64,000 nucleotides of DNA, taken from contig NZ_CP070304.1 in the NCBI RefSeq assembly GCF_016917355.1, positions 806,001 through 870,000 of the forward strand. The letters run 5' to 3'. The notes below the pieces were generated by a model. It saw only the letters and a program-made list of their open reading frames with translations. It had not been told where the DNA came from and searched no databases. How positions within the stretch are numbered: position 1 is the stretch's first letter; every line of letters begins with the position of its first letter. Of this stretch, positions 1-64,000 are shown one piece after another. The stretch is from Glaciimonas sp. PAMC28666. GTDB taxonomy: Bacteria; Pseudomonadota; Gammaproteobacteria; Burkholderiales; Burkholderiaceae_D. The position numbers and the translations under genes were made by a program.

Positions 1-366
1 ACCGTTACGCACCCGGTACTCGATCAAAGCCTCGTTGTGCGATAGCGGCTTGCCATTGTCTAACCGAACAAATTTTGCGGGTAAATGGGAGGTATCATCC
101 GGCACCATGATAACCGCCTTGCCGGTGATTGGCAGCGATGCAGAAGATCGCATAATATCGCGGGATAGTTGCCAGTCCAGCGCCATATAGTCCCCTTGCA
201 TCAATGACCGTGGATCGACCGGGGCCATCGCCAACGAGACGCTACGGCCATATTTAAGCAACTCTTCTTTGTGCCAGATCGCCTGATTGATGGCCGCCAG
301 TATCAACATCAGCCCGATCAATATCAACCCGCCGCGATTGCTTTTTACAATGCTTCGATCAAACAT
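1..366 (-). CDS. GDYXXLXY domain protein (partial, C-terminus off the left edge)
   Basis: About 122 residues are visible. The protein begins with a short cytoplasmic stretch and one hydrophobic segment (residues ~14-27), followed by an extracytoplasmic region carrying the family signature GDYMALDW near residue 60. The GDYXXLXY family is an uncharacterised single-pass membrane family normally encoded after DUF2157/DUF4401 membrane proteins, as here. The ATG at 364-366 lies inside the last codons of the upstream gene (8-bp overlap, ATGTTTGA), which points to translational coupling. The function is unknown. The family call is firm; the gene is cut by the window edge. Confidence 0.85.
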   Translation of the reverse strand, partial: MFDRSIVKSNRGGLILIGLMLILAAINQAIWHKEELLKYGRSVSLAMAPVDPRSLMQGDYMALDWQLSRDIMRSSASLPITGKAVIMVPDDTSHLPAKFVRLDNGKPLSHNEALIEYRVRNG

Positions 367-2614
367 TTTCCACCTTCACGGGCAGCCACCGTTGAAGAAA
401 ACAGGCCGTCAGCAGTAAGCCGCCGGCCGACATCAAACCAATGGATTTGACCAATAAGGTTAAATCCATTGAATAGTAAAACCACCCCAGATAACCTAGC
501 GAAGCGACGATACCAAGCGCAGTTATCCCAGATCGGCCCCGCGCAAACCCGAGCAACATCAACATGGCTCCCACAACAAAGCCAACCACCCACATTCCCA
601 GGATAGCGAATACCAGGCCGCACGCGAGGGTAAGCCGCCGCTGCATAGTTGATAAGGATGAGGATAATTGAACGACCAGCGCAAAAAATATCATGCCAAC
701 AATGGCAGGATCAAACAGGTATAGCCATCGATATAAGCTGTTGCCCAATCCGTCGCTACGATGATTATTTGCCACCTGCGTCAGCAACCAGGAGGGAAAC
801 CAAATGGTGGTAAGCGCAAGGCACAGCAGCGCCAACGTCAGACCGATAGTCACCGGCAAAAATGCGTGTCGCAGCCGCATCTGCCAGTACGACTCATCCA
901 GCCAGAGCAGCGCCACCAGTGCAGCGCAGATCGGCAGGACCGGACTTGGTCCGAGCCACATCAGGCAACCGATATGCAGCGCCAGCACCGCAAAAAAAGT
1001 ACATAGCAGGCGGTGTAAAAAATTAGGTATCAGTGTCACCAATAAAGCTTGAATCAAAGCGATGCAGAACAAAGGCCACGCGACATCGACGCCATAAGTC
1101 GCAAATAACCAAAAGCCCGCCATCCCTTGCCCCGCCAAACTTAATGCTAGTGCTATCTGATGCCACAAATCGGTATGGCCGGCTCTTAGCATTCCGTCAG
1201 CCACCGCAATCAAACCTAGCCCACCGATGAGTAAGGCGCTGTCTCCGCGCTGCAGATGATCGATTAAGAAAAAGCCAAAAAATGCCATCAGGAACAGGCC
1301 AGCCAACCAACCGCAAACGCCCAGCATCAAACGCATGAACCACGGTGCAGGCGGCTCTGGCGGCGACCACAGTGGTGCTGCGTTTGATAGCACACTACCT
1401 TCCTCATGCAACCGTTGCCAAAGGCGTAAATATGACATTTCCGAGGTATTTTTATCAGACACGATGTCGGACCCATTGATCAACGATTCAGGGCCGCTCA
1501 TTTCAACCACCGTGACCCAACTACGCTGCATGGACCGTAGCCAGAGTGCTGCCAAGGTTGAGGCAATAACCAGAAATAGTCCTACCACCATCAAACCGAT
1601 CATTGCAGGAAAATTTTGTCCGAAAAAGAGCATCCCAATTAACTGTCCGGTTCCCACCGCTATCAGCGCACAACAGCAACCGGTCAGCAAAACCAGGTCG
1701 CGGCGGCGGCGATAGAGCACGAAAAATCCAACAAATACGATCAACATAACAATCGAACTTAACTGAATCCAAACCGAGTGAGCACCTAGCCGATTTATAA
1801 GGCGACCGGATAAAAAAATAAAATGACTGGTACCTGACGCTAACGCCAGTAGGGCTGCAAAGCGGATGAAGATGCGATATCTATGCAAATTATCTGCGAT
1901 AGCGGACTTGGGATCACTACGGTATAAAACGATCTCAGTGCAGCCCCATATCAAGCCATTTAGCCAGAATAACCAAACGCTTAACGGTTTCCCTCCTTCC
2001 AGATTACTGAAGAAGCCAAACGTCGTATTCATGGGATATAACGTCAATGCCAGATTAAGCAATCCTAACCAAAGGCACCATGCAATATTCAGACGGGAGA
2101 CCAATACCCAGGGAAAGATTAAAATACTCCAGGTCAAAAATAATTGGTAGGAATCTGCGCCGGTTTGATAAGTCTGGCCAAAATAGGCCAGCAGCGCCCC
2201 ACAAAGCAACATCGCCGCCAGCAAAGCGGCCTGCCCCTTTAACGTATCCAGCGTAAAACGTCGCGCCAGTAATGCCGCTGCGATCAATAACCCCTGCAGT
2301 AAAATGAATTTGGCAAAGCGCGGCAAAGCGTCCCAATTAAAGGAAAAGAAAAAAATCACCCCAACGGCTAGAAACAAAACCCCTGCAAACAAACAAATAT
2401 TTTGCAGGAATTCTTTCCAGTCGGCACGCCCCGGCAACACACCTGAAAACCGCAAAGCACGCTCAGCCGCAATCGGCGATATTTTTTTTTCTTGCAGCCA
2501 CTGCGTTATCGCCGGGCGCATGGCAGCACCCTGACGTAGCGGAAGGTGCTCAGATGAAGAGTAAGATTCTTCGCCAGATTGCATGTGCGGCGTCGGTTGC
2601 AGCGTCACTTCCAT
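359..2614 (-). CDS. DUF2157 / DUF4401 polytopic membrane protein
   Basis: This 751-residue protein is made mostly of hydrophobic helices. The N-terminal ~60 residues are soluble and contain a DUF2157-type helix (around WLQEKKISPIAAERALRFSG), followed by many membrane segments. A hydrophilic insert lies near residues 370-420, and the C-terminal half is a second helical bundle of DUF4401 type. It overlaps the preceding acyltransferase gene by 10 bp and the following GDYXXLXY gene by 8 bp, so the three genes form one tight operon. Later in-frame ATGs at residues 11 and 32 are possible starts. No enzymatic motif is visible. A role in envelope physiology is suggested only by its partner genes. Confidence 0.8.
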   Translation of the reverse strand: MEVTLQPTPHMQSGEESYSSSEHLPLRQGAAMRPAITQWLQEKKISPIAAERALRFSGVLPGRADWKEFLQNICLFAGVLFLAVGVIFFFSFNWDALPRFAKFILLQGLLIAAALLARRFTLDTLKGQAALLAAMLLCGALLAYFGQTYQTGADSYQLFLTWSILIFPWVLVSRLNIAWCLWLGLLNLALTLYPMNTTFGFFSNLEGGKPLSVWLFWLNGLIWGCTEIVLYRSDPKSAIADNLHRYRIFIRFAALLALASGTSHFIFLSGRLINRLGAHSVWIQLSSIVMLIVFVGFFVLYRRRRDLVLLTGCCCALIAVGTGQLIGMLFFGQNFPAMIGLMVVGLFLVIASTLAALWLRSMQRSWVTVVEMSGPESLINGSDIVSDKNTSEMSYLRLWQRLHEEGSVLSNAAPLWSPPEPPAPWFMRLMLGVCGWLAGLFLMAFFGFFLIDHLQRGDSALLIGGLGLIAVADGMLRAGHTDLWHQIALALSLAGQGMAGFWLFATYGVDVAWPLFCIALIQALLVTLIPNFLHRLLCTFFAVLALHIGCLMWLGPSPVLPICAALVALLWLDESYWQMRLRHAFLPVTIGLTLALLCLALTTIWFPSWLLTQVANNHRSDGLGNSLYRWLYLFDPAIVGMIFFALVVQLSSSLSTMQRRLTLACGLVFAILGMWVVGFVVGAMLMLLGFARGRSGITALGIVASLGYLGWFYYSMDLTLLVKSIGLMSAGGLLLTACFLQRWLPVKVENV

Positions 2615-4500
2615 GCACCCCGCAAATCCTGCACCTGTTGTTGTAGATATTCTGGCGTCGCATCGGCTGGGACAACGGCTTTTCCTACTGCCAATTCCAA
2701 CACTGACAACGGGCCGCGTTTGAACGAGCGCCCAAATGGATTGCCTTCGCTATGGGTCCACATGCTGCCCCACAATCCACGCAAAGCCATCGGAATGACC
2801 GGAACCGGCGACCGTGCAATAATTTTACTGACGCCTCCGCGAAATGCACTGATATCACCGTTAGTAGTCAATTTACCTTCTGGAAAAATGCAGATCAGGT
2901 CGCCTTCTTCAAGTGCTTTCGCGATGTCCGAAAAACTTTTCTCCATCAATACCGGATCTTCTTTTGCCGACGCGATCGGTATTGCTTTGCTATTTCTAAA
3001 TACCCACGCCAAAACCGGTATTTTGAAAATCCTATGATCCATCACAAAACGGATGGGGCGCGGGCTGGCTGCCATAATCACAATCGCGTCCACATAACTG
3101 ACGTGGTTACACACCAGCATCGCCGCGCCATGCTCCGGAATTCTGCTTATATCCACGGTACGTACGCGATGGATGGTATGGATCAAAATCCACGCCAAAA
3201 ACCGCACCAGATATTCTGGCACTACGGAGAAAATGTAGATGGCTACCACTGCGTTAAGGATAGCTGTCACCATAAAAATTTGCGGAATCGTGAGGCCTGC
3301 TTTTAACAACACCATCGCCAGGAGCGCGGCCACAACCATAAACAAAGCGTTCATGATATTCATCCCTGCTATCGTGCGCGACAAATGCGCTGGATCGCTG
3401 CGCGTTTGAATCACGGCAAACAAGGGAACAATATACAGGCCGCCGAACAATCCGATCATCAGGCAATCAAACAGAATTCGTACGCTGCTATGCTGTGCGA
3501 AAAAACCCATAAAATCGACCGTACCGGTGTTGGTGTATCCCTGACTTGCCAGAAACAGATCAAAACCGAATACTGATAATCCAATCGCGCCAAATGGCAC
3601 TAAACCAATTTCCACCTTATGACCGGAGAGTCGCTCACAAAGCAGCGAACCGCCGCCGACACCGAGCGAAAATACCGTCAACAATAAAACGAAAACACTG
3701 TGATCTCCATGCAAATAGTTTTTCGCATAAAGTGGAAATTGAGCCAACATGATTGCGCCATAAAACCAGAACCACGAATTGCCCATCATTGCCAAAAATA
3801 CTGGGCGATTCTGACGTGAGAAACGCAAATTGCGAACCGTTTCAGTAATGGGATTCCAATTGATTTTCAAGTCAGGTTCCGGCGCTGGCGTCAGCGGAAT
3901 TCGGCGGCTAAATAACCAGCCGACGATTGCGATGAGAATAGTGCCGCCGGCTACCAGTTCGATTCCCCACGACTGGTGCACGACCAATACCGCGCCCAGA
4001 ATTTCGCCCAGCAAGATACCGACAAAAGTCCCCATCTCAATGACGCCATTACCGCCGATTAATTCATCTTTTTTTAGTTGTTGGGGGAGATAGGCGTATT
4101 TAACAGGGCCAAAAAGGGTTGAATGCAAGCCCATACCCACGATGGCTGCCACTAACACCCAGAGATTATGGTTCAGCCAGCCGAATGCCGCTAACGACAT
4201 AATGGCGATTTCCAGTAGTTTTACAGACCGGGCTATGCGAGACTTTTCGAATTTGTCGGCGAATTGACCCGATGTTGCCGAGAATAGTAAAAAAGGCAAA
4301 ATAAACAATCCCGGTATAAGATTATTCAGGAAGCCGGGGTCCATGCTGGTCCAGCTCAACGCGTCGTACGTCAGAATCGTGAGCAACGCTGTCTTGAAAA
4401 CATTGTCGTTAAAGGCGCCAAAAAATTGCGTCCAGAAAAATGGCGCAAAACGGCGTTGGCTCAGCAATGTAAATTGATTCGGTCGATTTGATGGTTGCAT
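2605..4500 (-). CDS. MFS (LplT-like) transporter fused to a PlsC-type acyltransferase
   Basis: The first ~410 of 631 residues form a twelve-helix major-facilitator domain resembling the lysophospholipid flippase LplT. The remaining ~190 residues form a 1-acylglycerol-phosphate acyltransferase domain with the HX4D motif NHVSYVD (residues ~461-468) and the FPEGKLT block ~70 residues later. Such proteins are thought to import lyso-phospholipids across the inner membrane and re-acylate them. In enterobacteria this job is split between LplT and Aas, but the acyl-ACP synthetase half of Aas is absent here. It is the first gene of the minus-strand operon. The start ATG at 4498-4500 gives a normal MFS N-terminus. 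Domain assignment is confident; the substrate is inferred. Confidence 0.88.
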   Translation of the reverse strand: MQPSNRPNQFTLLSQRRFAPFFWTQFFGAFNDNVFKTALLTILTYDALSWTSMDPGFLNNLIPGLFILPFLLFSATSGQFADKFEKSRIARSVKLLEIAIMSLAAFGWLNHNLWVLVAAIVGMGLHSTLFGPVKYAYLPQQLKKDELIGGNGVIEMGTFVGILLGEILGAVLVVHQSWGIELVAGGTILIAIVGWLFSRRIPLTPAPEPDLKINWNPITETVRNLRFSRQNRPVFLAMMGNSWFWFYGAIMLAQFPLYAKNYLHGDHSVFVLLLTVFSLGVGGGSLLCERLSGHKVEIGLVPFGAIGLSVFGFDLFLASQGYTNTGTVDFMGFFAQHSSVRILFDCLMIGLFGGLYIVPLFAVIQTRSDPAHLSRTIAGMNIMNALFMVVAALLAMVLLKAGLTIPQIFMVTAILNAVVAIYIFSVVPEYLVRFLAWILIHTIHRVRTVDISRIPEHGAAMLVCNHVSYVDAIVIMAASPRPIRFVMDHRIFKIPVLAWVFRNSKAIPIASAKEDPVLMEKSFSDIAKALEEGDLICIFPEGKLTTNGDISAFRGGVSKIIARSPVPVIPMALRGLWGSMWTHSEGNPFGRSFKRGPLSVLELAVGKAVVPADATPEYLQQQVQDLRGAWK

Positions 4501-4951
4501 GGGCGATCAATAAGTTAAAAACAGTACCTCAGGAATGCTCCTTCGGCGATTGTAGGTCGACTGCGTCGCATTGTGACATAGGCGCCTTCTCTCATTACCG
4601 CGTCGACATTTAAATTTAGCCGGGAGTTACGTTTTATATCTGAGCGCAGAAGCACATGCGCGTCACGTCACGTCATGCTGATCCCGTCGTGCGTATCCGA
4701 CCATGATCGCACGCAGCCGATTACCTGATTGCCGATCGGCTCAGATTTCGGCGCTATTTTCACCAATTTTTATTACTGGATGATGATCGACCTCGACGAA
4801 AGTGCGCCAGGTATTCCAAAATCCGACCACAAATGTAAAAAAAACCGTCAGCAGCGACTAATTGCCACTAACGGTTTTTCTAATATTTGATCAAAATTAA
4901 CTAACGCCCGCACATTTAACAGGGCAGAACTGTTAAAGCTTTGCTTCCCAA
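4501..4951. other. Intergenic region, no gene seen
   Basis: This stretch of 451 bp lies between the start of the LplT/PlsC gene and the end of the CBS gene. It should contain the promoter of the minus-strand operon near 4500-4600, but no clear -35/-10 pair stands out. A short CGTCA repeat (around 4664-4675) and a terminator hairpin (4833-4880) are the only structures I see. Confidence 0.5.
4833..4880 (-). terminator. Rho-independent terminator of the CBS gene
   Basis: Read on the minus strand, AAAAACCGTTAG pairs with CTGACGGTTTTT (12 bp, one G-U) and is followed by a run of eight T. It lies about 70 bp past the CBS-protein stop codon, as expected for its terminator. Confidence 0.8.
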
Positions 4952-5407
4952 TCAATCGTCAGGCGATGGCAAATTCGAAGGCCAATCCCGGATATAGGCT
5001 TTCAGCATCTTGTTTTCAAAGCCCTGCGCATCCAGAACCGCCTTAGCGACATCATAAAATGACATGACGCCAAGCAAGGTGTTTGCATCCATCACCGGAA
5101 CGTAGCGCGCGTGGCGCTCCAGCATGATGCGCCGCACTTCATTCACCTCAGTATCGGGGGTAATCGTGATGGGACTGTCGTCCATGTGTTTTCGCACGGT
5201 GTTGGTGCCTACCTCGCCGCCATTTTCGTGGATCGCCTTAAGCACTTCGCGAAACGTCAGCATTCCCACCAGCGTGCCGAATTCCATCACTACGAGCGAC
5301 CCGATATCCTTCTCGGCCATCGTATTGGTCGCCTCTAGTAGCGGTGTCTCCGGTGTCACCGTATAGAGGATGTTGCCTTTGACTTTGAGTATTTCAGAAA
5401 CTTTCAT
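4952..5407 (-). CDS. CBS-domain pair protein
   Basis: This 151-residue cytoplasmic protein consists almost entirely of two CBS domains (about residues 8-60 and 75-130). Landmarks are the GSLVV...VGMLTFREV strand-helix of the first repeat and the YVPV...LGVMSFYDV of the second. CBS pairs bind adenosine nucleotides or S-adenosylmethionine and usually act as regulatory modules. No catalytic domain is attached, so it is probably a stand-alone energy-sensing or regulatory protein. It is transcribed divergently from metY. The partner is unknown. Confidence 0.9.
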   Translation of the reverse strand: MKVSEILKVKGNILYTVTPETPLLEATNTMAEKDIGSLVVMEFGTLVGMLTFREVLKAIHENGGEVGTNTVRKHMDDSPITITPDTEVNEVRRIMLERHARYVPVMDANTLLGVMSFYDVAKAVLDAQGFENKMLKAYIRDWPSNLPSPDD

Positions 5408-5707
5408 TGGGTCATCCTGCCTTTGCTTGTTATGCTTGTATCGAGGAACCTGTCAGACTTTGTAATCGGCAAAAATGTTTGAACGCCTCATTTTCACCGA
5501 CCTTAAGCAAGATAGTCCCACTATTGCCACAAAAAATCAGCAAAAAATTGCGTTGTTCAGTTACTTTTTTCTTCAACGCCCTAAAGCCGTTCAGATTCCT
5601 TGAATGTAGCTTAAGCCCGTTGAAAAATCTAGCACTGACTGAAACACTGACCATTCAAGACTAAAAACCGTACCACAAACAATTATAAATTAGGAGAATT
5701 CGTCGTC
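5408..5707. other. Divergent promoter region between the CBS gene and metY
   Basis: These 300 bp separate two divergent starts. A good Shine-Dalgarno AGGAG (5692-5696) precedes metY. I looked for the pairing of a SAM-type riboswitch, which is common upstream of methionine genes, and did not find one. No ORF here looks real. Confidence 0.5.
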
Positions 5708-7039
5708 ATGCGTAAACCACCCTCCCCTGGTTTTGATACTCTATCACTCCACGCTGGTGCTGTCCCTGATCCAACCACCGGAGCCAGAGCGACTCCAATT
5801 TACCTTACTTCGGCTTTTGTCTTTAAAGACTCCGATCACGCTGCGTCATTATTTAATATGGAACGTGCCGGACACATTTATTCGCGCATTTCGAATCCGA
5901 CCAACGCGGTGTTGGAAGAACGCATTGCAGCGCTCGAAGGGGGCGTCGCCGGGATCGCTGTCGCCAGCGGTCAGGCGGCATTGCATCTCGGTCTTGCGAC
6001 GATTGCTGGTGCGGGTTCACACGTCGTCGCGTCGCGTGCGCTGTACGGTGGTTCGCACAACCTGCTGGCTTACACCATGAAACGCTTTGGCATCGACACC
6101 ACCTTCGTCGATCCACGCGATCTGGACGCCTGGCGCGCGGCGATTCAGCCGAATACCAAAGTATTATTCGGCGAGACGCTGGGTAATCCCGGTCTTGATG
6201 TCCTCGACATAGGCCGGGTTGCAGCACTCGCGCACGAGCACTATCTGCCGCTGATGGTTGACTCAACCTTCACCACACCCTATTTACTGCGTCCTTTCGA
6301 TCATGGAGCTGATCTGGTGCTGCATTCCGCGACCAAATTTCTCTGCGGCCATGGCACCGCTATTGGTGGCCTGCTGGTGGACGGCGGCACCTTCGACTGG
6401 CAACAAGCCTATGAAAAGACTGGCCGCTTCGGCGAGCTATGTGCGCCTTATGACGGCTTTCACGGCATGGTGTTTTCGGAGGAGTCGACCGTAGCGCCAT
6501 TTTCTTTACGTGCTCGCCGCGAGGGCCTGCGCGATTTTGGCGCCGCAATGAGTCCGCACAATGCTTTTGCCATCTTGCAAGGAGTGGAAACATTGGCCTT
6601 AAGAATGGAAAAACACGTTGCTAACACCCGGAAAGTCGTCGAATTTTTAGTGAGTCAGGATGCGGTTGAGTCGGTGGCGTATCCGGAACTCTCCTCCCAT
6701 CCCGATTATGCGTTGGCAAAAAATCTCTTGCCGAAAGGCTGCGGCGCGGTCTTTTCGTTCAATTTGAAAGGTGATCGCGCAGCGGGCCGCCGCATGGTGG
6801 AGTCCTTAAAAATATTTTCCCATCTGGCGAACGTCGGAGACGCTAAATCTTTGGTCATTCACCCGGCGTCTACCACCCATTTCCGCGTACCCAGTGACCA
6901 GCTTGCCGCTTCAGGCATTGGAGAAGGCACTCTCCGGTTATCAGTCGGACTGGAAAATGTTGACGATTTGATTGAGGATCTGGCATTTGGCATAAAAGCT
7001 GCACAGCGGACCTCAGTCCCGTCAAAAAAGGGAGCTTGA
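5708..7039 (+). CDS. metY: O-acetylhomoserine sulfhydrylase (aminocarboxypropyltransferase)
   Basis: This PLP enzyme of the Cys/Met-metabolism family makes homocysteine from O-acetylhomoserine and sulfide in methionine biosynthesis. The length of 443 residues fits MetY rather than the shorter MetZ/MetB. Landmarks are LSLHAG near the N-terminus, YSRISNPTN (58-66), ASGQAA for the cofactor phosphate, D185 in VDSTF and the Schiff-base lysine K210 in HSATK. The ATG follows AGGAG by 11 bp. One base separates its stop from the next gene (TGAaATG), so the hydrolase downstream is co-translated. The alternative is O-succinylhomoserine specificity, which cannot be excluded from sequence alone. Confidence 0.9.
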   Translation: MRKPPSPGFDTLSLHAGAVPDPTTGARATPIYLTSAFVFKDSDHAASLFNMERAGHIYSRISNPTNAVLEERIAALEGGVAGIAVASGQAALHLGLATIAGAGSHVVASRALYGGSHNLLAYTMKRFGIDTTFVDPRDLDAWRAAIQPNTKVLFGETLGNPGLDVLDIGRVAALAHEHYLPLMVDSTFTTPYLLRPFDHGADLVLHSATKFLCGHGTAIGGLLVDGGTFDWQQAYEKTGRFGELCAPYDGFHGMVFSEESTVAPFSLRARREGLRDFGAAMSPHNAFAILQGVETLALRMEKHVANTRKVVEFLVSQDAVESVAYPELSSHPDYALAKNLLPKGCGAVFSFNLKGDRAAGRRMVESLKIFSHLANVGDAKSLVIHPASTTHFRVPSDQLAASGIGEGTLRLSVGLENVDDLIEDLAFGIKAAQRTSVPSKKGA

Positions 7040-7040
7040 A

Positions 7041-7937
7041 ATGTTAATTAATGTTCAAGGACACGATGCCTATTGCTACACCGGCGGCAAACCCTTCGAT
7101 CCCGCATTACCAACCGCAGTGTTCATTCACGGCGCACAAAACGACCATTCAGTCTGGATTCTACAAACCCGCTATTTTGCCCATCACGGATTCAGCGTGC
7201 TGGCGATTGATTTACCGGGACACGGACGTAGCCAGGGCGCCCCACTAACCGCTGTTGAGGCAATATCAGACTGGCTGTTGAAGCTGCTAAAAACTGTAAA
7301 CGTGACGAATGCGCTACTGATTGGCCATAGTATCGGCTCTCTGATTGCTCTGGAGGCGGTCGCCCGAAGCTCTTCTCCGATGGTGATCGGTGGCATCGCC
7401 ATGCTCGCAAGCGCGTACCCGATGAACGTTTCAGAATTATTACTAGATGCCGCAAATCACGATCAACCTTCAGCCATCGCGATGGTGAACAAATGGTCAC
7501 ATGCTAATTTCGTTCAAAAACCGTCCTGTCCCGGTCCCGGTTTTTTTGTTCTGGGGGGTAGTCAACGCCTGATGGAGCACATCGCACATCGCGATCAGCG
7601 CAATGTTGCCAAAGTACCAGAAGCGGCCTCCCAACAAAATGGAACGGATGCGGCGATTGCAAATCAGGGCGACACGGTTTTTTATACCGATTTCATCGCC
7701 TGCAATACCTATCGAAACGGTGATGCAGCGGCTTCCGCGATTCGCTGCCCCGCCCTATTCTTGCTAGGGAAGCGCGACCTCATGACGCCGCCAAAGGCTG
7801 CTAAGGCTATCACCAGCGCTATTCCCCAGGCCAAAGTTGTACTGATCGACAGCGGACATGCGCTAATGGCAGAGCAACCCGATGCTGTGCTTGAGCAACT
7901 ATTTACTTTCGCCAGCGGCATTATCTGGCCAGAGTAA
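7041..7937 (+). CDS. Alpha/beta-fold hydrolase
   Basis: This 298-residue soluble hydrolase has the oxyanion region FIHGAQNDH, the DLPGHGRS strand turn, the nucleophile elbow GHSIG (Ser97), an acid in LGKRDLMTPP and a catalytic histidine in DSGHALM. These are the usual order and spacing of the Ser-Asp-His triad. It is in an operon with metY, one base downstream. That linkage recurs in Burkholderiales as far as I recall, but the substrate is not known. An esterase or thioesterase side role near methionine metabolism is only a guess. Confidence 0.87.
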   Translation: MLINVQGHDAYCYTGGKPFDPALPTAVFIHGAQNDHSVWILQTRYFAHHGFSVLAIDLPGHGRSQGAPLTAVEAISDWLLKLLKTVNVTNALLIGHSIGSLIALEAVARSSSPMVIGGIAMLASAYPMNVSELLLDAANHDQPSAIAMVNKWSHANFVQKPSCPGPGFFVLGGSQRLMEHIAHRDQRNVAKVPEAASQQNGTDAAIANQGDTVFYTDFIACNTYRNGDAAASAIRCPALFLLGKRDLMTPPKAAKAITSAIPQAKVVLIDSGHALMAEQPDAVLEQLFTFASGIIWPE

Positions 7938-7974
7938 GATTGTCAGGATGCTGGTGCAAACGACGGAGCTCTAA

Positions 7975-8313
7975 ATGCGTGAAGAAACCACAAAAAAAGT
8001 GAGGGGCGCTGAAAAAAATTATGCGTCCTTTGCCGACTTCTATCCCGACTATCTTAGTCAGCACGCCAACCGCATCTCCCGTCGATTGCACTTTATTGGC
8101 TCGACCCTGGCGCTTTTATCGTTTATTACGCTGCTAGCGACAGGTAAACCCTGGTGGTTATTGATGGCTGTATTAAGCGGATACGGTTTTGCGTGGGTCG
8201 GCCATTTCTTCTTCGAAAAGAACCGGCCCGCAACTTTTAGTCATCCGCTTTATTCATTGCGCGGCGATTGGGTAATGTTTCGCCAAATGATGACAGGAAA
8301 AATAACTTTTTAA
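7975..8313 (+). CDS. DUF962 / Mpo1-like membrane protein
   Basis: This 112-residue protein carries the family pattern: FYPDYLSQHANRISRRLH at residues ~20-37, two hydrophobic helices (~41-55 and ~60-75), then WVGHFFFEKNRPATF and the GDW block. Yeast Mpo1, the best-known relative, is an iron-dependent dioxygenase that alpha-oxidises 2-hydroxy fatty acids. The histidines (HANR, LHFIG, GHFFFEKN) match that family. It follows the hydrolase by 37 bp and may share its transcript. Whether the bacterial protein has the same activity is inference. Confidence 0.85.
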   Translation: MREETTKKVRGAEKNYASFADFYPDYLSQHANRISRRLHFIGSTLALLSFITLLATGKPWWLLMAVLSGYGFAWVGHFFFEKNRPATFSHPLYSLRGDWVMFRQMMTGKITF

Positions 8314-8696
8314 CGGTTTTTGCTTTAATGCATTTGTTTTATTTCAACATTATCCTTAAGAAAAGGATTACTATTTCATCTCCAGGAAAATTTATTTTAA
8401 TTTGTTTGGTAAATCGGTCCTCGAAAATATCTCCCAAAGCGTTAAGCATTTGATAGGTAGACTTACCGTTTGTCCAAGGTGTCACATAGGTGCCGGTAAG
8501 TACCATATAAGGCACACATAAGTGTCAATTTTTGTGACACATCACTTCACGCACTATTTCAAGCTGCCTCTCAATCTGCATTTACTTTCGCCATACCTTG
8601 TTTTTGCGCTAAAAAACACCGCTCTACACCGTTCTCAATGTAATCCATATGCAATAGTATTTTGAATGTAATTCAAACAACTTTTGGAGAAGCACG
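8314..8696. other. Intergenic region with interleaved inverted repeats
   Basis: This 383-bp AT-rich gap separates the DUF962 and DUF3761 genes. No ORF looks real. The middle (8461-8540) holds a cluster of short inverted repeats described separately. GGAG of TTTTGGAGAAGC (8682-8693) is the ribosome-binding site of the next gene. Confidence 0.5.
8461..8540. repeat. Interleaved inverted repeats (pseudoknot-like)
   Basis: ACTTACCG (8461-8468) pairs with CGGTAAGT (8494-8501). Inside that loop GTGTCAC (8479-8485) pairs with GTGACAC (8534-8540). GTGCC (8490-8494) can also pair with GGCAC (8511-8515). The first two stems interleave as in an H-type pseudoknot. Seen directly; function unknown. Confidence 0.5.
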
Positions 8697-9167
8697 ATGA
8701 AAATGACGCTCGCAATGATCGCTTTGACCGCTGGACTGACCTTTTCCGCTAGCGGGTTCGCGCAAACTGCGCCTGCTACGGCGCCTGCCGGGACTTCCGG
8801 GCTATGCAAGGACGGCTCGTACTCTTCCGGGGCGACAAAAAAAGGTGCTTGCTCGAATCATGGCGGTGTTAAAGACTGGTATGTGCAAGCTGCCGGAACA
8901 AGCCCGGCAGCCATGGCCGCCGCTCCTGCCGCACCCGCTCCCGCTGTGGCAGCCGCAGCCGCTTCACCAATGAAAAGCCCCGCCCTTCCTGCAGCAACCG
9001 CAGCAGCAGGTGGTGGCGCCGGCAAAGTCTGGGTCAATACCAGTTCCAAGACCTATCATTGTTCAGGTTCCAAATGGTATGGAACAACCAAGTCGGGTTC
9101 TTATATGACAGAACCAGCAGCCAAAGCGGCTGGCAATCACGCTGACCACGGTAAAGCCTGCACTTAA
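8697..9167 (+). CDS. Secreted DUF3761 protein
   Basis: This 156-residue protein has a clear Sec signal peptide (MKMTLAMIALTAG... cleaved after GFA, ~residue 22). A cysteine-containing DUF3761 unit follows (CKDGSYS...GACSNHGGVKDW, ~37-62). A long Ala/Pro-rich linker leads to a second small unit with HCSGSKWYGTTKSG and a final Cys. DUF3761 proteins are exported and of unknown function. Four cysteines are available for disulphides in the periplasm. A GGAG ribosome-binding site sits 8 bp before the ATG and a strong terminator follows, so the gene is monocistronic. Confidence 0.87.
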   Translation: MKMTLAMIALTAGLTFSASGFAQTAPATAPAGTSGLCKDGSYSSGATKKGACSNHGGVKDWYVQAAGTSPAAMAAAPAAPAPAVAAAAASPMKSPALPAATAAAGGGAGKVWVNTSSKTYHCSGSKWYGTTKSGSYMTEPAAKAAGNHADHGKACT

Positions 9168-9202
9168 TGTGAGCGTTTAGCCTCTATTAAAAACTGTATG
9201 CG

Positions 9203-9232
9203 AAAGCGCCCCAACTCCGGGGCGCTTTTTTA
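9203..9232 (+). terminator. Rho-independent terminator
   Basis: AAGCGCCCC and GGGGCGCTT form a 9-bp GC-rich stem around a 5-6 base loop, followed directly by TTTTTATT. It lies about 36 bp after the DUF3761 stop codon. Confidence 0.9.
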
Positions 9233-9303
9233 TTGGCTTGTTGCTTCACAGAGCAATTTTCCCTCTGTGTTCAAGGCAGCCCGTTCCTCTTACGCGCAAC
9301 GAT

Positions 9304-10587
9304 TCACGACGAATTTGGCGATAATTGCCCAAAATAGCGCGATAAAGACTGATCCAGCCCTAACTCAATCGTTTCCTCAACCCGCTTTGCCAACGGTGGC
9401 GCATCAATAGCGTTCGATGCAGTATTAAAGACAAACAAACGATAGATCTCTGCTAATTTCAAACTATCGGGATTAGCTAACAAGGTCCATTGATCCATGT
9501 GTGACAACGCATGGCGGTTCCAACGCAAGCGTCTGGGCAGCGTTCTGGTGAGACGTCCGACCCAGCCCTCCTCCAGCATTTGCTGCAATAAATGTTCGGA
9601 CTCGTCAAAGCCCAGTCTGGTAGCACGCCGAATCTGGGTGGCACTGACCGCGGCGGATGCGTTTTCGATTCTGGCATGATGCAGAACCTGCAGCACCGCC
9701 ATCGCATCCACAAAGGCACTTCCCGGTGTCGGCACATGCCACCACCGCTCGTGTTTAATCACCGGTAGCGCCGCCACGACTAAAGCGCCCACCAGCGTGA
9801 TCATCCATAACATATAAATCCACAATAAAAAGATAGGAAGCGCGGCCAAGGCACCGTAAATGACGGTATAAGTCGGAAATTTAATCACATAAACGGCGAA
9901 AATCCGCTTAGCGACTTCAATAGCGATACCGGCAAACAACCCACCCCACACCGCATCACGCCAGTTGACGAATCGGTTCGGCACCACCACGTACAACAGA
10001 GTGAACGCCGCAGTCGTTAACGACACCGACATGACAGTGTAAAACCATTTTCCCAACCAACTAATCACCAAACCGTTGGTCGCCTCTGTCAGATAAGAGG
10101 TTGCGGTGATCGAGATTCCAATGAGCAAAGGCCCCAATGTTACCAGCGCCCAATATACGAGGGCGCGTTGAATAAAGGGGCGCTGAGTTTTAACGCGCCA
10201 GATGCTATTAAACACCTGATCGACAGTGGACATTGTCATGCCCGTCGTCACAATCAGGGCGACACCACCGACCGCCGATAGACTGGCAGATTTGCTAGCG
10301 AACTGATTGAGATTATTAAGAATCGTATTGGCAATCCCTTTTGGCATCAGGTTATGCACGAAGTACGCCTCCAGCGATGCGCGGAAGGTACTGAACAGCG
10401 GGAAAGCGGTAAATATCGCCAGCGCGATGGTCAGCATCGGGACCAACGCCAGAATGGTCATAAAAGTCAAACTGCTGGCCACTTGCGGTAGGCGCTCTTC
10501 ACTCAGGCGACGACCGGCGAAACGAAATAAGTCGCGCAGTTCGTCCCATGACAGACCACGCAGTCTGGAAAATTTAAATGGAAACAT
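9304..10587 (-). CDS. yihY: YihY/BrkB family inner membrane protein
   Basis: I start it at the ATG at 10585-10587, giving 427 residues (MFPFKFSRLRG). An upstream extension of 20 residues is open but does not resemble the family. Six hydrophobic helices fill residues ~25-290, with family landmarks SSLTFMTILALVPMLTIAL and LPIFLLWIYMLW. A soluble ~130-residue C-terminal part with a winged-helix look follows (DAMAVLQVLHHARI...LLQQMLEEGWVGR). The family was once misannotated as ribonuclease BN; its function is unsettled. It is divergent from wrbA. Confidence 0.88.
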   Translation of the reverse strand: MFPFKFSRLRGLSWDELRDLFRFAGRRLSEERLPQVASSLTFMTILALVPMLTIALAIFTAFPLFSTFRASLEAYFVHNLMPKGIANTILNNLNQFASKSASLSAVGGVALIVTTGMTMSTVDQVFNSIWRVKTQRPFIQRALVYWALVTLGPLLIGISITATSYLTEATNGLVISWLGKWFYTVMSVSLTTAAFTLLYVVVPNRFVNWRDAVWGGLFAGIAIEVAKRIFAVYVIKFPTYTVIYGALAALPIFLLWIYMLWMITLVGALVVAALPVIKHERWWHVPTPGSAFVDAMAVLQVLHHARIENASAAVSATQIRRATRLGFDESEHLLQQMLEEGWVGRLTRTLPRRLRWNRHALSHMDQWTLLANPDSLKLAEIYRLFVFNTASNAIDAPPLAKRVEETIELGLDQSLSRYFGQLSPNSS

Positions 10588-10689
10588 ATTTTTGTTGTGT
10601 CCTTTACAGCACGACGTGTCGTCACAAGTACGATTACATGCTTGCAAGCGCTATCGGGCAGCGTAAAGTGTTGATAAAGCGCCCTATAA

Positions 10690-11331
<642 letters not shown>

Positions 11332-11332
11332 C

Positions 11333-11824
11333 ATGACCAAAGACGCCAAAAAAGACACCGAAAATAATCTTGACCTCAATTCAAACGGGTCAACCACGAT
11401 TGAATCGCAAGCCTCGGCCCAGTTGCGACTATGCCAGTGGTATTACTTCGGCACCTGCGGGAGCTTACTGGCATTGATCGCACTGTGCGTCGCCTGGGAA
11501 TTGTTTTTGGCACCTTTGCGACCAGGCGGCTCCTGGATGGTGCTGAAGGTTATTCCTCTTTTGCTGCCGTTGCGCGGCATTCTGAAACGCGACATCTATA
11601 CGATGCAATGGTCGTCCATGCTTATTTTGATTTATTTTGCAGAAGGCATCGTCCGCGCAACCAGCGACAGCAATCATCTCTCGGCGATGCTGGGAGGGGC
11701 TGAAGTGGCGTTGACCTGTCTGTTTTTTGTTTGCTCAATTTTATATTTGCGGCCTTACAAAAAAGTGGCAAAAGCGGTCGCGAAGGCAGCGATTGAAAAA
11801 GCTTCCCGCTCCCGATCGATGTAG
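11333..11824 (+). CDS. DUF2069 membrane protein
   Basis: The ATG at 11333 is preceded by AAGGAG (11321-11326), giving 163 residues; a longer upstream reading has no such signal. After a ~35-residue polar N-terminus there are four hydrophobic helices. The DUF2069 core is visible as WELFLAPLRPGGSW, PLLLPLRGILKRDIYTMQW and YFAEGIVRA. Function unknown. The coupling to wrbA is conserved as far as I recall, but no mechanism is known. Confidence 0.85.
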   Translation: MTKDAKKDTENNLDLNSNGSTTIESQASAQLRLCQWYYFGTCGSLLALIALCVAWELFLAPLRPGGSWMVLKVIPLLLPLRGILKRDIYTMQWSSMLILIYFAEGIVRATSDSNHLSAMLGGAEVALTCLFFVCSILYLRPYKKVAKAVAKAAIEKASRSRSM

Positions 11825-11953
11825 TTGTAAGGATCTAATTACCACGAGATATTTATCATGAGGTATTCAACGCGAATTATTCAATACTTATCGATCAATC
11901 TAACTTAGCCAGACGCTAGATTTTCATCATCATTCGTCCATCACCAACTTCAC

Positions 11954-13369
11954 ATGACAGACTCTTCTGATTTTATTAACGCCTGCACCCACGCCATCGG
12001 TGAGGCTTATGTTATTACTACCGATGATGACAAAGCGCCCTATTTAACGGATCAACGTCAACGCTTCACGGGTCAGGCGATCGCGGTAGTCAAGCCCGGT
12101 AACACGGCAGAAGTTGCGGCGATTGTGCGTCTTTGCAATCAATTCAAGGTGCCGCTCGTTCCTCAAGGTGGGAACACCGGCCTGGTGCTAGGGAGTGTCC
12201 CGGATACCAAAGGCAACGCGATCGTATTGTCATTGAGCCGCCTTAATCGGATTCGGGCCGTTGATCCGGTCAATCACACGATCACGGTCGAAGCGGGAAC
12301 CATCCTGCAGCACGTCCAGGAAGCCGCTGAGGCTGCCAGCCGTTTGTATCCATTGTCGTTAGCCGCAGAGGGCAGCTGCACCATCGGGGGCAATCTGGCC
12401 ACTAACGCGGGCGGTACCGGAGTTTTACGTTATGGCAACACCCGTGAATTATGCCTGGGGCTTGAAGTTGTGACAGCACAAGGTGAGATCATGGAAGGTC
12501 TGCGCGGCTTGCGCAAGGACAATACCGGCTACGATTTACGCGATCTATTTATAGGAGCAGAAGGCACGCTCGGCGTAATAACGGCAGCGGTGATGAAAAT
12601 ATTTCCATTGCCAAAATCGCAGTTAACCGCGCTGGTTGCTTTACGCACGCCAGATGAAGCCTTACGTCTCCTGACGTTAGCGCAAGGCCATTGTGGCGCA
12701 GCCCTGACCGGATTCGAGCTCATGTCCGATCTTTGTTTGCAACTGGTCGCTAAACACATGCAACATCTGACATTTCCATTTTCAATACATCATGCGCACT
12801 ATGTGCTGCTTGAACTGTCAGATAGCGAGTCAGAAGCCCATGCCAGCGCTATGCTGGAAGCACTATTGGCGAGTGCCCTTGAAAATGATATTTGTCAGGA
12901 TGCTGTATTGGCATCATCCTCTTCTCAATCAAAAACTTTGTGGAACTGGCGCGAAAGCATTTCCTCGGCCCAGGCTAAAGAAGGCAAAAACATTAAACAT
13001 GATATTTCTTTGCCGATTTCACGAATTGCGGAATTCATCACTGTCACCGACGCGCTCTTGCAGCAACATTTTCCCGAATGTCGCAACGTGACTTTCGGCC
13101 ATTTGGGCGACGGCAATTTACATTACAACGTTTCGCCGGCCATCGGCTATTCCATCGACCTGTTTCTGGAACAGCAATCGCATATCAATCGTGTCGTTCA
13201 CGATAGCGTGCACCAGTTTGGTGGGTCTATTTCGGCCGAGCATGGAATCGGCGCATTAAAGCGTGATGCGCTATTACATTACAAATCGTCGGTAGAAATT
13301 TCCCTGATGAAAACAATTAAACACGCATTAGATCCGCAGAATCTGATGAACCCAGGCAAAGTCCTCTGA
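11954..13369 (+). CDS. FAD-binding oxidoreductase, D-2-hydroxyacid dehydrogenase (GlcD/D2HGDH) type
   Basis: This 471-residue flavoprotein has an N-terminal PCMH-type FAD domain with VPQGGNTGLVLG (~71-82) and GGNLATNAGGTGVLRYGN (~147-164). The C-terminal FAD-oxidase domain contains HLGDGNLHYNV and the end block SAEHGIGALK. The His and Glu of these blocks bind metal and substrate in D-2-hydroxyglutarate and D-lactate dehydrogenases. It likely passes electrons to the quinone pool or to an electron-transfer flavoprotein. The exact substrate (2-hydroxyglutarate, lactate or glycolate) is not decided by sequence. It stands alone. Confidence 0.87.
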   Translation: MTDSSDFINACTHAIGEAYVITTDDDKAPYLTDQRQRFTGQAIAVVKPGNTAEVAAIVRLCNQFKVPLVPQGGNTGLVLGSVPDTKGNAIVLSLSRLNRIRAVDPVNHTITVEAGTILQHVQEAAEAASRLYPLSLAAEGSCTIGGNLATNAGGTGVLRYGNTRELCLGLEVVTAQGEIMEGLRGLRKDNTGYDLRDLFIGAEGTLGVITAAVMKIFPLPKSQLTALVALRTPDEALRLLTLAQGHCGAALTGFELMSDLCLQLVAKHMQHLTFPFSIHHAHYVLLELSDSESEAHASAMLEALLASALENDICQDAVLASSSSQSKTLWNWRESISSAQAKEGKNIKHDISLPISRIAEFITVTDALLQQHFPECRNVTFGHLGDGNLHYNVSPAIGYSIDLFLEQQSHINRVVHDSVHQFGGSISAEHGIGALKRDALLHYKSSVEISLMKTIKHALDPQNLMNPGKVL

Positions 13370-13629
13370 AGTCGATCCACGGGTGAACCGATTATCGATT
13401 TTCGCGCTCTTGCGCGCTTTTTGAATTTGCTGCTAATTTGTTATTAAATTTGCTCACCAAGCATTCACGCATTTAACTTGCCCTTGATTTCCCCCTGAAC
13501 GCGCGGTTTTACAGACTGTTACACGGCGTTTGTCCACCTAAACCCCTTCAGCGCGTTAAGCTCTGATAACTATCGGTCACCGCCCCACTGGCTGGTGCAG
13601 CTATAACGCTACTTCACCATCGGATCAAG

Positions 13630-15279
13630 ATGCTGCCGACCCACCAAAAATCTCGTTTCAATTCGCCACTGGTTACGATCTCATTTTTGTTTAGCGTAGG
13701 GATCGGCGCGTTGAATCCGCTCTGCGCAAGCGCGGCACCGGCATCTCCCATCCGCACTCCTGACTTTACCCCGGTTCTGGCACCCACCGTTACCCCTGTT
13801 CCATCGCCCTCCTCCTCTCTTACGGAGAACGAAAAAGCGCTGCATGTGCTGAATCGTCTGGGATATGGACCGCGTCCGGGCGACGTGGATGCGATAAAAA
13901 AAATCGGTATCAAGCGCTATATTGCGCAGCAGCTGAACCCGGACCGTATTCCGCTTCCGCAGTCGTTAGTCGATCAGTTGGCCAGCCTTCCAACCTATCA
14001 ACTTAGCCAAACCCAGCTGTATCAACAATACGGTCCGCCATCTTTCCCGCCTAATACTGCGACCCAGGAAGAGAAAAATCAATCGCGTCAGCGGGCTAAT
14101 AAAGAAATCACCCTGCAATCGCACCAAGCCCGTTTATGGGAAGCGACCGAAAGCCCACGTCAATTGCAGGAAGTGATGACCGAATTCTGGTTTAACCACT
14201 TCAATGTTTTTGAAGGCAAGGAATGGGTTCGCTACTGGAATGGCGAATTTGAAAAAAACGTATTGCGCCCCAACGCACTGGGCAACTTCAGGCAATTACT
14301 GGGATCGGTAGCGCATCATCCCGCCATGCTGTATTACCTGGATAACTGGCTCAGCAGCGGTGTTAATACACCGGAAGCCCGGGGCCGCTTTAAAGGCCTG
14401 AACGAAAATTATGGTCGTGAACTACTGGAACTCCACACGCTAGGGGTAAACGGTGGTTATACCCAGGCCGACGTGATTGCCCTGGCTCGGATTCTGAGTG
14501 GCTGGACGATCGATGTAAAAGACATGAAGAATGGCGCCGCGAACGGGGCCAACCCAGACCAGCCCACTTTCATTTTTAACCCGCGTCGTCATGACACAGG
14601 CGACAAGGTCTTTCTCGGTCAAACCATTAAAGGTATTGCCGGTCCTGGCGGGGAACAGGAAGGCGAACAAGCCTTGGATATCGTGGCGCGACAACCCGCC
14701 ACGGCGCGCTTTGTTTCCACCAAACTGGTCCAATATTTTGTTAGTGATAAACCTGATCCGGCATTAGTAGAAAAGTTGGCCCAGCGATTCCTGAGCAGCA
14801 ATGGCGATATCAAGGCCGTACTGCATACACTTTTTGAGAGTCAACAATTTTGGTCGCGCGCTAACTATCAAACCCAGTTCAAGACGCCTTACCAATATGT
14901 GGTATCCGCATTGCGCGCCAGCGACATTCCAGTCGCCAATGTGCGGCCCGTGGATAACGCACTGAATCAGTTAGGCCAACCGCTCTATGGCTGGCTGACT
15001 CCCGAAGGGTATAAATTTTCAGAAGAAGCCTGGCTCAATCCCGATGCGTTGCTGCGCCGAATCAATTTTGTCAGCAGCCTTAGTAATGGAAAATCACCAA
15101 TAGGGTTTCCGCCACCACCGCCAGGGCCGCCGAATAATGCGGTCCCTTTAGATCCGCAACAGTTAATCAAGACCCTTGCACCGATGCTCGATCAACGCAG
15201 CATCGATACGATCACCGCCGCCCCGGCAAATCTGCAAGCCAGCATGATTCTGGGTAGTCCCGATTTTATGAAGAGGTAA
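13630..15279 (+). CDS. DUF1800 family exported protein
   Basis: This 549-residue protein starts with a Sec-type signal peptide (~1-36, ending ...LCASA). The DUF1800 landmarks follow: HVLNRLGYGPRPGDVDAI near residue 75, the WNHFNVF-like FWFNHFNVFEGKEW block and the GRELLELHTLGVNGGYTQ motif around residue 260. A proline-rich stretch occurs near the C-terminus. DUF1800 genes are almost always paired with DUF1501 genes, as here (3-bp gap), and both products are exported. Their biochemical role is unknown. A polysaccharide- or envelope-related role is speculation. Confidence 0.9.
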   Translation: MLPTHQKSRFNSPLVTISFLFSVGIGALNPLCASAAPASPIRTPDFTPVLAPTVTPVPSPSSSLTENEKALHVLNRLGYGPRPGDVDAIKKIGIKRYIAQQLNPDRIPLPQSLVDQLASLPTYQLSQTQLYQQYGPPSFPPNTATQEEKNQSRQRANKEITLQSHQARLWEATESPRQLQEVMTEFWFNHFNVFEGKEWVRYWNGEFEKNVLRPNALGNFRQLLGSVAHHPAMLYYLDNWLSSGVNTPEARGRFKGLNENYGRELLELHTLGVNGGYTQADVIALARILSGWTIDVKDMKNGAANGANPDQPTFIFNPRRHDTGDKVFLGQTIKGIAGPGGEQEGEQALDIVARQPATARFVSTKLVQYFVSDKPDPALVEKLAQRFLSSNGDIKAVLHTLFESQQFWSRANYQTQFKTPYQYVVSALRASDIPVANVRPVDNALNQLGQPLYGWLTPEGYKFSEEAWLNPDALLRRINFVSSLSNGKSPIGFPPPPPGPPNNAVPLDPQQLIKTLAPMLDQRSIDTITAAPANLQASMILGSPDFMKR

Positions 15280-15282
15280 GTC

Positions 15283-16620
15283 ATGAAGCGCCGCGATTTT
15301 ATCCGCAGTATCAGTCAACTAGGCATCGTCGGTAGCGGTGCTATCCTGATTCCCATTGGACTGTCTGGTTGTGTTGTCGCCCCCTCCACCAAACCCAATT
15401 TGGCGGGGCTACCAAAGGCCAACAGAGGCGCGGCACCGCTGGCCTACGGTACGCCGCTGAAACGTGATCGCCAGACGGGGGATGGCACTCCACGCATGAT
15501 CGTGGTATTTCTGCGCGGTGCGGTGGACGGACTGAACGTCGTGGTACCACACGGCGATCAACATTATTACCAGGCGCGTCCCACTATTGCAGTCGCTCGT
15601 CCGGGAGAGACAAATGGTGCAATCGACCTGACCGGATATTTCGGGTTACATCCAGCCTTGCAACCGCTAAAGGCGTATTGGGATAGCGGCCAGTTGGCGT
15701 TCATCCATGCCTCCGGCTCGCTCGATATGTCGCGCTCGCATTTTGAGGCGCAAGACTATATGGAAACCGGCACACCCGGACAACATAACACGCAGGATGG
15801 CTGGATGAATCGTCTGCTCGCCACCATGCCCGCCCACGAAGCGCCGATGCAAGCCCTGACGCTTGGCGAGTCCATACCGCGCATCTTGACCGGCAGATCG
15901 GTAGTTGCGAATATGCCGACAGGACGTGATGCCACCCGACTTACGCAGATTGATAAGCCTGACGTCAACCTTGCCTTCAACGCGCTCTATCAACAAGATC
16001 CGAGTTTGGGAAAAGCTTTCCGGGACGGTTTAGCTGCGCGCAAGGAAATGTTGATGGACCTGACCAGTACAGAACAGCGCGCCGCCAATAATGGTGCCCC
16101 GTTGCCAAACGGACTCTCCATCGATACCACCAGACTGGGTCGTCTGATGTGCAGCAATCCGGCGATACGACTCGGCTTCGTCGCCGTCGGCGGATGGGAT
16201 ACGCACGCGAATCAGGGTAACGGCGCTGGTCAGTTAGCTGGACGGCTGCGCCCCCTGGCCGATGGTCTGACCACTCTGGCGAAAGAACTGGGGCCCGCCT
16301 TTAACGACACCGTCATCGTGGTGATGTCTGAGTTCGGCAGAACCTTTCGCGAAAACGGCAACGGTGGGACCGATCATGGCCATGGCAATGTGATGTGGCT
16401 ACTCGGCGGCAACGTGCGAGGCCGTACCATCTACGGGACCTGGCCCGGCATAGACGATAAATCACTCAACGAAGGCCGTGACCTGGCGATCACCACGGAC
16501 TTCCGCAGCGTGTTAGCAACGCTGGCGGAAAAACATATGGGTGTCAGCGACCCCGCGCTCCAACGCGTATTCCCTCAGTTTCCTGGCGTTGACAATCAGA
16601 AACTCAATTTCTTGATATAA
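15283..16620 (+). CDS. DUF1501 family protein, twin-arginine exported
   Basis: The 445-residue protein opens with MKRRDFIR, a twin-arginine motif, and a hydrophobic stretch that ends in LSGC. That could be a lipobox, so the mature protein may be a Tat-exported lipoprotein. DUF1501 belongs to the alkaline-phosphatase/sulfatase-like fold. Candidate metal ligands are visible in GGWDTHANQG and in MSEFGRTFRENGNGGTDHGHG. It directly follows its usual DUF1800 partner. The substrate is unknown. Confidence 0.9.
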   Translation: MKRRDFIRSISQLGIVGSGAILIPIGLSGCVVAPSTKPNLAGLPKANRGAAPLAYGTPLKRDRQTGDGTPRMIVVFLRGAVDGLNVVVPHGDQHYYQARPTIAVARPGETNGAIDLTGYFGLHPALQPLKAYWDSGQLAFIHASGSLDMSRSHFEAQDYMETGTPGQHNTQDGWMNRLLATMPAHEAPMQALTLGESIPRILTGRSVVANMPTGRDATRLTQIDKPDVNLAFNALYQQDPSLGKAFRDGLAARKEMLMDLTSTEQRAANNGAPLPNGLSIDTTRLGRLMCSNPAIRLGFVAVGGWDTHANQGNGAGQLAGRLRPLADGLTTLAKELGPAFNDTVIVVMSEFGRTFRENGNGGTDHGHGNVMWLLGGNVRGRTIYGTWPGIDDKSLNEGRDLAITTDFRSVLATLAEKHMGVSDPALQRVFPQFPGVDNQKLNFLI

Positions 16621-17009
16621 GCATTGGCGCAGTTAAAATTCTCACTAAAACCTTAGGGTAAAACCGGGGAAAGTACCGCAATTAATTCGCATTTTATCCT
16701 CGGTTAAGCATCATGCTATTAAACATTATCGCCAGCAAATTTTATCAATTGACGTAGAGCATCGCCCTATCGTCAGTATCAATCGGTGCGCAAACCCCGT
16801 GCGCTCTATCCTACAAAAAAATCAGGTTTCTTCTGATAACAATTCCTCGCCCGAAGTCTAAAATAAATTAATCGGCCTACACTCAACACGTCTTTGGTCA
16901 TGCCATACCAGTTGGCTGGGATCAGGCCGATTGTCGGTTTATTGCGCCGTGCAGTTCCAGCTAGACGTTTCAATTGATTGCCCTTCCCATCCTACGCGAG
17001 GTAGAACCC
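16621..17009. other. Intergenic region ahead of the catalase
   Basis: These 389 bp hold the promoter of katE, but no strong consensus is evident. GAGG (near 16997-17001) is the ribosome-binding site for the chosen ATG. A possible TTG start at 16974 is in frame but has no such site. No other gene is seen. Confidence 0.45.
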
Positions 17010-19436
17010 ATGGTGACACGTAAAAAAAATCCGTCTTCTACTGACGGTGCCGGATCTGTATTAAGTACTATCGCAGGGCCGTCGAATGCCGCGCCTCCGA
17101 CCAGCGTCGGGACCACGGAAAGTGCCCCGAATAAACTACTGGAAAAAGTGGTGACCAGCCAGGCTTTAGCCGCACAGATGCCGCATAACGATAGCAAGCC
17201 CGGCGAATACGGGACCGGAGAGAGTGAAGCGCCGGCTCCGCAAGTGGGCTCAACGGGCCAGCCAGCCAGCGAATTGGCAACTGCCAGTACCGCATCAGAA
17301 AACAATGCCTCACCCAAAATTGGCGACGGTCAACCAGACATCGGCGGCAATCCTACTTCTGGCCCGCTTGATCGTGTACGTGTTGATGCTGGCGGTCAAG
17401 CCCTCACGACCAATCAAGGGGTGGCCGTTGCAGATAATCAAAGCTCTTTAAAAATCGGCTTGCGCGGCCCGGCTGCATTGGAGGATTTTATTCTGCGCGA
17501 GAAGATTACCCATTTTGACCACGAGCGCATTCCCGAGCGTGTCGTGCATGCGCGCGGAACAGCAGCGCATGGCTATTTCGAATCTTACAAAGACCTCAGC
17601 GATCTCACCCGCGCCGCGCCTTTCGCACAAGCTGGTAAACGTACGCCGGTTTTCGCGCGATTTTCTACCGTGGCTGGCGAACGCGGCTCCGCCGATACCG
17701 CACGCGATGTACGCGGCTTTGCGGTGAAATTTTATACCGACGAGGGCAACTGGGATCTGGTAGGCAATAACATTCCGGTTTTTTTTATCCAGGATGCAAT
17801 GAAGTTCCCTGATTTGATTCACGCAGTGAAGCCGGAAGCACACAATGGCATTCCGCAAGCGTCGAGCGCCCACGATACCTTTTGGGATTTTGTTTCGTTG
17901 ATGCCGGAATCGACTCATATGCTGATGTGGGTGATGTCAGACCGGGCTATCCCGCGGAGTCTGCGGATGATGCAAGGCTTCGGCGTGCATACATTCAGAC
18001 TTGTGAATACCGCAGGCGAATCCGTTTTTTGCAAATTTCATTGGGAGCCCATCGCAGGGACGCATTCACTGGTCTGGGATGAGGCAGTAAAGATCGCCGG
18101 TGCCGACGCCGATTTTCATCGTCGCGATTTGTGGGAGGCGATTGAGGCTGGTGCCTATCCCGAGTGGGAATTGGGCTTGCAGATATTTAGCGAAGCGCAG
18201 GCCGAACAGTTTGGCTTCGACGTCCTGGATCCTACAAAACTGGTGCCGGAGGAGTTGGTTGCCGTTATTCCGGTAGGAAAAATGACCCTCAACCGCAATC
18301 CGGATAATTTTTTTGCAGAAACCGAGCAAGTAGCTTTCTGTACAGCGCACGTCGTACCAGGAATTGACTTCACCAACGACCCCTTGCTGCAAGGTCGCAT
18401 TCATTCCTATATCGACACACAGATAAGTCGGCTTGGCGGTCCAAACTTCCACGAAATCCCAATCAACGCGCCGCTGGCGCCGGTCTACAACAATCAGCGC
18501 GATGGCATGCATCGTCAGGCAATTCATCGCGGCCGCGCCAATTACGAGCCTAATTCTCTAGGGGGCGGCTGTCCGTTCCAGGCAGGCGCGCAGGGCTACA
18601 CCAGCTTCCCGCAGCCGATCGCGGCCGATAAAGTACGCGGCAAGCCTGAACTATTTGCCGACCATTACTCCCAGGCCAGATTGTTCTGGACTAGTCAAAG
18701 CCCAGCTGAGCAAGCGCACATCGCGTCGGCCTTCCGATTTGAGCTGACGCGCGTGCAAACCCCTGCTGTACGCATCCGTGTGCTATCGATGCTGGTCAAT
18801 GTTGATCCAATACTTGCGGAAGCTGTGGCCCATGGCCTGGGGTTGGAAGTACCGCCCGCGATGCCGCTCGCGTCCGATTTGCCGATGCCGGAATATGATC
18901 CGTCGCCCGCTTTGTCCCTGACATTTCGGCCTGGCGAAGGCGGCATCAAGACCCGTAAAGTTGCGGTACTGATTGCGTCGGGCGCAGATGGCGCAGGAGT
19001 AAAGGCAATCTACGGATCGTTGCTCGCGGATGGCGCGGTACCACGAATAGTCGGTGCCCAACTCGGCAAGGTGGCCACCAGCGACGGACATTTCCTGGAT
19101 GTCGAAATTTCGCTGGAGGCAGCACCGTCGGTACTTTACGATGCGGTGGTCGTCGAAGCTAGCCCCGACAGTGCCACAAAATTAGCGAAGAACGGCCAAG
19201 CGATGGATTTTATACGAGACCAGTATCGCCACGGCAAGCCGATTATGGTGGTTGGTAATGGAGAAGCCTTGTTCAAAGCCGCGGGCGTAATGTTGGCGCC
19301 CGCTCCTCCGAACGACCCCGCCTTCTCCGATACCACGACGCAAACCTTGGCACAGGCTCTGGGTATTTTCAAATTAGCGCTGGCGGGCCAACGTGCCGTC
19401 GTGCGTGAGTCTGAGGCGCCACCAATAGAAATGTAA
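17010..19436 (+). CDS. katE: Large-subunit monofunctional catalase (HPII type)
   Basis: This heme catalase decomposes hydrogen peroxide in the cytoplasm. From the ATG at 17010 it has 808 residues. A polar low-complexity N-terminal arm of ~150 residues is followed by the catalase core with the catalytic His ([11 protein letters not shown], ~H180), Asn (VGNNIPVFF, ~N253) and the proximal heme Tyr in RIHSYIDTQ. After ~residue 580 comes the C-terminal flavodoxin/DJ-1-like domain ([12 protein letters not shown]...) that defines the large clade-2 catalases. E. coli HPII has 753 residues, so the N-terminal arm is longer here. The gene is monocistronic with a hairpin after the stop. Confidence 0.95.
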
Positions 19437-19443
19437 TTCAGCG

Positions 19444-19478
19444 ATGCTCCCCGAGGTAACGATGACTTCGGGGAGCAT
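19444..19478 (+). terminator. Hairpin after katE (terminator-like, weak T tract)
   Basis: ATGCTCCCCGA and TCGGGGAGCAT form a perfect 11-bp stem with a 13-base loop just after the katE stop. No T run follows, so it may protect the mRNA end rather than terminate by itself. Confidence 0.6.
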
Positions 19479-19530
19479 TGAGGGAGATACAAAGCTTTAA
19501 AGTTTTTACCAATGTTTTGCTACGGTTCGA

Positions 19531-19650
19531 CTAAGTTTGCATTGGAACGTGTTGCCCGCCCGGAACGGGATCGCCCACTGGCGGAGGCGAAGTTGGTGCA
19601 GGTTGTGTTGGTGGAATCTCCACCGGCGGTGGGTCTTGGTGCATAACCAT
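19531..19650 (-). CDS. Small proline-rich protein (39 aa)
   Basis: A reading frame of 39 codons starts at an ATG (19648-19650) that is preceded by a textbook ribosome-binding site, GAAGGAG, five bases upstream. The peptide is strongly proline-rich, with a PPP..IPPTQPAPTSPPP..GDPVPGG pattern. It has no signal peptide and no membrane segment. I recall similar short Pro-rich ORFs in other Burkholderiales but know no function. The excellent translation signal and biased composition argue that it is real. The frame remains open further upstream, but without a better start. Confidence 0.6.
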   Translation of the reverse strand: MVMHQDPPPVEIPPTQPAPTSPPPVGDPVPGGQHVPMQT

Positions 19651-19792
19651 TTCGGCTCCTTCGTAGGTTTTACGTGAACGATTGGCGGGAACGCCTGAAC
19701 AACAGAATTGTTGCTGCAACCACAATTTAAAAGCCGAACGCTTCACCGGGTATCAGCGCACGGCTGATTTAGTTGTAGGCAAATAGGAGATA

Positions 19793-19885
19793 GTGAAAAA
19801 ACCGGATTTCCACTTTACCCCCGCGAGCAAGGATGATAAAGAAGTTGCAATTGATGCCGAGAAGCGCGCGCCCCGCGTAGATTGA
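19793..19885 (+). CDS. Possible 30-aa ORF
   Basis: A GTG at 19793 follows AGGAGA with only two bases between them. It opens a 30-codon frame rich in Lys and Asp (KKPDFHFTPASKDDKEV...). It lies between the proline-rich ORF and the response regulator and points against the regulator's transcription. The spacing is too short for a good site, so this is weak. Confidence 0.2.
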   Translation: MKKPDFHFTPASKDDKEVAIDAEKRAPRVD

Positions 19886-19930
19886 AGTCTGTATGCCTTC
19901 TTGGACGATAAAATTACACCAATTTCTTTA

Positions 19931-20827
19931 TCATCGTACCAGCGCCCGAACGATGGCCCACTGCCTCCGGGATATTGGCAATCGTTGTTTGACGTCGCGT
20001 AATATAACCTGCCAGGTTTGCTGCAATAACGGCGGCATTTTTTTGTCAACGCCGTCGTCATCAACAGCAATGACGCCGCGCTCTACGCCGATAATGGCAC
20101 TTCTGGCTACCAGCGCGTTGCGATGGACCCTGACAAAATGCAGACACAGCTCATCTTCAATTGACATCAACGAATCTTCAATCAAATATTCCTTTAATCT
20201 GGTTCCCAGCACCACGTACTTCAACTCTGCCTTTAAAAAGCGCACTTCATCGACAGGCACTAACAATACACGCCCGCGCTCCAGCACCGAAAAATGCGTA
20301 CGCGCCACAGTCAGGGCAGTCGGTGCAGCCAGCGCAGGCCAAACAGGCAACGGTAATAATGGTGATAACGCCTGGACGTGCGATGCCACATTAACCGGTG
20401 CGGTTGCTACGCCAGGAAAACGGGATCTTGTGGCACGCGCCAAAGCCTGCTGCAATCGCGCTGCACGGACTGGCTTCAATAAATAGTCGAATGCGTGTAC
20501 ATCAAAGGCGTTCACGGCGTAATTCTCATAAGCCGTTACAAAAATAATGATCGGCATCAGCGCTGCTCGGTTTGCGGGCAGTTTAGTTTGCTTTTCATAC
20601 GTCTGCATTAATTGCTCAACCATCTGCAAACCGTTTATCTCCGGCATTTGGACGTCTACCAACACCACGTCAGGTGCCGTTACCACAATGCCCTCCAAAG
20701 CCGCCTGTGCATGCCCGGCTTCACCGACCAGAACATGCGGGCACGCTTCAGCAATATCCGACAATATTGTCCGTAAGCGGGCGCGTGCCGGCGCTTCGTC
20801 ATCAACTATAAATATACGAGGAATCAT
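19931..20827 (-). CDS. algR: LytTR response regulator (AlgR-like)
   Basis: From the ATG at 20825-20827 it has 298 residues. The receiver domain has D9/D10 and the phospho-acceptor D58 in VVLVDVQMPEINGL, and FVTAYENYAV...FDYLLKPV carries the conserved Thr and Lys. A C-terminal LytTR DNA-binding domain follows (~190-295), with FLKAELKYV, LIEDSLMSIED and FVRVHRNALV. It lies 142 bp downstream of its AlgZ-like kinase on the same strand. AlgR controls alginate, pili and virulence genes in Pseudomonas; the target set here is unknown. In-frame upstream codons start only at a TTG, so the internal ATG is preferred. Confidence 0.87.
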   Translation of the reverse strand: MIPRIFIVDDEAPARARLRTILSDIAEACPHVLVGEAGHAQAALEGIVVTAPDVVLVDVQMPEINGLQMVEQLMQTYEKQTKLPANRAALMPIIIFVTAYENYAVNAFDVHAFDYLLKPVRAARLQQALARATRSRFPGVATAPVNVASHVQALSPLLPLPVWPALAAPTALTVARTHFSVLERGRVLLVPVDEVRFLKAELKYVVLGTRLKEYLIEDSLMSIEDELCLHFVRVHRNALVARSAIIGVERGVIAVDDDGVDKKMPPLLQQTWQVILRDVKQRLPISRRQWAIVRALVR

Positions 20828-20969
20828 GACATGGTCGTTTCGTGAATGTATCAATATTGGCTAACCTGCTAACCGGAAACGTTGAAATACAATTGGTCTG
20901 GAAACTCGGCATGACTGGCAGACGCAGGAGCAGGCCAGATTTTGATTTTTCAGTGACCGAATTTTCCAT

Positions 20970-22055
20970 CTACGCTTTAACGTAAGGAAACCGTACGCGT
21001 ACCTCAAATTGTCCATCAATCACCGCCGTGGTCAATTGTCCCTCCACGTCGTACAACAAGGCCAGGCGTTCGCGAATGTTATTTAATGCCATCTGATTAC
21101 CATCCGACAACATTGGTATGATCTGGGCGTGATAGGGGTTAATGACTGCGATTTCGATGCGTTCCAGAGTTCGCTTCAATTGAATGCGGATTATTGATTC
21201 GGTAGCGCTCGGTTCCACGCCGTAATGCACCGCATTTTCTACCAACGGTTGCAACAACAAGGTAGGAATTTGTATGTGGTGCACCGCTTCATCGTCGATA
21301 CTTTCACGCTCCCATTGCACATTCAAACGATCACCCAAACGGATCTTTTCGATCGATAAATACTGACGACATAATTGGCACTCGTTTTCCAGTGTGGTCA
21401 TGGCGCGTGGATCACGCATCAATACGCGAATTAGATCAGCCAGGTCCTCCAGCGCCGTTTCCGCGCGCCGGGGCTCGGTGCGAATAAGCGCAAGCACGGC
21501 ATTTAAACTATTAAACAAAAAGTGCGGTCGTATGCGCGCTTGTAGCGCCTGCAATCGGGCTTCGACCAGGACCGGCGAAAAGGCACGCCCACGCAGCTCA
21601 AAATAGTGCTGCAAGGAAATGCCAAATAATCCCGCCACGATCATGGCACCAAAGATCGAGAAGTCGTCAAAACCATGCAAAAACCAATCATAACGCGACA
21701 GCAAATGGATTACCAAACCTGTGATAGCGGCTGGCTCCAGCGCGCATAGCAGACGCTGCCCCCACAAGGGAAGCCGACTTCCCCAACGTCGCGTGCCGCA
21801 TAAAAAAAATAGCGACAAAAAGCAAGTCAACTCAACCAGCATGGCGGACTCAACAAATTGCATCAGCACAGATAACAGCCCATCGACCCGCACCAGGGTT
21901 GTCGCCAGTAACGCAACATTGGCCATCATCAAAGTACGCGCCACTACGCCCAAATTACAACAATCGGGAATTACCGTAACAATGGATGAATCGAAGGCAA
22001 CGCGTTCGGTGCTGAAAGTTGAATCACTTGCGTTAATTGGATTATTTTTATGCAT
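20970..22055 (-). CDS. algZ: LytS/AlgZ-type sensor histidine kinase
   Basis: The 361-residue protein has a membrane domain of about four helices (~40-150) and then a His_kinase domain with the phospho-acceptor H178 in RPHFLFNSLNAVLALIRTEP. The ATPase domain shows the N box LLLQPLVENAVHYGVEP and a late ALNNIRERLALLYD block. There is no PAS, HAMP or large periplasmic sensor domain, so the signal must be perceived within or near the membrane. It is divergent from argH, the same neighbourhood as algZ (fimS) in Pseudomonas, which supports the assignment. Confidence 0.87.
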   Translation of the reverse strand: MHKNNPINASDSTFSTERVAFDSSIVTVIPDCCNLGVVARTLMMANVALLATTLVRVDGLLSVLMQFVESAMLVELTCFLSLFFLCGTRRWGSRLPLWGQRLLCALEPAAITGLVIHLLSRYDWFLHGFDDFSIFGAMIVAGLFGISLQHYFELRGRAFSPVLVEARLQALQARIRPHFLFNSLNAVLALIRTEPRRAETALEDLADLIRVLMRDPRAMTTLENECQLCRQYLSIEKIRLGDRLNVQWERESIDDEAVHHIQIPTLLLQPLVENAVHYGVEPSATESIIRIQLKRTLERIEIAVINPYHAQIIPMLSDGNQMALNNIRERLALLYDVEGQLTTAVIDGQFEVRVRFPYVKA

Positions 22056-22415
22056 ATCTCGACGTTTGGCTGGAGAGTTTGGCTAGAAAAATGGCGGTTT
22101 AATACTTACGGGCATCTTTGACGGCTGCCTGGTCCGATATTGCGGCGACAATAAATTTTAAGTAGATAAAAATAAGTAAATCGACAACAAAATAGCGATT
22201 TGGTCGCAAAAATGCACGTAATACCGACGCCATTGAAGGTCATTCGCGGTCATTCGCGGGAAAAATGCAGGCTTGTTTTATAATCGTGCGTTAATTAACT
22301 CTTCAGCCTGGATAATTACCTGTGTTTGCCCACGTTTAGTGCGCATTCAACTCGTTCAGCGCAGACTTAGCATTCGATTTATTACCATTATTCCTTACCG
22401 AATTTAGCCGATACC
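22056..22415. other. Divergent control region between algZ and argH
   Basis: Within these 360 bp a consensus -10 box TATAAT occurs at 22279-22284, facing argH. No good -35 stands 17 bp before it. The 10-bp direct repeat GGTCATTCGC occurs twice in tandem (22238-22257), immediately upstream, where a -35 or activator site would be. No gene is seen. Confidence 0.5.
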
Positions 22416-23810
22416 ATGACAGAACAATTTTCAAAGAAAGCCGAAGCCTGGTCCGCGCGCTTCTCCGAACCGGTTTCCGAACTGGTCAAACGTTACACCG
22501 CTTCGGTATTTTTCGATAAACGCCTGGCCGAAGTCGATATTCAGGGCTCCCTTGCACACGCCGATATGCTCGCGCACCAAAAAATTATCAGTGCCGATGA
22601 TTATGCCGCGATTCAAAAGGGCATGGCACAAATTCAAGAGGAAATTGCATCCGGGAAATTCGAATGGCTGCTCGATCTTGAAGATGTCCATCTGAATATC
22701 GAAAAGCGCCTGACCGAGTTGGTCGGAGATGCTGGCAAGCGCTTACATACCGGACGTTCCCGCAACGATCAGGTCGCCACTGACATCCGCCTCTATTTGC
22801 GCGGCGCTATTGACGACATCTGTGGCTTGCTACGTGAGCTTCGCCTTTCATTGCTGACGTTGGCCGAACAACACGCTGACACTATTTTGCCGGGCTTTAC
22901 GCACATGCAGGTGGCGCAACCGATTACTTTTGGTCACCACGTTCTGGCTTACGTCGAAATGTTTGGTCGCGATACGGAGCGCATGCAGGACTGCCGCAAA
23001 CGTGTGAATCGCCTGCCGCTAGGCGCTGCGGCGCTGGCAGGCACCACCTTTCCGATTGACCGTCATCGCGTTGCTGCAACTCTGGGATTTGACGACGTGT
23101 GCCGCAATTCGCTGGACGCGGTCTCTGATCGGGATTTCGCTATTGAATTTTGCGCCGCCGCGGCGCTGGTGATGACGCACATTTCTCGTATGTCCGAGGA
23201 ATTAGTCATCTGGATGAGCCCAAGAGTCGGATTTATCGATATCGCCGACCGGTTTTGTACCGGGTCATCAATCATGCCGCAAAAGAAGAACCCGGACGTG
23301 CCAGAACTGGCGCGTGGCAAAACCGGACGCGTGAACGGGCACTTGATTGCCTTGCTGACGTTAATGAAAGGCCAACCTTTAGCCTACAATAAAGATAATC
23401 AGGAAGACAAAGAGCCGTTATTCGACACTGTCGACACGCTGACCGATACGCTGCGAATTTTTGCCGATATGGCGGGCGGCATCACGGTCAAACCGGATGC
23501 AATGCGGGCCGCCGCCTTGCAGGGTTACGCTACAGCAACTGATTTGGCCGATTATCTGGTCAAAAAAGGTCTGCCTTTCCGAGACGCGCACGAAGCCGTG
23601 GCCTTGGCGGTGCGCCATTGCGTCGACCAGGAATGTGACCTTAGCGACATGTCCCTGGAGAAACTTCAGGCCTTTTCCCCATTAATCGCGTCGGACGTAT
23701 TCGAAGTATTGACGCTCGAGGGATCGGTCGCTGCACGGGATCATATTGGCGGCACCGCTCCGCGCCAGGTACGTCTGGCGATTGCGCATTTACGCGAACA
23801 ATTGGGCTAA
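22416..23810 (+). CDS. argH: Argininosuccinate lyase
   Basis: This enzyme cleaves argininosuccinate to arginine and fumarate, the last step of arginine synthesis. The 464 residues match the family length. The fumarase/aspartase signature [12 protein letters not shown] is at 283-294, with S284 or S285 in the catalytic loop. HTGRSRNDQ (111-119) and the TH pair around FTHMQ (161-165) also fit. It is transcribed alone, divergent from the AlgZ/AlgR pair. Confidence 0.97.
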
Positions 23811-24116
23811 AACCAGATACAAAGTCCTTTATACTTCTTGCACAGTTGATATGCGAATATGCGCGTGTCAACTGGAGGTCCCCTGCAGGAATTAGCAAAA
23901 ATAAAAAATGAGACACTAGTTGGTGCAATTTCAGATGCAAACTAAAAACAAAACGCTAGCAATGCCAGACAAACAGTGTCAATCCCTGCCTCGCTATTGA
24001 TCGCTCCATTCCATCGACTAACTGTCAATCGGATGAATACGTCAATGCGTCGCTAACAATCTACCTGTGTGCGTGTCATTACTACAAATATTAATAGCAA
24101 CCCGGAGAGTTCAAAG
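23811..24116. other. Intergenic region between argH and livK
   Basis: These 306 bp include a 7-bp inverted repeat, CAGTTGA/TCAACTG (23843-23874), shortly after argH, which lacks a T tract. The ribosome-binding site CCGGAGAG for livK is at 24102-24109. No gene is seen. Confidence 0.4.
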
Positions 24117-25274
24117 ATGAAACTGAATACGATGTTGAAAACATTAACCGTGCTGGTGTTCAGCGCGACATTAGCACAATCCGCACTGGCAGCCGAAATC
24201 AAACTCGGCCTTGCAGCGGCGTTGACCGGTCCGGCGGCCAAATACGGCGTGGCCATCAAAAACGGCTTCACGCTGGCGACGGAAGAAGTCAATGCCAAAG
24301 GCGGCGTTAATGGCAACCAGCTATTGTTGGTCATAGAAGACGAGCAAGGTAAAAAAGAAGATGCCATCAACGCCTTCAAAAAACTCATCTTCCAGGACAA
24401 GGCATTGCTGGTTTTCGGCCCTACCCTGTCTAATTCCGCGTTCGCTGCCGATCCGATCGCCAATGCCGCCAAGGTTGTCGCTTTCGGCACCAGTAACACC
24501 GCTGACGGCATCACGGCAATGGGACCGTTCACCTTCCGTAACTCAGTCATGGAAGCCGACGTCCTGCCAGTAACCACACGTGCAGCAGTCAAACATTTCG
24601 GCATCAAGAAGGTTGCCGTTATTTATGGCAATGATGATGCGTTCACAAAGAGCGGTTACGACGTATTCAAAGCCACCCTCGCCGAGCAAAAAATCCCCGT
24701 AACGACGACTGAGTCCTACGCTAAGGGCGACGTTGATTTCAAGGCGCAGCTTACTAAAATCAAAGCATCCAATCCAGACGCTATCGTCTGTTCTTGCCTG
24801 ACTGAAGAAGCAGCGAATATCATTTTGCAAACCCGCACGCTTGGCATGAAACAACCGTTCATCGGCGGAAATGGCTTGAACTCTCCGAAGCTTTTTGAAA
24901 TTGCCAAAGGCGCCGGTGATGGCACCATCATGGGCAGCCCTTGGTCGGCAGAAAACACGACGCCAGCCAATAAGGCGTTCATGACTGCCTATAAAGCCAA
25001 ATTCGGCACGGAGCCAGATCAGTTTGCTGCGCAAGCTTATGACGCGTTGTATATCGTTGCCGCGGCATTGAAAACAGTAAAATTCACCGGCGCTTTGCCA
25101 GCTGATCGGATCGCGCTGCGCGATGCGCTGCCAGCAGTCAAGATCGCAGGAGCAACTGGCAATTTCGCGTTCCGCAAAGCACCGGAATCGGGCGGCAAAG
25201 CGGTTGGCTATGACGCCCACCAGGAAGCAATTGTGAATATTGCTGAAGGTGGAAAATTCGTTCTGATGAAGTAA
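24117..25274 (+). CDS. livK: Branched-chain amino-acid type ABC transporter substrate-binding protein
   Basis: From the ATG at 24117 (after CCGGAGAG) it has 385 residues. It begins with a Sec signal peptide ending ...SALA at ~residue 24 and then the periplasmic binding fold of the Leu/Ile/Val family (EIKLGLAAALTGPAAKYG; VFGPTLSNSAFA). It would deliver a branched-chain amino acid or a related small solute to the LivHM permease encoded next. A tandem repeat and a terminator-like hairpin separate it from livH, which would allow the binding protein to be made in excess. True ligand unknown. Confidence 0.92.
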   Translation: MKLNTMLKTLTVLVFSATLAQSALAAEIKLGLAAALTGPAAKYGVAIKNGFTLATEEVNAKGGVNGNQLLLVIEDEQGKKEDAINAFKKLIFQDKALLVFGPTLSNSAFAADPIANAAKVVAFGTSNTADGITAMGPFTFRNSVMEADVLPVTTRAAVKHFGIKKVAVIYGNDDAFTKSGYDVFKATLAEQKIPVTTTESYAKGDVDFKAQLTKIKASNPDAIVCSCLTEEAANIILQTRTLGMKQPFIGGNGLNSPKLFEIAKGAGDGTIMGSPWSAENTTPANKAFMTAYKAKFGTEPDQFAAQAYDALYIVAAALKTVKFTGALPADRIALRDALPAVKIAGATGNFAFRKAPESGGKAVGYDAHQEAIVNIAEGGKFVLMK

Positions 25275-25287
25275 GAGTCGTAACACG

Positions 25288-25326
25288 CTAGTTAATACAG
25301 CTAGTTAATACAGCTAGTCAATACAG
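25288..25326 (+). repeat. 13-bp tandem repeat, three copies
   Basis: CTAGTTAATACAG occurs at 25288-25300 and 25301-25313, and with one change at 25314-25326. CTAGTTG then begins a degenerate fourth copy. It lies just after the livK stop codon. Confidence 0.9.
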
Positions 25327-25467
25327 CTAGTTGTGAGGGGTTTGAGAAACCGACGCGATATCGATCTGGCTGGCATGATTTTCCTGATCGAGATTTGCGC
25401 GGTTTGCAATTCCCACAGGCACTGGTCATAAAGATTCACAGCAAACCGACTGACGAAATAACGCTAG

Positions 25468-25508
25468 GGCACACCGACAAACCATCGGCGTGCCTTTCGC
25501 TTTAGTTT
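25468..25508 (+). terminator. Terminator or attenuator between livK and livH
   Basis: GGCACACCGA (25468-25477) pairs with TCGGCGTGCC (25485-25494) with one mismatch around a 7-base loop. TTTCGCTTTAGTTTTT follows. It lies about 75 bp ahead of livH and would lower expression of the permease relative to the binding protein. Confidence 0.65.
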
Positions 25509-25583
25509 TTGACATTTCGGTTTGTGTTCTCGGTTTTTGCTTTAATTTTGCTTCTTCGCTGGCTGGTTTATAAAGAGTTCCCT

Positions 25584-26465
25584 ATGCTTGAACAACAACT
25601 TATTAACGCTCTGTCGCTCGGTAGTGTCTACGCGCTCTTCGCGCTAGGTTTCACACTGGTCTTTGGCGTACTCGGCGTCATCAATTTATCCCATGGCGCG
25701 ATTTTTATGCTTGGCAGTTACGTCGCGCTGATGTTGGTCGAACAACTTGCTCTGCCGCTCTGGCTCGCGATGTTGTTGGCGATGTTAGCCTCTGGCCTGA
25801 TTGGGCTGATCGTCGACTACGTTGTGCTGCGCCCACTGCGCAAGCGCAACGCACCGCATCTGGCCCCCATGATCGCGACCATCGGCGTCGCCATTATTTT
25901 GACAAATCTGGCACAAGGTTTGTTCGGCGCTGAAAACAAACGCTTCCCAACTGGCACTATTCCTGAAGATAGCTATACGTTCGGCAGCGTACATGTGACC
26001 GCGGTACAAATTGGCATCGTTCTGGTTTCATTTGTTCTGATGCTGATATTGTTAGGCGTCATGCGTCGTACCCAACTGGGACGGGCTTTACGCGCCATCG
26101 CGGAATCGCCAAAAGCAGCCTATCTGCTGGGCATCAATGTGGAAGGTTTGTTTTATCTGACTTCGTTTGCCGCTGCGGCGTTAGGTGGCGCGGCTGGCGT
26201 ATTAGTCGGCCTGTCGTTTAATGCGATCACCCCATTCATGGGCCAGCCAATGCTACATAAAGGCATTGCCGTCATCATTTTAGGCGGCATGGGCGATATT
26301 CGCGGTGCAATGATCGCTGGTCTGTTTCTCGGTTTTGCAGAAGTACTGACAGTCGCCTATTTGTCGAGCGATTTCCGCGATGCGGTCGGATTCGGCTTAC
26401 TGTTTTTGATCTTGCTCGTCAGGCCATCAGGCATGTTCGGCAAAGTGCTGGAAAGAAAGGCGTAA
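25584..26465 (+). CDS. livH: ABC transporter permease, LivH type
   Basis: The ATG at 25584 (AAAGAG just upstream) gives 293 residues with about eight membrane helices. A longer TTG-started reading adds a hydrophobic stretch with no ribosome-binding site and was not chosen. Family landmarks are GSVYALFALGFTLVFGVLGV at the N-terminus, INLSHGAIFMLG and, late, the AVIILGGMGDIRGAMIAGL loop that contacts the ATPase. It forms the inner-membrane channel with LivM. Confidence 0.92.
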   Translation: MLEQQLINALSLGSVYALFALGFTLVFGVLGVINLSHGAIFMLGSYVALMLVEQLALPLWLAMLLAMLASGLIGLIVDYVVLRPLRKRNAPHLAPMIATIGVAIILTNLAQGLFGAENKRFPTGTIPEDSYTFGSVHVTAVQIGIVLVSFVLMLILLGVMRRTQLGRALRAIAESPKAAYLLGINVEGLFYLTSFAAAALGGAAGVLVGLSFNAITPFMGQPMLHKGIAVIILGGMGDIRGAMIAGLFLGFAEVLTVAYLSSDFRDAVGFGLLFLILLVRPSGMFGKVLERKA

Positions 26466-26468
26466 CAG

Positions 26469-27359
26469 ATGGGATTCATGGAATGGTGGGACGGATTTTG
26501 GGCAACCTATAACACCGTCGTTTTCAGTATTGGCGTCAACGCCATGCTGGCCTTGTCAATTTATGTCACGCTATCGTGCGGGCTATTATCGCTGGCAAAT
26601 GCCGCGTTCATGGGCATCGGCGCTTACGCCGCAGCGCTAATCAGTATGAACACCGGCCTGCCATTTCCGGTAGCACTGGCGGTTGGCGGCGCTTTACCAG
26701 CACTGGTAGCGCTAATCATTGGTATTCCGACGCTACGCCTGTCTGGCGTGTATCTGGCGATGGCCACGCTAGGTTTTGGAGAAGTGGTCCGGGTAGTTGT
26801 ACTGAACATGGACATCACGGGTGGACCGATGGGATTGAACGGTATTCCGCCGACGACTGAATGGTGGCACATCGTATTGCTGCTCGGAGTCACCCTGTAC
26901 ATATTGGCGCGCATCAGGCGCTCCAAAATCGGCCGAGCGTTTGAAGCAATCAAAGAAGATGAAATTGCCGCCCGTTTGATGGGCGTGAACGTTGCTGGCT
27001 ATAAATTGCTTGCGTTTGTCATCGGTGCGACCATCGCAGGCGTCGCGGGGGCTCTTAATGCGCATTACACCTTTACGATAGGGCCAGGAAACTACGCCTT
27101 TGAAAACGCCGTCGATATTCTCACCATGGCAGTTTTCGGTGGCACCAGCAATTTGATCGGCCCGACTATCGGCGCCACGTTATTGACCTTGTTGCCAGAA
27201 GTATTGCGTCATTTCAAAGACTTCCGGTTAGCAGCGAACGGCATCATTTTGGTACTGGTCATTTTGTACCTGCCAAAGGGAATTTGGGATCCACGCCGCA
27301 TCCGTAATATATTCTCCAAAACAGATAAGAAAACCCAGCCGACAGGAAAGGTGAGCTGA
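26469..27359 (+). CDS. livM: ABC transporter permease, LivM type
   Basis: The 296-residue permease has eight to nine helices and the LivM landmarks GLLSLANAAFMGIGAYAAAL and LVNIDITGGPMGLNGI-like VVLNMDITGGPMGLNGIPP. AVFGGTSNLIGPTIGA is the ATPase-coupling loop. Three bases separate it from livH, and its stop overlaps the start of livG (TGATG), as expected of one operon. It lacks the extra N-terminal helices of E. coli LivM. Confidence 0.92.
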   Translation: MGFMEWWDGFWATYNTVVFSIGVNAMLALSIYVTLSCGLLSLANAAFMGIGAYAAALISMNTGLPFPVALAVGGALPALVALIIGIPTLRLSGVYLAMATLGFGEVVRVVVLNMDITGGPMGLNGIPPTTEWWHIVLLLGVTLYILARIRRSKIGRAFEAIKEDEIAARLMGVNVAGYKLLAFVIGATIAGVAGALNAHYTFTIGPGNYAFENAVDILTMAVFGGTSNLIGPTIGATLLTLLPEVLRHFKDFRLAANGIILVLVILYLPKGIWDPRRIRNIFSKTDKKTQPTGKVS

Positions 27360-28120
27360 TGCTTCAACTCAACAATATCAGCAAAAACTTTGGTGGTCTG
27401 CACGTATTACAAGACGTCAATTTAATTGTCCCACAAGGCGGAATTTTTGGCTTGATTGGCCCGAACGGTGCCGGAAAAACCACCGTCTTCAATCTCATCA
27501 CCGGCTTGCTTCGCGCATCAGGCGGCAGCATTTCTTTTAATGGTGAGGATATCGGCAAAGTGGCGCCGCATAAAATTACTGAACGCGGTATCGCCCGTAC
27601 CTTCCAGAATATTCGCGTATTCAAGGAAATGACGCTGTTGGAAAACGTCGTGGTCGGCATGCACGATCATATGAATTATGGCTTAGCCGGCTTGCTGTTA
27701 AATCTTCCTGGCTATCGCAAAATTGAAGCAAACGCGCGCGAACGCGCACTGGAATTATTATCATGGGTGCGCCTTGATCATAAGGCTCACCTGCTGGCAG
27801 ATAGCTTATCGTACGGCGAACAACGCAAGCTTGAATTTGCCCGCGCCCTCGCCACCAAGCCCAAATTGTTATTGCTGGATGAACCCGTCGCCGGGATGAA
27901 TCCATCGGAAAAAACTGAGCTGATGCGAGAAATCCTTAACATCAAGGAGCGCGGTTTCAGCATCTTCATGATCGAACACGACATGCGCTTTGTGATGGGC
28001 TTATGTGACCGCATAGCCGTCCTCAATTTCGGCCGCATCATCGCGGAAGGCACGCCGGATCAGATCAAGAATAACCAGGAAGTGATTGAAGCTTATCTGG
28101 GCAAGGAAGAAGCAGAATGA
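27359..28120 (+). CDS. livG: ABC transporter ATP-binding protein, LivG type
   Basis: This 253-residue ATPase has Walker A GPNGAGKTT (~35-43), the LivG-typical long helical insert after the Q-loop (VVVGMHDHMNYG...), the signature SYGEQRKLE, Walker B LLLLDEPVAGMNP and the switch His in IEHDM. It energises uptake with LivF. The gene overlaps livM by one base and livF by four (ATGA). Confidence 0.94.
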   Translation: MLQLNNISKNFGGLHVLQDVNLIVPQGGIFGLIGPNGAGKTTVFNLITGLLRASGGSISFNGEDIGKVAPHKITERGIARTFQNIRVFKEMTLLENVVVGMHDHMNYGLAGLLLNLPGYRKIEANARERALELLSWVRLDHKAHLLADSLSYGEQRKLEFARALATKPKLLLLDEPVAGMNPSEKTELMREILNIKERGFSIFMIEHDMRFVMGLCDRIAVLNFGRIIAEGTPDQIKNNQEVIEAYLGKEEAE

Positions 28121-28830
28121 AGCCAATCTTAAGTGTTCGGGACCTGGCGGTTTCGTACGGTCATATTGAAGCGGTAAAAGGGATTAACCTCACCCTTAAT
28201 GAAGGTGAAATCACCGCCCTGGTCGGTGCCAATGGCGCGGGAAAAAGCACTGCCCTGCTAGCGATATCAGGCCTGCTAAAACCGACCAGAGGCAAAGTAT
28301 TGCTGGAAGATCGCGACCTCACTCAGCTGTCTCCTCACAAAATCGTACAGAGCGGCATAGTACAGGTAGCAGAAGGCCGCGCCATCTTAACCACACTCAC
28401 CATCGCAGAAAATTTAGCCCTAGGTGCCTACACCCGCAGCGACAAAGCCCAGGTAGCAAAAGATCTGGAATGGATCTATTCCCTGTTCCCGGTCCTGCAA
28501 CAACGCAAAGAAGGCCTGGCAGGCAACCTCTCCGGCGGTGAACAACAAATGTTAGCCATCGGCCGCGCCTTAATGGCAAAGCCCCGCGTCCTCCTGCTAG
28601 ACGAGCCATCAATGGGATTAGCGCCACTGATGATCCAGGAGATTTTCCGCATAGTCCAGGAAATCAACCGCACCGGCCTTACCATCCTGCTGGTAGAACA
28701 AAACGTCCGCCAAGCCCTACGCATCGCCCAACGCGGCTACGTACTTGAAACCGGAAAGATCGTACTAGCCGACACCGGTACCAATTTGCTAAACAACCCA
28801 AAAGTACTAGAAGCCTACTTAGGCGGCTAG
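28117..28830 (+). CDS. livF: ABC transporter ATP-binding protein, LivF type
   Basis: This 237-residue ATPase has Walker A GANGAGKST (~38-46), signature LSGGEQQMLAIGRALM, Walker B LLLDEPSMGLAPLM and the switch region LLVEQNVRQAL, all typical of LivF. The start overlaps the livG stop (ATGA). It is the last gene of the liv operon. A repeat-rich non-coding stretch follows rather than a clear terminator. Confidence 0.94.
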   Translation: MKPILSVRDLAVSYGHIEAVKGINLTLNEGEITALVGANGAGKSTALLAISGLLKPTRGKVLLEDRDLTQLSPHKIVQSGIVQVAEGRAILTTLTIAENLALGAYTRSDKAQVAKDLEWIYSLFPVLQQRKEGLAGNLSGGEQQMLAIGRALMAKPRVLLLDEPSMGLAPLMIQEIFRIVQEINRTGLTILLVEQNVRQALRIAQRGYVLETGKIVLADTGTNLLNNPKVLEAYLGG

Positions 28831-28927
28831 ACAAAAAACCAGCGGAAAATTAAACGGCAGAAATGCCCTAATAATTTTATTTAAGGCCCGCTCGAACCAC
28901 TCCGCAGTAAAACAAGTGGATTGGGTC

Positions 28928-28992
28928 GCAGTTGCAGTTGCAGTTGCAGTTGCAGTTGCAGTTGCAGTTGCAGTTGCAGTTGCAGTTGCAGT
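28928..28992 (+). repeat. GTTGCA hexanucleotide array (10 perfect copies)
   Basis: Ten uninterrupted GTTGCA copies (28931-28990) are flanked by partial copies GCA and GT. The perfect identity indicates recent slippage or expansion. Confidence 0.97.
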
Positions 28993-29018
28993 AGATTTTT
29001 GACCTGCCCGACATTGAA

Positions 29019-29130
29019 GCTGCCAAGCATTTCAGCCACCAGTCGGGAATTGCTGGAAGACATGTTTGAGCGTAGCAGTTGGTCTTTCAACCGACTGGCG
29101 GCTGAAACGCTTGGGAACCCGAAGGGCAGC
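29019..29130. repeat. Long imperfect inverted repeat (possible RNA hairpin)
   Basis: Positions 29024-29046 and 29091-29113 are complementary over 23 bp with two exceptions. On the minus strand both exceptions become G-U pairs, so a minus-strand RNA forms an unbroken helix. GCTGCC (29019-29024) and GGCAGC (29125-29130) extend the pairing past an 11-base bulge. Confidence 0.75.
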
Positions 29131-29280
29131 ATCACTGCGGTCGCCTTCTTTTTGGTGCCTTTTTCCTGGCGGGGGCGCCGAGCCGAGCAAGAAAAAGACA
29201 CTAGCTGTCGGGCTACCTTCGACAAGCCCCCACGGAGCAGAAAATCCAAAATACAACCACGCCCCAAAGCACACAAAGCA

Positions 29281-29303
29281 GTTGAAGTTGAAGTTGAAGT
29301 GAA
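29281..29303 (+). repeat. GTTGAA hexanucleotide array (3 copies)
   Basis: Three GTTGAA copies plus GTGAA close the element. The unit differs by one base from the GTTGCA unit at the other end and has the same orientation. Confidence 0.9.
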
Positions 29304-29335
29304 CCTTCGACCATCGGATTCAATCACAATAAAAT

Positions 29336-30700
29336 CTAATTCCCGGCCACCGTCATACTCTCAATCAAAATCGACCCAGTCAAACTACTCCCCCGAGTCA
29401 ACGTATCAGCCCCAATAGCCACAATCTGCGCCAACATATCCTTCATATTCCCAGCAATCGTAATCTCCTCAACCGGATACTGAATCACCCCATTCTCCAC
29501 CCAATATCCCGACGCCCCCCGAGAATAATCACCAGTAACATAATTTACCCCGGACCCCATCAACTCAGTCACCAACAATCCGGTATGCAGCTTCTTCAGC
29601 ATCGCCTTAAAGTTATCGCCCGCCACAGTCAACGAAGAAGTCAACGCCAAATTATGCGAACCGCCCGCATTCCCGGTAGTCGTCATGCCCAGCTTACGCG
29701 CAGAATAAGTCGACAAGAAATATCCCTGAACAACGCCATCCTTCACCACCTCACGACGCTGCGTCTTCACACCCTCATCATCGAACGGGGCCGAACTGAC
29801 TGCACCGATAATATGCGGATCTTCAACGATCTGAATATGCGAAGCAAAAACCGATTTACCCAACGTATCCAGCAAAAAAGTCGACTTGCGATACAACGCA
29901 CCACCCGATACGGCCTGCACAAAAGCGCCCAACAAACCCGAAGCCAGCGGCGCCTCAAACAACACTGGACATTTACGGGTATCGAGTTGACGAGCATTCA
30001 AACGTGCCAGGGCACGCTCCGCAGCGTAGCGACCGATCGCTTCCGGCTTAGCTAATTTCTTAGGATCACGCACCGATGAGTACCAGCTGTCGCGTTGCAT
30101 TTTCCCGCCCTTGCCTGCAATCGGCGAGACCGAAAGCGTATGCCGTGAAAACGGATATCCCCCCATAAACCCGCGCGAGTTAGCGCTCACAAAATGCGAT
30201 TGCTGGGCATAAACACCGGCCCCTTCGCTATTCGTAATCCGCTTGTCGACAGCAAACGCCGCAGCTTCGCAGCGCTTCGCCAATTCCACCGCCTCTTCAG
30301 CCGAAATTGACCATGGTGTGCATAATTTCAGGTCACGCGGCTGCATTTCCAGCATGTCTGCGTCGGGCAGGCCAGCGCAATCATCTTCTGCGGTAAAGCG
30401 TGCGATGTTGTACGCCGCATCGACGGTATCTTTTAATGACTGCGCCGAAAAGTCTGAAGTACTCGCATTGCCACGTCGCGTATGACCTTCTTCGCCCAAA
30501 TACACGGTCACACCCATGCCTTTGTCTTTATTTTGCTCGATCGTCTCGATTCCGCCCTTGCGCACACCAACCGAGAGGCCGCTACCTTCGCTGATATCAA
30601 CGGCAGCGTTAGAAGCACCCTTCTCGCGGGCATAGCGCAAAACGTCCTGTGCAAGCTGTTGTAACTGATCCTGAGTATGGAGAAATACGGATTCGCTCAT
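29336..30700 (-). CDS. pmbA: TldE/PmbA metalloprotease-family protein
   Basis: The 454-residue protein is the TldE partner of the TldD/TldE protease, which degrades unfolded peptides and matures ribosomal peptides such as microcin B17. Landmarks are RKGGIETIEQNKDKGMGVTVY near the N-terminus, the long middle domain with VLFEAPLASGLLG and the closing GSGVNYVTGDYSRGASGYWVENG. As usual for TldE, there is no HEXXH zinc motif; TldD supplies the metal site and is not in this window. It is divergent from yjgA, a common arrangement in betaproteobacteria. Confidence 0.95.
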   Translation of the reverse strand: MSESVFLHTQDQLQQLAQDVLRYAREKGASNAAVDISEGSGLSVGVRKGGIETIEQNKDKGMGVTVYLGEEGHTRRGNASTSDFSAQSLKDTVDAAYNIARFTAEDDCAGLPDADMLEMQPRDLKLCTPWSISAEEAVELAKRCEAAAFAVDKRITNSEGAGVYAQQSHFVSANSRGFMGGYPFSRHTLSVSPIAGKGGKMQRDSWYSSVRDPKKLAKPEAIGRYAAERALARLNARQLDTRKCPVLFEAPLASGLLGAFVQAVSGGALYRKSTFLLDTLGKSVFASHIQIVEDPHIIGAVSSAPFDDEGVKTQRREVVKDGVVQGYFLSTYSARKLGMTTTGNAGGSHNLALTSSLTVAGDNFKAMLKKLHTGLLVTELMGSGVNYVTGDYSRGASGYWVENGVIQYPVEEITIAGNMKDMLAQIVAIGADTLTRGSSLTGSILIESMTVAGN

Positions 30701-31182
30701 ATGCTGGTTTTCTTTATTGTTAGGGTAGGGACAGAAATCTTAAAAAATTTCGCCGCGTTCATGCCACAGTTTAACCCACTCTTTCCGATAACTAAGCTGC
30801 TCGCTCCAAAGGACGAAATCTCCCTATTCGAATTTCAGCGTTACGGCGTTACGTTAATGCAAAGTTATCAAACACTCTTCGAACGGGATTTTTGTTATTA
30901 ATTTACAACATTTTCCCGTGCCGACCTGCGGCCACCGCAGAACCTGAATCTTGCCGCTGATCTATACCTTATATTCGCGCTCCAACCTCGCGCTGCTGCG
31001 TAATTTCGCCCCATTAACTGGCGCGAGCTGGGGCAATTTTAGCTATTTTCTTAAAAATTCAATGGCTTAACGCAAATTTATGGTATGCCGATCGCAACCG
31101 AAATGGCGAATGAGCGACAGGAGGAAGGCTAAAACGGTTATCATAGCAATCGTTTAAAGAGAATGGTTTCACCCCTACAATC
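30701..31182. other. Divergent promoter region between pmbA and yjgA
   Basis: These 482 bp separate two divergent starts. I see no strong promoter consensus, no hairpin with a T tract and no convincing ORF. Confidence 0.4.
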
Positions 31183-31782
31183 ATGCCAAATCCAAATCGC
31201 GGCTCCTGTGGCTTCCAGTCCACCGAGTTCGAACAAGAATACGACCGTCCATCCAAGTCCCAGCTGAAACGTGAAATGACTGCGCTTCAGAAATTGGGCG
31301 AAGAGCTAATCGCTGAATCGCGGGACCGCGTCAAGCGCGTTCCGATGCCGGAAGATGTGCGTGAAGCCATCCTCATTTGTCAGCAAATCAAGGATCATGA
31401 AGGCCGCCGCCGCCAGACTCAATATGTCGGCAAGAAGATGCGAACGCTGGAAGAACACGAGATTGCCGATATCCAGAAAACATTGGATAGCTGGAGAGGC
31501 TTGTCAAAATCAGACACCGCAGCCATGCATGCCCTGGAACGCCATCGCGATCGCTTGTTAAAAGACGACGGTGCCTTGACTACGCTGCTCGCGCAGCACC
31601 CCGATCTTGACGTGCAGCACACGCGCACCCTGATTCGGAATGCGCGCAAAGAGCAAGCAGAAAACAAACCGCCAAAGGCTTATCGCGAGATATTCCAATT
31701 GCTCAAACAGTTGCAAAAACCAAACGCAGATGACGGCGAATCGGAAATTGGCGACGAAGATGATGAGCGCGACGACTTCTGA
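31183..31782 (+). CDS. yjgA: Ribosome biogenesis factor YjgA/DarP (DUF615)
   Basis: The 199-residue, charged and largely alpha-helical protein begins the domain with PSKSQLKREMTALQKLGEEL and continues with RVPMPEDVREAI, RRRQTQYVGKKMR and WRGLSK-type blocks of DUF615. DarP/YjgA binds late precursors of the 50S ribosomal subunit. The C-terminus is acidic (DDGESEIGDEDDERDDF). The mog gene starts inside its last codons (20-bp overlap). Confidence 0.93.
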   Translation: MPNPNRGSCGFQSTEFEQEYDRPSKSQLKREMTALQKLGEELIAESRDRVKRVPMPEDVREAILICQQIKDHEGRRRQTQYVGKKMRTLEEHEIADIQKTLDSWRGLSKSDTAAMHALERHRDRLLKDDGALTTLLAQHPDLDVQHTRTLIRNARKEQAENKPPKAYREIFQLLKQLQKPNADDGESEIGDEDDERDDF

Positions 31783-32449
31783 TAACGCTGCCGCCAGCAT
31801 AGCGGCGGGTACGCCAGCAACATCGACCAGCTTGAATGTTGGCGCAGGAAATCGCCGCCTTAAGATTGGACTGGTGTCGATTTCGGATCGTGCCAGCGCA
31901 GGTGTGTATCAGGATCAGGGAATTCCTGCCTTGCAAGACTGGTTCGCCGCTACGCTTACGAGTCCGTGGGAGACAGAAACCCGCCTGATTGCAGATGAGC
32001 AGACTGTCATCGAACAGACCTTGATCGAATTGGTAGACCAATTTCGTTGTGATCTGGTCCTGACCACGGGCGGGACAGGTCCGTCGCGCCGTGACGTCAC
32101 ACCCGAAGCCACGCTTAAAGTAGCCTCCAAGGAAATGCCCGGTTTTGGCGAACAGATGCGTCAAATCAGCTTGCAATTTGTTCCGACGGCGATTTTGTCG
32201 CGTCAGGTCGCTGTAATCCGCGAAATTGACGCTCACGCCGCGCTGATTCTGAACTTGCCAGGTCAGCCTAAATCGATCAAAGAAACGCTGGAAGGTTTGA
32301 AGGATGCTAACGGGGAACAAAAAGTTTCTGGCATATTCTCTGCAATCCCTTACTGCATCGATCTGATCGGCGGTCCTTACATTGAGACCAATGCAACGAT
32401 TTGTAAAGTATTCCGGCCAAAATCAGCACTTCGTCCTGCGGCCGCGTAG
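31763..32449 (+). CDS. mog: Molybdopterin adenylyltransferase
   Basis: Mog activates molybdopterin with ATP before molybdate insertion during molybdenum cofactor synthesis. The ATG at 31763 gives 228 residues: an Ala/Thr-rich N-terminal tail of ~33 residues and then the MoaB/Mog fold (KIGLVSISDRASAGVYQDQG, TTGGTGPSRRDVTPEAT, LNLPGQPKSIKETL). The tail is longer than in E. coli Mog (195 residues). It overlaps yjgA by 20 bp, implying coupled translation. The adjacent ATG at 31760 is an alternative start. Confidence 0.93.
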   Translation: MSATTSDNAAASIAAGTPATSTSLNVGAGNRRLKIGLVSISDRASAGVYQDQGIPALQDWFAATLTSPWETETRLIADEQTVIEQTLIELVDQFRCDLVLTTGGTGPSRRDVTPEATLKVASKEMPGFGEQMRQISLQFVPTAILSRQVAVIREIDAHAALILNLPGQPKSIKETLEGLKDANGEQKVSGIFSAIPYCIDLIGGPYIETNATICKVFRPKSALRPAAA

Positions 32450-32663
32450 CCATTACATTCGATAATTTAATGTGTCCCGAACCCGTAAGACGACACTTTA
32501 TGTCGGCAACCGGTTATTTATTAGCTAAACTCTGGTGTTACGCGGCACCGTCAAGCCGCATGATTAAGTTCCCTTTTTGAGCCTCTGTTAATTAAGCTCC
32601 CTTCCTGGCTCCTTTCTAGCTTCTTTCTAGCTCCATTAATCAGCACAACTTATTTTTGGCACC

Positions 32664-33335
32664 ATGACCGATACCCTCCTTCCTACCCAAGAAATTACGA
32701 CCTCCGCCACGCCTTCCGCAAGCGTTATCTGGATGCATGGCCTCGGTGCCGACGGTTCCGACTTCGTGCCAATCGTAAAAGAACTCGACCTGAGCGGCTG
32801 TCCTGGCATTCGTTTCATTTTTCCCGATGCGCCGACTATCCCGGTGACGATTAACAACGGGCATGTGATGCCAGCCTGGTATGACATTTTCACTCCCGAC
32901 CTGGTAAAACGTGAAGATGAAGCCGGACTAAGAAAATCCCAGTTGCAGATTAACGCGCTGATTGCGCAAGAAATTGCGCGCGGTGTTCCAGCCAATAAAA
33001 TTGTTATTGCCGGATTTTCACAAGGCTGTGCAATGGCCTTACAAACCGGTTTGCGGTATCCGGAGAAATTGGCTGGGTTGATGTGTCTGTCGGGCTACCT
33101 GCCACTGCGCGACACAATAGAGAACGAGCGATCCAGCGCGAATCAGGACACCCCCATTTTTATGGCGCACGGAACTGCCGATCCAGTGGTTGTCCTCAAC
33201 CGGGCGGAGCAGTCGCGCGATATATTAAACCAACTCGGTTATCAAATCGAATGGCATGCCTATCGCATGCAACATTCGGTATGCGCGGAAGAAGTCGCCG
33301 ACATCGGTAGCTGGCTTCGTCGCACACTGTCGTAA
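32664..33335 (+). CDS. Carboxylesterase/phospholipase family hydrolase
   Basis: The 223-residue alpha/beta hydrolase has the oxyanion region WMHGLGADGSDF (~23-34), FPDAP, the nucleophile elbow GFSQG (Ser119), the acid in AHGTADPVV and the catalytic His in YRMQHSVC. This is the bacterial carboxylesterase / acyl-protein-thioesterase-like family (YpfH and Pseudomonas esterase II relatives), active on short to medium acyl esters. It ends at a strong terminator and appears to be its own transcription unit. Confidence 0.92.
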   Translation: MTDTLLPTQEITTSATPSASVIWMHGLGADGSDFVPIVKELDLSGCPGIRFIFPDAPTIPVTINNGHVMPAWYDIFTPDLVKREDEAGLRKSQLQINALIAQEIARGVPANKIVIAGFSQGCAMALQTGLRYPEKLAGLMCLSGYLPLRDTIENERSSANQDTPIFMAHGTADPVVVLNRAEQSRDILNQLGYQIEWHAYRMQHSVCAEEVADIGSWLRRTLS

Positions 33336-33384
33336 ACTTTTTGTAATCGCCGGTCTATTTTCCAGGACTGTGCAAATTAAATCC

Positions 33385-33437
33385 ATGCCATTGAAACAGA
33401 TAACCGATCAGGCTATCTGTTTCAATGGCATTTTTTT
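33385..33437 (+). terminator. Strong Rho-independent terminator after the esterase
   Basis: ATGCCATTGAAACAGATA (33385-33402) and its exact complement (33414-33431) form an 18-bp perfect stem with an 11-base loop and end in TTTTTT. It is unusually long and perfect for a terminator. Confidence 0.92.
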
Positions 33438-33501
33438 GCGTAATACGCCAACCGGCCTCCAACACGACCCAACGCGTTGCAATACAACGAAATACAGCGA
33501 A

Positions 33502-33699
33502 TCAAATAGGCAACGGTGTATAACCGGCGTCCTGTATCGCCTGCGCCAGCTGGTCGGCGTCCATTTCGCTTTCTATCGAGACCTTTTTTTCAGCAATCTT
33601 TGCCTCCACCCTGGCCCGAATATCTAATGCATTAATCGCCTTCGTGATCCGACCCACGCAATGGCCGCAAGTCATATCCTGAACGTTAAATTCAATCAT
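33502..33699 (-). CDS. copZ: Copper chaperone, heavy-metal-associated domain protein (CopZ-like)
   Basis: A single HMA domain of 65 residues: beta-alpha-beta-beta-alpha-beta with the metal site MTCGHC (Cys11, Cys14). It would carry Cu(I) in the cytoplasm to CopA, encoded divergently. I start at the ATG at 33697-33699; two further codons upstream would need a TTG. Its promoter (33729-33759) has a CueR-type operator, giving a ~24-base leader. Confidence 0.92.
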   Translation of the reverse strand: MIEFNVQDMTCGHCVGRITKAINALDIRARVEAKIAEKKVSIESEMDADQLAQAIQDAGYTPLPI

Positions 33700-33728
33700 C
33701 GTCAACTCTCTTTGTTTTAAACATCTTC

Positions 33729-33759
33729 ACTGTAATCCCTCCCATTATGGGAAGGTCAA
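33729..33759 (-). promoter_or_regulatory. CueR-type promoter of copZ
   Basis: On the minus strand TTGACC (-35, 33754-33759) and TACAGT (-10, 33729-33734) are separated by exactly 19 bp, and the spacer holds the dyad CCTTCCCATAATGGGAGGG. A 19-bp spacer over a dyad is the hallmark of MerR-family activated promoters. Confidence 0.85.
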
Positions 33760-33888
33760 GCTTATTTTGTGCAGAGCGTCGAGAACAGTCATGTCAATTT
33801 TCCCAGCCAGGACATCATGCCAGCAGCGCGACTGACCAGGGAAATACAAGGTCGCTGGGCGACTCTGTGAGAACCTTTTAAAAAAAAC

Positions 33889-33919
33889 TTGACCTTGCCA
33901 TGATGGGAAGGTGCATCAT
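33889..33919 (+). promoter_or_regulatory. CueR-type promoter of copA
   Basis: TTGACC (33889-33894) and CATCAT (33914-33919) are separated by 19 bp over the dyad ACCTTGCCATGATGGGAAGGT, which closely follows the CueR consensus. The predicted transcript would begin close to 33926. Confidence 0.85.
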
Positions 33920-33952
33920 TGAGTCATGACCATCGTCCAGACAGGACCAGAC

Positions 33953-36505
33953 ATGCACAACGCCACCAGCAGTAACACCGCAACCTCCAAAGAATTTGAA
34001 CTTCCTATTGAAGGGATGAGTTGCGCTTCCTGCGTCAGCCATGTCGAAAAGGCATTAAGCAAGGTGCTCGGCGTGCAGCAGGTCAGCGTCAACCTCGCTA
34101 CAGAAATGGCGTCCGTTAGCTCCGACCAGGCGACCGCTTTCAGCACATTAATTACCGCCGTGGAAAAAGCGGGGTACAACGTTAAACAACAGGAACTCGA
34201 GCTTGCAATCGACGGAATGAGTTGTGCTTCTTGCGTCGGCAGAGTAGAAAAAGCGTTGCTTAAAGTGCATGGCGTGCAATCGGCATCTGTCAATCTTGCG
34301 ACCGAACTGGCTACCATTGAGATAGTCGATGGAACACCAACTGAACTATTAATAAAAGCCGTTGAAGCGGCTGGCTACACGGCTACATTGCCCTCGGCAC
34401 AACCGATACCGGTTAGTAACTCACGAAGCTTAAGCGCCGGATGGCCGAGTTGGTGGCGCGTTGCTGTTTCCGCCCTGCTCACCGCACCTTTAATTCTTCC
34501 TATGCTGCTAATGGTGACCGGCCAGCACTGGGAACTGTCTGGCTGGTGGCAATTGGCTTTTGCAACGCCGGTACAGTTCTGGTTGGGCGCGAGGTTCTAT
34601 CGCACGGCATGGCGCGCGCTGAAGGCCTGGACCGGCAATATGGACCTATTGGTAGCGCTTGGCACCAGCGCCGCGTTTGGTTTGTCTCTCTACCAACTAC
34701 TCACCTCCGATGCGCTTGCCATGGGACACCTGTATTTTGAAGCGTCAGCGGCTGTAATGACCTTGGTCCTGCTCGGAAAATGGCTGGAAACACGTGCCAA
34801 ACATCAAACCGTGGATGCGATTCACGCCTTACAGGCGTTACGTCCAGACCACGCAACGGTGCGTCGTGACGGCATTGATCAACAGGTTGCCGTCAGCGCC
34901 TTACGAGTCGAGGATATCGTAGTTGTGCGCGCCGGTGAACGCATCGCCATCGACGGTAAGATACTGGAAGGTTTCAGCCATGTTGATGAATCCCTATTGA
35001 CCGGCGAAAGTTTGCCAGTGGCAAAACAATTAAACGATCAGGTGAGTGCCGGTGCTATCAATGGCGAAGGCGTGTTGCTGGTTCGCACCACCGCGACCGG
35101 AGCCGAAACGTCCTTATCTCGCATCATTCGCCTGGTTGAACAAGCACAGGTCGCAAAGGCACCGATTCAGCGCCTGGTCGATCAGGTCAGTGCTGTGTTC
35201 GTGCCAGTGGTATTGCTTATTGCGGTGGTAACGCTACTTGGCTGGGGTCTGTTTAACGGCAACTGGGAGCAAGCGATCCTGAACGCTGTAGCAGTCCTGG
35301 TCATTGCCTGTCCGTGCGCACTAGGCCTTGCCACGCCGACGGCCATCATGGTTGGCACCGGCGTGGCGGCACGCTATGGGATTCTGATAAAGGATGCACA
35401 CGCACTTGAAATTGCCCATCGGATTAATGTTGTTGCATTCGACAAAACCGGCACGCTGACCTTGGGTCGCCCAACACTGATTACCTGTCAGTCCGGCGCA
35501 ATCACCGCCGCAAATGGGGAAGCGTTACCCAAAAATTCTCTGAAAAATCCTGCGCCCGAGAAGGAGCAACCCGATCCCACGATGTTTGACACCGACTTGC
35601 TCGCGTTAGCTGCCGCGGTACAACGCAATAGCGAGCATCCTTTGGGCCACGCTATCATGGCCGCTGCGACAGCAATGAATCTATCGTACCCAATCGCGAC
35701 TGAGGTTCGAAGCGTCGCCGGTCGTGGAATCGAAGCGCGTATTGAAGATCGACTCTACCTTCTGGGCAGCTCGCGCTGGATGCGAGAGCTCGGTGTTGCG
35801 ATGGATTCTCTTGCAGAATATGCGGCCAACCTGGAGGCGGAGGGCCGCACTATTTCCTGGCTCGCCAGTGCGCCTTTGGGTGTCGGCACCAAGCCTGTTA
35901 TGCGTGGCCTGCTCGCCTTCGGCGACATCGTGAAACCCTCTGCCAGAATTGCGGTCGCACAGTTACAGCGACTCTCGATCAGGGTTGCCATGTTGAGTGG
36001 CGACAACTGGGGCAGCGCGAACGCGGTAGGCAAAAAACTCGGTATTGCTGACATTCAGGCCGAAATCCTTCCTGCCGACAAAGCGAGCGCAATCACAGGA
36101 CTCAAGAAAAATGGCGCGGTGGTGGCGATGGTTGGCGATGGTGTTAACGATGCACCAGCGCTAGCTGCGGCTGATGTCGGCGTGGCCATGTCGACCGGCA
36201 CCGATGTCGCCATGCAAGCTGCGGCGATCACCCTGATGCGCGGTGACCCGGCGCTCGTCGCTGACGCCATTGCCATTTCACGCCGTACATATAACAAGAT
36301 CCGACAAAACCTGTTCTGGGCATTTTTCTACAATGTGGTGGGTATTCCATTGGCGGCGCTAGGATTGCTAAACCCGGTCCTGGCAGGCGCAGCAATGGCG
36401 TTCAGCAGCGTGAGCGTGGTGAGTAACGCCTTACTGTTGCGGCGCTGGAAACCGGAACAAAGTAAATCGCCTTCCAATGCAGAAAGGAGTCAGGATGGAC
36501 ATTGA
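33953..36505 (+). CDS. copA: Cu(I)-exporting P1B-type ATPase
   Basis: This inner-membrane pump expels Cu(I) from the cytoplasm. Two N-terminal HMA domains each carry GMSCASC (~21-27 and ~88-94). Eight helices follow, with the TGES actuator motif ([10 protein letters not shown]), the membrane metal site [12 protein letters not shown], the phosphorylation motif DKTGTLT and the [10 protein letters not shown] hinge. I choose the ATG at 33953 because AGGA lies six bases before it. The ATG at 33926 coincides with the predicted transcription start and would be leaderless. From 33953 it has 850 residues. cueR starts inside its last codons. Confidence 0.95.
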
Positions 36506-36917
36506 GCGCATGAACATCGGCGGGGCGGCAAACGCTTCGGGCGTTTCAGCAAAGATGATTCGCCATTATGAAGAAATCGGCTTGATCCCCCCTGCAGCCC
36601 GCACCGACGCCGGCTATCGACTTTACAGTGAACGCGACGTGCATTTACTGCGCTTTATCCGACAGAGCCGGATGTTGGGATTTTCAATGAAACAAATTGC
36701 TGCACTCATCGGATTATGGCTTGATCAATCACGACCGAGCAGTAAAGTTAAACAGCTGGCGCAGCAACACATCCGGGACCTTAATGAAAAAATTATTGAA
36801 CTACAGGCCATGAAATCAACTTTGGAACGTCTGGCGAACAACTGTCACGGGGATGCTCGACCCGAGTGCCCGATTCTGGATGGATTGGCGCAACAGCAAG
36901 TACCTCCTTTTGCTTAG
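36495..36917 (+). CDS. cueR: MerR-family copper regulator CueR
   Basis: The ATG at 36495 follows AAGGAG (36484-36489) and gives 140 residues. An N-terminal winged helix-turn-helix ([24 protein letters not shown]) and a dimer coiled coil (~80-112) are followed by the metal loop with Cys117 and Cys125 spaced CX7C, plus the Ser at ~83 typical of monovalent-metal sensors. It overlaps copA by 11 bp. It would bind the two 19-bp-spacer promoters upstream, giving a self-contained Cu(I)-responsive unit. Confidence 0.94.
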
Positions 36918-36998
36918 GGACCAGTTCAACTCGCACGCCGGCTAGCGATCATTGATTAGCTACTTTATTGACTTTCTTTTAAATCCATCAGGAACACC

Positions 36999-37502
36999 AT
37001 GAAGCGCAATTTCTTACCTTCTTTACTTTTATCTTCTATTGTTTGTGCGTTTACCATCAGCACGTTAACAATCCCAAGCCTCTCTCACGCGGATACCCAG
37101 CATCGCCAAACAACCGATACCGATACAGCAGGATCACCGGGTAAGGCCGGCGCGGCAAGCCGTACGATTCATATCGAGATGGCAGATGACATGCGCTTTA
37201 CGCCGTCGGATGTCACAGTGAAACAGGGCGAGACGATCAAATTCGTGGTCGCCAATAAGGGAAAGTTGGTGCATGAAATGGTGATTGGTAACGCTGCAGA
37301 ACTCGCCGAACATGCCCAATTGATGCGCAAGATGCCAGATATGAAACACGAAGAGGCGAATCAAATCACAGTCGAACCGGGCAAAACTGCAAATTTGATC
37401 TGGAAATTCAGCAAAGCAATGAAGGTTGACTTCGCCTGCCTGGAACCGGGTCATTTTGAAGCGGGCATGAAAGGAAAAGTGAACGTGATTGTCAGCAAGT
37501 AA
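36999..37502 (+). CDS. Periplasmic cupredoxin
   Basis: The 167-residue protein has a Sec signal peptide (~1-31, ...SLSHA) and one blue-copper domain. The type-1 ligands His92 (LVHEMVIG), Cys147, His152 (ACLEPGHFEAGM) and Met157 are all present in the right order. A long helix-forming insert with many Met and His residues (AQLMRKMPDMKHEE) lies between strands, as in the copper-resistance cupredoxins near copA. It follows cueR by 81 bp with an AGGA site. Its likely role is periplasmic copper binding or electron transfer. Confidence 0.9.
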   Translation: MKRNFLPSLLLSSIVCAFTISTLTIPSLSHADTQHRQTTDTDTAGSPGKAGAASRTIHIEMADDMRFTPSDVTVKQGETIKFVVANKGKLVHEMVIGNAAELAEHAQLMRKMPDMKHEEANQITVEPGKTANLIWKFSKAMKVDFACLEPGHFEAGMKGKVNVIVSK

Positions 37503-37701
37503 CTAACTGCAAACAAAGGAAAAACATAATGGAAAGCCATGTTTCGTCGTCCGTGATTTCGTAACGAGCTGTAAAACCTTTATGTTATTTTCTTCGAATA
37601 ACAGAGCATAGAAACCCTGCCACTCCGAGTCCTAAAATTCGTGCGCATCGATTTTTTCGAAGATCGGACGATTCGTCGCAACAGAAGGAGCGGTCGGCGG
37701 C

Positions 37702-38130
37702 ATGAGTGCGATCAACTTCGCAAATCATACCGACATCACCACTATTGAAAAGGTTACCTCGATGGCACATTTGTACTTAGTAAGTAATTTTATGGTGATA
37801 GCGTTCACCCTCCTTATCGGGGTGCCATTAACCAGCATGGCCAACACTAATGTGAATAGCATCGATAGCAAAGCGGAATTAAGTGAACCGAATGAAAATT
37901 TTGAACTGCCGCTGGTCAATGGTGAAATCATCAAAATTGATCCGTTAATCAATGCCATCACACTGCGGCATGATCAAATACCCAATTTTGGGATGCCTGC
38001 GATGACGATGACATTTAACGTGAGCGATAGTGAGATGTTGCACCAGTTCAAAGCAGGAGACGCTGTGAAATTTTCGATTGGAAAACGCGATGGCGCGTTG
38101 ACTATCGTAAGCCTGGAAATGAATTCCTGA
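37702..38130 (+). CDS. CusF-like periplasmic copper-binding protein
   Basis: The 142-residue product has a hydrophobic export segment (~22-45, ...SMA) and a C-terminal CusF OB-fold domain (ITLRHDQIPNFGMPAMTMTF). The Cu(I) ligands of CusF correspond to His90, Met101 and Met103, while the capping Trp of E. coli CusF is a Met here (Met98). The start is uncertain: AAGGAG precedes the ATG at 37702 by 11-12 bases, while the ATG at 37762 would give a more usual signal peptide. It closes the copper island. A CusF partner such as CusABC is not in the window. Confidence 0.82.
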   Translation: MSAINFANHTDITTIEKVTSMAHLYLVSNFMVIAFTLLIGVPLTSMANTNVNSIDSKAELSEPNENFELPLVNGEIIKIDPLINAITLRHDQIPNFGMPAMTMTFNVSDSEMLHQFKAGDAVKFSIGKRDGALTIVSLEMNS

Positions 38131-38207
38131 TACCAAAAACGTGCGCGTTAAGCGTTCCGTTTCTGGCGTTAAAAGCAGCTTTTTAAAGTTATTGGCAAAA
38201 AATTTAC

Positions 38208-38311
38208 TTTCGTTACTTACTTTCGTTACTTACTTTCATTACTTACTTTCGTCACTTAGTTTCGTTACTTAGTTTCGCTACTAAGATTCGTTACTTAGTT
38301 CCGTTACTTAA
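38208..38311 (+). repeat. 13-bp tandem array, eight copies, running into purU
   Basis: The unit TTTCGTTACTTAC is repeated eight times in perfect 13-bp phase (38208-38311), with increasing divergence toward purU. The last unit supplies the purU stop codon (38304-38306). Confidence 0.93.
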
Positions 38312-39176
38312 AGACCACGGTCTTATGGCCGTTAAGCAGTATCCGATGTTCCACAAACCACTTGACCGCACGCGCAAGTACCACGGACTCCACGTCGCGA
38401 CCAATCGCAGTCAACGTATCGGGTGCCATGGCATGGTCGACCCGGGCGACATCTTGCTCGATAATCGGGCCCTCGTCCAAATCGCCGGTCACGAAGTGCG
38501 CGGTTGCCCCGATCAGCTTCACGCCACGGTCGTGCGCCTGATAATAGGGTTTAGCACCTTTAAAGCTGGGCAGGAAGGAGTGATGAATGTTGATCGCCCG
38601 CCCTTTCAGAGCCGTACATAAAGCAGGTGACAATATTTGCATATAACGCGCTAACACTACTAAATCAATATTATTGGTTTCAACCAACTCCAATATGCGT
38701 GATTCTTGCGCCAATTTAGCGGCCGCAGATGCGCCATTTGCCAGCGGGAGATGGTGAAAGGGAATGTTGTAACTGGCCGCTAATTGATAAAAATCGGTGT
38801 GATTGGAAACAATCGCAGGAATTTCTACCTCCAGCAGACCGCTCTTGTATCTGAACAACAAGTCGTTCAGGCAATGACCGATTTTGGAAACCATTAGCAG
38901 CATTCGCGGTTTCTTCGCGGCATCATTGAGTTGCCACGACATCTGCATGGTCGCCGCCAAGGCGGCAAAAGAGTCACGCAACAGGTCGTCGCCAAGAGTG
39001 GGATTTTCCGAAGCGAAATGCACGCGCATAAAAAACAAACTTGATTGCGCGTCACCGAATTGCGCAGAATCGATGATATTGCAGCCATATTCGGCTAAAA
39101 AGCCCGATACACGATGGACAATGCCGCGCTGATCAACACAAGACAAGGTAAGAATATATTCTGGGTAGCTCATCAT
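38304..39176 (-). CDS. purU: Formyltetrahydrofolate deformylase
   Basis: PurU hydrolyses 10-formyl-THF to formate and THF and so balances the one-carbon pool. From the ATG at 39174-39176 it has 290 residues: an N-terminal ACT domain (YILTLSCVDQRGIVHRVSGF) for regulation and a formyltransferase domain with the catalytic region INIHHSFLPSF and GDLDEGPII. An upstream reading of 29 more residues has no family resemblance. A second ATG follows directly at 39171-39173. It ends in the 13-bp array. Confidence 0.95.
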   Translation of the reverse strand: MMSYPEYILTLSCVDQRGIVHRVSGFLAEYGCNIIDSAQFGDAQSSLFFMRVHFASENPTLGDDLLRDSFAALAATMQMSWQLNDAAKKPRMLLMVSKIGHCLNDLLFRYKSGLLEVEIPAIVSNHTDFYQLAASYNIPFHHLPLANGASAAAKLAQESRILELVETNNIDLVVLARYMQILSPALCTALKGRAINIHHSFLPSFKGAKPYYQAHDRGVKLIGATAHFVTGDLDEGPIIEQDVARVDHAMAPDTLTAIGRDVESVVLARAVKWFVEHRILLNGHKTVVFK

Positions 39177-39267
39177 TATTTTATTAGGTTGCACACCAGC
39201 CCATAGCGACAAGACTTCAGCGTTGGGCGAAAGATGCCATTGTCGCACGGCTTCAGCAGACAAACAA

Positions 39268-39299
39268 AACCCGGGCGTACTTTAAGGAGGGCCCGGGTT
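39268..39299 (-). terminator. Terminator-like hairpin between bactofilin and purU
   Basis: AACCCGGGC (39291-39299 read in reverse) pairs with GCCCGGGTT (39268-39276), a 9-bp GC-rich stem followed on the minus strand by TTTTGTTTG. It lies 178 bp after the bactofilin stop and 92 bp before the purU start. It may end the bactofilin transcript or attenuate purU. Confidence 0.65.
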
Positions 39300-39477
39300 C
39301 TTGAGACAACAATTAAAATATTACAATGCCAGCAAGTTCATTGACATAAGTTGGTCCCACGCACGTGCTGCGCGTTCCTTACGGCGTTAGCGTCAAATTA
39401 GCTACTTGAAAATACGATAACTTTAATCGCAAAATCGGACACTTTTAATAAACCGTCAAGAGTGGCACGACGCTCAG

Positions 39478-40035
39478 TTATACGGTGGTCGAGGGCACCG
39501 CAGCGACAGCAGCAGGTGGGGCAGTTTTAGCAGCAGCCGTTCCAACTTGCACTTCGCCGATCAGTTGACCGCCTTCTTCAATCACGACCTTACCGTACCG
39601 AATCTTCCCTGAAACCTTGCCGGTGGCATAAATGACCAATTTTTCCCGAACAGTCAGATCGCCATTGAATTCGCCGTGAATTTCAGCCAGATCGATTTCC
39701 GCAGAGCCGATGAAAGCACCCTTCTCGGCAATATGAATGACACGCGAATTCATGGTGGCTTCAACACGACCTTCAACGACAAGTGTATCGCAATCAGTAA
39801 TTTCGACGCCTTTAAGCTTTATATTCGGCCCGACGATCAACTTACTCCCACCTTCAGTCGTGCTGGAAGCATTAGAGTGTTGTGTAGACAGCATGGAATT
39901 AGCGGTTGAAGTCACTTGATTGCCAGCCTTTGGAAAAGTAGATGGGCTATTCGACGACAAATTATTGGTTGCACTAAGAGGGGAATTTGGTGTTGGTGTT
40001 TCGCGCTTACCAAAAAGCGTTTCTGAACGAAGCAT
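39478..40035 (-). CDS. Bactofilin family cytoskeletal protein
   Basis: The 185-residue protein has a disordered Ser/Thr/Asn-rich N-terminal arm (~1-60), then the bactofilin (DUF583) right-handed beta-helix with repeats such as LVVEGRVEATMNSRVIHIAEKG, GEFNGDLTVREKLVI and GKVSGKIRYGKVVIEEGG. It ends in an Ala/Pro-rich tail. Bactofilins polymerise without nucleotides and scaffold cell-wall enzymes or polar structures. AGGAG lies five bases before the ATG. No peptidase partner (LmdC-like) is adjacent. Confidence 0.9.
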   Translation of the reverse strand: MLRSETLFGKRETPTPNSPLSATNNLSSNSPSTFPKAGNQVTSTANSMLSTQHSNASSTTEGGSKLIVGPNIKLKGVEITDCDTLVVEGRVEATMNSRVIHIAEKGAFIGSAEIDLAEIHGEFNGDLTVREKLVIYATGKVSGKIRYGKVVIEEGGQLIGEVQVGTAAAKTAPPAAVAAVPSTTV

Positions 40036-40616
40036 GAAATCTCCTGATAATAGTAGAAACTGTCTGCCTTACGCATGCAGTGCCCTACTGGTAAAAAATA
40101 ATTAGAACTTCTGCGTCGTTTGCGCGGCGTTTAACGAGCCGTTACTCGAACGCGTAGTCTTCGTGGTAAATCGGATGAGGTTATCTGGAGTCGTTCAATT
40201 GACACATTGTAAAATGTCATCAAAAAAACACGCCTAAATAATAATTTTGGTCAAAAGACACTTGCTTGAGATACAGATAATTCTTAAAAAGTTCACGTTT
40301 AGATTTAATCATTTGTAACAGTGTCAAAAACTAGCGCTATTATTTTTTGTTTTGACTTCAAAATTTCTATTTAGACAACCAGAACGCTGCCTTCACAACA
40401 TGGTATGCATTCTACGAAGACATGCAAGCCGTTATGTCTATCGAACGCCATTTTTTTGCTCCACTAGCACGCGCAATGCAACTACGAATAACGGTTTTCT
40501 CAAAACATCGTATTCATAGTACGCCGAATACTCTCTCAGTCGCTATACTTAACGGTCACATAAAATACACGCTACACGGCATTATCCGCCGTGCAGCAAG
40601 CCGGAGAAAAAATTAA
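40036..40616. other. Intergenic region between bactofilin and thyA
   Basis: This 581-bp AT-rich gap holds the divergent promoters of the bactofilin gene and thyA. A perfect 6-bp hairpin CACGGC/GCCGTG (40575-40593) sits ten bases before the thyA ribosome-binding site GGAG (40603-40606). No convincing gene is seen. Confidence 0.45.
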
Positions 40617-41591
40617 ATGAAGCAATACCTCGATCTGGTACAGATGGTTCTGGACAATGGAAGCTGGCAGGAAAACCGTACGGGAATAAGAACGATCAGC
40701 ATGCCCGGCGCGATGATGCGTTTTGACCTGCAAAAGGAAGGTTTTCCAGCGGTCACGACAAAGAGGCTGGCCTTTAAGTCCGTAGTCGGAGAACTGGTGG
40801 GGTTTTTAAGAGCGTCCCGAAGTGCCGCTGACTTTCGCGCATTGGGATGCAAGGTGTGGGACCAGAATGCCAATGAAAACGCTGCATGGCGTGCCAATCC
40901 GTATCGCTTGGGAGAGGATGACCTCGGTCCGGTTTATGGCGTCCAGTGGCGTGCGTGGCCAGCCTACAAGCTTTTGGAAAAAACTGAGTTAGGTCAGATC
41001 GCAGATGCGCAGCAAAGAGGTTATCAGTTGATATCCTCTTTGCAAGATGACGGGAAAGAAAAAGTGCTTTTATATAAAGCCATCGATCAATTGCGCGAAT
41101 GCCTGGATACGATCATGGAAAATCCTGGCAGTCGACGGATATTATTTCACGGGTGGAATTGTGCCGAGCTTGATGCCATAGCCCTTCCCGCATGCCACCT
41201 TTTATATCAATTCCTGCCCAATGCGGCGACCAAAGAAATTTCGCTCTGCCTTTACATACGCAGTAATGACATCGGACTGGGCACGCCATTCAATCTCGCC
41301 GAAGCAGCCGCCTTGCTGCATCTGGTAGGACGGCTGACCGGATATACGCCGCGCTGGTTTACTTATTTTATTGGCGATGCGCATATCTACGAGAATCATT
41401 TAAGCATGCTTGAAGAACAACTCCAACGCGCGCCCCACGCCGCCCCACGTTTGCTGATATCGGATCGCATTCCTGACTTTGCAAAAACAGGAAAGTACGA
41501 ACCAGAGTGGCTGGAAAAAATCGAACCGGGTGATTTTTCATTGGAAAATTATGAGCATCACCCTGCGCTGACAGCGCCCATGGCGGTTTAA
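40617..41591 (+). CDS. thyA: Thymidylate synthase (long form)
   Basis: ThyA methylates dUMP to dTMP and turns methylene-THF into dihydrofolate. The 324-residue enzyme has the dUMP-phosphate arginine in RTGIRT (21-26), the catalytic Cys193 in [22 protein letters not shown] and GDAHIYENH. It is ~60 residues longer than the E. coli enzyme because of an insert around residues 85-150, as in the Lactobacillus casei form. The usual LPPCH is LPACH here. Its metabolic partner folA is ~9.8 kb downstream rather than adjacent. Confidence 0.96.
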
Positions 41592-41680
41592 AGCAGCCTT
41601 AAAAATAAGGTGGCGGTATTCGCGACCACCACCTACCGCCACGAGCCGCCACGAGCCACCACTCTTATTCGCTTCAATAA

Positions 41681-41712
41681 TGAATTTACGACACAACCGT
41701 GAATTTACGACA
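41681..41712 (+). repeat. 13-bp direct repeat beside the IS left end
   Basis: TGAATTTACGACA occurs at 41681-41693 and again at 41700-41712, ending four bases before the left inverted repeat of the insertion sequence. It could be part of the target or a duplicated end. Confidence 0.8.
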
Positions 41713-41715
41713 TAT

Positions 41716-43121
41716 ATGGACGCCCTCAGTTTGCCAAGCATTAAATCGATGATGAGCATAAGGGTAAGATTGCAGCCATATATTCGGACTTTCATTGAGG
41801 TTTTCACCTCTGTCCCTGATGGAATATGCTGGCCAGGTCCTAATCAGAACCACGCGCTCGAGGCGCATGTCGCATTACAGGTTTTCCTGACCCCGGTCTA
41901 ACCTGGTTTGCCATCACTTCATCTTGCCTGCACAACCTGTGGAAGGTTTTCTCTTCTTCGTGATAGATGGTGTTATTTATTTCAATAGTTTCCTGGATTT
42001 TTCTGGCCCGATTTGATTATGCACCAGCCAGAGCTGGGCAATACTCAGGTCGGAACCTTTGTTCTTCATGTACCAATAACGCCCATACTACCCTCGCATT
42101 TTTATTTGCCAGAGCGACCGCAGCGACATTTTTATTTCGTCGACTGAGTAACTTATTGAGCCAGGTAGTAGATGGTTTATTGTCGGCAAATCGAATCACC
42201 GCTCGTGCTCCATGAATCAATAGCGTGCGTAAATAAGTGTCACCGCGTTTGCTGATGCCTAAAAGCACGGATTTGCCCCCACTGGAATGCTGTCGGGGAA
42301 CCAGTCCTAACCAGGCAGCTAGTTGGCGCCCGCTCACGAAATTCTTAGCATCTCCAATTGATGCCACTAATGCCGTGGCAGTGATGGGACCTATTCCTGG
42401 TATTTCTGCAAGTTTTCTGCTCATTTCTGAAGAACGGTGCCATTGTTGAATTTTGTCATCCATTTCATCGACCTGTTTATCCATGTCTTTCAAGTGATCA
42501 TACAAACGTTGTAGCAGATCTCGAAAGCTTGCCGGCAAATCTGATTTTTCCATGATTTCAGGGAGACGCCTGGCGATGTTTGCAATTGCTTGCGGAATAA
42601 TGATGCCGAACTCGGACAGTAATCCGCGAATTTGGTTTGCTTGAGCTGTTCTCGCTTTGATAAAAGACTGACGCACTCGGTGCAATGACAGGACAGCTTG
42701 TTGTTCGTCCGTTTTTATTGGAACGAAGCGCATATTAGGCCGAGAAACGGCCTCACAAATTGCTTCTGCATCGGCCATGTCATTTTTATTGGTCTTGACA
42801 TAGGCCTTCACAAATTGAGGAGCCATCAGTTTCACAGTATGCCCCATCGCGGTCAGTTTCCTGCCCCAGTAATGGGCGCTGCCACACGCTTCCATTCCAA
42901 TCAAACACGGTTGCAGTTGAGCAAAGAACTCAGCCATTTTTACGCGATCGAGTTTTTTTCGAAGCACGGTATTTCCATGATCATCGACGCCATGAACTTG
43001 AAACACATTCTTTGCTAAATCGATTCCAATCGAAGTCATCTTCATTTTGGACGCTCCTTTCGTTTAGGAAAATATCACTCCTATTTTGGCACGTTGATGC
43101 CGTTCGAAAGAGGGCGTCCAT
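41716..43121 (-). mobile_element. IS110-family (IS1111-type) insertion sequence
   Basis: Perfect 12-bp inverted repeats ATGGACGCCCTC (41716-41727) and GAGGGCGTCCAT (43110-43121) bracket a single transposase gene. IS110 proper lacks inverted repeats, while the IS1111 subgroup has short subterminal ones, so the true ends probably lie a few bases outside. The left ~290 bp is a non-coding 3' flank. No flanking target duplication is evident, as expected for this family. The element appears intact. Confidence 0.85.
42017..43045 (-). CDS. IS110/IS1111-family DEDD transposase
   Basis: The 342-residue enzyme has the RuvC-like DEDD site: Asp8 in GIDLAKN, Glu in GMEACGSAHYW (~52) and the Asp pair in TNKNDMADAEAI (~93-96). 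The C-terminal Transposase_20 domain contains the conserved Ser region and a helix-hairpin-helix (LAEIPGIGPITATALVASIGD, HSSGGKSVLLGISKRGD). A good AAAGGAG precedes the ATG. IS110 enzymes excise a circular intermediate and, in IS621-like members, are guided by a bridge RNA encoded in a non-coding end. Confidence 0.94.
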   Translation of the reverse strand: MKMTSIGIDLAKNVFQVHGVDDHGNTVLRKKLDRVKMAEFFAQLQPCLIGMEACGSAHYWGRKLTAMGHTVKLMAPQFVKAYVKTNKNDMADAEAICEAVSRPNMRFVPIKTDEQQAVLSLHRVRQSFIKARTAQANQIRGLLSEFGIIIPQAIANIARRLPEIMEKSDLPASFRDLLQRLYDHLKDMDKQVDEMDDKIQQWHRSSEMSRKLAEIPGIGPITATALVASIGDAKNFVSGRQLAAWLGLVPRQHSSGGKSVLLGISKRGDTYLRTLLIHGARAVIRFADNKPSTTWLNKLLSRRNKNVAAVALANKNARVVWALLVHEEQRFRPEYCPALAGA

Positions 43122-43163
43122 TCCATTAGAACCGACTCAAGGGAGCAGGCCTCTGTAATCAGG

Positions 43164-44654
43164 TTAGCTCGTTTTTGGAGGATTAAGCTCAACCGGGACC
43201 GGCGATATTTTATGGCTGGCATCATCCTGCCAGCCGCCGCCGAGCGCCTTATATAACGAAACAGTCGCTTGTAGCCGCTTCAATTTCAGTGCGCCTAATT
43301 CGTTCTGCACGTCTGATAATGCACGCTGCGTATCCAGCACGGTCATCAAGTCTTCTGCCCCGACCCGATAACGGATCTCCGACAAATTAAATGCGAAACG
43401 TGCTTGCTCCATTTCAGTCGTTTTCAAGGACCGCTGCTCGTCCAGACTTCTGATCTGCCCCAACACCTTGTCGACTTCCGATAACGCGGAAATGACGGTA
43501 GAACGATAAACCTGCACAAGTTCTTGCTTTTGAGCGATCGCCAGATCCCGTTGATTTTTCAATAAGCCTGCATCAAAAATTGGCGCAACCAGAGAGGTCC
43601 CAACGTTAGCAAGCAAGTTTGGTCCATTAAACAATGATAACAACGCGCCACTTTGCGCACCGGTCGATCCTGTCAAGCGGATGCTGGGAAATAAAGCTGC
43701 ACGTGCCACAGCGACGTTGGCGTTGGCCGCCGCTAGCTGCGCTTCGGCGCGCCGGATATCTGGACGGCGAGAGAGTAATTCGGAGGGCAATCCGGGTGTC
43801 ACGTCTGGCAATGCGATGGTATCGAGCCCATGATCTGCGACTTTAAAGGTCTGCGATGATCGACCCAGTAGAATTGCCAGCGCCGACTGCGCTTCGCGCT
43901 CCTGCTGCATCAAGTCCGGAATCGAGGCTTTCTGTCCAGCCACGGCCGAACGCTGACGCGCGAGATCCAACGGTGATGCCGCTCCGGCGCTACTTTGTGC
44001 CTCAACTAACGCGAGTACCCGTTCCGCGTTCGCGACGTTCTCGCGCGCGATATTGAGCCGATCATGTAACGACAACACCTGCAGGAAAGTCGAGACGATA
44101 CCGCTGGTGACCGTCAATGCAACGGTTTGTCGATCATACAGATTCGCTTTTAGCGAGGCCTCGGCAGCGGCCAGACTGGCTTTATTTTTTCCCCAAAAAT
44201 CAATTTCGTAACTGACCTGCAACAAGCCGCTTGCTGAAGTATTCGCAGCACCATTATTTCCCAACGGTAAGTCGCGATTTCCCCCAGCAGAAAAATCGGC
44301 TGTGGGTAATAGCGGCGCGCCCGCAATCCGCGCTTGCGCTTCGGCCTGACGCACACGCGCCAGAGCGGCTGCAATTTCAAGATTACTACGCTGCCCTTCA
44401 TCGACCAATTGGGTAAGTTCAACACTACCAAAACGTTTCCACCAATCATTATCCGGCCATTCCTGATCACTCGGTTTTCCGCTGAGCGTCCAGCCTGCCG
44501 GCATTTCGACTGCCGGCGGGGGTTCCGAGATAGGAATATTGTGCGCACACCCCGCCAGAAAAGCGCACAACACGCCTAGGGCTAAAGTGGAAGAATACGG
44601 GGCAACGAAGGATTTCAGTTTTAAACAAGCAAAAAGGCGCATATTCCGTTCCAT
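43164..44654 (-). CDS. TolC-like outer-membrane efflux lipoprotein (NodT family)
   Basis: The 496-residue outer-membrane factor has a lipoprotein signal with lipobox LAGC (Cys36). Two outer-membrane-efflux repeats follow (~70-270 and ~280-470), with family landmarks YEIDFWGKNKASLAAAEASL and SRRPDIRRAEAQLAAANANVAVARAALFP. It forms the trimeric exit duct of a tripartite efflux system. Its ATG overlaps the stop of the adaptor gene (TAATGG), so the two are translationally coupled. No pump gene lies on either side. Confidence 0.92.
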   Translation of the reverse strand: MERNMRLFACLKLKSFVAPYSSTLALGVLCAFLAGCAHNIPISEPPPAVEMPAGWTLSGKPSDQEWPDNDWWKRFGSVELTQLVDEGQRSNLEIAAALARVRQAEAQARIAGAPLLPTADFSAGGNRDLPLGNNGAANTSASGLLQVSYEIDFWGKNKASLAAAEASLKANLYDRQTVALTVTSGIVSTFLQVLSLHDRLNIARENVANAERVLALVEAQSSAGAASPLDLARQRSAVAGQKASIPDLMQQEREAQSALAILLGRSSQTFKVADHGLDTIALPDVTPGLPSELLSRRPDIRRAEAQLAAANANVAVARAALFPSIRLTGSTGAQSGALLSLFNGPNLLANVGTSLVAPIFDAGLLKNQRDLAIAQKQELVQVYRSTVISALSEVDKVLGQIRSLDEQRSLKTTEMEQARFAFNLSEIRYRVGAEDLMTVLDTQRALSDVQNELGALKLKRLQATVSLYKALGGGWQDDASHKISPVPVELNPPKTS

Positions 44655-46111
44655 TAGCGCGTTACCGATGTAACACCTGCGGGACTTGAAGGGCTATTGG
44701 GAGGAGCGGCATTCTTTTGCTGTGGAACCAGCGTCGAAAAAGGCGCCGCTGCAGAGTTGCCGCCAGGAGCAACTACCGGGACGACAGACTTGCCGCCGTT
44801 TGATTGATTAATCGGACTAACCGGGTCGCCTAACTTTGCCGAGGTCCCCGACGTCGATGAAACAGCTGGCGCAGGCGGTGGAACAACTTTAGGCTGTAAT
44901 AAGACTGCAGGGATCGGCCCCACCAATAACAGGTCGCCGGCGCTTAAGCCTGATACAACTTGCACCTGCTGCTGCGTCCGTAAGCCGATTTTCAGCTTAC
45001 GCGGACTGAGTTGCTGATTTGCATCCAGCACATTCGCAGCGTATAGGCCATCATCGTCAGGCTTTCCAAGTAGTTTGCTCGGCAGCAGCACAGCGTCTTT
45101 GGCTTCGGCAATGATGAACCGGACTTGCGTGCTCATACCGCTCATTAACTCCTGGTCTGGGTTATCGACCTCAAATAACACGTTATAAAACGTTTGCTTG
45201 CCCTGTTCTCCGGTTCCGTCCGCGGGTACCGGGATAACCTGCCGTAACTTACCCGACCATTGTTTTCCTGGATAGCCCGGAGTCGTGAAAGTGGCCGTGA
45301 TACCGCGGCGCAAACGCGTGACATCAATTTCAGCCACACGGGCCTGAACCGTCATTTTCGACAGATCGGCAATGCGCATCAATGGGGCAGTCGGCAGGGG
45401 CGCACCGACCGTTTGCCCCGGACGTGCATTAAGTGCCACCACGGTGCCTGTAATAGGTGCCATCACCTGCGTATGCTGACGGCTCTCGTCGTCAAACTTC
45501 AACGTGGCCTCGACCTGGCGGATTTGCGCATTAATGGCGTCCACCCGGGCGCTAGCAGACGACATGCTCATACGGCTGGATTCGAAGGATTCTTCACGCG
45601 TGGCATTCTGTGCCTTGAGTTGCGTTTGTCGCTTGAATTGTAGCTCGGCAAAATCCATTTGTGCGCGTTGGTCTGCAAGTTCAGCCTGCAAACGGGCCAT
45701 CTGCGCCCGATTGGTTTCAACCTTGGCCGGTTGTAAAGTGGGCGTAATTTCTACGACCATCTTTCCAGCTTGCACGGTATCGCCAACTGATACCAAAACG
45801 TCCTTGATTTGTCCTGCCACCTGCGCGTTCGCATCAGCGTATTTGTAAAGTTGCAGTTTCCCTGCAGCCTCAACAGTTTGCTGAATATCACCACGCTGAA
45901 TGGTGACGGTGTCAAACTTAATGGGCGCAGGCGGTCCCATCTCCGGCGCAACAGCGGGAGCCGGCTTTGGCTGCTGCAACACTTGCGCCAGAACCACTCC
46001 GGCACTAAGTACGACCACCAACGATAAGCCTACGGCGAGACTGCCGCGGCGAAATAGCCGAGACGAATCACGAGTGGGCGGGGGCAAAGGTTTTAGCTGA
46101 TCAACAGTCAT
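44654..46111 (-). CDS. MacA-like periplasmic adaptor (HlyD/RND membrane-fusion) protein
   Basis: The 485-residue adaptor has one N-terminal membrane anchor (~25-45), a lipoyl/barrel-sandwich half (VEAAGKLQLYKYADANAQVAGQI), a long alpha-hairpin (~125-220) and the returning half APITGTVVALNARPGQTV. A beta-barrel domain precedes a Pro/Ser/Ala-rich tail of about 90 residues that is unusual for the family. The anchor and AQVAGQI block resemble MacA, which works with the ABC pump MacB. MacB is absent here and the outer-membrane factor follows directly. Confidence 0.9.
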   Translation of the reverse strand: MTVDQLKPLPPPTRDSSRLFRRGSLAVGLSLVVVLSAGVVLAQVLQQPKPAPAVAPEMGPPAPIKFDTVTIQRGDIQQTVEAAGKLQLYKYADANAQVAGQIKDVLVSVGDTVQAGKMVVEITPTLQPAKVETNRAQMARLQAELADQRAQMDFAELQFKRQTQLKAQNATREESFESSRMSMSSASARVDAINAQIRQVEATLKFDDESRQHTQVMAPITGTVVALNARPGQTVGAPLPTAPLMRIADLSKMTVQARVAEIDVTRLRRGITATFTTPGYPGKQWSGKLRQVIPVPADGTGEQGKQTFYNVLFEVDNPDQELMSGMSTQVRFIIAEAKDAVLLPSKLLGKPDDDGLYAANVLDANQQLSPRKLKIGLRTQQQVQVVSGLSAGDLLLVGPIPAVLLQPKVVPPPAPAVSSTSGTSAKLGDPVSPINQSNGGKSVVPVVAPGGNSAAAPFSTLVPQQKNAAPPNSPSSPAGVTSVTR

Positions 46112-46605
46112 CGTAGCACGTCAAAATAAACAAAAAATAAGTGGCTGGAACCGCAAATAGCCCATGCGTTGACCAAGGACCTGCGCCGGGCGAAAAAGTT
46201 GAGGCCTCACATAAAATTCCGTCAGCGTTTTGGCTTACTTTCCGTCCTCGCCCACTGGCGTCGTCTACAGGCTTAGCGAGGTCGCTGTCAGAACCTTAGA
46301 ACCATTTTACGTAAGTCCCAAGATATTTCCAGAGGTCGACAATTTTCATAACAAAAAAACATAAAAAAGTCGTCGTCTCCAGTATGAGGGCGCAGTGCGT
46401 ATTTTAGACGGAATAACGGCGCTACTCTGTCACGCACTGGAACAGAATGGTAACAGTTGTTACCGGCCGCATCGCAAGATGGCCGTATTCGAACCAATTT
46501 CACCTCTGCCCCGATGAGAACAGTGAGGCTGATCAGATTATGTAAACGTCAATGAGGCCTTTAGCCGGCTGACCGCCAATGAACTAATCAAAACGAACAA
46601 AACAT
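46112..46605. other. Intergenic region upstream of the efflux pair
   Basis: This 494-bp gap lies between the end of opgH and the start of the adaptor gene. It carries a near-palindrome (46449-46464) and no convincing gene. A 71-codon minus-strand frame there has no translation signal. Confidence 0.45.
46449..46464. promoter_or_regulatory. Candidate operator palindrome
   Basis: GGTAACA-GT-TGTTACC is a perfect dyad of two 7-bp arms with a two-base centre, about 340 bp upstream of the adaptor start. Its length and symmetry fit a dimeric regulator such as a TetR- or MarR-type protein. No such regulator gene is adjacent. Confidence 0.4.
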
Positions 46606-49338
46606 TCAGGCATTGGCGACATTTTCCTCAGACAGCCCCATCCATAGTCGATTGGCATCATGCGAACTCCATACCTCAAAATGTAATCGCGACAACACCA
46701 ATGGATTGTCCAACACCGCACTTTTTTGACCTGCCGTTAAGTTATCCGGCCCACTTTTTAATGCGGTTTGAACCAACGCGGCATGCGCTGCCAGACTGGC
46801 CTGCGGGACTCGTGGGCGGGCGGTAACCGCGGCGCAAACCAACGCATTGATTATCGGATCGACCACAGCCTCATTAAATCCGGCGAGCCGTCTACTACCC
46901 TCGTTGTAGGCTGTAGTCGCGGCAAGCTCAGGCGGTAAATCGACTTCTTCCGGAATAACAAATAAACGTGCGTGGCGGAAGCTGCGGCCTAGCGAAACCC
47001 TGCTGGAAAATACCGATAACGGAATAGACAGAACCAGAGAACCGACAATCGGTAATAGCCACCACAAAAATGATGGTTCCAGCAAAAACACGCCCGTGCC
47101 CCACACTAAACCGAGCACTGTATGCCATCCATGGCGGCGGCATGCTTCTCCCCAGCTGGTTTCAGTGTCTTCACGCGGTGGCGACTTCCAGCTGATAGCC
47201 CATCCGAGAAATGCCCCGACTACGAATCGCGTGTGGAATAGCATTCTGACCGGTGCCAGCATCATGGAGAACAACAATTCAATCACCATACCCATGGTTA
47301 AACGAAGCACACCGCCGAATTCACGTGCTCCTTTGGCCCAAATCAAGACAACGCTTAAAATTTTAGGAAGAAACAGCAACGTTGCCGTTGCGCTGAATAA
47401 TGTTAAAGCTTTTTCAGGATGCCATTCCGGCCATACGGGAAATAATTGGCCAGGTGTTACGAAATATTCGGGCACCACCAAGGTATGCATAGCCAGAAGT
47501 ATTGTCGACAACACCAAAAAACCAAACCATAAAGGGGCAGAGATATACGCCATCACGCCAGTGACAAACACCGCACGATGCACGCCGTGCATGCCGCGCG
47601 CCAGGAATAAACGGAAGTTCATCAGGTTACCCTGACACCAGCGACGGTCCCGCTTGAGTTCATCTAGCAGATTTGGTGGCATTTCTTCGAAACTTCCCGC
47701 CAGATCGTAAGCAATCCACACGCCCCAACCGGCGCGTCGCATCAATGCTGCTTCGACAAAATCATGCGACAGAATTTCACCGGCCAGTGATCCTTCACCG
47801 GGCAACGGTGCGAGAGCGCAATATTTCATGAAAGGGTCGAGGCGAATAATCGCGTTATGTCCCCAATAGTGCGATTCGCCCAACTGCCAGTAATGCAAAC
47901 CGGCGGTAAATAATGGTCCATATACCCGCGTAGAAAACTGCTGTATCCGCGCATATAACGTATCGCGTCCGGCGGCCCTTGGAGCCGTCTGAATGATCCC
48001 GGCACTTGGATTCGCCTCCATCAGGCGCACCAGCGTTGTCAGACAGGTCCCACTCATTACGCTGTCCGCATCCAGCACGATCATATAGTCATAGTTAGCG
48101 CCCCAACGCCGACAAAAATCGTCAATGTTGCCGCTCTTGCGCTTCACCCGCCGCCGCCGATGTCGATAAAAAATACGTCCGAATCCACCCAGCGTCCGAC
48201 ACAAACTGACCCATGCATCGAGCTCCGCGGTGCAAATGTCGGGGTCACCGCTATCGCTCAGGACAAAGAAATCGAAACGGTCCAGTTCGCCACTTTGAAG
48301 CACTGACTCATAGGTTGCGCGCAAGCCAGCAAATACCCGATTGACATCTTCGTTGCAGATCGGCATGACGATGGCGGTTCGGGCGTTGGCAGGAATTGGC
48401 CCCGGCGCCGCGTCCTCTCGCGAAATAACGTATCGATCGGTTCCGCGCATCAATACCAAAAATCCCGCCATGGCAGTCCAAAACCCGGCCGAAACCCAGC
48501 AAAACAGGATCGCAAACAAGGCGAGCGTCAACATTTCCATGGGTTTTGCACCATGGTATGGCAATACCGTACTCATGGAATAGGTCGCTACCACGGTTTG
48601 CGCCAACATTAATGCGACGAGTACAAGCCTGCGCAGATTGCCGTTGTGGCGCCAAATGCCACGTGGATCGTGACCCTTTTCTTTGGCCACGTGGTGCTCC
48701 ACACTGGTCTGTTCCGCGTTTTCCCGGGCGGATGTGCGCCTTCTGGATTTCAAGGTGGGACGACGATCAAATGCGCGATTAGCGTTTTCAATCCAGCGCA
48801 CTATGGGATTTAACGTTCCCCAGGGGCGCGCCACGATCGGGGTGCGTTTCAACGGCAACGCAATCGTTATGCGTGCTCTTCCGCTGGCATCGGTGACGAT
48901 CTCAGGGGTCGAGCGGCCAATATCACCGTTTTCATTCAACACCACGCCATTCATATCAAGGCTATTGGCGTATGAGGCCGATGGCCCGTGTGCTGCGCTA
49001 TTCGCGGCAACAGGCCCGATATCGGTATCCTGCGGAATGCCGTAGGCCAACTGCAGACGCGCGGCGATGGACGCATATGCCGGGTTGGAACGGCCATTAA
49101 CGCCGTCATTACTCAGACATCTATCACTATCATCAGCAACTTCGCTAAGGGCCAGATGCAACGCGGCCATTTCCTCTGCCGACGTCGACGATTGACCACA
49201 CTGAATCCGTTCGGACAGCACACTCCGTTGTCGCAGAGACAAGGGAAGGCGCTTCAGGTATCTATCGATAGGTGAATGTTCGTCAATCACCTGAGATACT
49301 GGCTTGTGCGCTAGTTGGGCGGTAATATGTAACTCCAC
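46606..49338 (-). CDS. opgH: Osmoregulated periplasmic glucan glucosyltransferase
   Basis: OpgH (MdoH) is an inner-membrane GT2 enzyme that polymerises UDP-glucose into the beta-1,2 glucan backbone. The 910-residue protein has a cytoplasmic N-terminal region (~1-230), two helices, then the GT2 domain with the [11 protein letters not shown] metal site and the product-binding RDRRWCQGN (QXXRW-type) motif. Several C-terminal helices and a cytoplasmic tail follow. It overlaps opgG by 28 bp. The length and order match the standard opgGH operon. Confidence 0.95.
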
Positions 49339-50870
49339 GTTTCAGATAGGGTTGTGTTGCCGTTACGCAGGAAAGCGCGCAACTCGATCGGTTTGTTTTC
49401 TTCATTGCGGCGTAGCTTCATATTGATGCGCCAGCCTCCGGTAGCTTCGTTTTTGACAGCGCTGCTGCTCAATAGTTTTCCATTATCATCTACGCTCACC
49501 ACCGCATCCAGTTTTGTATTGTCCGGCAACTTCTTGAACGCCGGTCCTTCAAAATCCACGATCAAGCCGATGCTATCATCCGGCTTCGCCTGAAAACCAT
49601 TTCCGCGTCGCGTCTGCGTGACCCATGACAAGGGCGAACTCTTTTCGGCGTCTTTCTGCCATAGCAGCGTGTATTCAATGTTGAATGGCTGCCCCACTTT
49701 TGGCACCGTATCCGGCACCCAATAGGCAACAATATTGTCATTGGTTTCGTCCGGCGTTGGAATTTGTACTAACTCGACTCGGCCCGCGCCCCATTTTCCT
49801 TTCGGCTGAACCCAGGCGCTTGGGCCTTTGTCATAGCGAGAGTCAAGATCCTGATAGGCCGCAAAGTTGCGCTCGCGTTGCATCAACCCAAACCCGACCG
49901 GGTTGCTTAATGTGTAAGACGTGACCAGCAAGCGTTTAGGATTTACCAACGGTCTCCAAATCCACTCGCCAGTCCCGGACGCGACCAGCAATCCATCCGA
50001 ATCATGCACTTCGGGCCGATAATCTTCAACCGGTGAACGTTGATTTTTTCCATACAGAAACATACTGGTGAGTGGAGCAATACCCAACTTGCTCACATTT
50101 TCGCGCAAATAGAGTTGGGCTTTGACATCAATCGCCGTGTCCACTCCGGGCCTAAGCGTGAAGCTGTAGGCCCCGGTCACGCGCCGTGAATTGAGAAGCG
50201 CGTAAATAGTGAGTTGTTTGTCGCCAGCTTGCGGCCGCTCGATCCAAAACTCAACGAATTGCGGGAATTCCTCACCTGAATTGAGCGCCGTATCGACCGC
50301 TAATCCTCGTGCCGACAACCCATAGCGCTGATCCTTACCCACTGCGCGGAAATAACTTGCGCCCAAAAATGACAATACTTCATCCTTATAGGTGGCGTTA
50401 TTCAGCGGGTAATTAACGCGGAAACCGGCAAACCCGAGCGAACGCAGTTTGCTGGGGTCCACCTTATTCGCACCGTAGGTAAAATTATTCGGATCAAAAC
50501 GGATCTCACGCACGTTTTTTCCGAGGATCTCGTTCATTTTCACCGGCTGATTAAACAGATGGCCTTCATGAAAAAAGGCCAAATCGAATGGTAGCTTAGC
50601 ATTCGCCCATGGCGATTTTTCCTGCTTGAACCGAATATCTCTGTATTGCTCCAGAGTTAAGTCATCGATCTCTTTTGGTATATCAGAAACTGGCTTGACA
50701 TACGCCTTGGCGGACAAGGCTTTGGCGCGTACCGCAACATCATTGAAACTAAAAGCTGAGGCATTCAGAACCGGAAGCAGACATCCCATTATCAACAGCG
50801 TCGGCACCAATAGGGTGCGCATTGGTAAGGAAATATCGCATCTTGCGGAGGAAAAAGATTTTAAGAACAT
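49311..50870 (-). CDS. opgG: Periplasmic glucan biosynthesis protein OpgG
   Basis: OpgG is a periplasmic glycoside-hydrolase-like protein needed to finish and branch the glucan backbone made by OpgH. From the ATG at 50868-50870 it has 519 residues with a Sec signal peptide ending LNASA (~38). The family body follows ([58 protein letters not shown]-like block). The upstream in-frame start is only a TTG and was not chosen. Its 3' end overlaps opgH. Confidence 0.94.
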
Positions 50871-51429
50871 TGGATTCCCATTTGGCACTGCTTTGATTTG
50901 CGAAATCAATGCCAGCTATCAATACCAGCTATTTAACGCCAATCAGCACGCTAGTTAGCTGATTGCTACCATTGGTAGATATTAGCGCAGAGCGTTGGAT
51001 TGTTTATTAATTTTCGCAAAGAAGCATCTTCGGATGCTTTGTTACAGAATTATTTGCCAAATTTACATGAAATATAACAAACACACTCCTGGCTAAGATG
51101 AAAAATAGCGAGACCCATAAGAGTCGACGCTACACTAAAGTGTCTTATTTATTGCTAATAAGCAAATTTACATACGCAGATAAGATCAGCGTCATCCGGC
51201 AAAGTTCCGTTAGATGTTTATAGTAAAATTACGACAATTTACGCCTATGTCATTATCCGGGACCAATATAAACCGGATAATAGGTCTGGATAAGCCACGG
51301 TAAACTGAAACCTGGCTGTCTTAAAGCGCTTCAAAGGTCCAAACTGCGCTTTATCAGGTCGTAGACTCTTACGCTTAATAAGAGTCATCTTGCAACATAT
51401 CAGCCAATCATCTAAAAAAAGCCTGTCCA
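50871..51429. other. Divergent region between opgG and folA
   Basis: This 559-bp AT-rich gap holds the opgG promoter and the folA leader. A perfect 7-bp stem closed by a UUCG tetraloop (AAGCATC-TTCG-GATGCTT, 51022-51039) lies in the middle. TATAGT (51220-51225) is a possible -10 for folA. Three more hairpins follow (51244-51386, separate entry). No gene is seen. Confidence 0.5.
51244..51386 (+). promoter_or_regulatory. Hairpin-rich leader of folA (candidate cis-regulatory RNA)
   Basis: Three stems occur in a row. ATTATCCGG/CCGGATAAT (51252-51281) is extended by CCT/AGG. ACCTG...TAAAGCGC/GCGCTTTA...CAGGT spans 51310-51359. GACTCTTA/TAAGAGTC spans 51364-51386. The last ends 43 bases before the start codon, and no T run follows, so it would act on translation or RNA stability rather than as a terminator. 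Confidence 0.5.
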
Positions 51430-51957
51430 TTGAATACATCTGCACCTTCCAAGCCTATCCTCACTATCATTGTCGCTACTGACGCGGAGAACGGAATTGG
51501 CGTACGTAATACGCTGCCGTGGCATTTACCAGAAGATCTGGCGCATTTCAAACGCACCACCTCTGGTCATCCTATTATTATGGGTCGTAAAACGTTTGAG
51601 TCAATTGGACGCCCGCTACCTAACCGGCGCAATATAGTGATAACGCGGAATCCGGAATGGCAACACGAAGGTGTGGAAACGGTAAACTCGGTGGAGGCCG
51701 CCGCCGCGTTAGCCAATACGTCTACCGATGCATCCGGTGCAAATATCGAAGCTTTCTTCATCGGCGGCGCTGAAATCTATGCCGCAGCCCAACCACTCTG
51801 CGACCGCTTGATCATAACGGAAATCGGCAAACGCTTTGATTGCGACGCTTTTTTTCCGGCCAGGGATCCGCAACAGTGGCAGGAAAACTCCAGAATTTCG
51901 CATCACTCGGCGGATAACGACTTCGATTACGCTTTTGTAGAGTATTCCAGGAAATAA
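51430..51957 (+). CDS. folA: Dihydrofolate reductase
   Basis: FolA reduces dihydrofolate, the by-product of ThyA, to THF with NADPH. The 175-residue enzyme has IVATDAENGIGVRNTLPWHLPEDL with the catalytic acid in PEDL, the NADPH loop MGRKTFESIGRPLP, and FFIGGAEIY. The only usable start is a TTG at 51430, since no ATG precedes the conserved first strand. No clear Shine-Dalgarno is present, so translation may be weak or controlled by the leader. Confidence 0.94.
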   Translation: MNTSAPSKPILTIIVATDAENGIGVRNTLPWHLPEDLAHFKRTTSGHPIIMGRKTFESIGRPLPNRRNIVITRNPEWQHEGVETVNSVEAAAALANTSTDASGANIEAFFIGGAEIYAAAQPLCDRLIITEIGKRFDCDAFFPARDPQQWQENSRISHHSADNDFDYAFVEYSRK

Positions 51958-52392
51958 TGCTTTAAATAGCACTTTAACTTTACCAGGTTAAATTCGGCCA
52001 GCTTATGTGGGATGGGGCCAGCTGCGGTGCAAGTCGGTTAGTTGTAACGACCGAATTTGCGAGGATATATTTAATATCATATTCTTAAGCCCAAAACATT
52101 GGCTGCGTTATTTTCCAGTGTTTTGGTACATTTCGCCCCAATTTTCCTCATATCTGCGAAAATTCGACATTCACCTTTTTGGTCCAGCAAAGCTGCCCCA
52201 ACTATCCGGAGCAGACGCGCAATTTAAGCTGTTGGCTAAGCTGTTGATTAAGCCGTTGGTTAAGCTGTTGATTAAGCTTCTAGTCAAGCTCATGACCACG
52301 CTATTGTTCACCCTCATTGATTAGCGAACCGTCGACCCAACCTGAAACCGTGTTCGCTACTCCGTCATTCACACCCGTCTCTTGGAGACCGC
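51958..52392. other. Intergenic region between folA and the decarboxylase
   Basis: These 435 bp contain a 12-bp tandem array (52224-52295). A 105-codon frame crosses it, but half of it is the repeat translated as KLLIKLL-type sequence and it has no start signal, so I do not call it. CTTGGAG (52381-52387) is the ribosome-binding site of the next gene. Confidence 0.5.
52224..52295 (+). repeat. 12-bp tandem array, six copies
   Basis: Units TTAAGCTGTTGG/A repeat in 12-bp phase from 52224. The first four units differ by one or two bases; the last two (52272-52295) are decayed. Confidence 0.9.
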
Positions 52393-54672
52393 ATGAAATT
52401 CCGTTTCCCCATCGTCATTATTGACGAAGATTTCCGCTCAGAAAATACCTCCGGTCTCGGTATCCGCGCCCTCGCCGACGCGATGGAAAAAGAAGGAATG
52501 GAAGTCCTGGGTGTCACAAGTTATGGTGACCTGTCGCAATTTGCTCAGCAACAATCGCGTGCATCCGCTTTTATTTTATCGATTGACGATGAAGAGTTCG
52601 GCGCTGGCTCATTCGAAGAGACTGATCATGCGCTGAAGTCGTTACGCGCCTTTGTCGAAGAAATTCGTTATAAAAATGCCGACATCCCAATTTATCTGTA
52701 TGGTGAAACGCGCACCTCGCGCCACATACCAAACGACATTCTGCGCGAACTACATGGCTTCATTCACATGTTTGAAGATACCCCGGAATTTGTCGCGCGC
52801 CATATTATTCGCGAGGCCAAATCCTATCTGGACGGCCTCTCGCCGCCGTTCTTTCGTGCTTTGGTCCATTACGCGCAAGATGGCTCTTATTCCTGGCACT
52901 GTCCTGGCCATTCGGGCGGGGTAGCTTTTCTTAAGTCGCCTATCGGTCAGATGTTCCATCAATTTTTTGGTGAAAACATGCTGCGCGCCGACGTCTGCAA
53001 TGCCGTTGAAGAGCTCGGCCAGTTGCTCGACCATACCGGCCCCATCGCTGAATCCGAACGAAATGCGGCACGTATCTACAACGCTGACCATTGTTATTTC
53101 GTCACAAACGGAACGTCTACCTCGAACAAGATGGTATGGCACTCAACGGTAGCGCCAGGTGATATCGTCGTCGTGGATCGTAACTGTCATAAGTCGATTC
53201 TGCATTCGATCATTATGACCGGAGCAATCCCGGTCTTCCTGATGCCAACACGGAATCACCTAGGCATCATCGGCCCGATTCCGCTGGAAGAATTCACCAT
53301 GGAAAGCATCCGGCAAAAGATCGAAGCAAATCCGTTTGCGCGAGAAGCGTTAAATAAAAAACCCCGGATTCTGACTATTACGCAGTCCACGTACGACGGC
53401 GTAATCTACAACGTCGAGACCTTGCAAAACATGCTCGATGGCGAAATCGATACGCTGCATTTTGATGAGGCATGGCTACCGCATGCCACATTTCATGATT
53501 TCTACAAAGATATGCACGCGATCGGCAAAGACCGTCCACGCGCCAAGAAATCAATGATCTTCTCAACCCAATCGACCCACAAATTGCTGGCCGGTTTGTC
53601 ACAGGCGTCGCAAGTTCTGGTGCGTGAGTCAGAAACCGTGCAACTCGATCAGGACGCGTTTAATGAAGCCTATCTGATGCACACTTCCACTTCGCCGCAA
53701 TACTCCATCATTGCTTCCTGTGATGTTGCAGCAGCAATGATGGAAGCCCCCGGGGGCACAGCGCTGGTGGAAGAAAGCATTCTTGAAGCATTGGATTTCC
53801 GCCGTGCCATGAAAAAGATTGACCTGGAATGGGGTGCTGACTGGTGGTTTCAGGTTTGGGGCCCGAATTCGTTCTCTGAGGATGGTATTGGTTCACGTGA
53901 AGATTGGGTCATTAAAGCGGAAGATGACTGGCATGGCTTCGGCAATCTGGCGCCAAATTTCAATATGCTGGACCCGATCAAGGCGACCATCGTGACGCCC
54001 GGACTGTCGCTCGATGGTCAATTCGGCGATAGCGGCATACCGGCTTCCATCGTCACTAAATATTTGGCCGAACACGGTGTTATAGTCGAAAAATGCGGCC
54101 TTTACTCATTTTTCATTATGTTCACGATCGGCATTACCAAAGGCCGTTGGAACACGTTATTGACGGCGTTACAGCAATTTAAGGACGATTACGATAAGAA
54201 TCAGCCAATTTGGCGTATTTTACCGGAATTCGCTCGTGCCAATAATGGCAGAAATTCGCGTTATGAACGCCTCGGTTTACGCGATTTATGTCAGCAAATT
54301 CACGAGACCTACAAGGCCTATGACATCGCACGGTTGACGACTGAAATGTATGTTTCTGCAATGCAACCGGCGATGAAACCTTCCGATGCGTTTGCCAAGA
54401 TGGCACATCGTGAAATTGATCGCGTGCCAATCGACCAACTGGAAGGCCGCGTCACATCTATCTTGTTAACCCCGTATCCGCCCGGCATTCCTTTGCTCAT
54501 CCCGGGCGAGCGCTTTAACAAGACGATTGTCGATTACCTGAAATTTGCGCGTAATTTCAACGAGAAGTTTCCTGGATTTGAGACTGATGTGCATGGTTTG
54601 GTGAAGCGCGAAGTTAACGGCAAGCGCGACTACTTTGTAGACTGTGTGCGTCTGGACGCCACCAACCAGTAA
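52393..54672 (+). CDS. Arginine/lysine/ornithine decarboxylase (AdiA-like)
   Basis: This 759-residue PLP enzyme of fold type I removes CO2 from a basic amino acid. Domains in order are the response-regulator-like wing domain (~1-130), the PLP-binding core with HCPGHSGGVAF, HFDEAWL and the Schiff-base Lys397 in STQSTHKLLAG, and the C-terminal OKR domain. Length and HSGG motif fit the inducible/biosynthetic arginine decarboxylases; lysine or ornithine use cannot be excluded. GGAG sits seven bases before the ATG. It ends at a shared bidirectional terminator and no antiporter is adjacent, which argues for polyamine synthesis over acid resistance. Confidence 0.92.
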   Translation: MKFRFPIVIIDEDFRSENTSGLGIRALADAMEKEGMEVLGVTSYGDLSQFAQQQSRASAFILSIDDEEFGAGSFEETDHALKSLRAFVEEIRYKNADIPIYLYGETRTSRHIPNDILRELHGFIHMFEDTPEFVARHIIREAKSYLDGLSPPFFRALVHYAQDGSYSWHCPGHSGGVAFLKSPIGQMFHQFFGENMLRADVCNAVEELGQLLDHTGPIAESERNAARIYNADHCYFVTNGTSTSNKMVWHSTVAPGDIVVVDRNCHKSILHSIIMTGAIPVFLMPTRNHLGIIGPIPLEEFTMESIRQKIEANPFAREALNKKPRILTITQSTYDGVIYNVETLQNMLDGEIDTLHFDEAWLPHATFHDFYKDMHAIGKDRPRAKKSMIFSTQSTHKLLAGLSQASQVLVRESETVQLDQDAFNEAYLMHTSTSPQYSIIASCDVAAAMMEAPGGTALVEESILEALDFRRAMKKIDLEWGADWWFQVWGPNSFSEDGIGSREDWVIKAEDDWHGFGNLAPNFNMLDPIKATIVTPGLSLDGQFGDSGIPASIVTKYLAEHGVIVEKCGLYSFFIMFTIGITKGRWNTLLTALQQFKDDYDKNQPIWRILPEFARANNGRNSRYERLGLRDLCQQIHETYKAYDIARLTTEMYVSAMQPAMKPSDAFAKMAHREIDRVPIDQLEGRVTSILLTPYPPGIPLLIPGERFNKTIVDYLKFARNFNEKFPGFETDVHGLVKREVNGKRDYFVDCVRLDATNQ

Positions 54673-54693
54673 AATAAAGAAAATTGGTCCAAA

Positions 54694-54728
54694 AAAAATG
54701 GCTATATCGTGTTGATATGGCCATTTTT
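54694..54728. terminator. Bidirectional terminator between the decarboxylase and dcd
   Basis: AAAAATGGCTATATC and GATATGGCCATTTTT form a 15-bp stem with one G-U pair and a 5-base loop. A T run ends it on the plus strand and an even longer one on the minus strand, serving both converging genes. Confidence 0.88.
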
Positions 54729-54786
54729 ACGTCAACTCGGACTGCGCGAATGATACGTGCGGGCACCCCCAGCCTAAACCGGAGGA

Positions 54787-55353
54787 TTATGCTTTAGGCA
54801 AAGTTACACCCTGTTGCCCCTGATATTTGCCTCCGCGATCCTTGTAAGATGTTTCGCACACTTCATCGCTCTCAAAGAACAGCACTTGCGCGCAACCTTC
54901 ACCTGCGTAAATTTTTGCCGGCAACGGCGTCGTGTTCGAAAACTCCAATGTGACATAACCTTCCCATTCCGGTTCGAACGGCGTCACATTCACGATGATC
55001 CCGCAACGTGCATAGGTCGACTTGCCTAAGCAGATGGTCAGAACGCTGCGTGGGATACGAAAATATTCGATGGTACGCGCCAACGCAAACGAATTTGGCG
55101 GGATGATGCAGACGTCTCCGACAAAATCGACGAATGATTTCTCGTCGAAATTCTTCGGATCGACAATGGTCGAGTTGATATTGGTAAAAATTTTGAATTC
55201 GTTGGCGCAACGAATATCGTAACCGTACGACGAGGTACCGTAAGAAACGATTTTATGACCGTTTTCCTCCCGCACCTGATTCGGCGAGAATGGCTCGATC
55301 ATGCCGGTTTCCTGCGCCATACGACGGATCCATTTATCGGATTTGATTGCCAT
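54787..55353 (-). CDS. dcd: dCTP deaminase
   Basis: Dcd converts dCTP to dUTP, feeding dUMP for ThyA. The 188-residue enzyme has the family blocks [31 protein letters not shown], the active-site [10 protein letters not shown] with Ser and Arg, and [20 protein letters not shown] with the catalytic Glu. Length matches the trimeric monofunctional enzyme. It converges on the decarboxylase gene at a shared terminator. Confidence 0.96.
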
Positions 55354-55676
55354 AGTGTTCTCTTCTTTGTAAAAGGTAGTGCAAATTCAGACCAAAATGG
55401 CAGGATTTTTGGTTCCATATGCCAATTGGAAGGCAGTAGAAACGCCGTCGACGCGACGTCGCCGGAAGATCCCCAGCATCGCGGAAATAACCCGAGATAA
55501 CCGAAACTATCGGCGTTTACGAGTAAAACGACTTTGCGACCACACCTGGAATGAGATTAACAACATGAAAAATAAATAGGCTTCTGCAATTTTACGCGAT
55601 TCAACCTCGCTACCCGTACACAAAATGTCGATGCATCTTCAGCACCACAATCCGGCGGACAAATCACCTAAGACGC
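55354..55676. other. Intergenic region between hrpA and dcd
   Basis: These 323 bp follow the hrpA stop (minus strand) and precede dcd. They should contain the dcd promoter. I see no terminator with a T run, no repeat and no convincing gene. Confidence 0.4.
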
Positions 55677-58600
55677 TTAACGCTGCATCGTCTCCCATAC
55701 TTTTTGCAAGCGCTTTACCGATACCGGCATCGGTGTTTTGAGTTCCTGGGCGAATAAAGAAACCCGCAATTCCTCCAACAGCCAGCGAAACTCTTGCATC
55801 TTAGGATCGACGCCCTTTCCTTGTCGGTCCTTTTGCGCCCGTTGCCAAGGGGTAGCGACCTGCGCCCATTCAGCTAATGAACGACCGTCGCGACTCGGTT
55901 CCGCCCGCAACTTCTCCAGACGTACGCTAACAGCCTTTAAATAACGCGGAAAATGCGCTAAGTTGGTATAGTCGTTTTCCGCAATAAAGCGCTTATTCAC
56001 CAATCCGGTTATCTGCGACTGAATATCCGCGACTGCCGCCGACTGCGCTTTCACGCCTTGCAGCTTTTTCGGCAATCCGTGATATTCCACCAGTATCAAT
56101 GCAGTTAGCCGTGCGATTTCGTTACATAGCAAACCCAAGCGGGACTTTCCTTCGTCCTTGCGCTGGTTAAATTGCGCAGCATTGGCTGGTAGCGGTAATT
56201 GTAGACAGGCGCGCTCGAGACCTGCAGAAATAATCTGGTCACGCAAATCTTCTTGTGAGCCAAGGGCCATGAACTGCATGCCCATTTGTTGCAAACCGGG
56301 GATATTTTTTTCGAGGAATTTTAATTGCTCTTTTAGTTGAAGAGCAAACAAACGACGCAAACCCAGCCGATGAATACGCCCTGCTTCGTTTGGATCGTCG
56401 AAAACCTCCAGGTCACAATAAGTCCCCTTATCGACCAGTGCTGGAAAACCGATTAACGTCTGCTTGCCCTGCTGTATTTCCAGCAGCTCTGGCAACTCTC
56501 CAAAGGTCCAGCTGGTCAAGTTGCTATAGGCAGCAATTCCTCCGCCTGTGGGCGCGGCGCTTGCCTTGACCTGCGATACTGCCGACGGAAGCTGTCCCGC
56601 CGGGGTCGTTCGGCTCGGCTGAAGGGAGTGCGTGGCGGCTATTTCGTTTGAAACTACCCCGGTCTTTTCCGCCAGTTTTTGAAAGCTTTCCCGCGCTAGT
56701 CCGCCCAGTTCAGCTTGCAGCGCCGCGAGATTACGGCCCATATCAAGTTGCCTGCCGTGCTCATCGATGACCTTAAAATTCATCTCATGATGGGCCGGCA
56801 ATGTCTCAACCTTGAAGTCGGAACTGCGCACTGCCACCGTGGTTTCAGTGCGTACATCGGCAATCAATGCATCCAGCAAATTACCATGACCAAATACATT
56901 ACGCGCTTGTATGCGCTCACAAAATCCAGCCGCATAATCTGGCAGCGGCACGCAATTACGACGGATTTTTTGCGGTAATGATTTCAACAGAAGATGCACT
57001 TTTTCCTTCAGCATGCCGGACACCAGCCAATCGCAACGATCAACATACACCTGATTCAAGGCGTAGAGCGGAACGGTCAATGTGACACCGTCGCGCGGCG
57101 TACCTGGCTCAAAATGGTACGTCAAGCCCATTTCAATACCGGCGACCCGCATCAACTTTGGAAACAAATCGGTGGTCACGCCAGCTGCTTCGTGGCGCAT
57201 CAGATCGTCGCGATTCAAGTACAGCAACGTTGGATTTTTATGACTGATGTCTTTGAGCCACTTCTCAAATGTAATGCCGTTGCAGATATCAATCGGAATC
57301 AGTTTGTCGTAAAACGCAGCAATCAATTCTTCATCCACCAACACATCCAGCCGCCGCGATTTATGTTCGAGATTTTCGATCTCGCGGATCAGCTTTTGGT
57401 TGTGAGCAAAAAACGGTGCACGGGTGTCATATTCGCCGCCCACCAACGCATCACGAATAAAAATTTCGCGCGCTTCATTTGGATTGATCAAGCCGAAATT
57501 GATGCGCCGCTGGCTGTACACAACCAACCCATAAAGCGTGGCGCGTTCCGAAGCAGAAACCTGGGCCATGCGCTTTTCCCAACGCGGTTCACCGTATGAT
57601 TTCTTGAGTAAATGCGCGCCAACTTTTTCCAGCCACTCCGGCTGGATTTGAGAAACGCAACGCGCGTATAACCGCGTGGTATCGACCAGTTCTGAGGCCA
57701 TCACCCATTTACCGGCTTTTTTCGTCAACGACGATCCCGGCCAAATATGAAATTTGATACCGCGCGCGCCCAGATAATGCGGGTCATCGTCTGCCTTGAA
57801 ACCAACGTTGCCCAGCAACCCGGTCAGTAACGCGGTATGTAAATTGTCGTAAGTAGTAGGTGCTTCATTGAGACGCCATCCCTGCTCCCTGACGATGGTC
57901 AACAATTGCGAGTGGACATCGCGCCATTCACGTAACCGCAATTGAGACAGGAAATTGGCACGGCAATTATCTTGCAACTGCCGATTGGTCTTCTTGTGCG
58001 CAATCGCCTCTTCAAACCATTTCCAGATTTTTAAATAACTTTGGAATTCTGATTTCTCATCGGCGAATTTTTTGTGGGCCTGATCGGCCGCGGCTTGCGC
58101 ATCCATTGGCCGATCACGCGGATCCTGGACTGACACTGCCGCAGCGATAATCAGCATTTCGGTCAGACACACATTGTCGAGCGAGGCCAGTATCATGCGC
58201 CCTACCCGAGGATCGAGCGGCAACTTCGCCAGTTCGCGTCCGGTTTTAGTCAACTGATTGTTGTCATCAACCGCACCAAGTTCCTGCAGCAATTGATACC
58301 CGTCGGCGATTGCCCGTCCCGGCGGTGGTTCAATAAAGGGGAAGGTTTCGACATCAGTCAGATGTAACGACTTCATCCGCAAAATCACCGATGCCAGCGA
58401 CGAGCGCATGATCTCAGGCTCAGTGAATTTAGGACGTTGAAGATAGTCGCGCTCTTCATACAGGCGAATACACACGCCCGCCGCAACCCGACCGCAGCGA
58501 CCAGCACGCTGATTTGCCGCCGATTGAGCAATCGGTTCGATCTGTAACTGCTCAACTTTGTTACGATAGCTATAACGTTTAACCCGCGCCAGCCCGGCAT

Positions 58601-59855
58601 CGACGACGTAACGAATACCGGGTACAGTCAGCGAAGTTTCTGCGACGTTAGTCGCCAAAACGATCCGACGGGCGTTCGAAGTTTTGAATACCCGTTCTTG
58701 TTCCTGTGCCGACAAACGCGCAAACAATGGCAAAATTTCGACGTGAGGCGGATGATGTTTGCGTAGCGCTTCGGCAGCATCGCGAATTTCGCGCTCACCC
58801 GGCAGAAACACCAGCACATCACCAGATCCGACGCGTGCCAGCTCATCCACAGCATCCACCACCGCATCCATCAAATCGCGTTGATCACGGTCGCGCTGGG
58901 CAGCATTCGGTGCTGCGTTGGGAGCCGCGCTTGCACCAGACTTTGCTGCGTTAGCGGCAGGATTTACCCCACTGCGATCCGCGTTATCGACTGGCCGGTA
59001 ACGCACTTCAACCTCATACAAGCGCCCCGACACTTCGATCACCGGCGCCAGCTTGTCATCATGACCAAAGTGACGGGCAAAACGGTCTGCGTCGATGGTG
59101 GCTGACGTAATAATCAATTTCAGATCAGGCCGCTTGGGGAGCAATTGCTTCAGATAACCCAGCAGAAAATCGATGTTCAGACTGCGCTCGTGCGCCTCAT
59201 CAATAATGATGGTGTCATATTGCCACAGCATCGGATCAGTCTGCGTTTCGGCCAGCAAGATGCCGTCGGTCATCAGTTTGACCCACGCGCCTTTGGTCAA
59301 CGTATCGTTAAAACGGACTTTAAAGCCGACGTGCTCGCCCAGCGGCGAACCCAATTCCTGCGCGATCCGCTTGGCGGTCGACGATGCGGCAATCCGGCGC
59401 GGCTGCGTATGGCCAATCAAGCCATTCAGACCGCGCCCTAATTCAAGACAGATCTTCGGTAACTGCGTGGTTTTGCCGGAACCAGTTTCACCGCATACGA
59501 TAATCACCTGGTTCGCTTGCAAAGCTTCCGCGATTTCAGCGCGCCTGCCAGAGACCGGCAATTCTTCTGGAAAAACGATCGGTGGCAGCGGATTGCGTTC
59601 AGGAGCAGTGCGTGGCCCTGATCCGCGCCCTGAGCGCCCCTCTGATCGACGCCCTTCCGATCGACGCACCTCAGCGGGACCAGCCGTGGGGACAACTCCC
59701 TTGAGCGAGGCATTTTCGCCCGGTTCAGATGACGGAGACGGCACCCGCACGCGGGCCGGACGTGCGAAATTTTCCTGACGCGGAGAGGCTTCAGAGCGTG
59801 GCGTGCGGCGAAAATCTGCGGGACGCGAGGGTTTATTGGAATCTGATACTGGCAT
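55677..59855 (-). CDS. hrpA: ATP-dependent RNA helicase HrpA
   Basis: This 1392-residue DEAH-box helicase rescues or processes stalled RNA and ribosomes in proteobacteria. A basic, disordered arm (~1-95, with an SEGRRSEGRSGRGSG tract) precedes motif I GETGSGKTTQ, motif II DEAH, motif III SAT and motif VI QRAGRCGR. HA2/OB domains and the long DUF3418 C-terminus follow. An Ala/Asn/Pro-rich insert (NAAKSGASAAPNAAPNAAQ) lies in the loop after motif III and looks like a lineage-specific low-complexity expansion. Confidence 0.96.
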   Translation of the reverse strand: MPVSDSNKPSRPADFRRTPRSEASPRQENFARPARVRVPSPSSEPGENASLKGVVPTAGPAEVRRSEGRRSEGRSGRGSGPRTAPERNPLPPIVFPEELPVSGRRAEIAEALQANQVIIVCGETGSGKTTQLPKICLELGRGLNGLIGHTQPRRIAASSTAKRIAQELGSPLGEHVGFKVRFNDTLTKGAWVKLMTDGILLAETQTDPMLWQYDTIIIDEAHERSLNIDFLLGYLKQLLPKRPDLKLIITSATIDADRFARHFGHDDKLAPVIEVSGRLYEVEVRYRPVDNADRSGVNPAANAAKSGASAAPNAAPNAAQRDRDQRDLMDAVVDAVDELARVGSGDVLVFLPGEREIRDAAEALRKHHPPHVEILPLFARLSAQEQERVFKTSNARRIVLATNVAETSLTVPGIRYVVDAGLARVKRYSYRNKVEQLQIEPIAQSAANQRAGRCGRVAAGVCIRLYEERDYLQRPKFTEPEIMRSSLASVILRMKSLHLTDVETFPFIEPPPGRAIADGYQLLQELGAVDDNNQLTKTGRELAKLPLDPRVGRMILASLDNVCLTEMLIIAAAVSVQDPRDRPMDAQAAADQAHKKFADEKSEFQSYLKIWKWFEEAIAHKKTNRQLQDNCRANFLSQLRLREWRDVHSQLLTIVREQGWRLNEAPTTYDNLHTALLTGLLGNVGFKADDDPHYLGARGIKFHIWPGSSLTKKAGKWVMASELVDTTRLYARCVSQIQPEWLEKVGAHLLKKSYGEPRWEKRMAQVSASERATLYGLVVYSQRRINFGLINPNEAREIFIRDALVGGEYDTRAPFFAHNQKLIREIENLEHKSRRLDVLVDEELIAAFYDKLIPIDICNGITFEKWLKDISHKNPTLLYLNRDDLMRHEAAGVTTDLFPKLMRVAGIEMGLTYHFEPGTPRDGVTLTVPLYALNQVYVDRCDWLVSGMLKEKVHLLLKSLPQKIRRNCVPLPDYAAGFCERIQARNVFGHGNLLDALIADVRTETTVAVRSSDFKVETLPAHHEMNFKVIDEHGRQLDMGRNLAALQAELGGLARESFQKLAEKTGVVSNEIAATHSLQPSRTTPAGQLPSAVSQVKASAAPTGGGIAAYSNLTSWTFGELPELLEIQQGKQTLIGFPALVDKGTYCDLEVFDDPNEAGRIHRLGLRRLFALQLKEQLKFLEKNIPGLQQMGMQFMALGSQEDLRDQIISAGLERACLQLPLPANAAQFNQRKDEGKSRLGLLCNEIARLTALILVEYHGLPKKLQGVKAQSAAVADIQSQITGLVNKRFIAENDYTNLAHFPRYLKAVSVRLEKLRAEPSRDGRSLAEWAQVATPWQRAQKDRQGKGVDPKMQEFRWLLEELRVSLFAQELKTPMPVSVKRLQKVWETMQR

Positions 59856-60027
59856 GGGAACAGGATTATACAGAGCGCAGCACCGACATGCAGGACCGCT
59901 TTCTTTGAATATCGCTTAAGACAGACCTATATTGATCCCTTTAGGAGCTAAAAAGGTAAACCACGCAGCCAGAAACGATTAATCTTGCGTTTAATTTTTT
60001 GCGTTTGATGACAATATCATACCGCTG

Positions 60028-61083
60028 TTATACCAATTCAGCGCCCGATCCTTCAGCCGCCACTACTCCCAGCCCCACCGCGCAAGTCGACGCCGTCCTT
60101 GCCACCACATCGCAATTCCGCAGTGCGACCAACTCCGCGAGTACCGAGACCGCAATTTCGGCAGGCGAACGACTAAAAATCGGCAATCCGATCGGTGCGT
60201 GTAACCGGTCTACTTCTGCTTGCGTCACGTCCAACGTCAGCAAACGCTCTTTACGGGCCGTTGTGCTGGCCATCGAACCAATAGCGCCAACATAGAACGC
60301 ATCGGTTTTCAGTGCCTCCATCAACGCCATGTCATCGACCTTTGGATCATGACTTAACGCGACGATCACCGTCCGCTTATCTGGTGCAAACGCGTGAACC
60401 GCGTCGTCGGGCATGCCGTCGAGCCACTCCACCGCAGAGGCCGATGAGATCGCGTACGTGCTACCATTAGCGCTTCCATGAGCCTGCCAATTACGGCGCT
60501 GCTCCTCCCGCGGATCATTGAGATAGACGGAAAAATCCAAAGCTGGTGCCATTTGGGCAAGATATTCTGATACCTGACCTGCGCCAATGATCAGCAAGCG
60601 CCAGTGCGGACCGAACACGTGAACCAATTCGTCATCACCGAAACGCACCGTGAAGTCGGCGGTTGCCGGTTCAATGACTGCGACGCCGCTCTTTAAATTC
60701 AGACGCCGTTGCACTAACCGGCGCGACGCCACCGCCTCAAGCAATGGCTCCAGCGCCGCCGCATTAGCCAACGGTTCGACCACCAGCTCAAGGGTGCCGC
60801 CACAAGGTAAACCGAAGCGCCGCACCTGTTCGGCGGTAATCCCATAACGAACGACCTCGATCCGGTCTGGAAACGATGCCGCAAAGCGCGCCATCAGATC
60901 GTCCTCGACGCAACCACCCGATACTGATCCGGTAAAGTCGCCATCGGACGTGATCGCAAAGAGCGATCCCAGCGGGCGCGGCGCCGAGCCCCAGTTACGC
61001 ACTACCGTTACCAACGTAACGCGCTTTCCCTGTCGTAACCAGCCGACTGCACTATTCAACACTTGATAATCAACTGCATTCAT
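60028..61083 (-). CDS. XdhC/CoxI family molybdenum-enzyme accessory protein
   Basis: The 351-residue protein has the N-terminal XdhC_CoxI domain (VTVVRNWGSAPRPLGS; SGSVSGGCVEDDLM, with the conserved Cys at ~61) and a C-terminal Rossmann domain (LIIGAGQVSEYLAQM; VALSHDPKVDDMAL; YVGAIGS). XdhC proteins bind molybdenum cofactor and insert its sulfido ligand into xanthine dehydrogenase-type enzymes. No molybdenum hydroxylase genes are adjacent, so the client is elsewhere. mog is ~28 kb away in the window. Confidence 0.92.
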   Translation of the reverse strand: MNAVDYQVLNSAVGWLRQGKRVTLVTVVRNWGSAPRPLGSLFAITSDGDFTGSVSGGCVEDDLMARFAASFPDRIEVVRYGITAEQVRRFGLPCGGTLELVVEPLANAAALEPLLEAVASRRLVQRRLNLKSGVAVIEPATADFTVRFGDDELVHVFGPHWRLLIIGAGQVSEYLAQMAPALDFSVYLNDPREEQRRNWQAHGSANGSTYAISSASAVEWLDGMPDDAVHAFAPDKRTVIVALSHDPKVDDMALMEALKTDAFYVGAIGSMASTTARKERLLTLDVTQAEVDRLHAPIGLPIFSRSPAEIAVSVLAELVALRNCDVVARTASTCAVGLGVVAAEGSGAELV

Positions 61084-61574
61084 TTTTTACTTTCAGTTTA
61101 TGCAACTTGGTCGGGAGGCGAGAGGTCCGCACTAGCCCGAAAGGATCTTCCGAAATTACCGCCAGCGACGGGGCCACTCAAATCCTGGAAAAAATTATGT
61201 ATTTCTTTACTACCACATTGCTTTTCATCGAGCTGCTCACCAACGCCATCGGGGACGAAAATCCCGGTTGCGACCAATAGGCATTACGCACCGGGGCGGA
61301 TTTGCCTGACGACAAATCAAGGTGTTATTAAACAGATAGCATATACAAGAGATCAGTTGTTCACCTGAAAAATAGGATTCCTGGAAATGGACCTCCCAGC
61401 CTCTTGCCAAAACCGCCCCCGTCACCACAACTCAGGCGTCGGCTTATACTAAATGCGTCATCTCACCCAAAATCAGCAATCAGCAAGCAATCAGATACAA
61501 ATGCACACAAATTTAAGCGTTATCAAGAGTCGTCAAGGTATGTCCGATTCCATGGTATGTATATAATGCACACC
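61084..61574. other. Divergent region between xdhC and argA
   Basis: These 491 bp hold both promoters; the frame of argA is open through much of it but with no family similarity. No terminator, repeat or separate gene is evident. Confidence 0.4.
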
Positions 61575-62885
61575 ATGGAAAACACCTCCGAATTCGTCCA
61601 ATGGCTGCGCTCAGTCGCACCCTACATCCATGCCTTTCGCGGCAAGACCTTTGTGATCGCCTTTCCGGGCGAATTAGTCATGGCGGGTGCCTTGCCCGTA
61701 CTGGCGCAAGATCTGTCGTTGCTGCATGCATTAGGTATCAAAATCGTGATTGTGCATGGCTCACGACCGCAAGTTGAAGAACAACTGGCGTTACGCAATG
61801 TCGAAACGCGCTTTTCGAACGGCTTGCGTATCACCGATAGTGCCGCGCTGGAATGTGCCAAAGAGGCCGCGGGCGAATTACGCCTGGATATCGAAGCCGC
61901 ATTTAGTCAGGGCTTGCCAAATACACCCATGGCCCATGCAGCGATCCGAATTATTTCCGGTAACTTTGTCACGGCCAGACCTTTGGGCGTGATTGATGGT
62001 GCGGATCTGCAATTAACCGGCGTGGTGCGTAAAATTGCTTACGAAACCATTCATCCTATTTTAAGTGCGGGCAATCTGGTGCTGCTCTCGCCGTTGGGGT
62101 TTTCGCCGACTGGCGAGGCATTTAATCTGACCATGGAAGATGTCGCAGTCGCCGCGGCCATTTCATTGCGTGCAGAGAAACTCATTTTTATCAGCGAAAC
62201 ACCGTTGATGAAAGATGCTGGCGGCACTGAAATCCGCGAATTATCCTCACATCAGGCGATGGCGGTGCTTGAAAGCGGCTGTTTGCCGTCCGACTCCGCA
62301 TTTTATCTGCAGCATGCCATCAAATCCTGTAATGCTGGCGTCCCGCGCGCGCACATCGTGCCGTTTGCGACCGATGGATCGGCATTGCTCGAGCTATTTA
62401 CGCACGATGGCATCGGCACCATGATTACTTACGAAAATCTGGAAAGCCTGCGTGAAGCAACCATTGAGGACGTCGGCGGTATCCTGAAACTGATCGAACC
62501 GCTGGAAGCCGACGGCACCCTTGTCAAACGCGGACGCGAACTGATTGAACGAGAAATTCATTATTTCTCAGTCATTGACCATGATGGCGTGCTGTTCGGA
62601 TGCGCCGCTTTGTATCCCTTCCCGGATGAAAAAATGGGTGAGATGGCGTGTCTCACGGTTAATCCGGAAGTACAAGCGCAAGGCGACGGAGAAAAAATCC
62701 TGAAACATATGGAAAGCCGTGCGCGTGCTGCTGGCCTGACCAAATTATTTGTATTGACGACACGTACCTCGCATTGGTTTTTGCGACGTGGCTTTGTGAG
62801 TGCAACAGTCGATGACTTGCCAAAAAATCGGCAACATATGTATAACTGGCAACGCAAATCTTTGGTGCTAATAAAACAACTTTAA
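61575..62885 (+). CDS. argA: N-acetylglutamate synthase
   Basis: ArgA acetylates glutamate, the first step of arginine synthesis, and is normally feedback-inhibited by arginine. From the ATG at 61575 it has 436 residues: an amino-acid-kinase-like domain (~1-290, with VIVHGSRPQVEEQL and LLSPLGFSPTGEAFN) and a C-terminal GNAT acetyltransferase domain (MACLTVNPEVQAQGDGEKIL, the acetyl-CoA loop). ATGs at 61557 and 61566 are in frame and possible; none has a clear Shine-Dalgarno. It precedes yggX by 74 bp. Confidence 0.94.
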   Translation: MENTSEFVQWLRSVAPYIHAFRGKTFVIAFPGELVMAGALPVLAQDLSLLHALGIKIVIVHGSRPQVEEQLALRNVETRFSNGLRITDSAALECAKEAAGELRLDIEAAFSQGLPNTPMAHAAIRIISGNFVTARPLGVIDGADLQLTGVVRKIAYETIHPILSAGNLVLLSPLGFSPTGEAFNLTMEDVAVAAAISLRAEKLIFISETPLMKDAGGTEIRELSSHQAMAVLESGCLPSDSAFYLQHAIKSCNAGVPRAHIVPFATDGSALLELFTHDGIGTMITYENLESLREATIEDVGGILKLIEPLEADGTLVKRGRELIEREIHYFSVIDHDGVLFGCAALYPFPDEKMGEMACLTVNPEVQAQGDGEKILKHMESRARAAGLTKLFVLTTRTSHWFLRRGFVSATVDDLPKNRQHMYNWQRKSLVLIKQL

Positions 62886-62959
62886 TATCTCTCTCGACCG
62901 CCGTGCTCGTAAGAACAACGGGCCGGCATTGATCCCCACATGTAATCAAAAGGAAAATC

Positions 62960-63232
62960 ATGGCACGCACTATCCATTGCATCAAACTCGACAAAGAAGC
63001 TGAGGGACTAGATTTTGCACCTTACCCGGGTGAATTGGGCAAGCGAATTTTTGAAAGCGTTTCGAAAGAAGCGTGGGCTGCATGGCTTAAACATCAAACG
63101 ATGCTGGTGAACGAAAATCGCCTGAACCTGGCCGATGTACGCGCACGTAAATATCTTGCAACCCAAATGGAAAATCACTTCTTTGGTAACGGTGCTGATG
63201 CTGCTGTCGGCTACGTTCCACCAGCGGAATAA
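62960..63232 (+). CDS. yggX: Oxidative-damage protection / Fe(II)-trafficking protein YggX
   Basis: The 90-residue protein matches the family throughout: [19 protein letters not shown] with the conserved Cys, [28 protein letters not shown] and the ARKYL...MENHFFG end. YggX protects iron-sulfur enzymes from oxidants and is tied to iron trafficking. AAAGGAAA precedes the ATG. It probably shares the argA transcript. Confidence 0.96.
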
Positions 63233-63465
63233 ATCATTTAGCCTTAACCTTCCCTTCCCACGCTACCACACGCCCGGTAAGATTCCCGATCCCGGAAAGT
63301 GGTAGCATCAAATGCCGGCATTTATATCGTCCGCTTCGAATGGGTCATCAAGCCGGTGTTTAAGCTATATGGACGTGGATTTAAGCCGTGCATTTTATGT
63401 TTCCCGAGAAAATGGAATGCCGTTCTGTCATCCTTCCATCATGCACCTAACTGATCGAAACCGTC

Positions 63466-64000
63466 ATGCAGCTATTCCCACAAACTCGCCATTACACCTC
63501 GTCCGCAAAGCTTGCAGCTGGCCGCATCATCCGGCGCATACCTGGCTGGTTCCACCGTGCATCGTCCGGCAAGTTAGTGCTAATAGTGGCGTTGGTATTG
63601 GTGCCCTATTCTGCACAGACACAGGCACAGCCGACACCGCCTGGCGCCCCGGATATCTCTCAGTTTTCCAACATCTCCCAAGGCCCCACGGCCGAAGGCA
63701 TCACCGAATATCGCTTCAGCAATGGCTTCAAGTTGCTGCTGTTACCGGACGCCACCAAGCCGACTGTCACGGTTAACATGACATACCTTGTAGGCTCGCG
63801 TCAGGAAAATTATGGCGAAACCGGCATGGCCCATTTGCTGGAACACATGATGTTCAAAGGTACGCCGACGCATCCGGCCATTCCGAAAGATTTCGGCCAA
63901 CGCGGTATGTCGTTCAACGGCACCACCTCGCTTGACCGCACCAATTATTACGAATTTTCGCAAGCCAGCGATGACAATCTCAAATGGGCAATCGATCTTG
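63466..64000 (+). CDS. M16-family zinc peptidase (partial, C-terminus off the right edge)
   Basis: About 178 residues are visible from the ATG at 63466. A basic N-terminal stretch and a hydrophobic segment (~39-56) look like a long export signal, so the protein is probably periplasmic. The M16 landmarks follow: NGFKLLLLPD, YLVGSRQENYGETGMAHLLEHMMFKGT with the inverted zinc motif HLLEH, and FNGTTSLDRTNYYE. These are typical of pitrilysin-like peptidases, often encoded as tandem M16 pairs. The rest lies outside the window. Confidence 0.9.
   Translation, partial: MQLFPQTRHYTSSAKLAAGRIIRRIPGWFHRASSGKLVLIVALVLVPYSAQTQAQPTPPGAPDISQFSNISQGPTAEGITEYRFSNGFKLLLLPDATKPTVTVNMTYLVGSRQENYGETGMAHLLEHMMFKGTPTHPAIPKDFGQRGMSFNGTTSLDRTNYYEFSQASDDNLKWAIDL

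Follow-up and report, generated by a model that had tools for sequence, protein, structure and literature searches.

The window considered here is the whole 64,000-nucleotide stretch of Glaciimonas sp. PAMC28666 that was analysed (contig NZ_CP070304.1, positions 806,001 to 870,000). The interval of interest is flanked by an ORF at 28117-28830 on the plus strand and a convergent ORF at 29336-30700 on the minus strand (ORF list). We take these to be livF and pmbA, respectively, names which come from a preliminary description of this DNA and from our own reading of the ORFs, without a family search. Between the two genes the preliminary description had seen a pair of hexamer tracts in the same orientation, a 23-bp inverted repeat and, further right, a second pairing of CTTTTTC with GAAAAAG. 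All of these were recovered (Table 1): TRF returned both tracts, the inverted repeat emerged as two 24-nt arms that are 92% complementary, and its two mismatches in the window copy are, as had been stated, A.C on the plus strand and hence G.U on the minus strand. The interval is a copy of a dispersed, non-coding stem-loop repeat and has decayed slightly; it belongs to a structured family in which a GTTGnn hexamer tract is often the 5' end.

Table 1. Features of the element between livF and pmbA (positions in the window).
Feature	Position	Strand	Basis
5' hexamer tract (GTTGCA)10.8, also written (GCAGTT)10.8	28928-28992	+	TRF: 100% match, score 130
Variable 5' end of the element (the same tract)	28928-28992	+	Co-oriented GTTGnn-type tracts adjoin many other copies
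Conserved core, ~240 nt	29000-29239	+	blastn and alignment with copies from five genus genomes
Stem-loop region R1: outer stem, long stem, tip, small P3 hairpin	29018-29133	+	R1 match and pair counts
Long stem, 5' arm, 24 nt	29023-29046	+	Inverted repeat, 92% complementary; compensatory changes
Long stem, 3' arm, 24 nt	29091-29114	+	Inverted repeat, 92% complementary; compensatory changes
Apical tip, family form TGTTTGAGCGNAGCGAGTT	29063-29080	+	Alignments; other phyla
P3 small hairpin CCC-GAA-GGG	29118-29126	+	Helix 5 of the pair counts; loop counts
Second hairpin CTTTTTC...GAAAAAG, arms 29155-29168 and 29188-29201	29155-29201	+	Inverted-repeat search; alignment
Third hairpin TGTCGGG-CTAC-CTTCGACA	29206-29224	+	Alignment; DNA fold
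Conserved 3' end of the core, CCACGGAGCA	29230-29239	+	Alignments
Right tract (GTTGAA)3.5, also written (AGTTGA)3.5	29280-29300	Same orientation as left tract	TRF; unusual for the family

Read from 5' to 3' on the plus strand, the family begins in many copies with a GTTGnn-type tract of varying unit and length, followed by GACCTACCCCGnCATTG and an outer stem GCTG/CAGC. Next comes the long stem, whose internal loop is asymmetric, and then the tip ACATGTTTGAGCGNAGCGAGTTGGT, a small hairpin of the form CCC-GNA-GGG and TCTGCGGTCGCC; last are the second hairpin TTACTTTnTTTTGGCGAAGCAAAAnAAAGTAAC, the third hairpin GTCGGGCTACCCCCGAC and CCACGGAGCA, behind which many copies carry a nTAACCGTTTnAnTTATCGAC-like tail. 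This anatomy represents our own readings of the alignments, and variants occur. The tip TGTTTGAGCGNAGCGAGTT is a GC-GNA-GC mini-hairpin framed by GA/GA; among 53 copies its loop is GNA in 31 and GNNA in 6, while 13 have one extra mini-hairpin base pair and 3 are different. The window copy is without one G of the family form (GCGTAGC-AGTT). A kink-turn reading of the tip, considered by eye, was dropped because the flanking bases do not pair. According to the fold, TGTCGGGC of the third hairpin may have an alternative partner in GCCCGACA at 29006-29013. The open frames across the interval had been regarded as non-coding, and the family bears this out: the core lengths of 71 copies, which range from 197 to 254 nt, occupy all three frames (20, 25 and 26 copies by length modulo 3), and a stop precedes the core end in 60 of 65 ATG frames.

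Copies in Glaciimonas and their surroundings

The preliminary description had raised the possibility of a dispersed repeat family, and further copies were found both in the own genome and in related ones, so the window copy is not unique. The own genome (5.23 Mb) contains 12 blastn matches to the region, itself and one antisense palindrome hit included. All five genus genomes carry the family, with 13, 43, 25, 34 and 25 matches to the core; these counts include fragments and a few antisense palindrome hits, and the figures for genomes G001 and G003 are from the best 40 candidates. A covariance model (R1) was built from an alignment (A1) of 53 of the 71 full-length copies, and the window copy, itself one of the 53, scores 110.6 bits with it on the plus strand. 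Matches to R1 are present in at least 53 of 145 genomes and at least 25 of 44 genera of the taxonomic family (25 candidates scored per genome), and in at least 27 of 300 genomes drawn from the order, two of them of the own family (12 candidates per genome). Across 398 genomes of the phylum, the tip pattern gave 58 matches in 17 genomes and the reversed control none; all 17 belong to the own order or class, and the pattern was absent from the genomes labelled only as being of the same phylum. An exact 39-mer of the element 3' end had no match in the collected genome contigs, a 21-mer had none in viral contigs, and phages gave no match, while in the plasmid search the second hairpin alone matched, in Ilyobacter (Fusobacteriota), Caballeronia and Pasteurella. 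In G001, contig ends coincide with copies or lie near them (L063, L066, L073), so that draft assemblies probably undercount the element. On contig C1 of G004, 16 of the 21 distinct copies lie in the second half.

The positions of copies differ between sister species. Five G004 copies were tested, and all five are missing from the 12 intergenes of G000, G001, G002 and G003 that were located by the flanks of these copies (in one case the two flanks lie apart in G002); matched flanks are separated by ~165-390 bp in the sister species versus ~640 in G004. R1 had no match at E<=1 at the 12 matching loci or at the pmbA loci of G001-G004, and no core is visible in the matching intergenes. In G001 and G003 livF adjoins pmbA without a core, and in G002 and G004 other sequence stands beside pmbA. 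No target-site duplication could be read at the matching intergenes, the flanks being too diverged.

Some sites carry tracts or tract-like sequence and no core, among them L361 and the livF-pmbA intergene of G001. Between livF and pmbA in G001 there are TTGCA- and then TTGAA-type repeats, in the order of the left and right tracts of the window, and the right-hand GTTGAA tract of the window is perhaps the other half of a tract that stands coreless in G001. In G000, the site corresponding to that of L044 has only a short GTTGAA tract, and in L400 a tract runs straight into an apparent 3' tail of the element. Judging from such sites, core losses as well as gains seem to occur. The tract-only sites could be scars or else pre-insertion targets; of 16 GTTG tracts of at least five units in G001, 13 adjoin a co-oriented core, two run into contig ends and one lacks a core, and scars are therefore favoured. 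A tract at 1240815 of G000 was set aside: it lies inside a long repetitive, apparently coding stretch and has no copy beside it.

Tandem repeats are concentrated at the ends of the element. Around 67 Glaciimonas copies, repeats with a period of 4-12 cover ~20% of the sequence 50-150 nt 5' of the tip and 8% of that 200-250 nt 3' of it, compared with 0-3.2% beyond 500 nt, except for a sparse edge bin at 1450 (15.7%). A tract ends within 130 nt 5' of the tip in 27 of the 67 copies, the remaining 40 having no tract that ends near the stem, and one starts 150-260 nt 3' of the tip in 10. The 5' units are mostly GTTG-like; those on the 3' side are A/C-rich in nine of ten cases, for example (ACTGA)15, (TAACC)8 and (CAAC)51. 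The term "repeat-bounded" in the preliminary description thus holds on the left, where GTTG-type tracts are common in the family, but not on the right, where the GTTGAA tract of the window copy is the one exception among the ten. In two other sets of loci the 5' peak is 3.7-6.5%, versus at most 3.1% beyond 500 nt, and a near 5' tract accompanies 12 of 92 and 4 of 49 copies; the 12 include three Glaciimonas or Collimonas loci (L142, L147, L170) and one Bacteroidota locus (L135) with A/T repeats inside the stem, and tracts common to two facing copies were counted twice in some cases. Tip hairpins with tracts just 5' of the stem were also observed in Luteimonas (L188) and elsewhere in the class (L317, L325, L340), with the units TTGATC, GGCTGT, GCTCTTT, GTTGCT and GCTCTT.

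Neighbouring copies stand in a preferred inverted orientation, as in BIMEs. Among 14 pairs less than 1 kb apart in the fetched loci, the 5' ends face each other in 12 and the copies are in tandem in two, with no pair of facing 3' ends (our own count over 85 rows, five of them being antisense shadows of others, with fragments below E 1e-5 excluded). Genes were called with a home-made scorer, and the 34 of 69 copies without a call on one or both sides were dropped. The other 35 lie 15 times between convergent and 20 times between tandem genes, never between divergent ones, and they correspond to 29 distinct intergenes, 11 of them convergent, when facing pairs are counted once. The tandemly flanked copies are in the same orientation in 11 cases and in the opposite one in 9, two facing pairs adding one to each side. 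One copy of the 69 overlaps a called gene. No recurrent real gene was found near the tips, the 25 largest neighbour clusters being, by eye, translated repeat or ordinary genes.

Pairing and the folded strand

The pairing of the family is well supported. Covariation, which the preliminary description had named as a check, is evident in the 53-copy alignment, for which 43 pairs were named: 95.7% of the cells are paired, 24 pairs and 278 cells have changed on both sides, and 0 of 500 shuffles reach the observed value in any of five pairing measures. Slid versions of the structure are 31-46% paired, a control that leans towards the structure because the latter was drawn from the same alignment. 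The argument rests on the shuffles and on the 278 cells changed on both sides, with one reservation: copies that are related have changes in common.

The preliminary description had proposed a structured RNA of the minus strand. The structure stands; the strand does not. On the plus strand, the 53 copies have 180 G-T cells versus 32 A-C cells, and 51 of these copies retain the G.U at columns 45/79. In 47 of 52 Glaciimonas copies the strand that carries the tip has the greater stability; the ratio is 44:17 at named loci outside the far-phyla list (a few of them Glaciimonas) and 25:5 in far phyla, while one locus set had no strand bias (16:12, p=0.57). The plus strand of the family is the strand selected to fold. 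The minus-strand proposal had been based on one drifted copy, whose two mismatches read A.C on the plus strand, and these mismatches are also the reason why the minus strand of the window copy folds better (-109.8 kcal/mol, z -4.6) than its plus strand (-97.3 kcal/mol, z -2.2). Since the family favours the plus strand while this copy favours the minus strand, it is the window copy that has drifted. Homology is stronger evidence than the fold z scores that the element of the window is real. The folded strand is possibly RNA; single-stranded DNA fits as well.

The tip on other stems in distant phyla

A scan of collected genome contigs for CATGTTTGAGCGNAGCGAGTT gave at least 117 stretches, 80 of which were taken as loci. 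Among the matches listed are isolates of Clostridium frigoris, Clostridium sp. DSM 17811, Halanaerobium congolense and a nearer relative, Lonepinella koalarum, together with assembled genomes labelled Lachnospiraceae, Bacteroidota and Magasanikbacteria. The tip TGTTTGAGCGNAGCGAGTT, or a near form of it, caps long hairpins there too, in Clostridia, Bacteroidota, Halanaerobium and others, and the stems are unrelated; no stem sequence common to the far lineages could be seen by eye. At far-phylum loci of the inner 15-mer, the 15-mer is preceded by TG and followed by TT in 12 of 13. The far-phyla set comprises 31 distinct loci from roughly 15 genomes, with several copies per genome, among the matches listed, and in all 31 the sequences flanking the tip pair with an energy below -25 kcal/mol. 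The median for own flanks is -46.4, versus -15.9 when flanks are swapped between loci, and 7% of swapped flanks pass -25. In two further sets the medians are -34.1 and -45.9 for swapped and -55.5 and -60.8 for own flanks, and the test is weak there because swapped flanks also pair well. The reversed-pattern control returned 34 matches versus 89 for the tip pattern (our own sums); it is not a clean control, since the full tip itself contains the reversed 15-mer with N=A, and the sums are therefore not taken as copy numbers for far phyla.

A near-identical tip on different stems in very distant bacteria suggests a widely shared factor that recognises the tip. A wider proposal, for which we consider the odds somewhat unfavourable, is that the dispersed hairpins of several phyla would combine freely evolving stems with an invariant tip TGTTTGAGCGNAGCGAGTT, that one shared factor would read the tip in single-stranded form, and that microsatellites would be born at the ends in at least the beta and gamma lineages.

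In a replicon of Ilyobacter polytropus the second hairpin is 93.5% identical to the L005 copy over 46 nt and comes after another long hairpin with a different tip; the stretch folds with a z of -6.7. On this plasmid of Fusobacteriota (L401, 1370-1550) the near-identical hairpin was observed at 6-7 places in the replicon.

Proposed mobility and alternative readings

Our best reading, to which we assign a probability of about 0.6, is that the element is a non-autonomous mobile stem-loop repeat which would work in the manner of REPs and BIMEs, while standing outside the REPs themselves by its length and by its absence from the 21 Y1 loci. It builds on what was observed, namely the family, its structure, its strand, its presence and absence between sister species and the tandem repeats that adjoin many copies at their ends. 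One strand would form the long hairpin with its fixed tip, either while single-stranded in replication or transposition or in the form of RNA. What we infer beyond this is a trans-acting factor reading the single-stranded tip, and tracts created through slippage at the hairpin base. The putative factor would bind the tip and copy or move the element, and passage through a DNA hairpin is a route that we rate at somewhat below even. The chances are nearly even that hairpin formation in replication would make the polymerase slip at the hairpin base, building or changing the hexamer tracts and sometimes deleting the core, so that a tract is left alone. No mobilising gene was found among the Y1 loci and the genes near tips.

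In the available parts of PMC3733652, REPs are described as extragenic palindromes of 20-40 bp with a terminal GTAG or CGTC tag; GTAG REPs are thought to be mobile, and G-T pairs are noted. As far as those parts go, the element resembles REPs and BIMEs in being a dispersed extragenic palindrome whose stems vary by family and which forms dimers in a preferred orientation, mostly downstream of genes. It differs in its core of ~240 nt, well outside the length range of REPs across the 71 copies, in its several hairpins and fixed tip of ~18 nt, in the tandem repeats at the ends of many copies, and in that no link to a RAYT was found. Neither tag is constant: in the 30 nt about each end, GTAG/CTAC is present at the 5' end of 28 of the 71 copies and at the 3' end of 6, and CGTC/GACG at those of 52 and 10, respectively, the window copy having CCGAC. 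The TIR elements of TIRYT, as the same parts present them, are comparable in their long inverted repeats, moderately abundant families and frequent dimers, but they flank Y1 genes, some with GGGGWSAS, and no such link was seen for the element at 21 Y1 loci. The stem-loop families of Cozzuto et al. 2008 (PMC2267715) are, in the portions consulted, repeated, often intergenic sequences of 31 to over 2,000 bp; the element, too, is a repeated, mostly intergenic sequence with a common secondary structure. Bor-1 of Bordetella (117 bp, 196 copies) and Pae-1 (a double hairpin) may be comparable, the comparison being by description. The Cozzuto families are listed genome by genome, and these portions mention neither a cross-phylum tip nor flanking tandem repeats, both features of the element.

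A partnership with HUH (Y1) tyrosine transposases of the RAYT or TIRYT type, with the copies as REP-like satellites or terminal repeats moved as single-stranded DNA hairpins, would account for the hairpin, the preferred-orientation dimers and the gene-end location, all of which match the REPs of PMC3733652 as far as consulted, and Y1 matches occur in 20 of 24 copy-bearing genomes searched. Yet none of 21 Y1 loci (65.8 kb, part of the Y1 genes in these genomes) has an R1 match at E<=1 or an exact tip. With up to three substitutions, four tip-like matches appear in three of the 21, versus one in 52 kb of control loci. Four genomes (G057, G433, G438, G450) carry copies and have no Y1 match, the single Y1-like protein found in the own genome is below threshold, has NQIQ as its HUH stretch and looks inactive, and GTAG is not constant around the ends. 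A Y1/RAYT partner was accordingly rejected as a requirement, none of the 21 loci carrying the element, and the reading as a whole is improbable. The 232-aa Y1-transposase-like protein observed at L038 (1132-1830, minus strand), with the HUH stretch NQIQ, is possibly domesticated and inactive; weak Y1 matches were seen in L296-L298, from three other genomes of the genus.

If each copy were instead a small RNA transcribed from the plus strand, with the tip binding a conserved protein or target RNA and dispersal secondary, the compensatory changes, the plus-strand wobble pairs with their conserved G.U and the plus-strand bias in far phyla would follow. The G-T wobble fits single-stranded DNA equally, however. 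Most tip loops are GNA triloops, with GNNA occurring as well, and loops of the GNA type are very stable in DNA. Tandemly flanked copies have no orientation preference, a single promoter-like site in 28800-29400 (0.4 expected) lies behind the core, and Rfam had no match; on balance we hold a small RNA family to be unlikely. In the window all Rfam matches were far below gathering scores, at 18 tip loci two tRNAs alone reached the gathering score, and in E-value mode nine loci gave seven matches, none at the tip. The "skipping-rope" RNA, considered as a lead, was unsupported by the Rfam searches or the literature. In the literature search, judged mostly from listings, the exact tip strings occurred in no paper and no paper was recognised as describing the family.

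Bidirectional transcription terminators or stabilisers of mRNA 3' ends, spread by recombination, would explain why no copy among the 35 lies in a divergent intergene and why the L005 copy folds into a stable hairpin, and the consensus scan gave four overlapping terminator-like placements in the window versus 0.8 expected. All four are in the hexamer tract and none in the core hairpins, though; termination has no need of an invariant tip, and any tolerated insertion also avoids divergent intergenes, which leaves this reading quite improbable. The last alternative makes the microsatellite primary, the hairpin having been inserted into or having arisen beside GTTG tracts. Tract-like sequence without a core at orthologous sites, and the TTGCA and TTGAA blocks of G001 in the order of the window's tracts, are what it would predict. 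Against it are the 13 of 16 G001 tracts adjoining a co-oriented core, with two at contig ends and one coreless, and the tract units, which differ by copy and are replaced by other units at the same place in other lineages; we regard it as very improbable.

Under the preferred reading of a mobile stem-loop repeat, the family is a natural system in which a folded strand, and not protein selection, may create and erase bacterial microsatellites. If one factor reads the tip, catching it would mean catching the mobiliser or binder of a cross-phylum repeat class. Spurious ORFs of the MFERSEF type are common in bacterial annotations, and the element, if so interpreted, would account for some spurious short ORFs.

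Other repeats were observed in the window. About eight degenerate copies of TTACTTTCGTTAC, a unit that resembles one arm of the second hairpin of the element, occupy 38204-38310 and are seemingly intergenic. Directly behind an ORF at 24069-25274 there are 3.5 copies of GCTAGTTAATACA (25287-25332), and an imperfect 24-bp repeat, TTAAGCCGTTGGCTAAGCTGTTGA, extends over 52224-52290.
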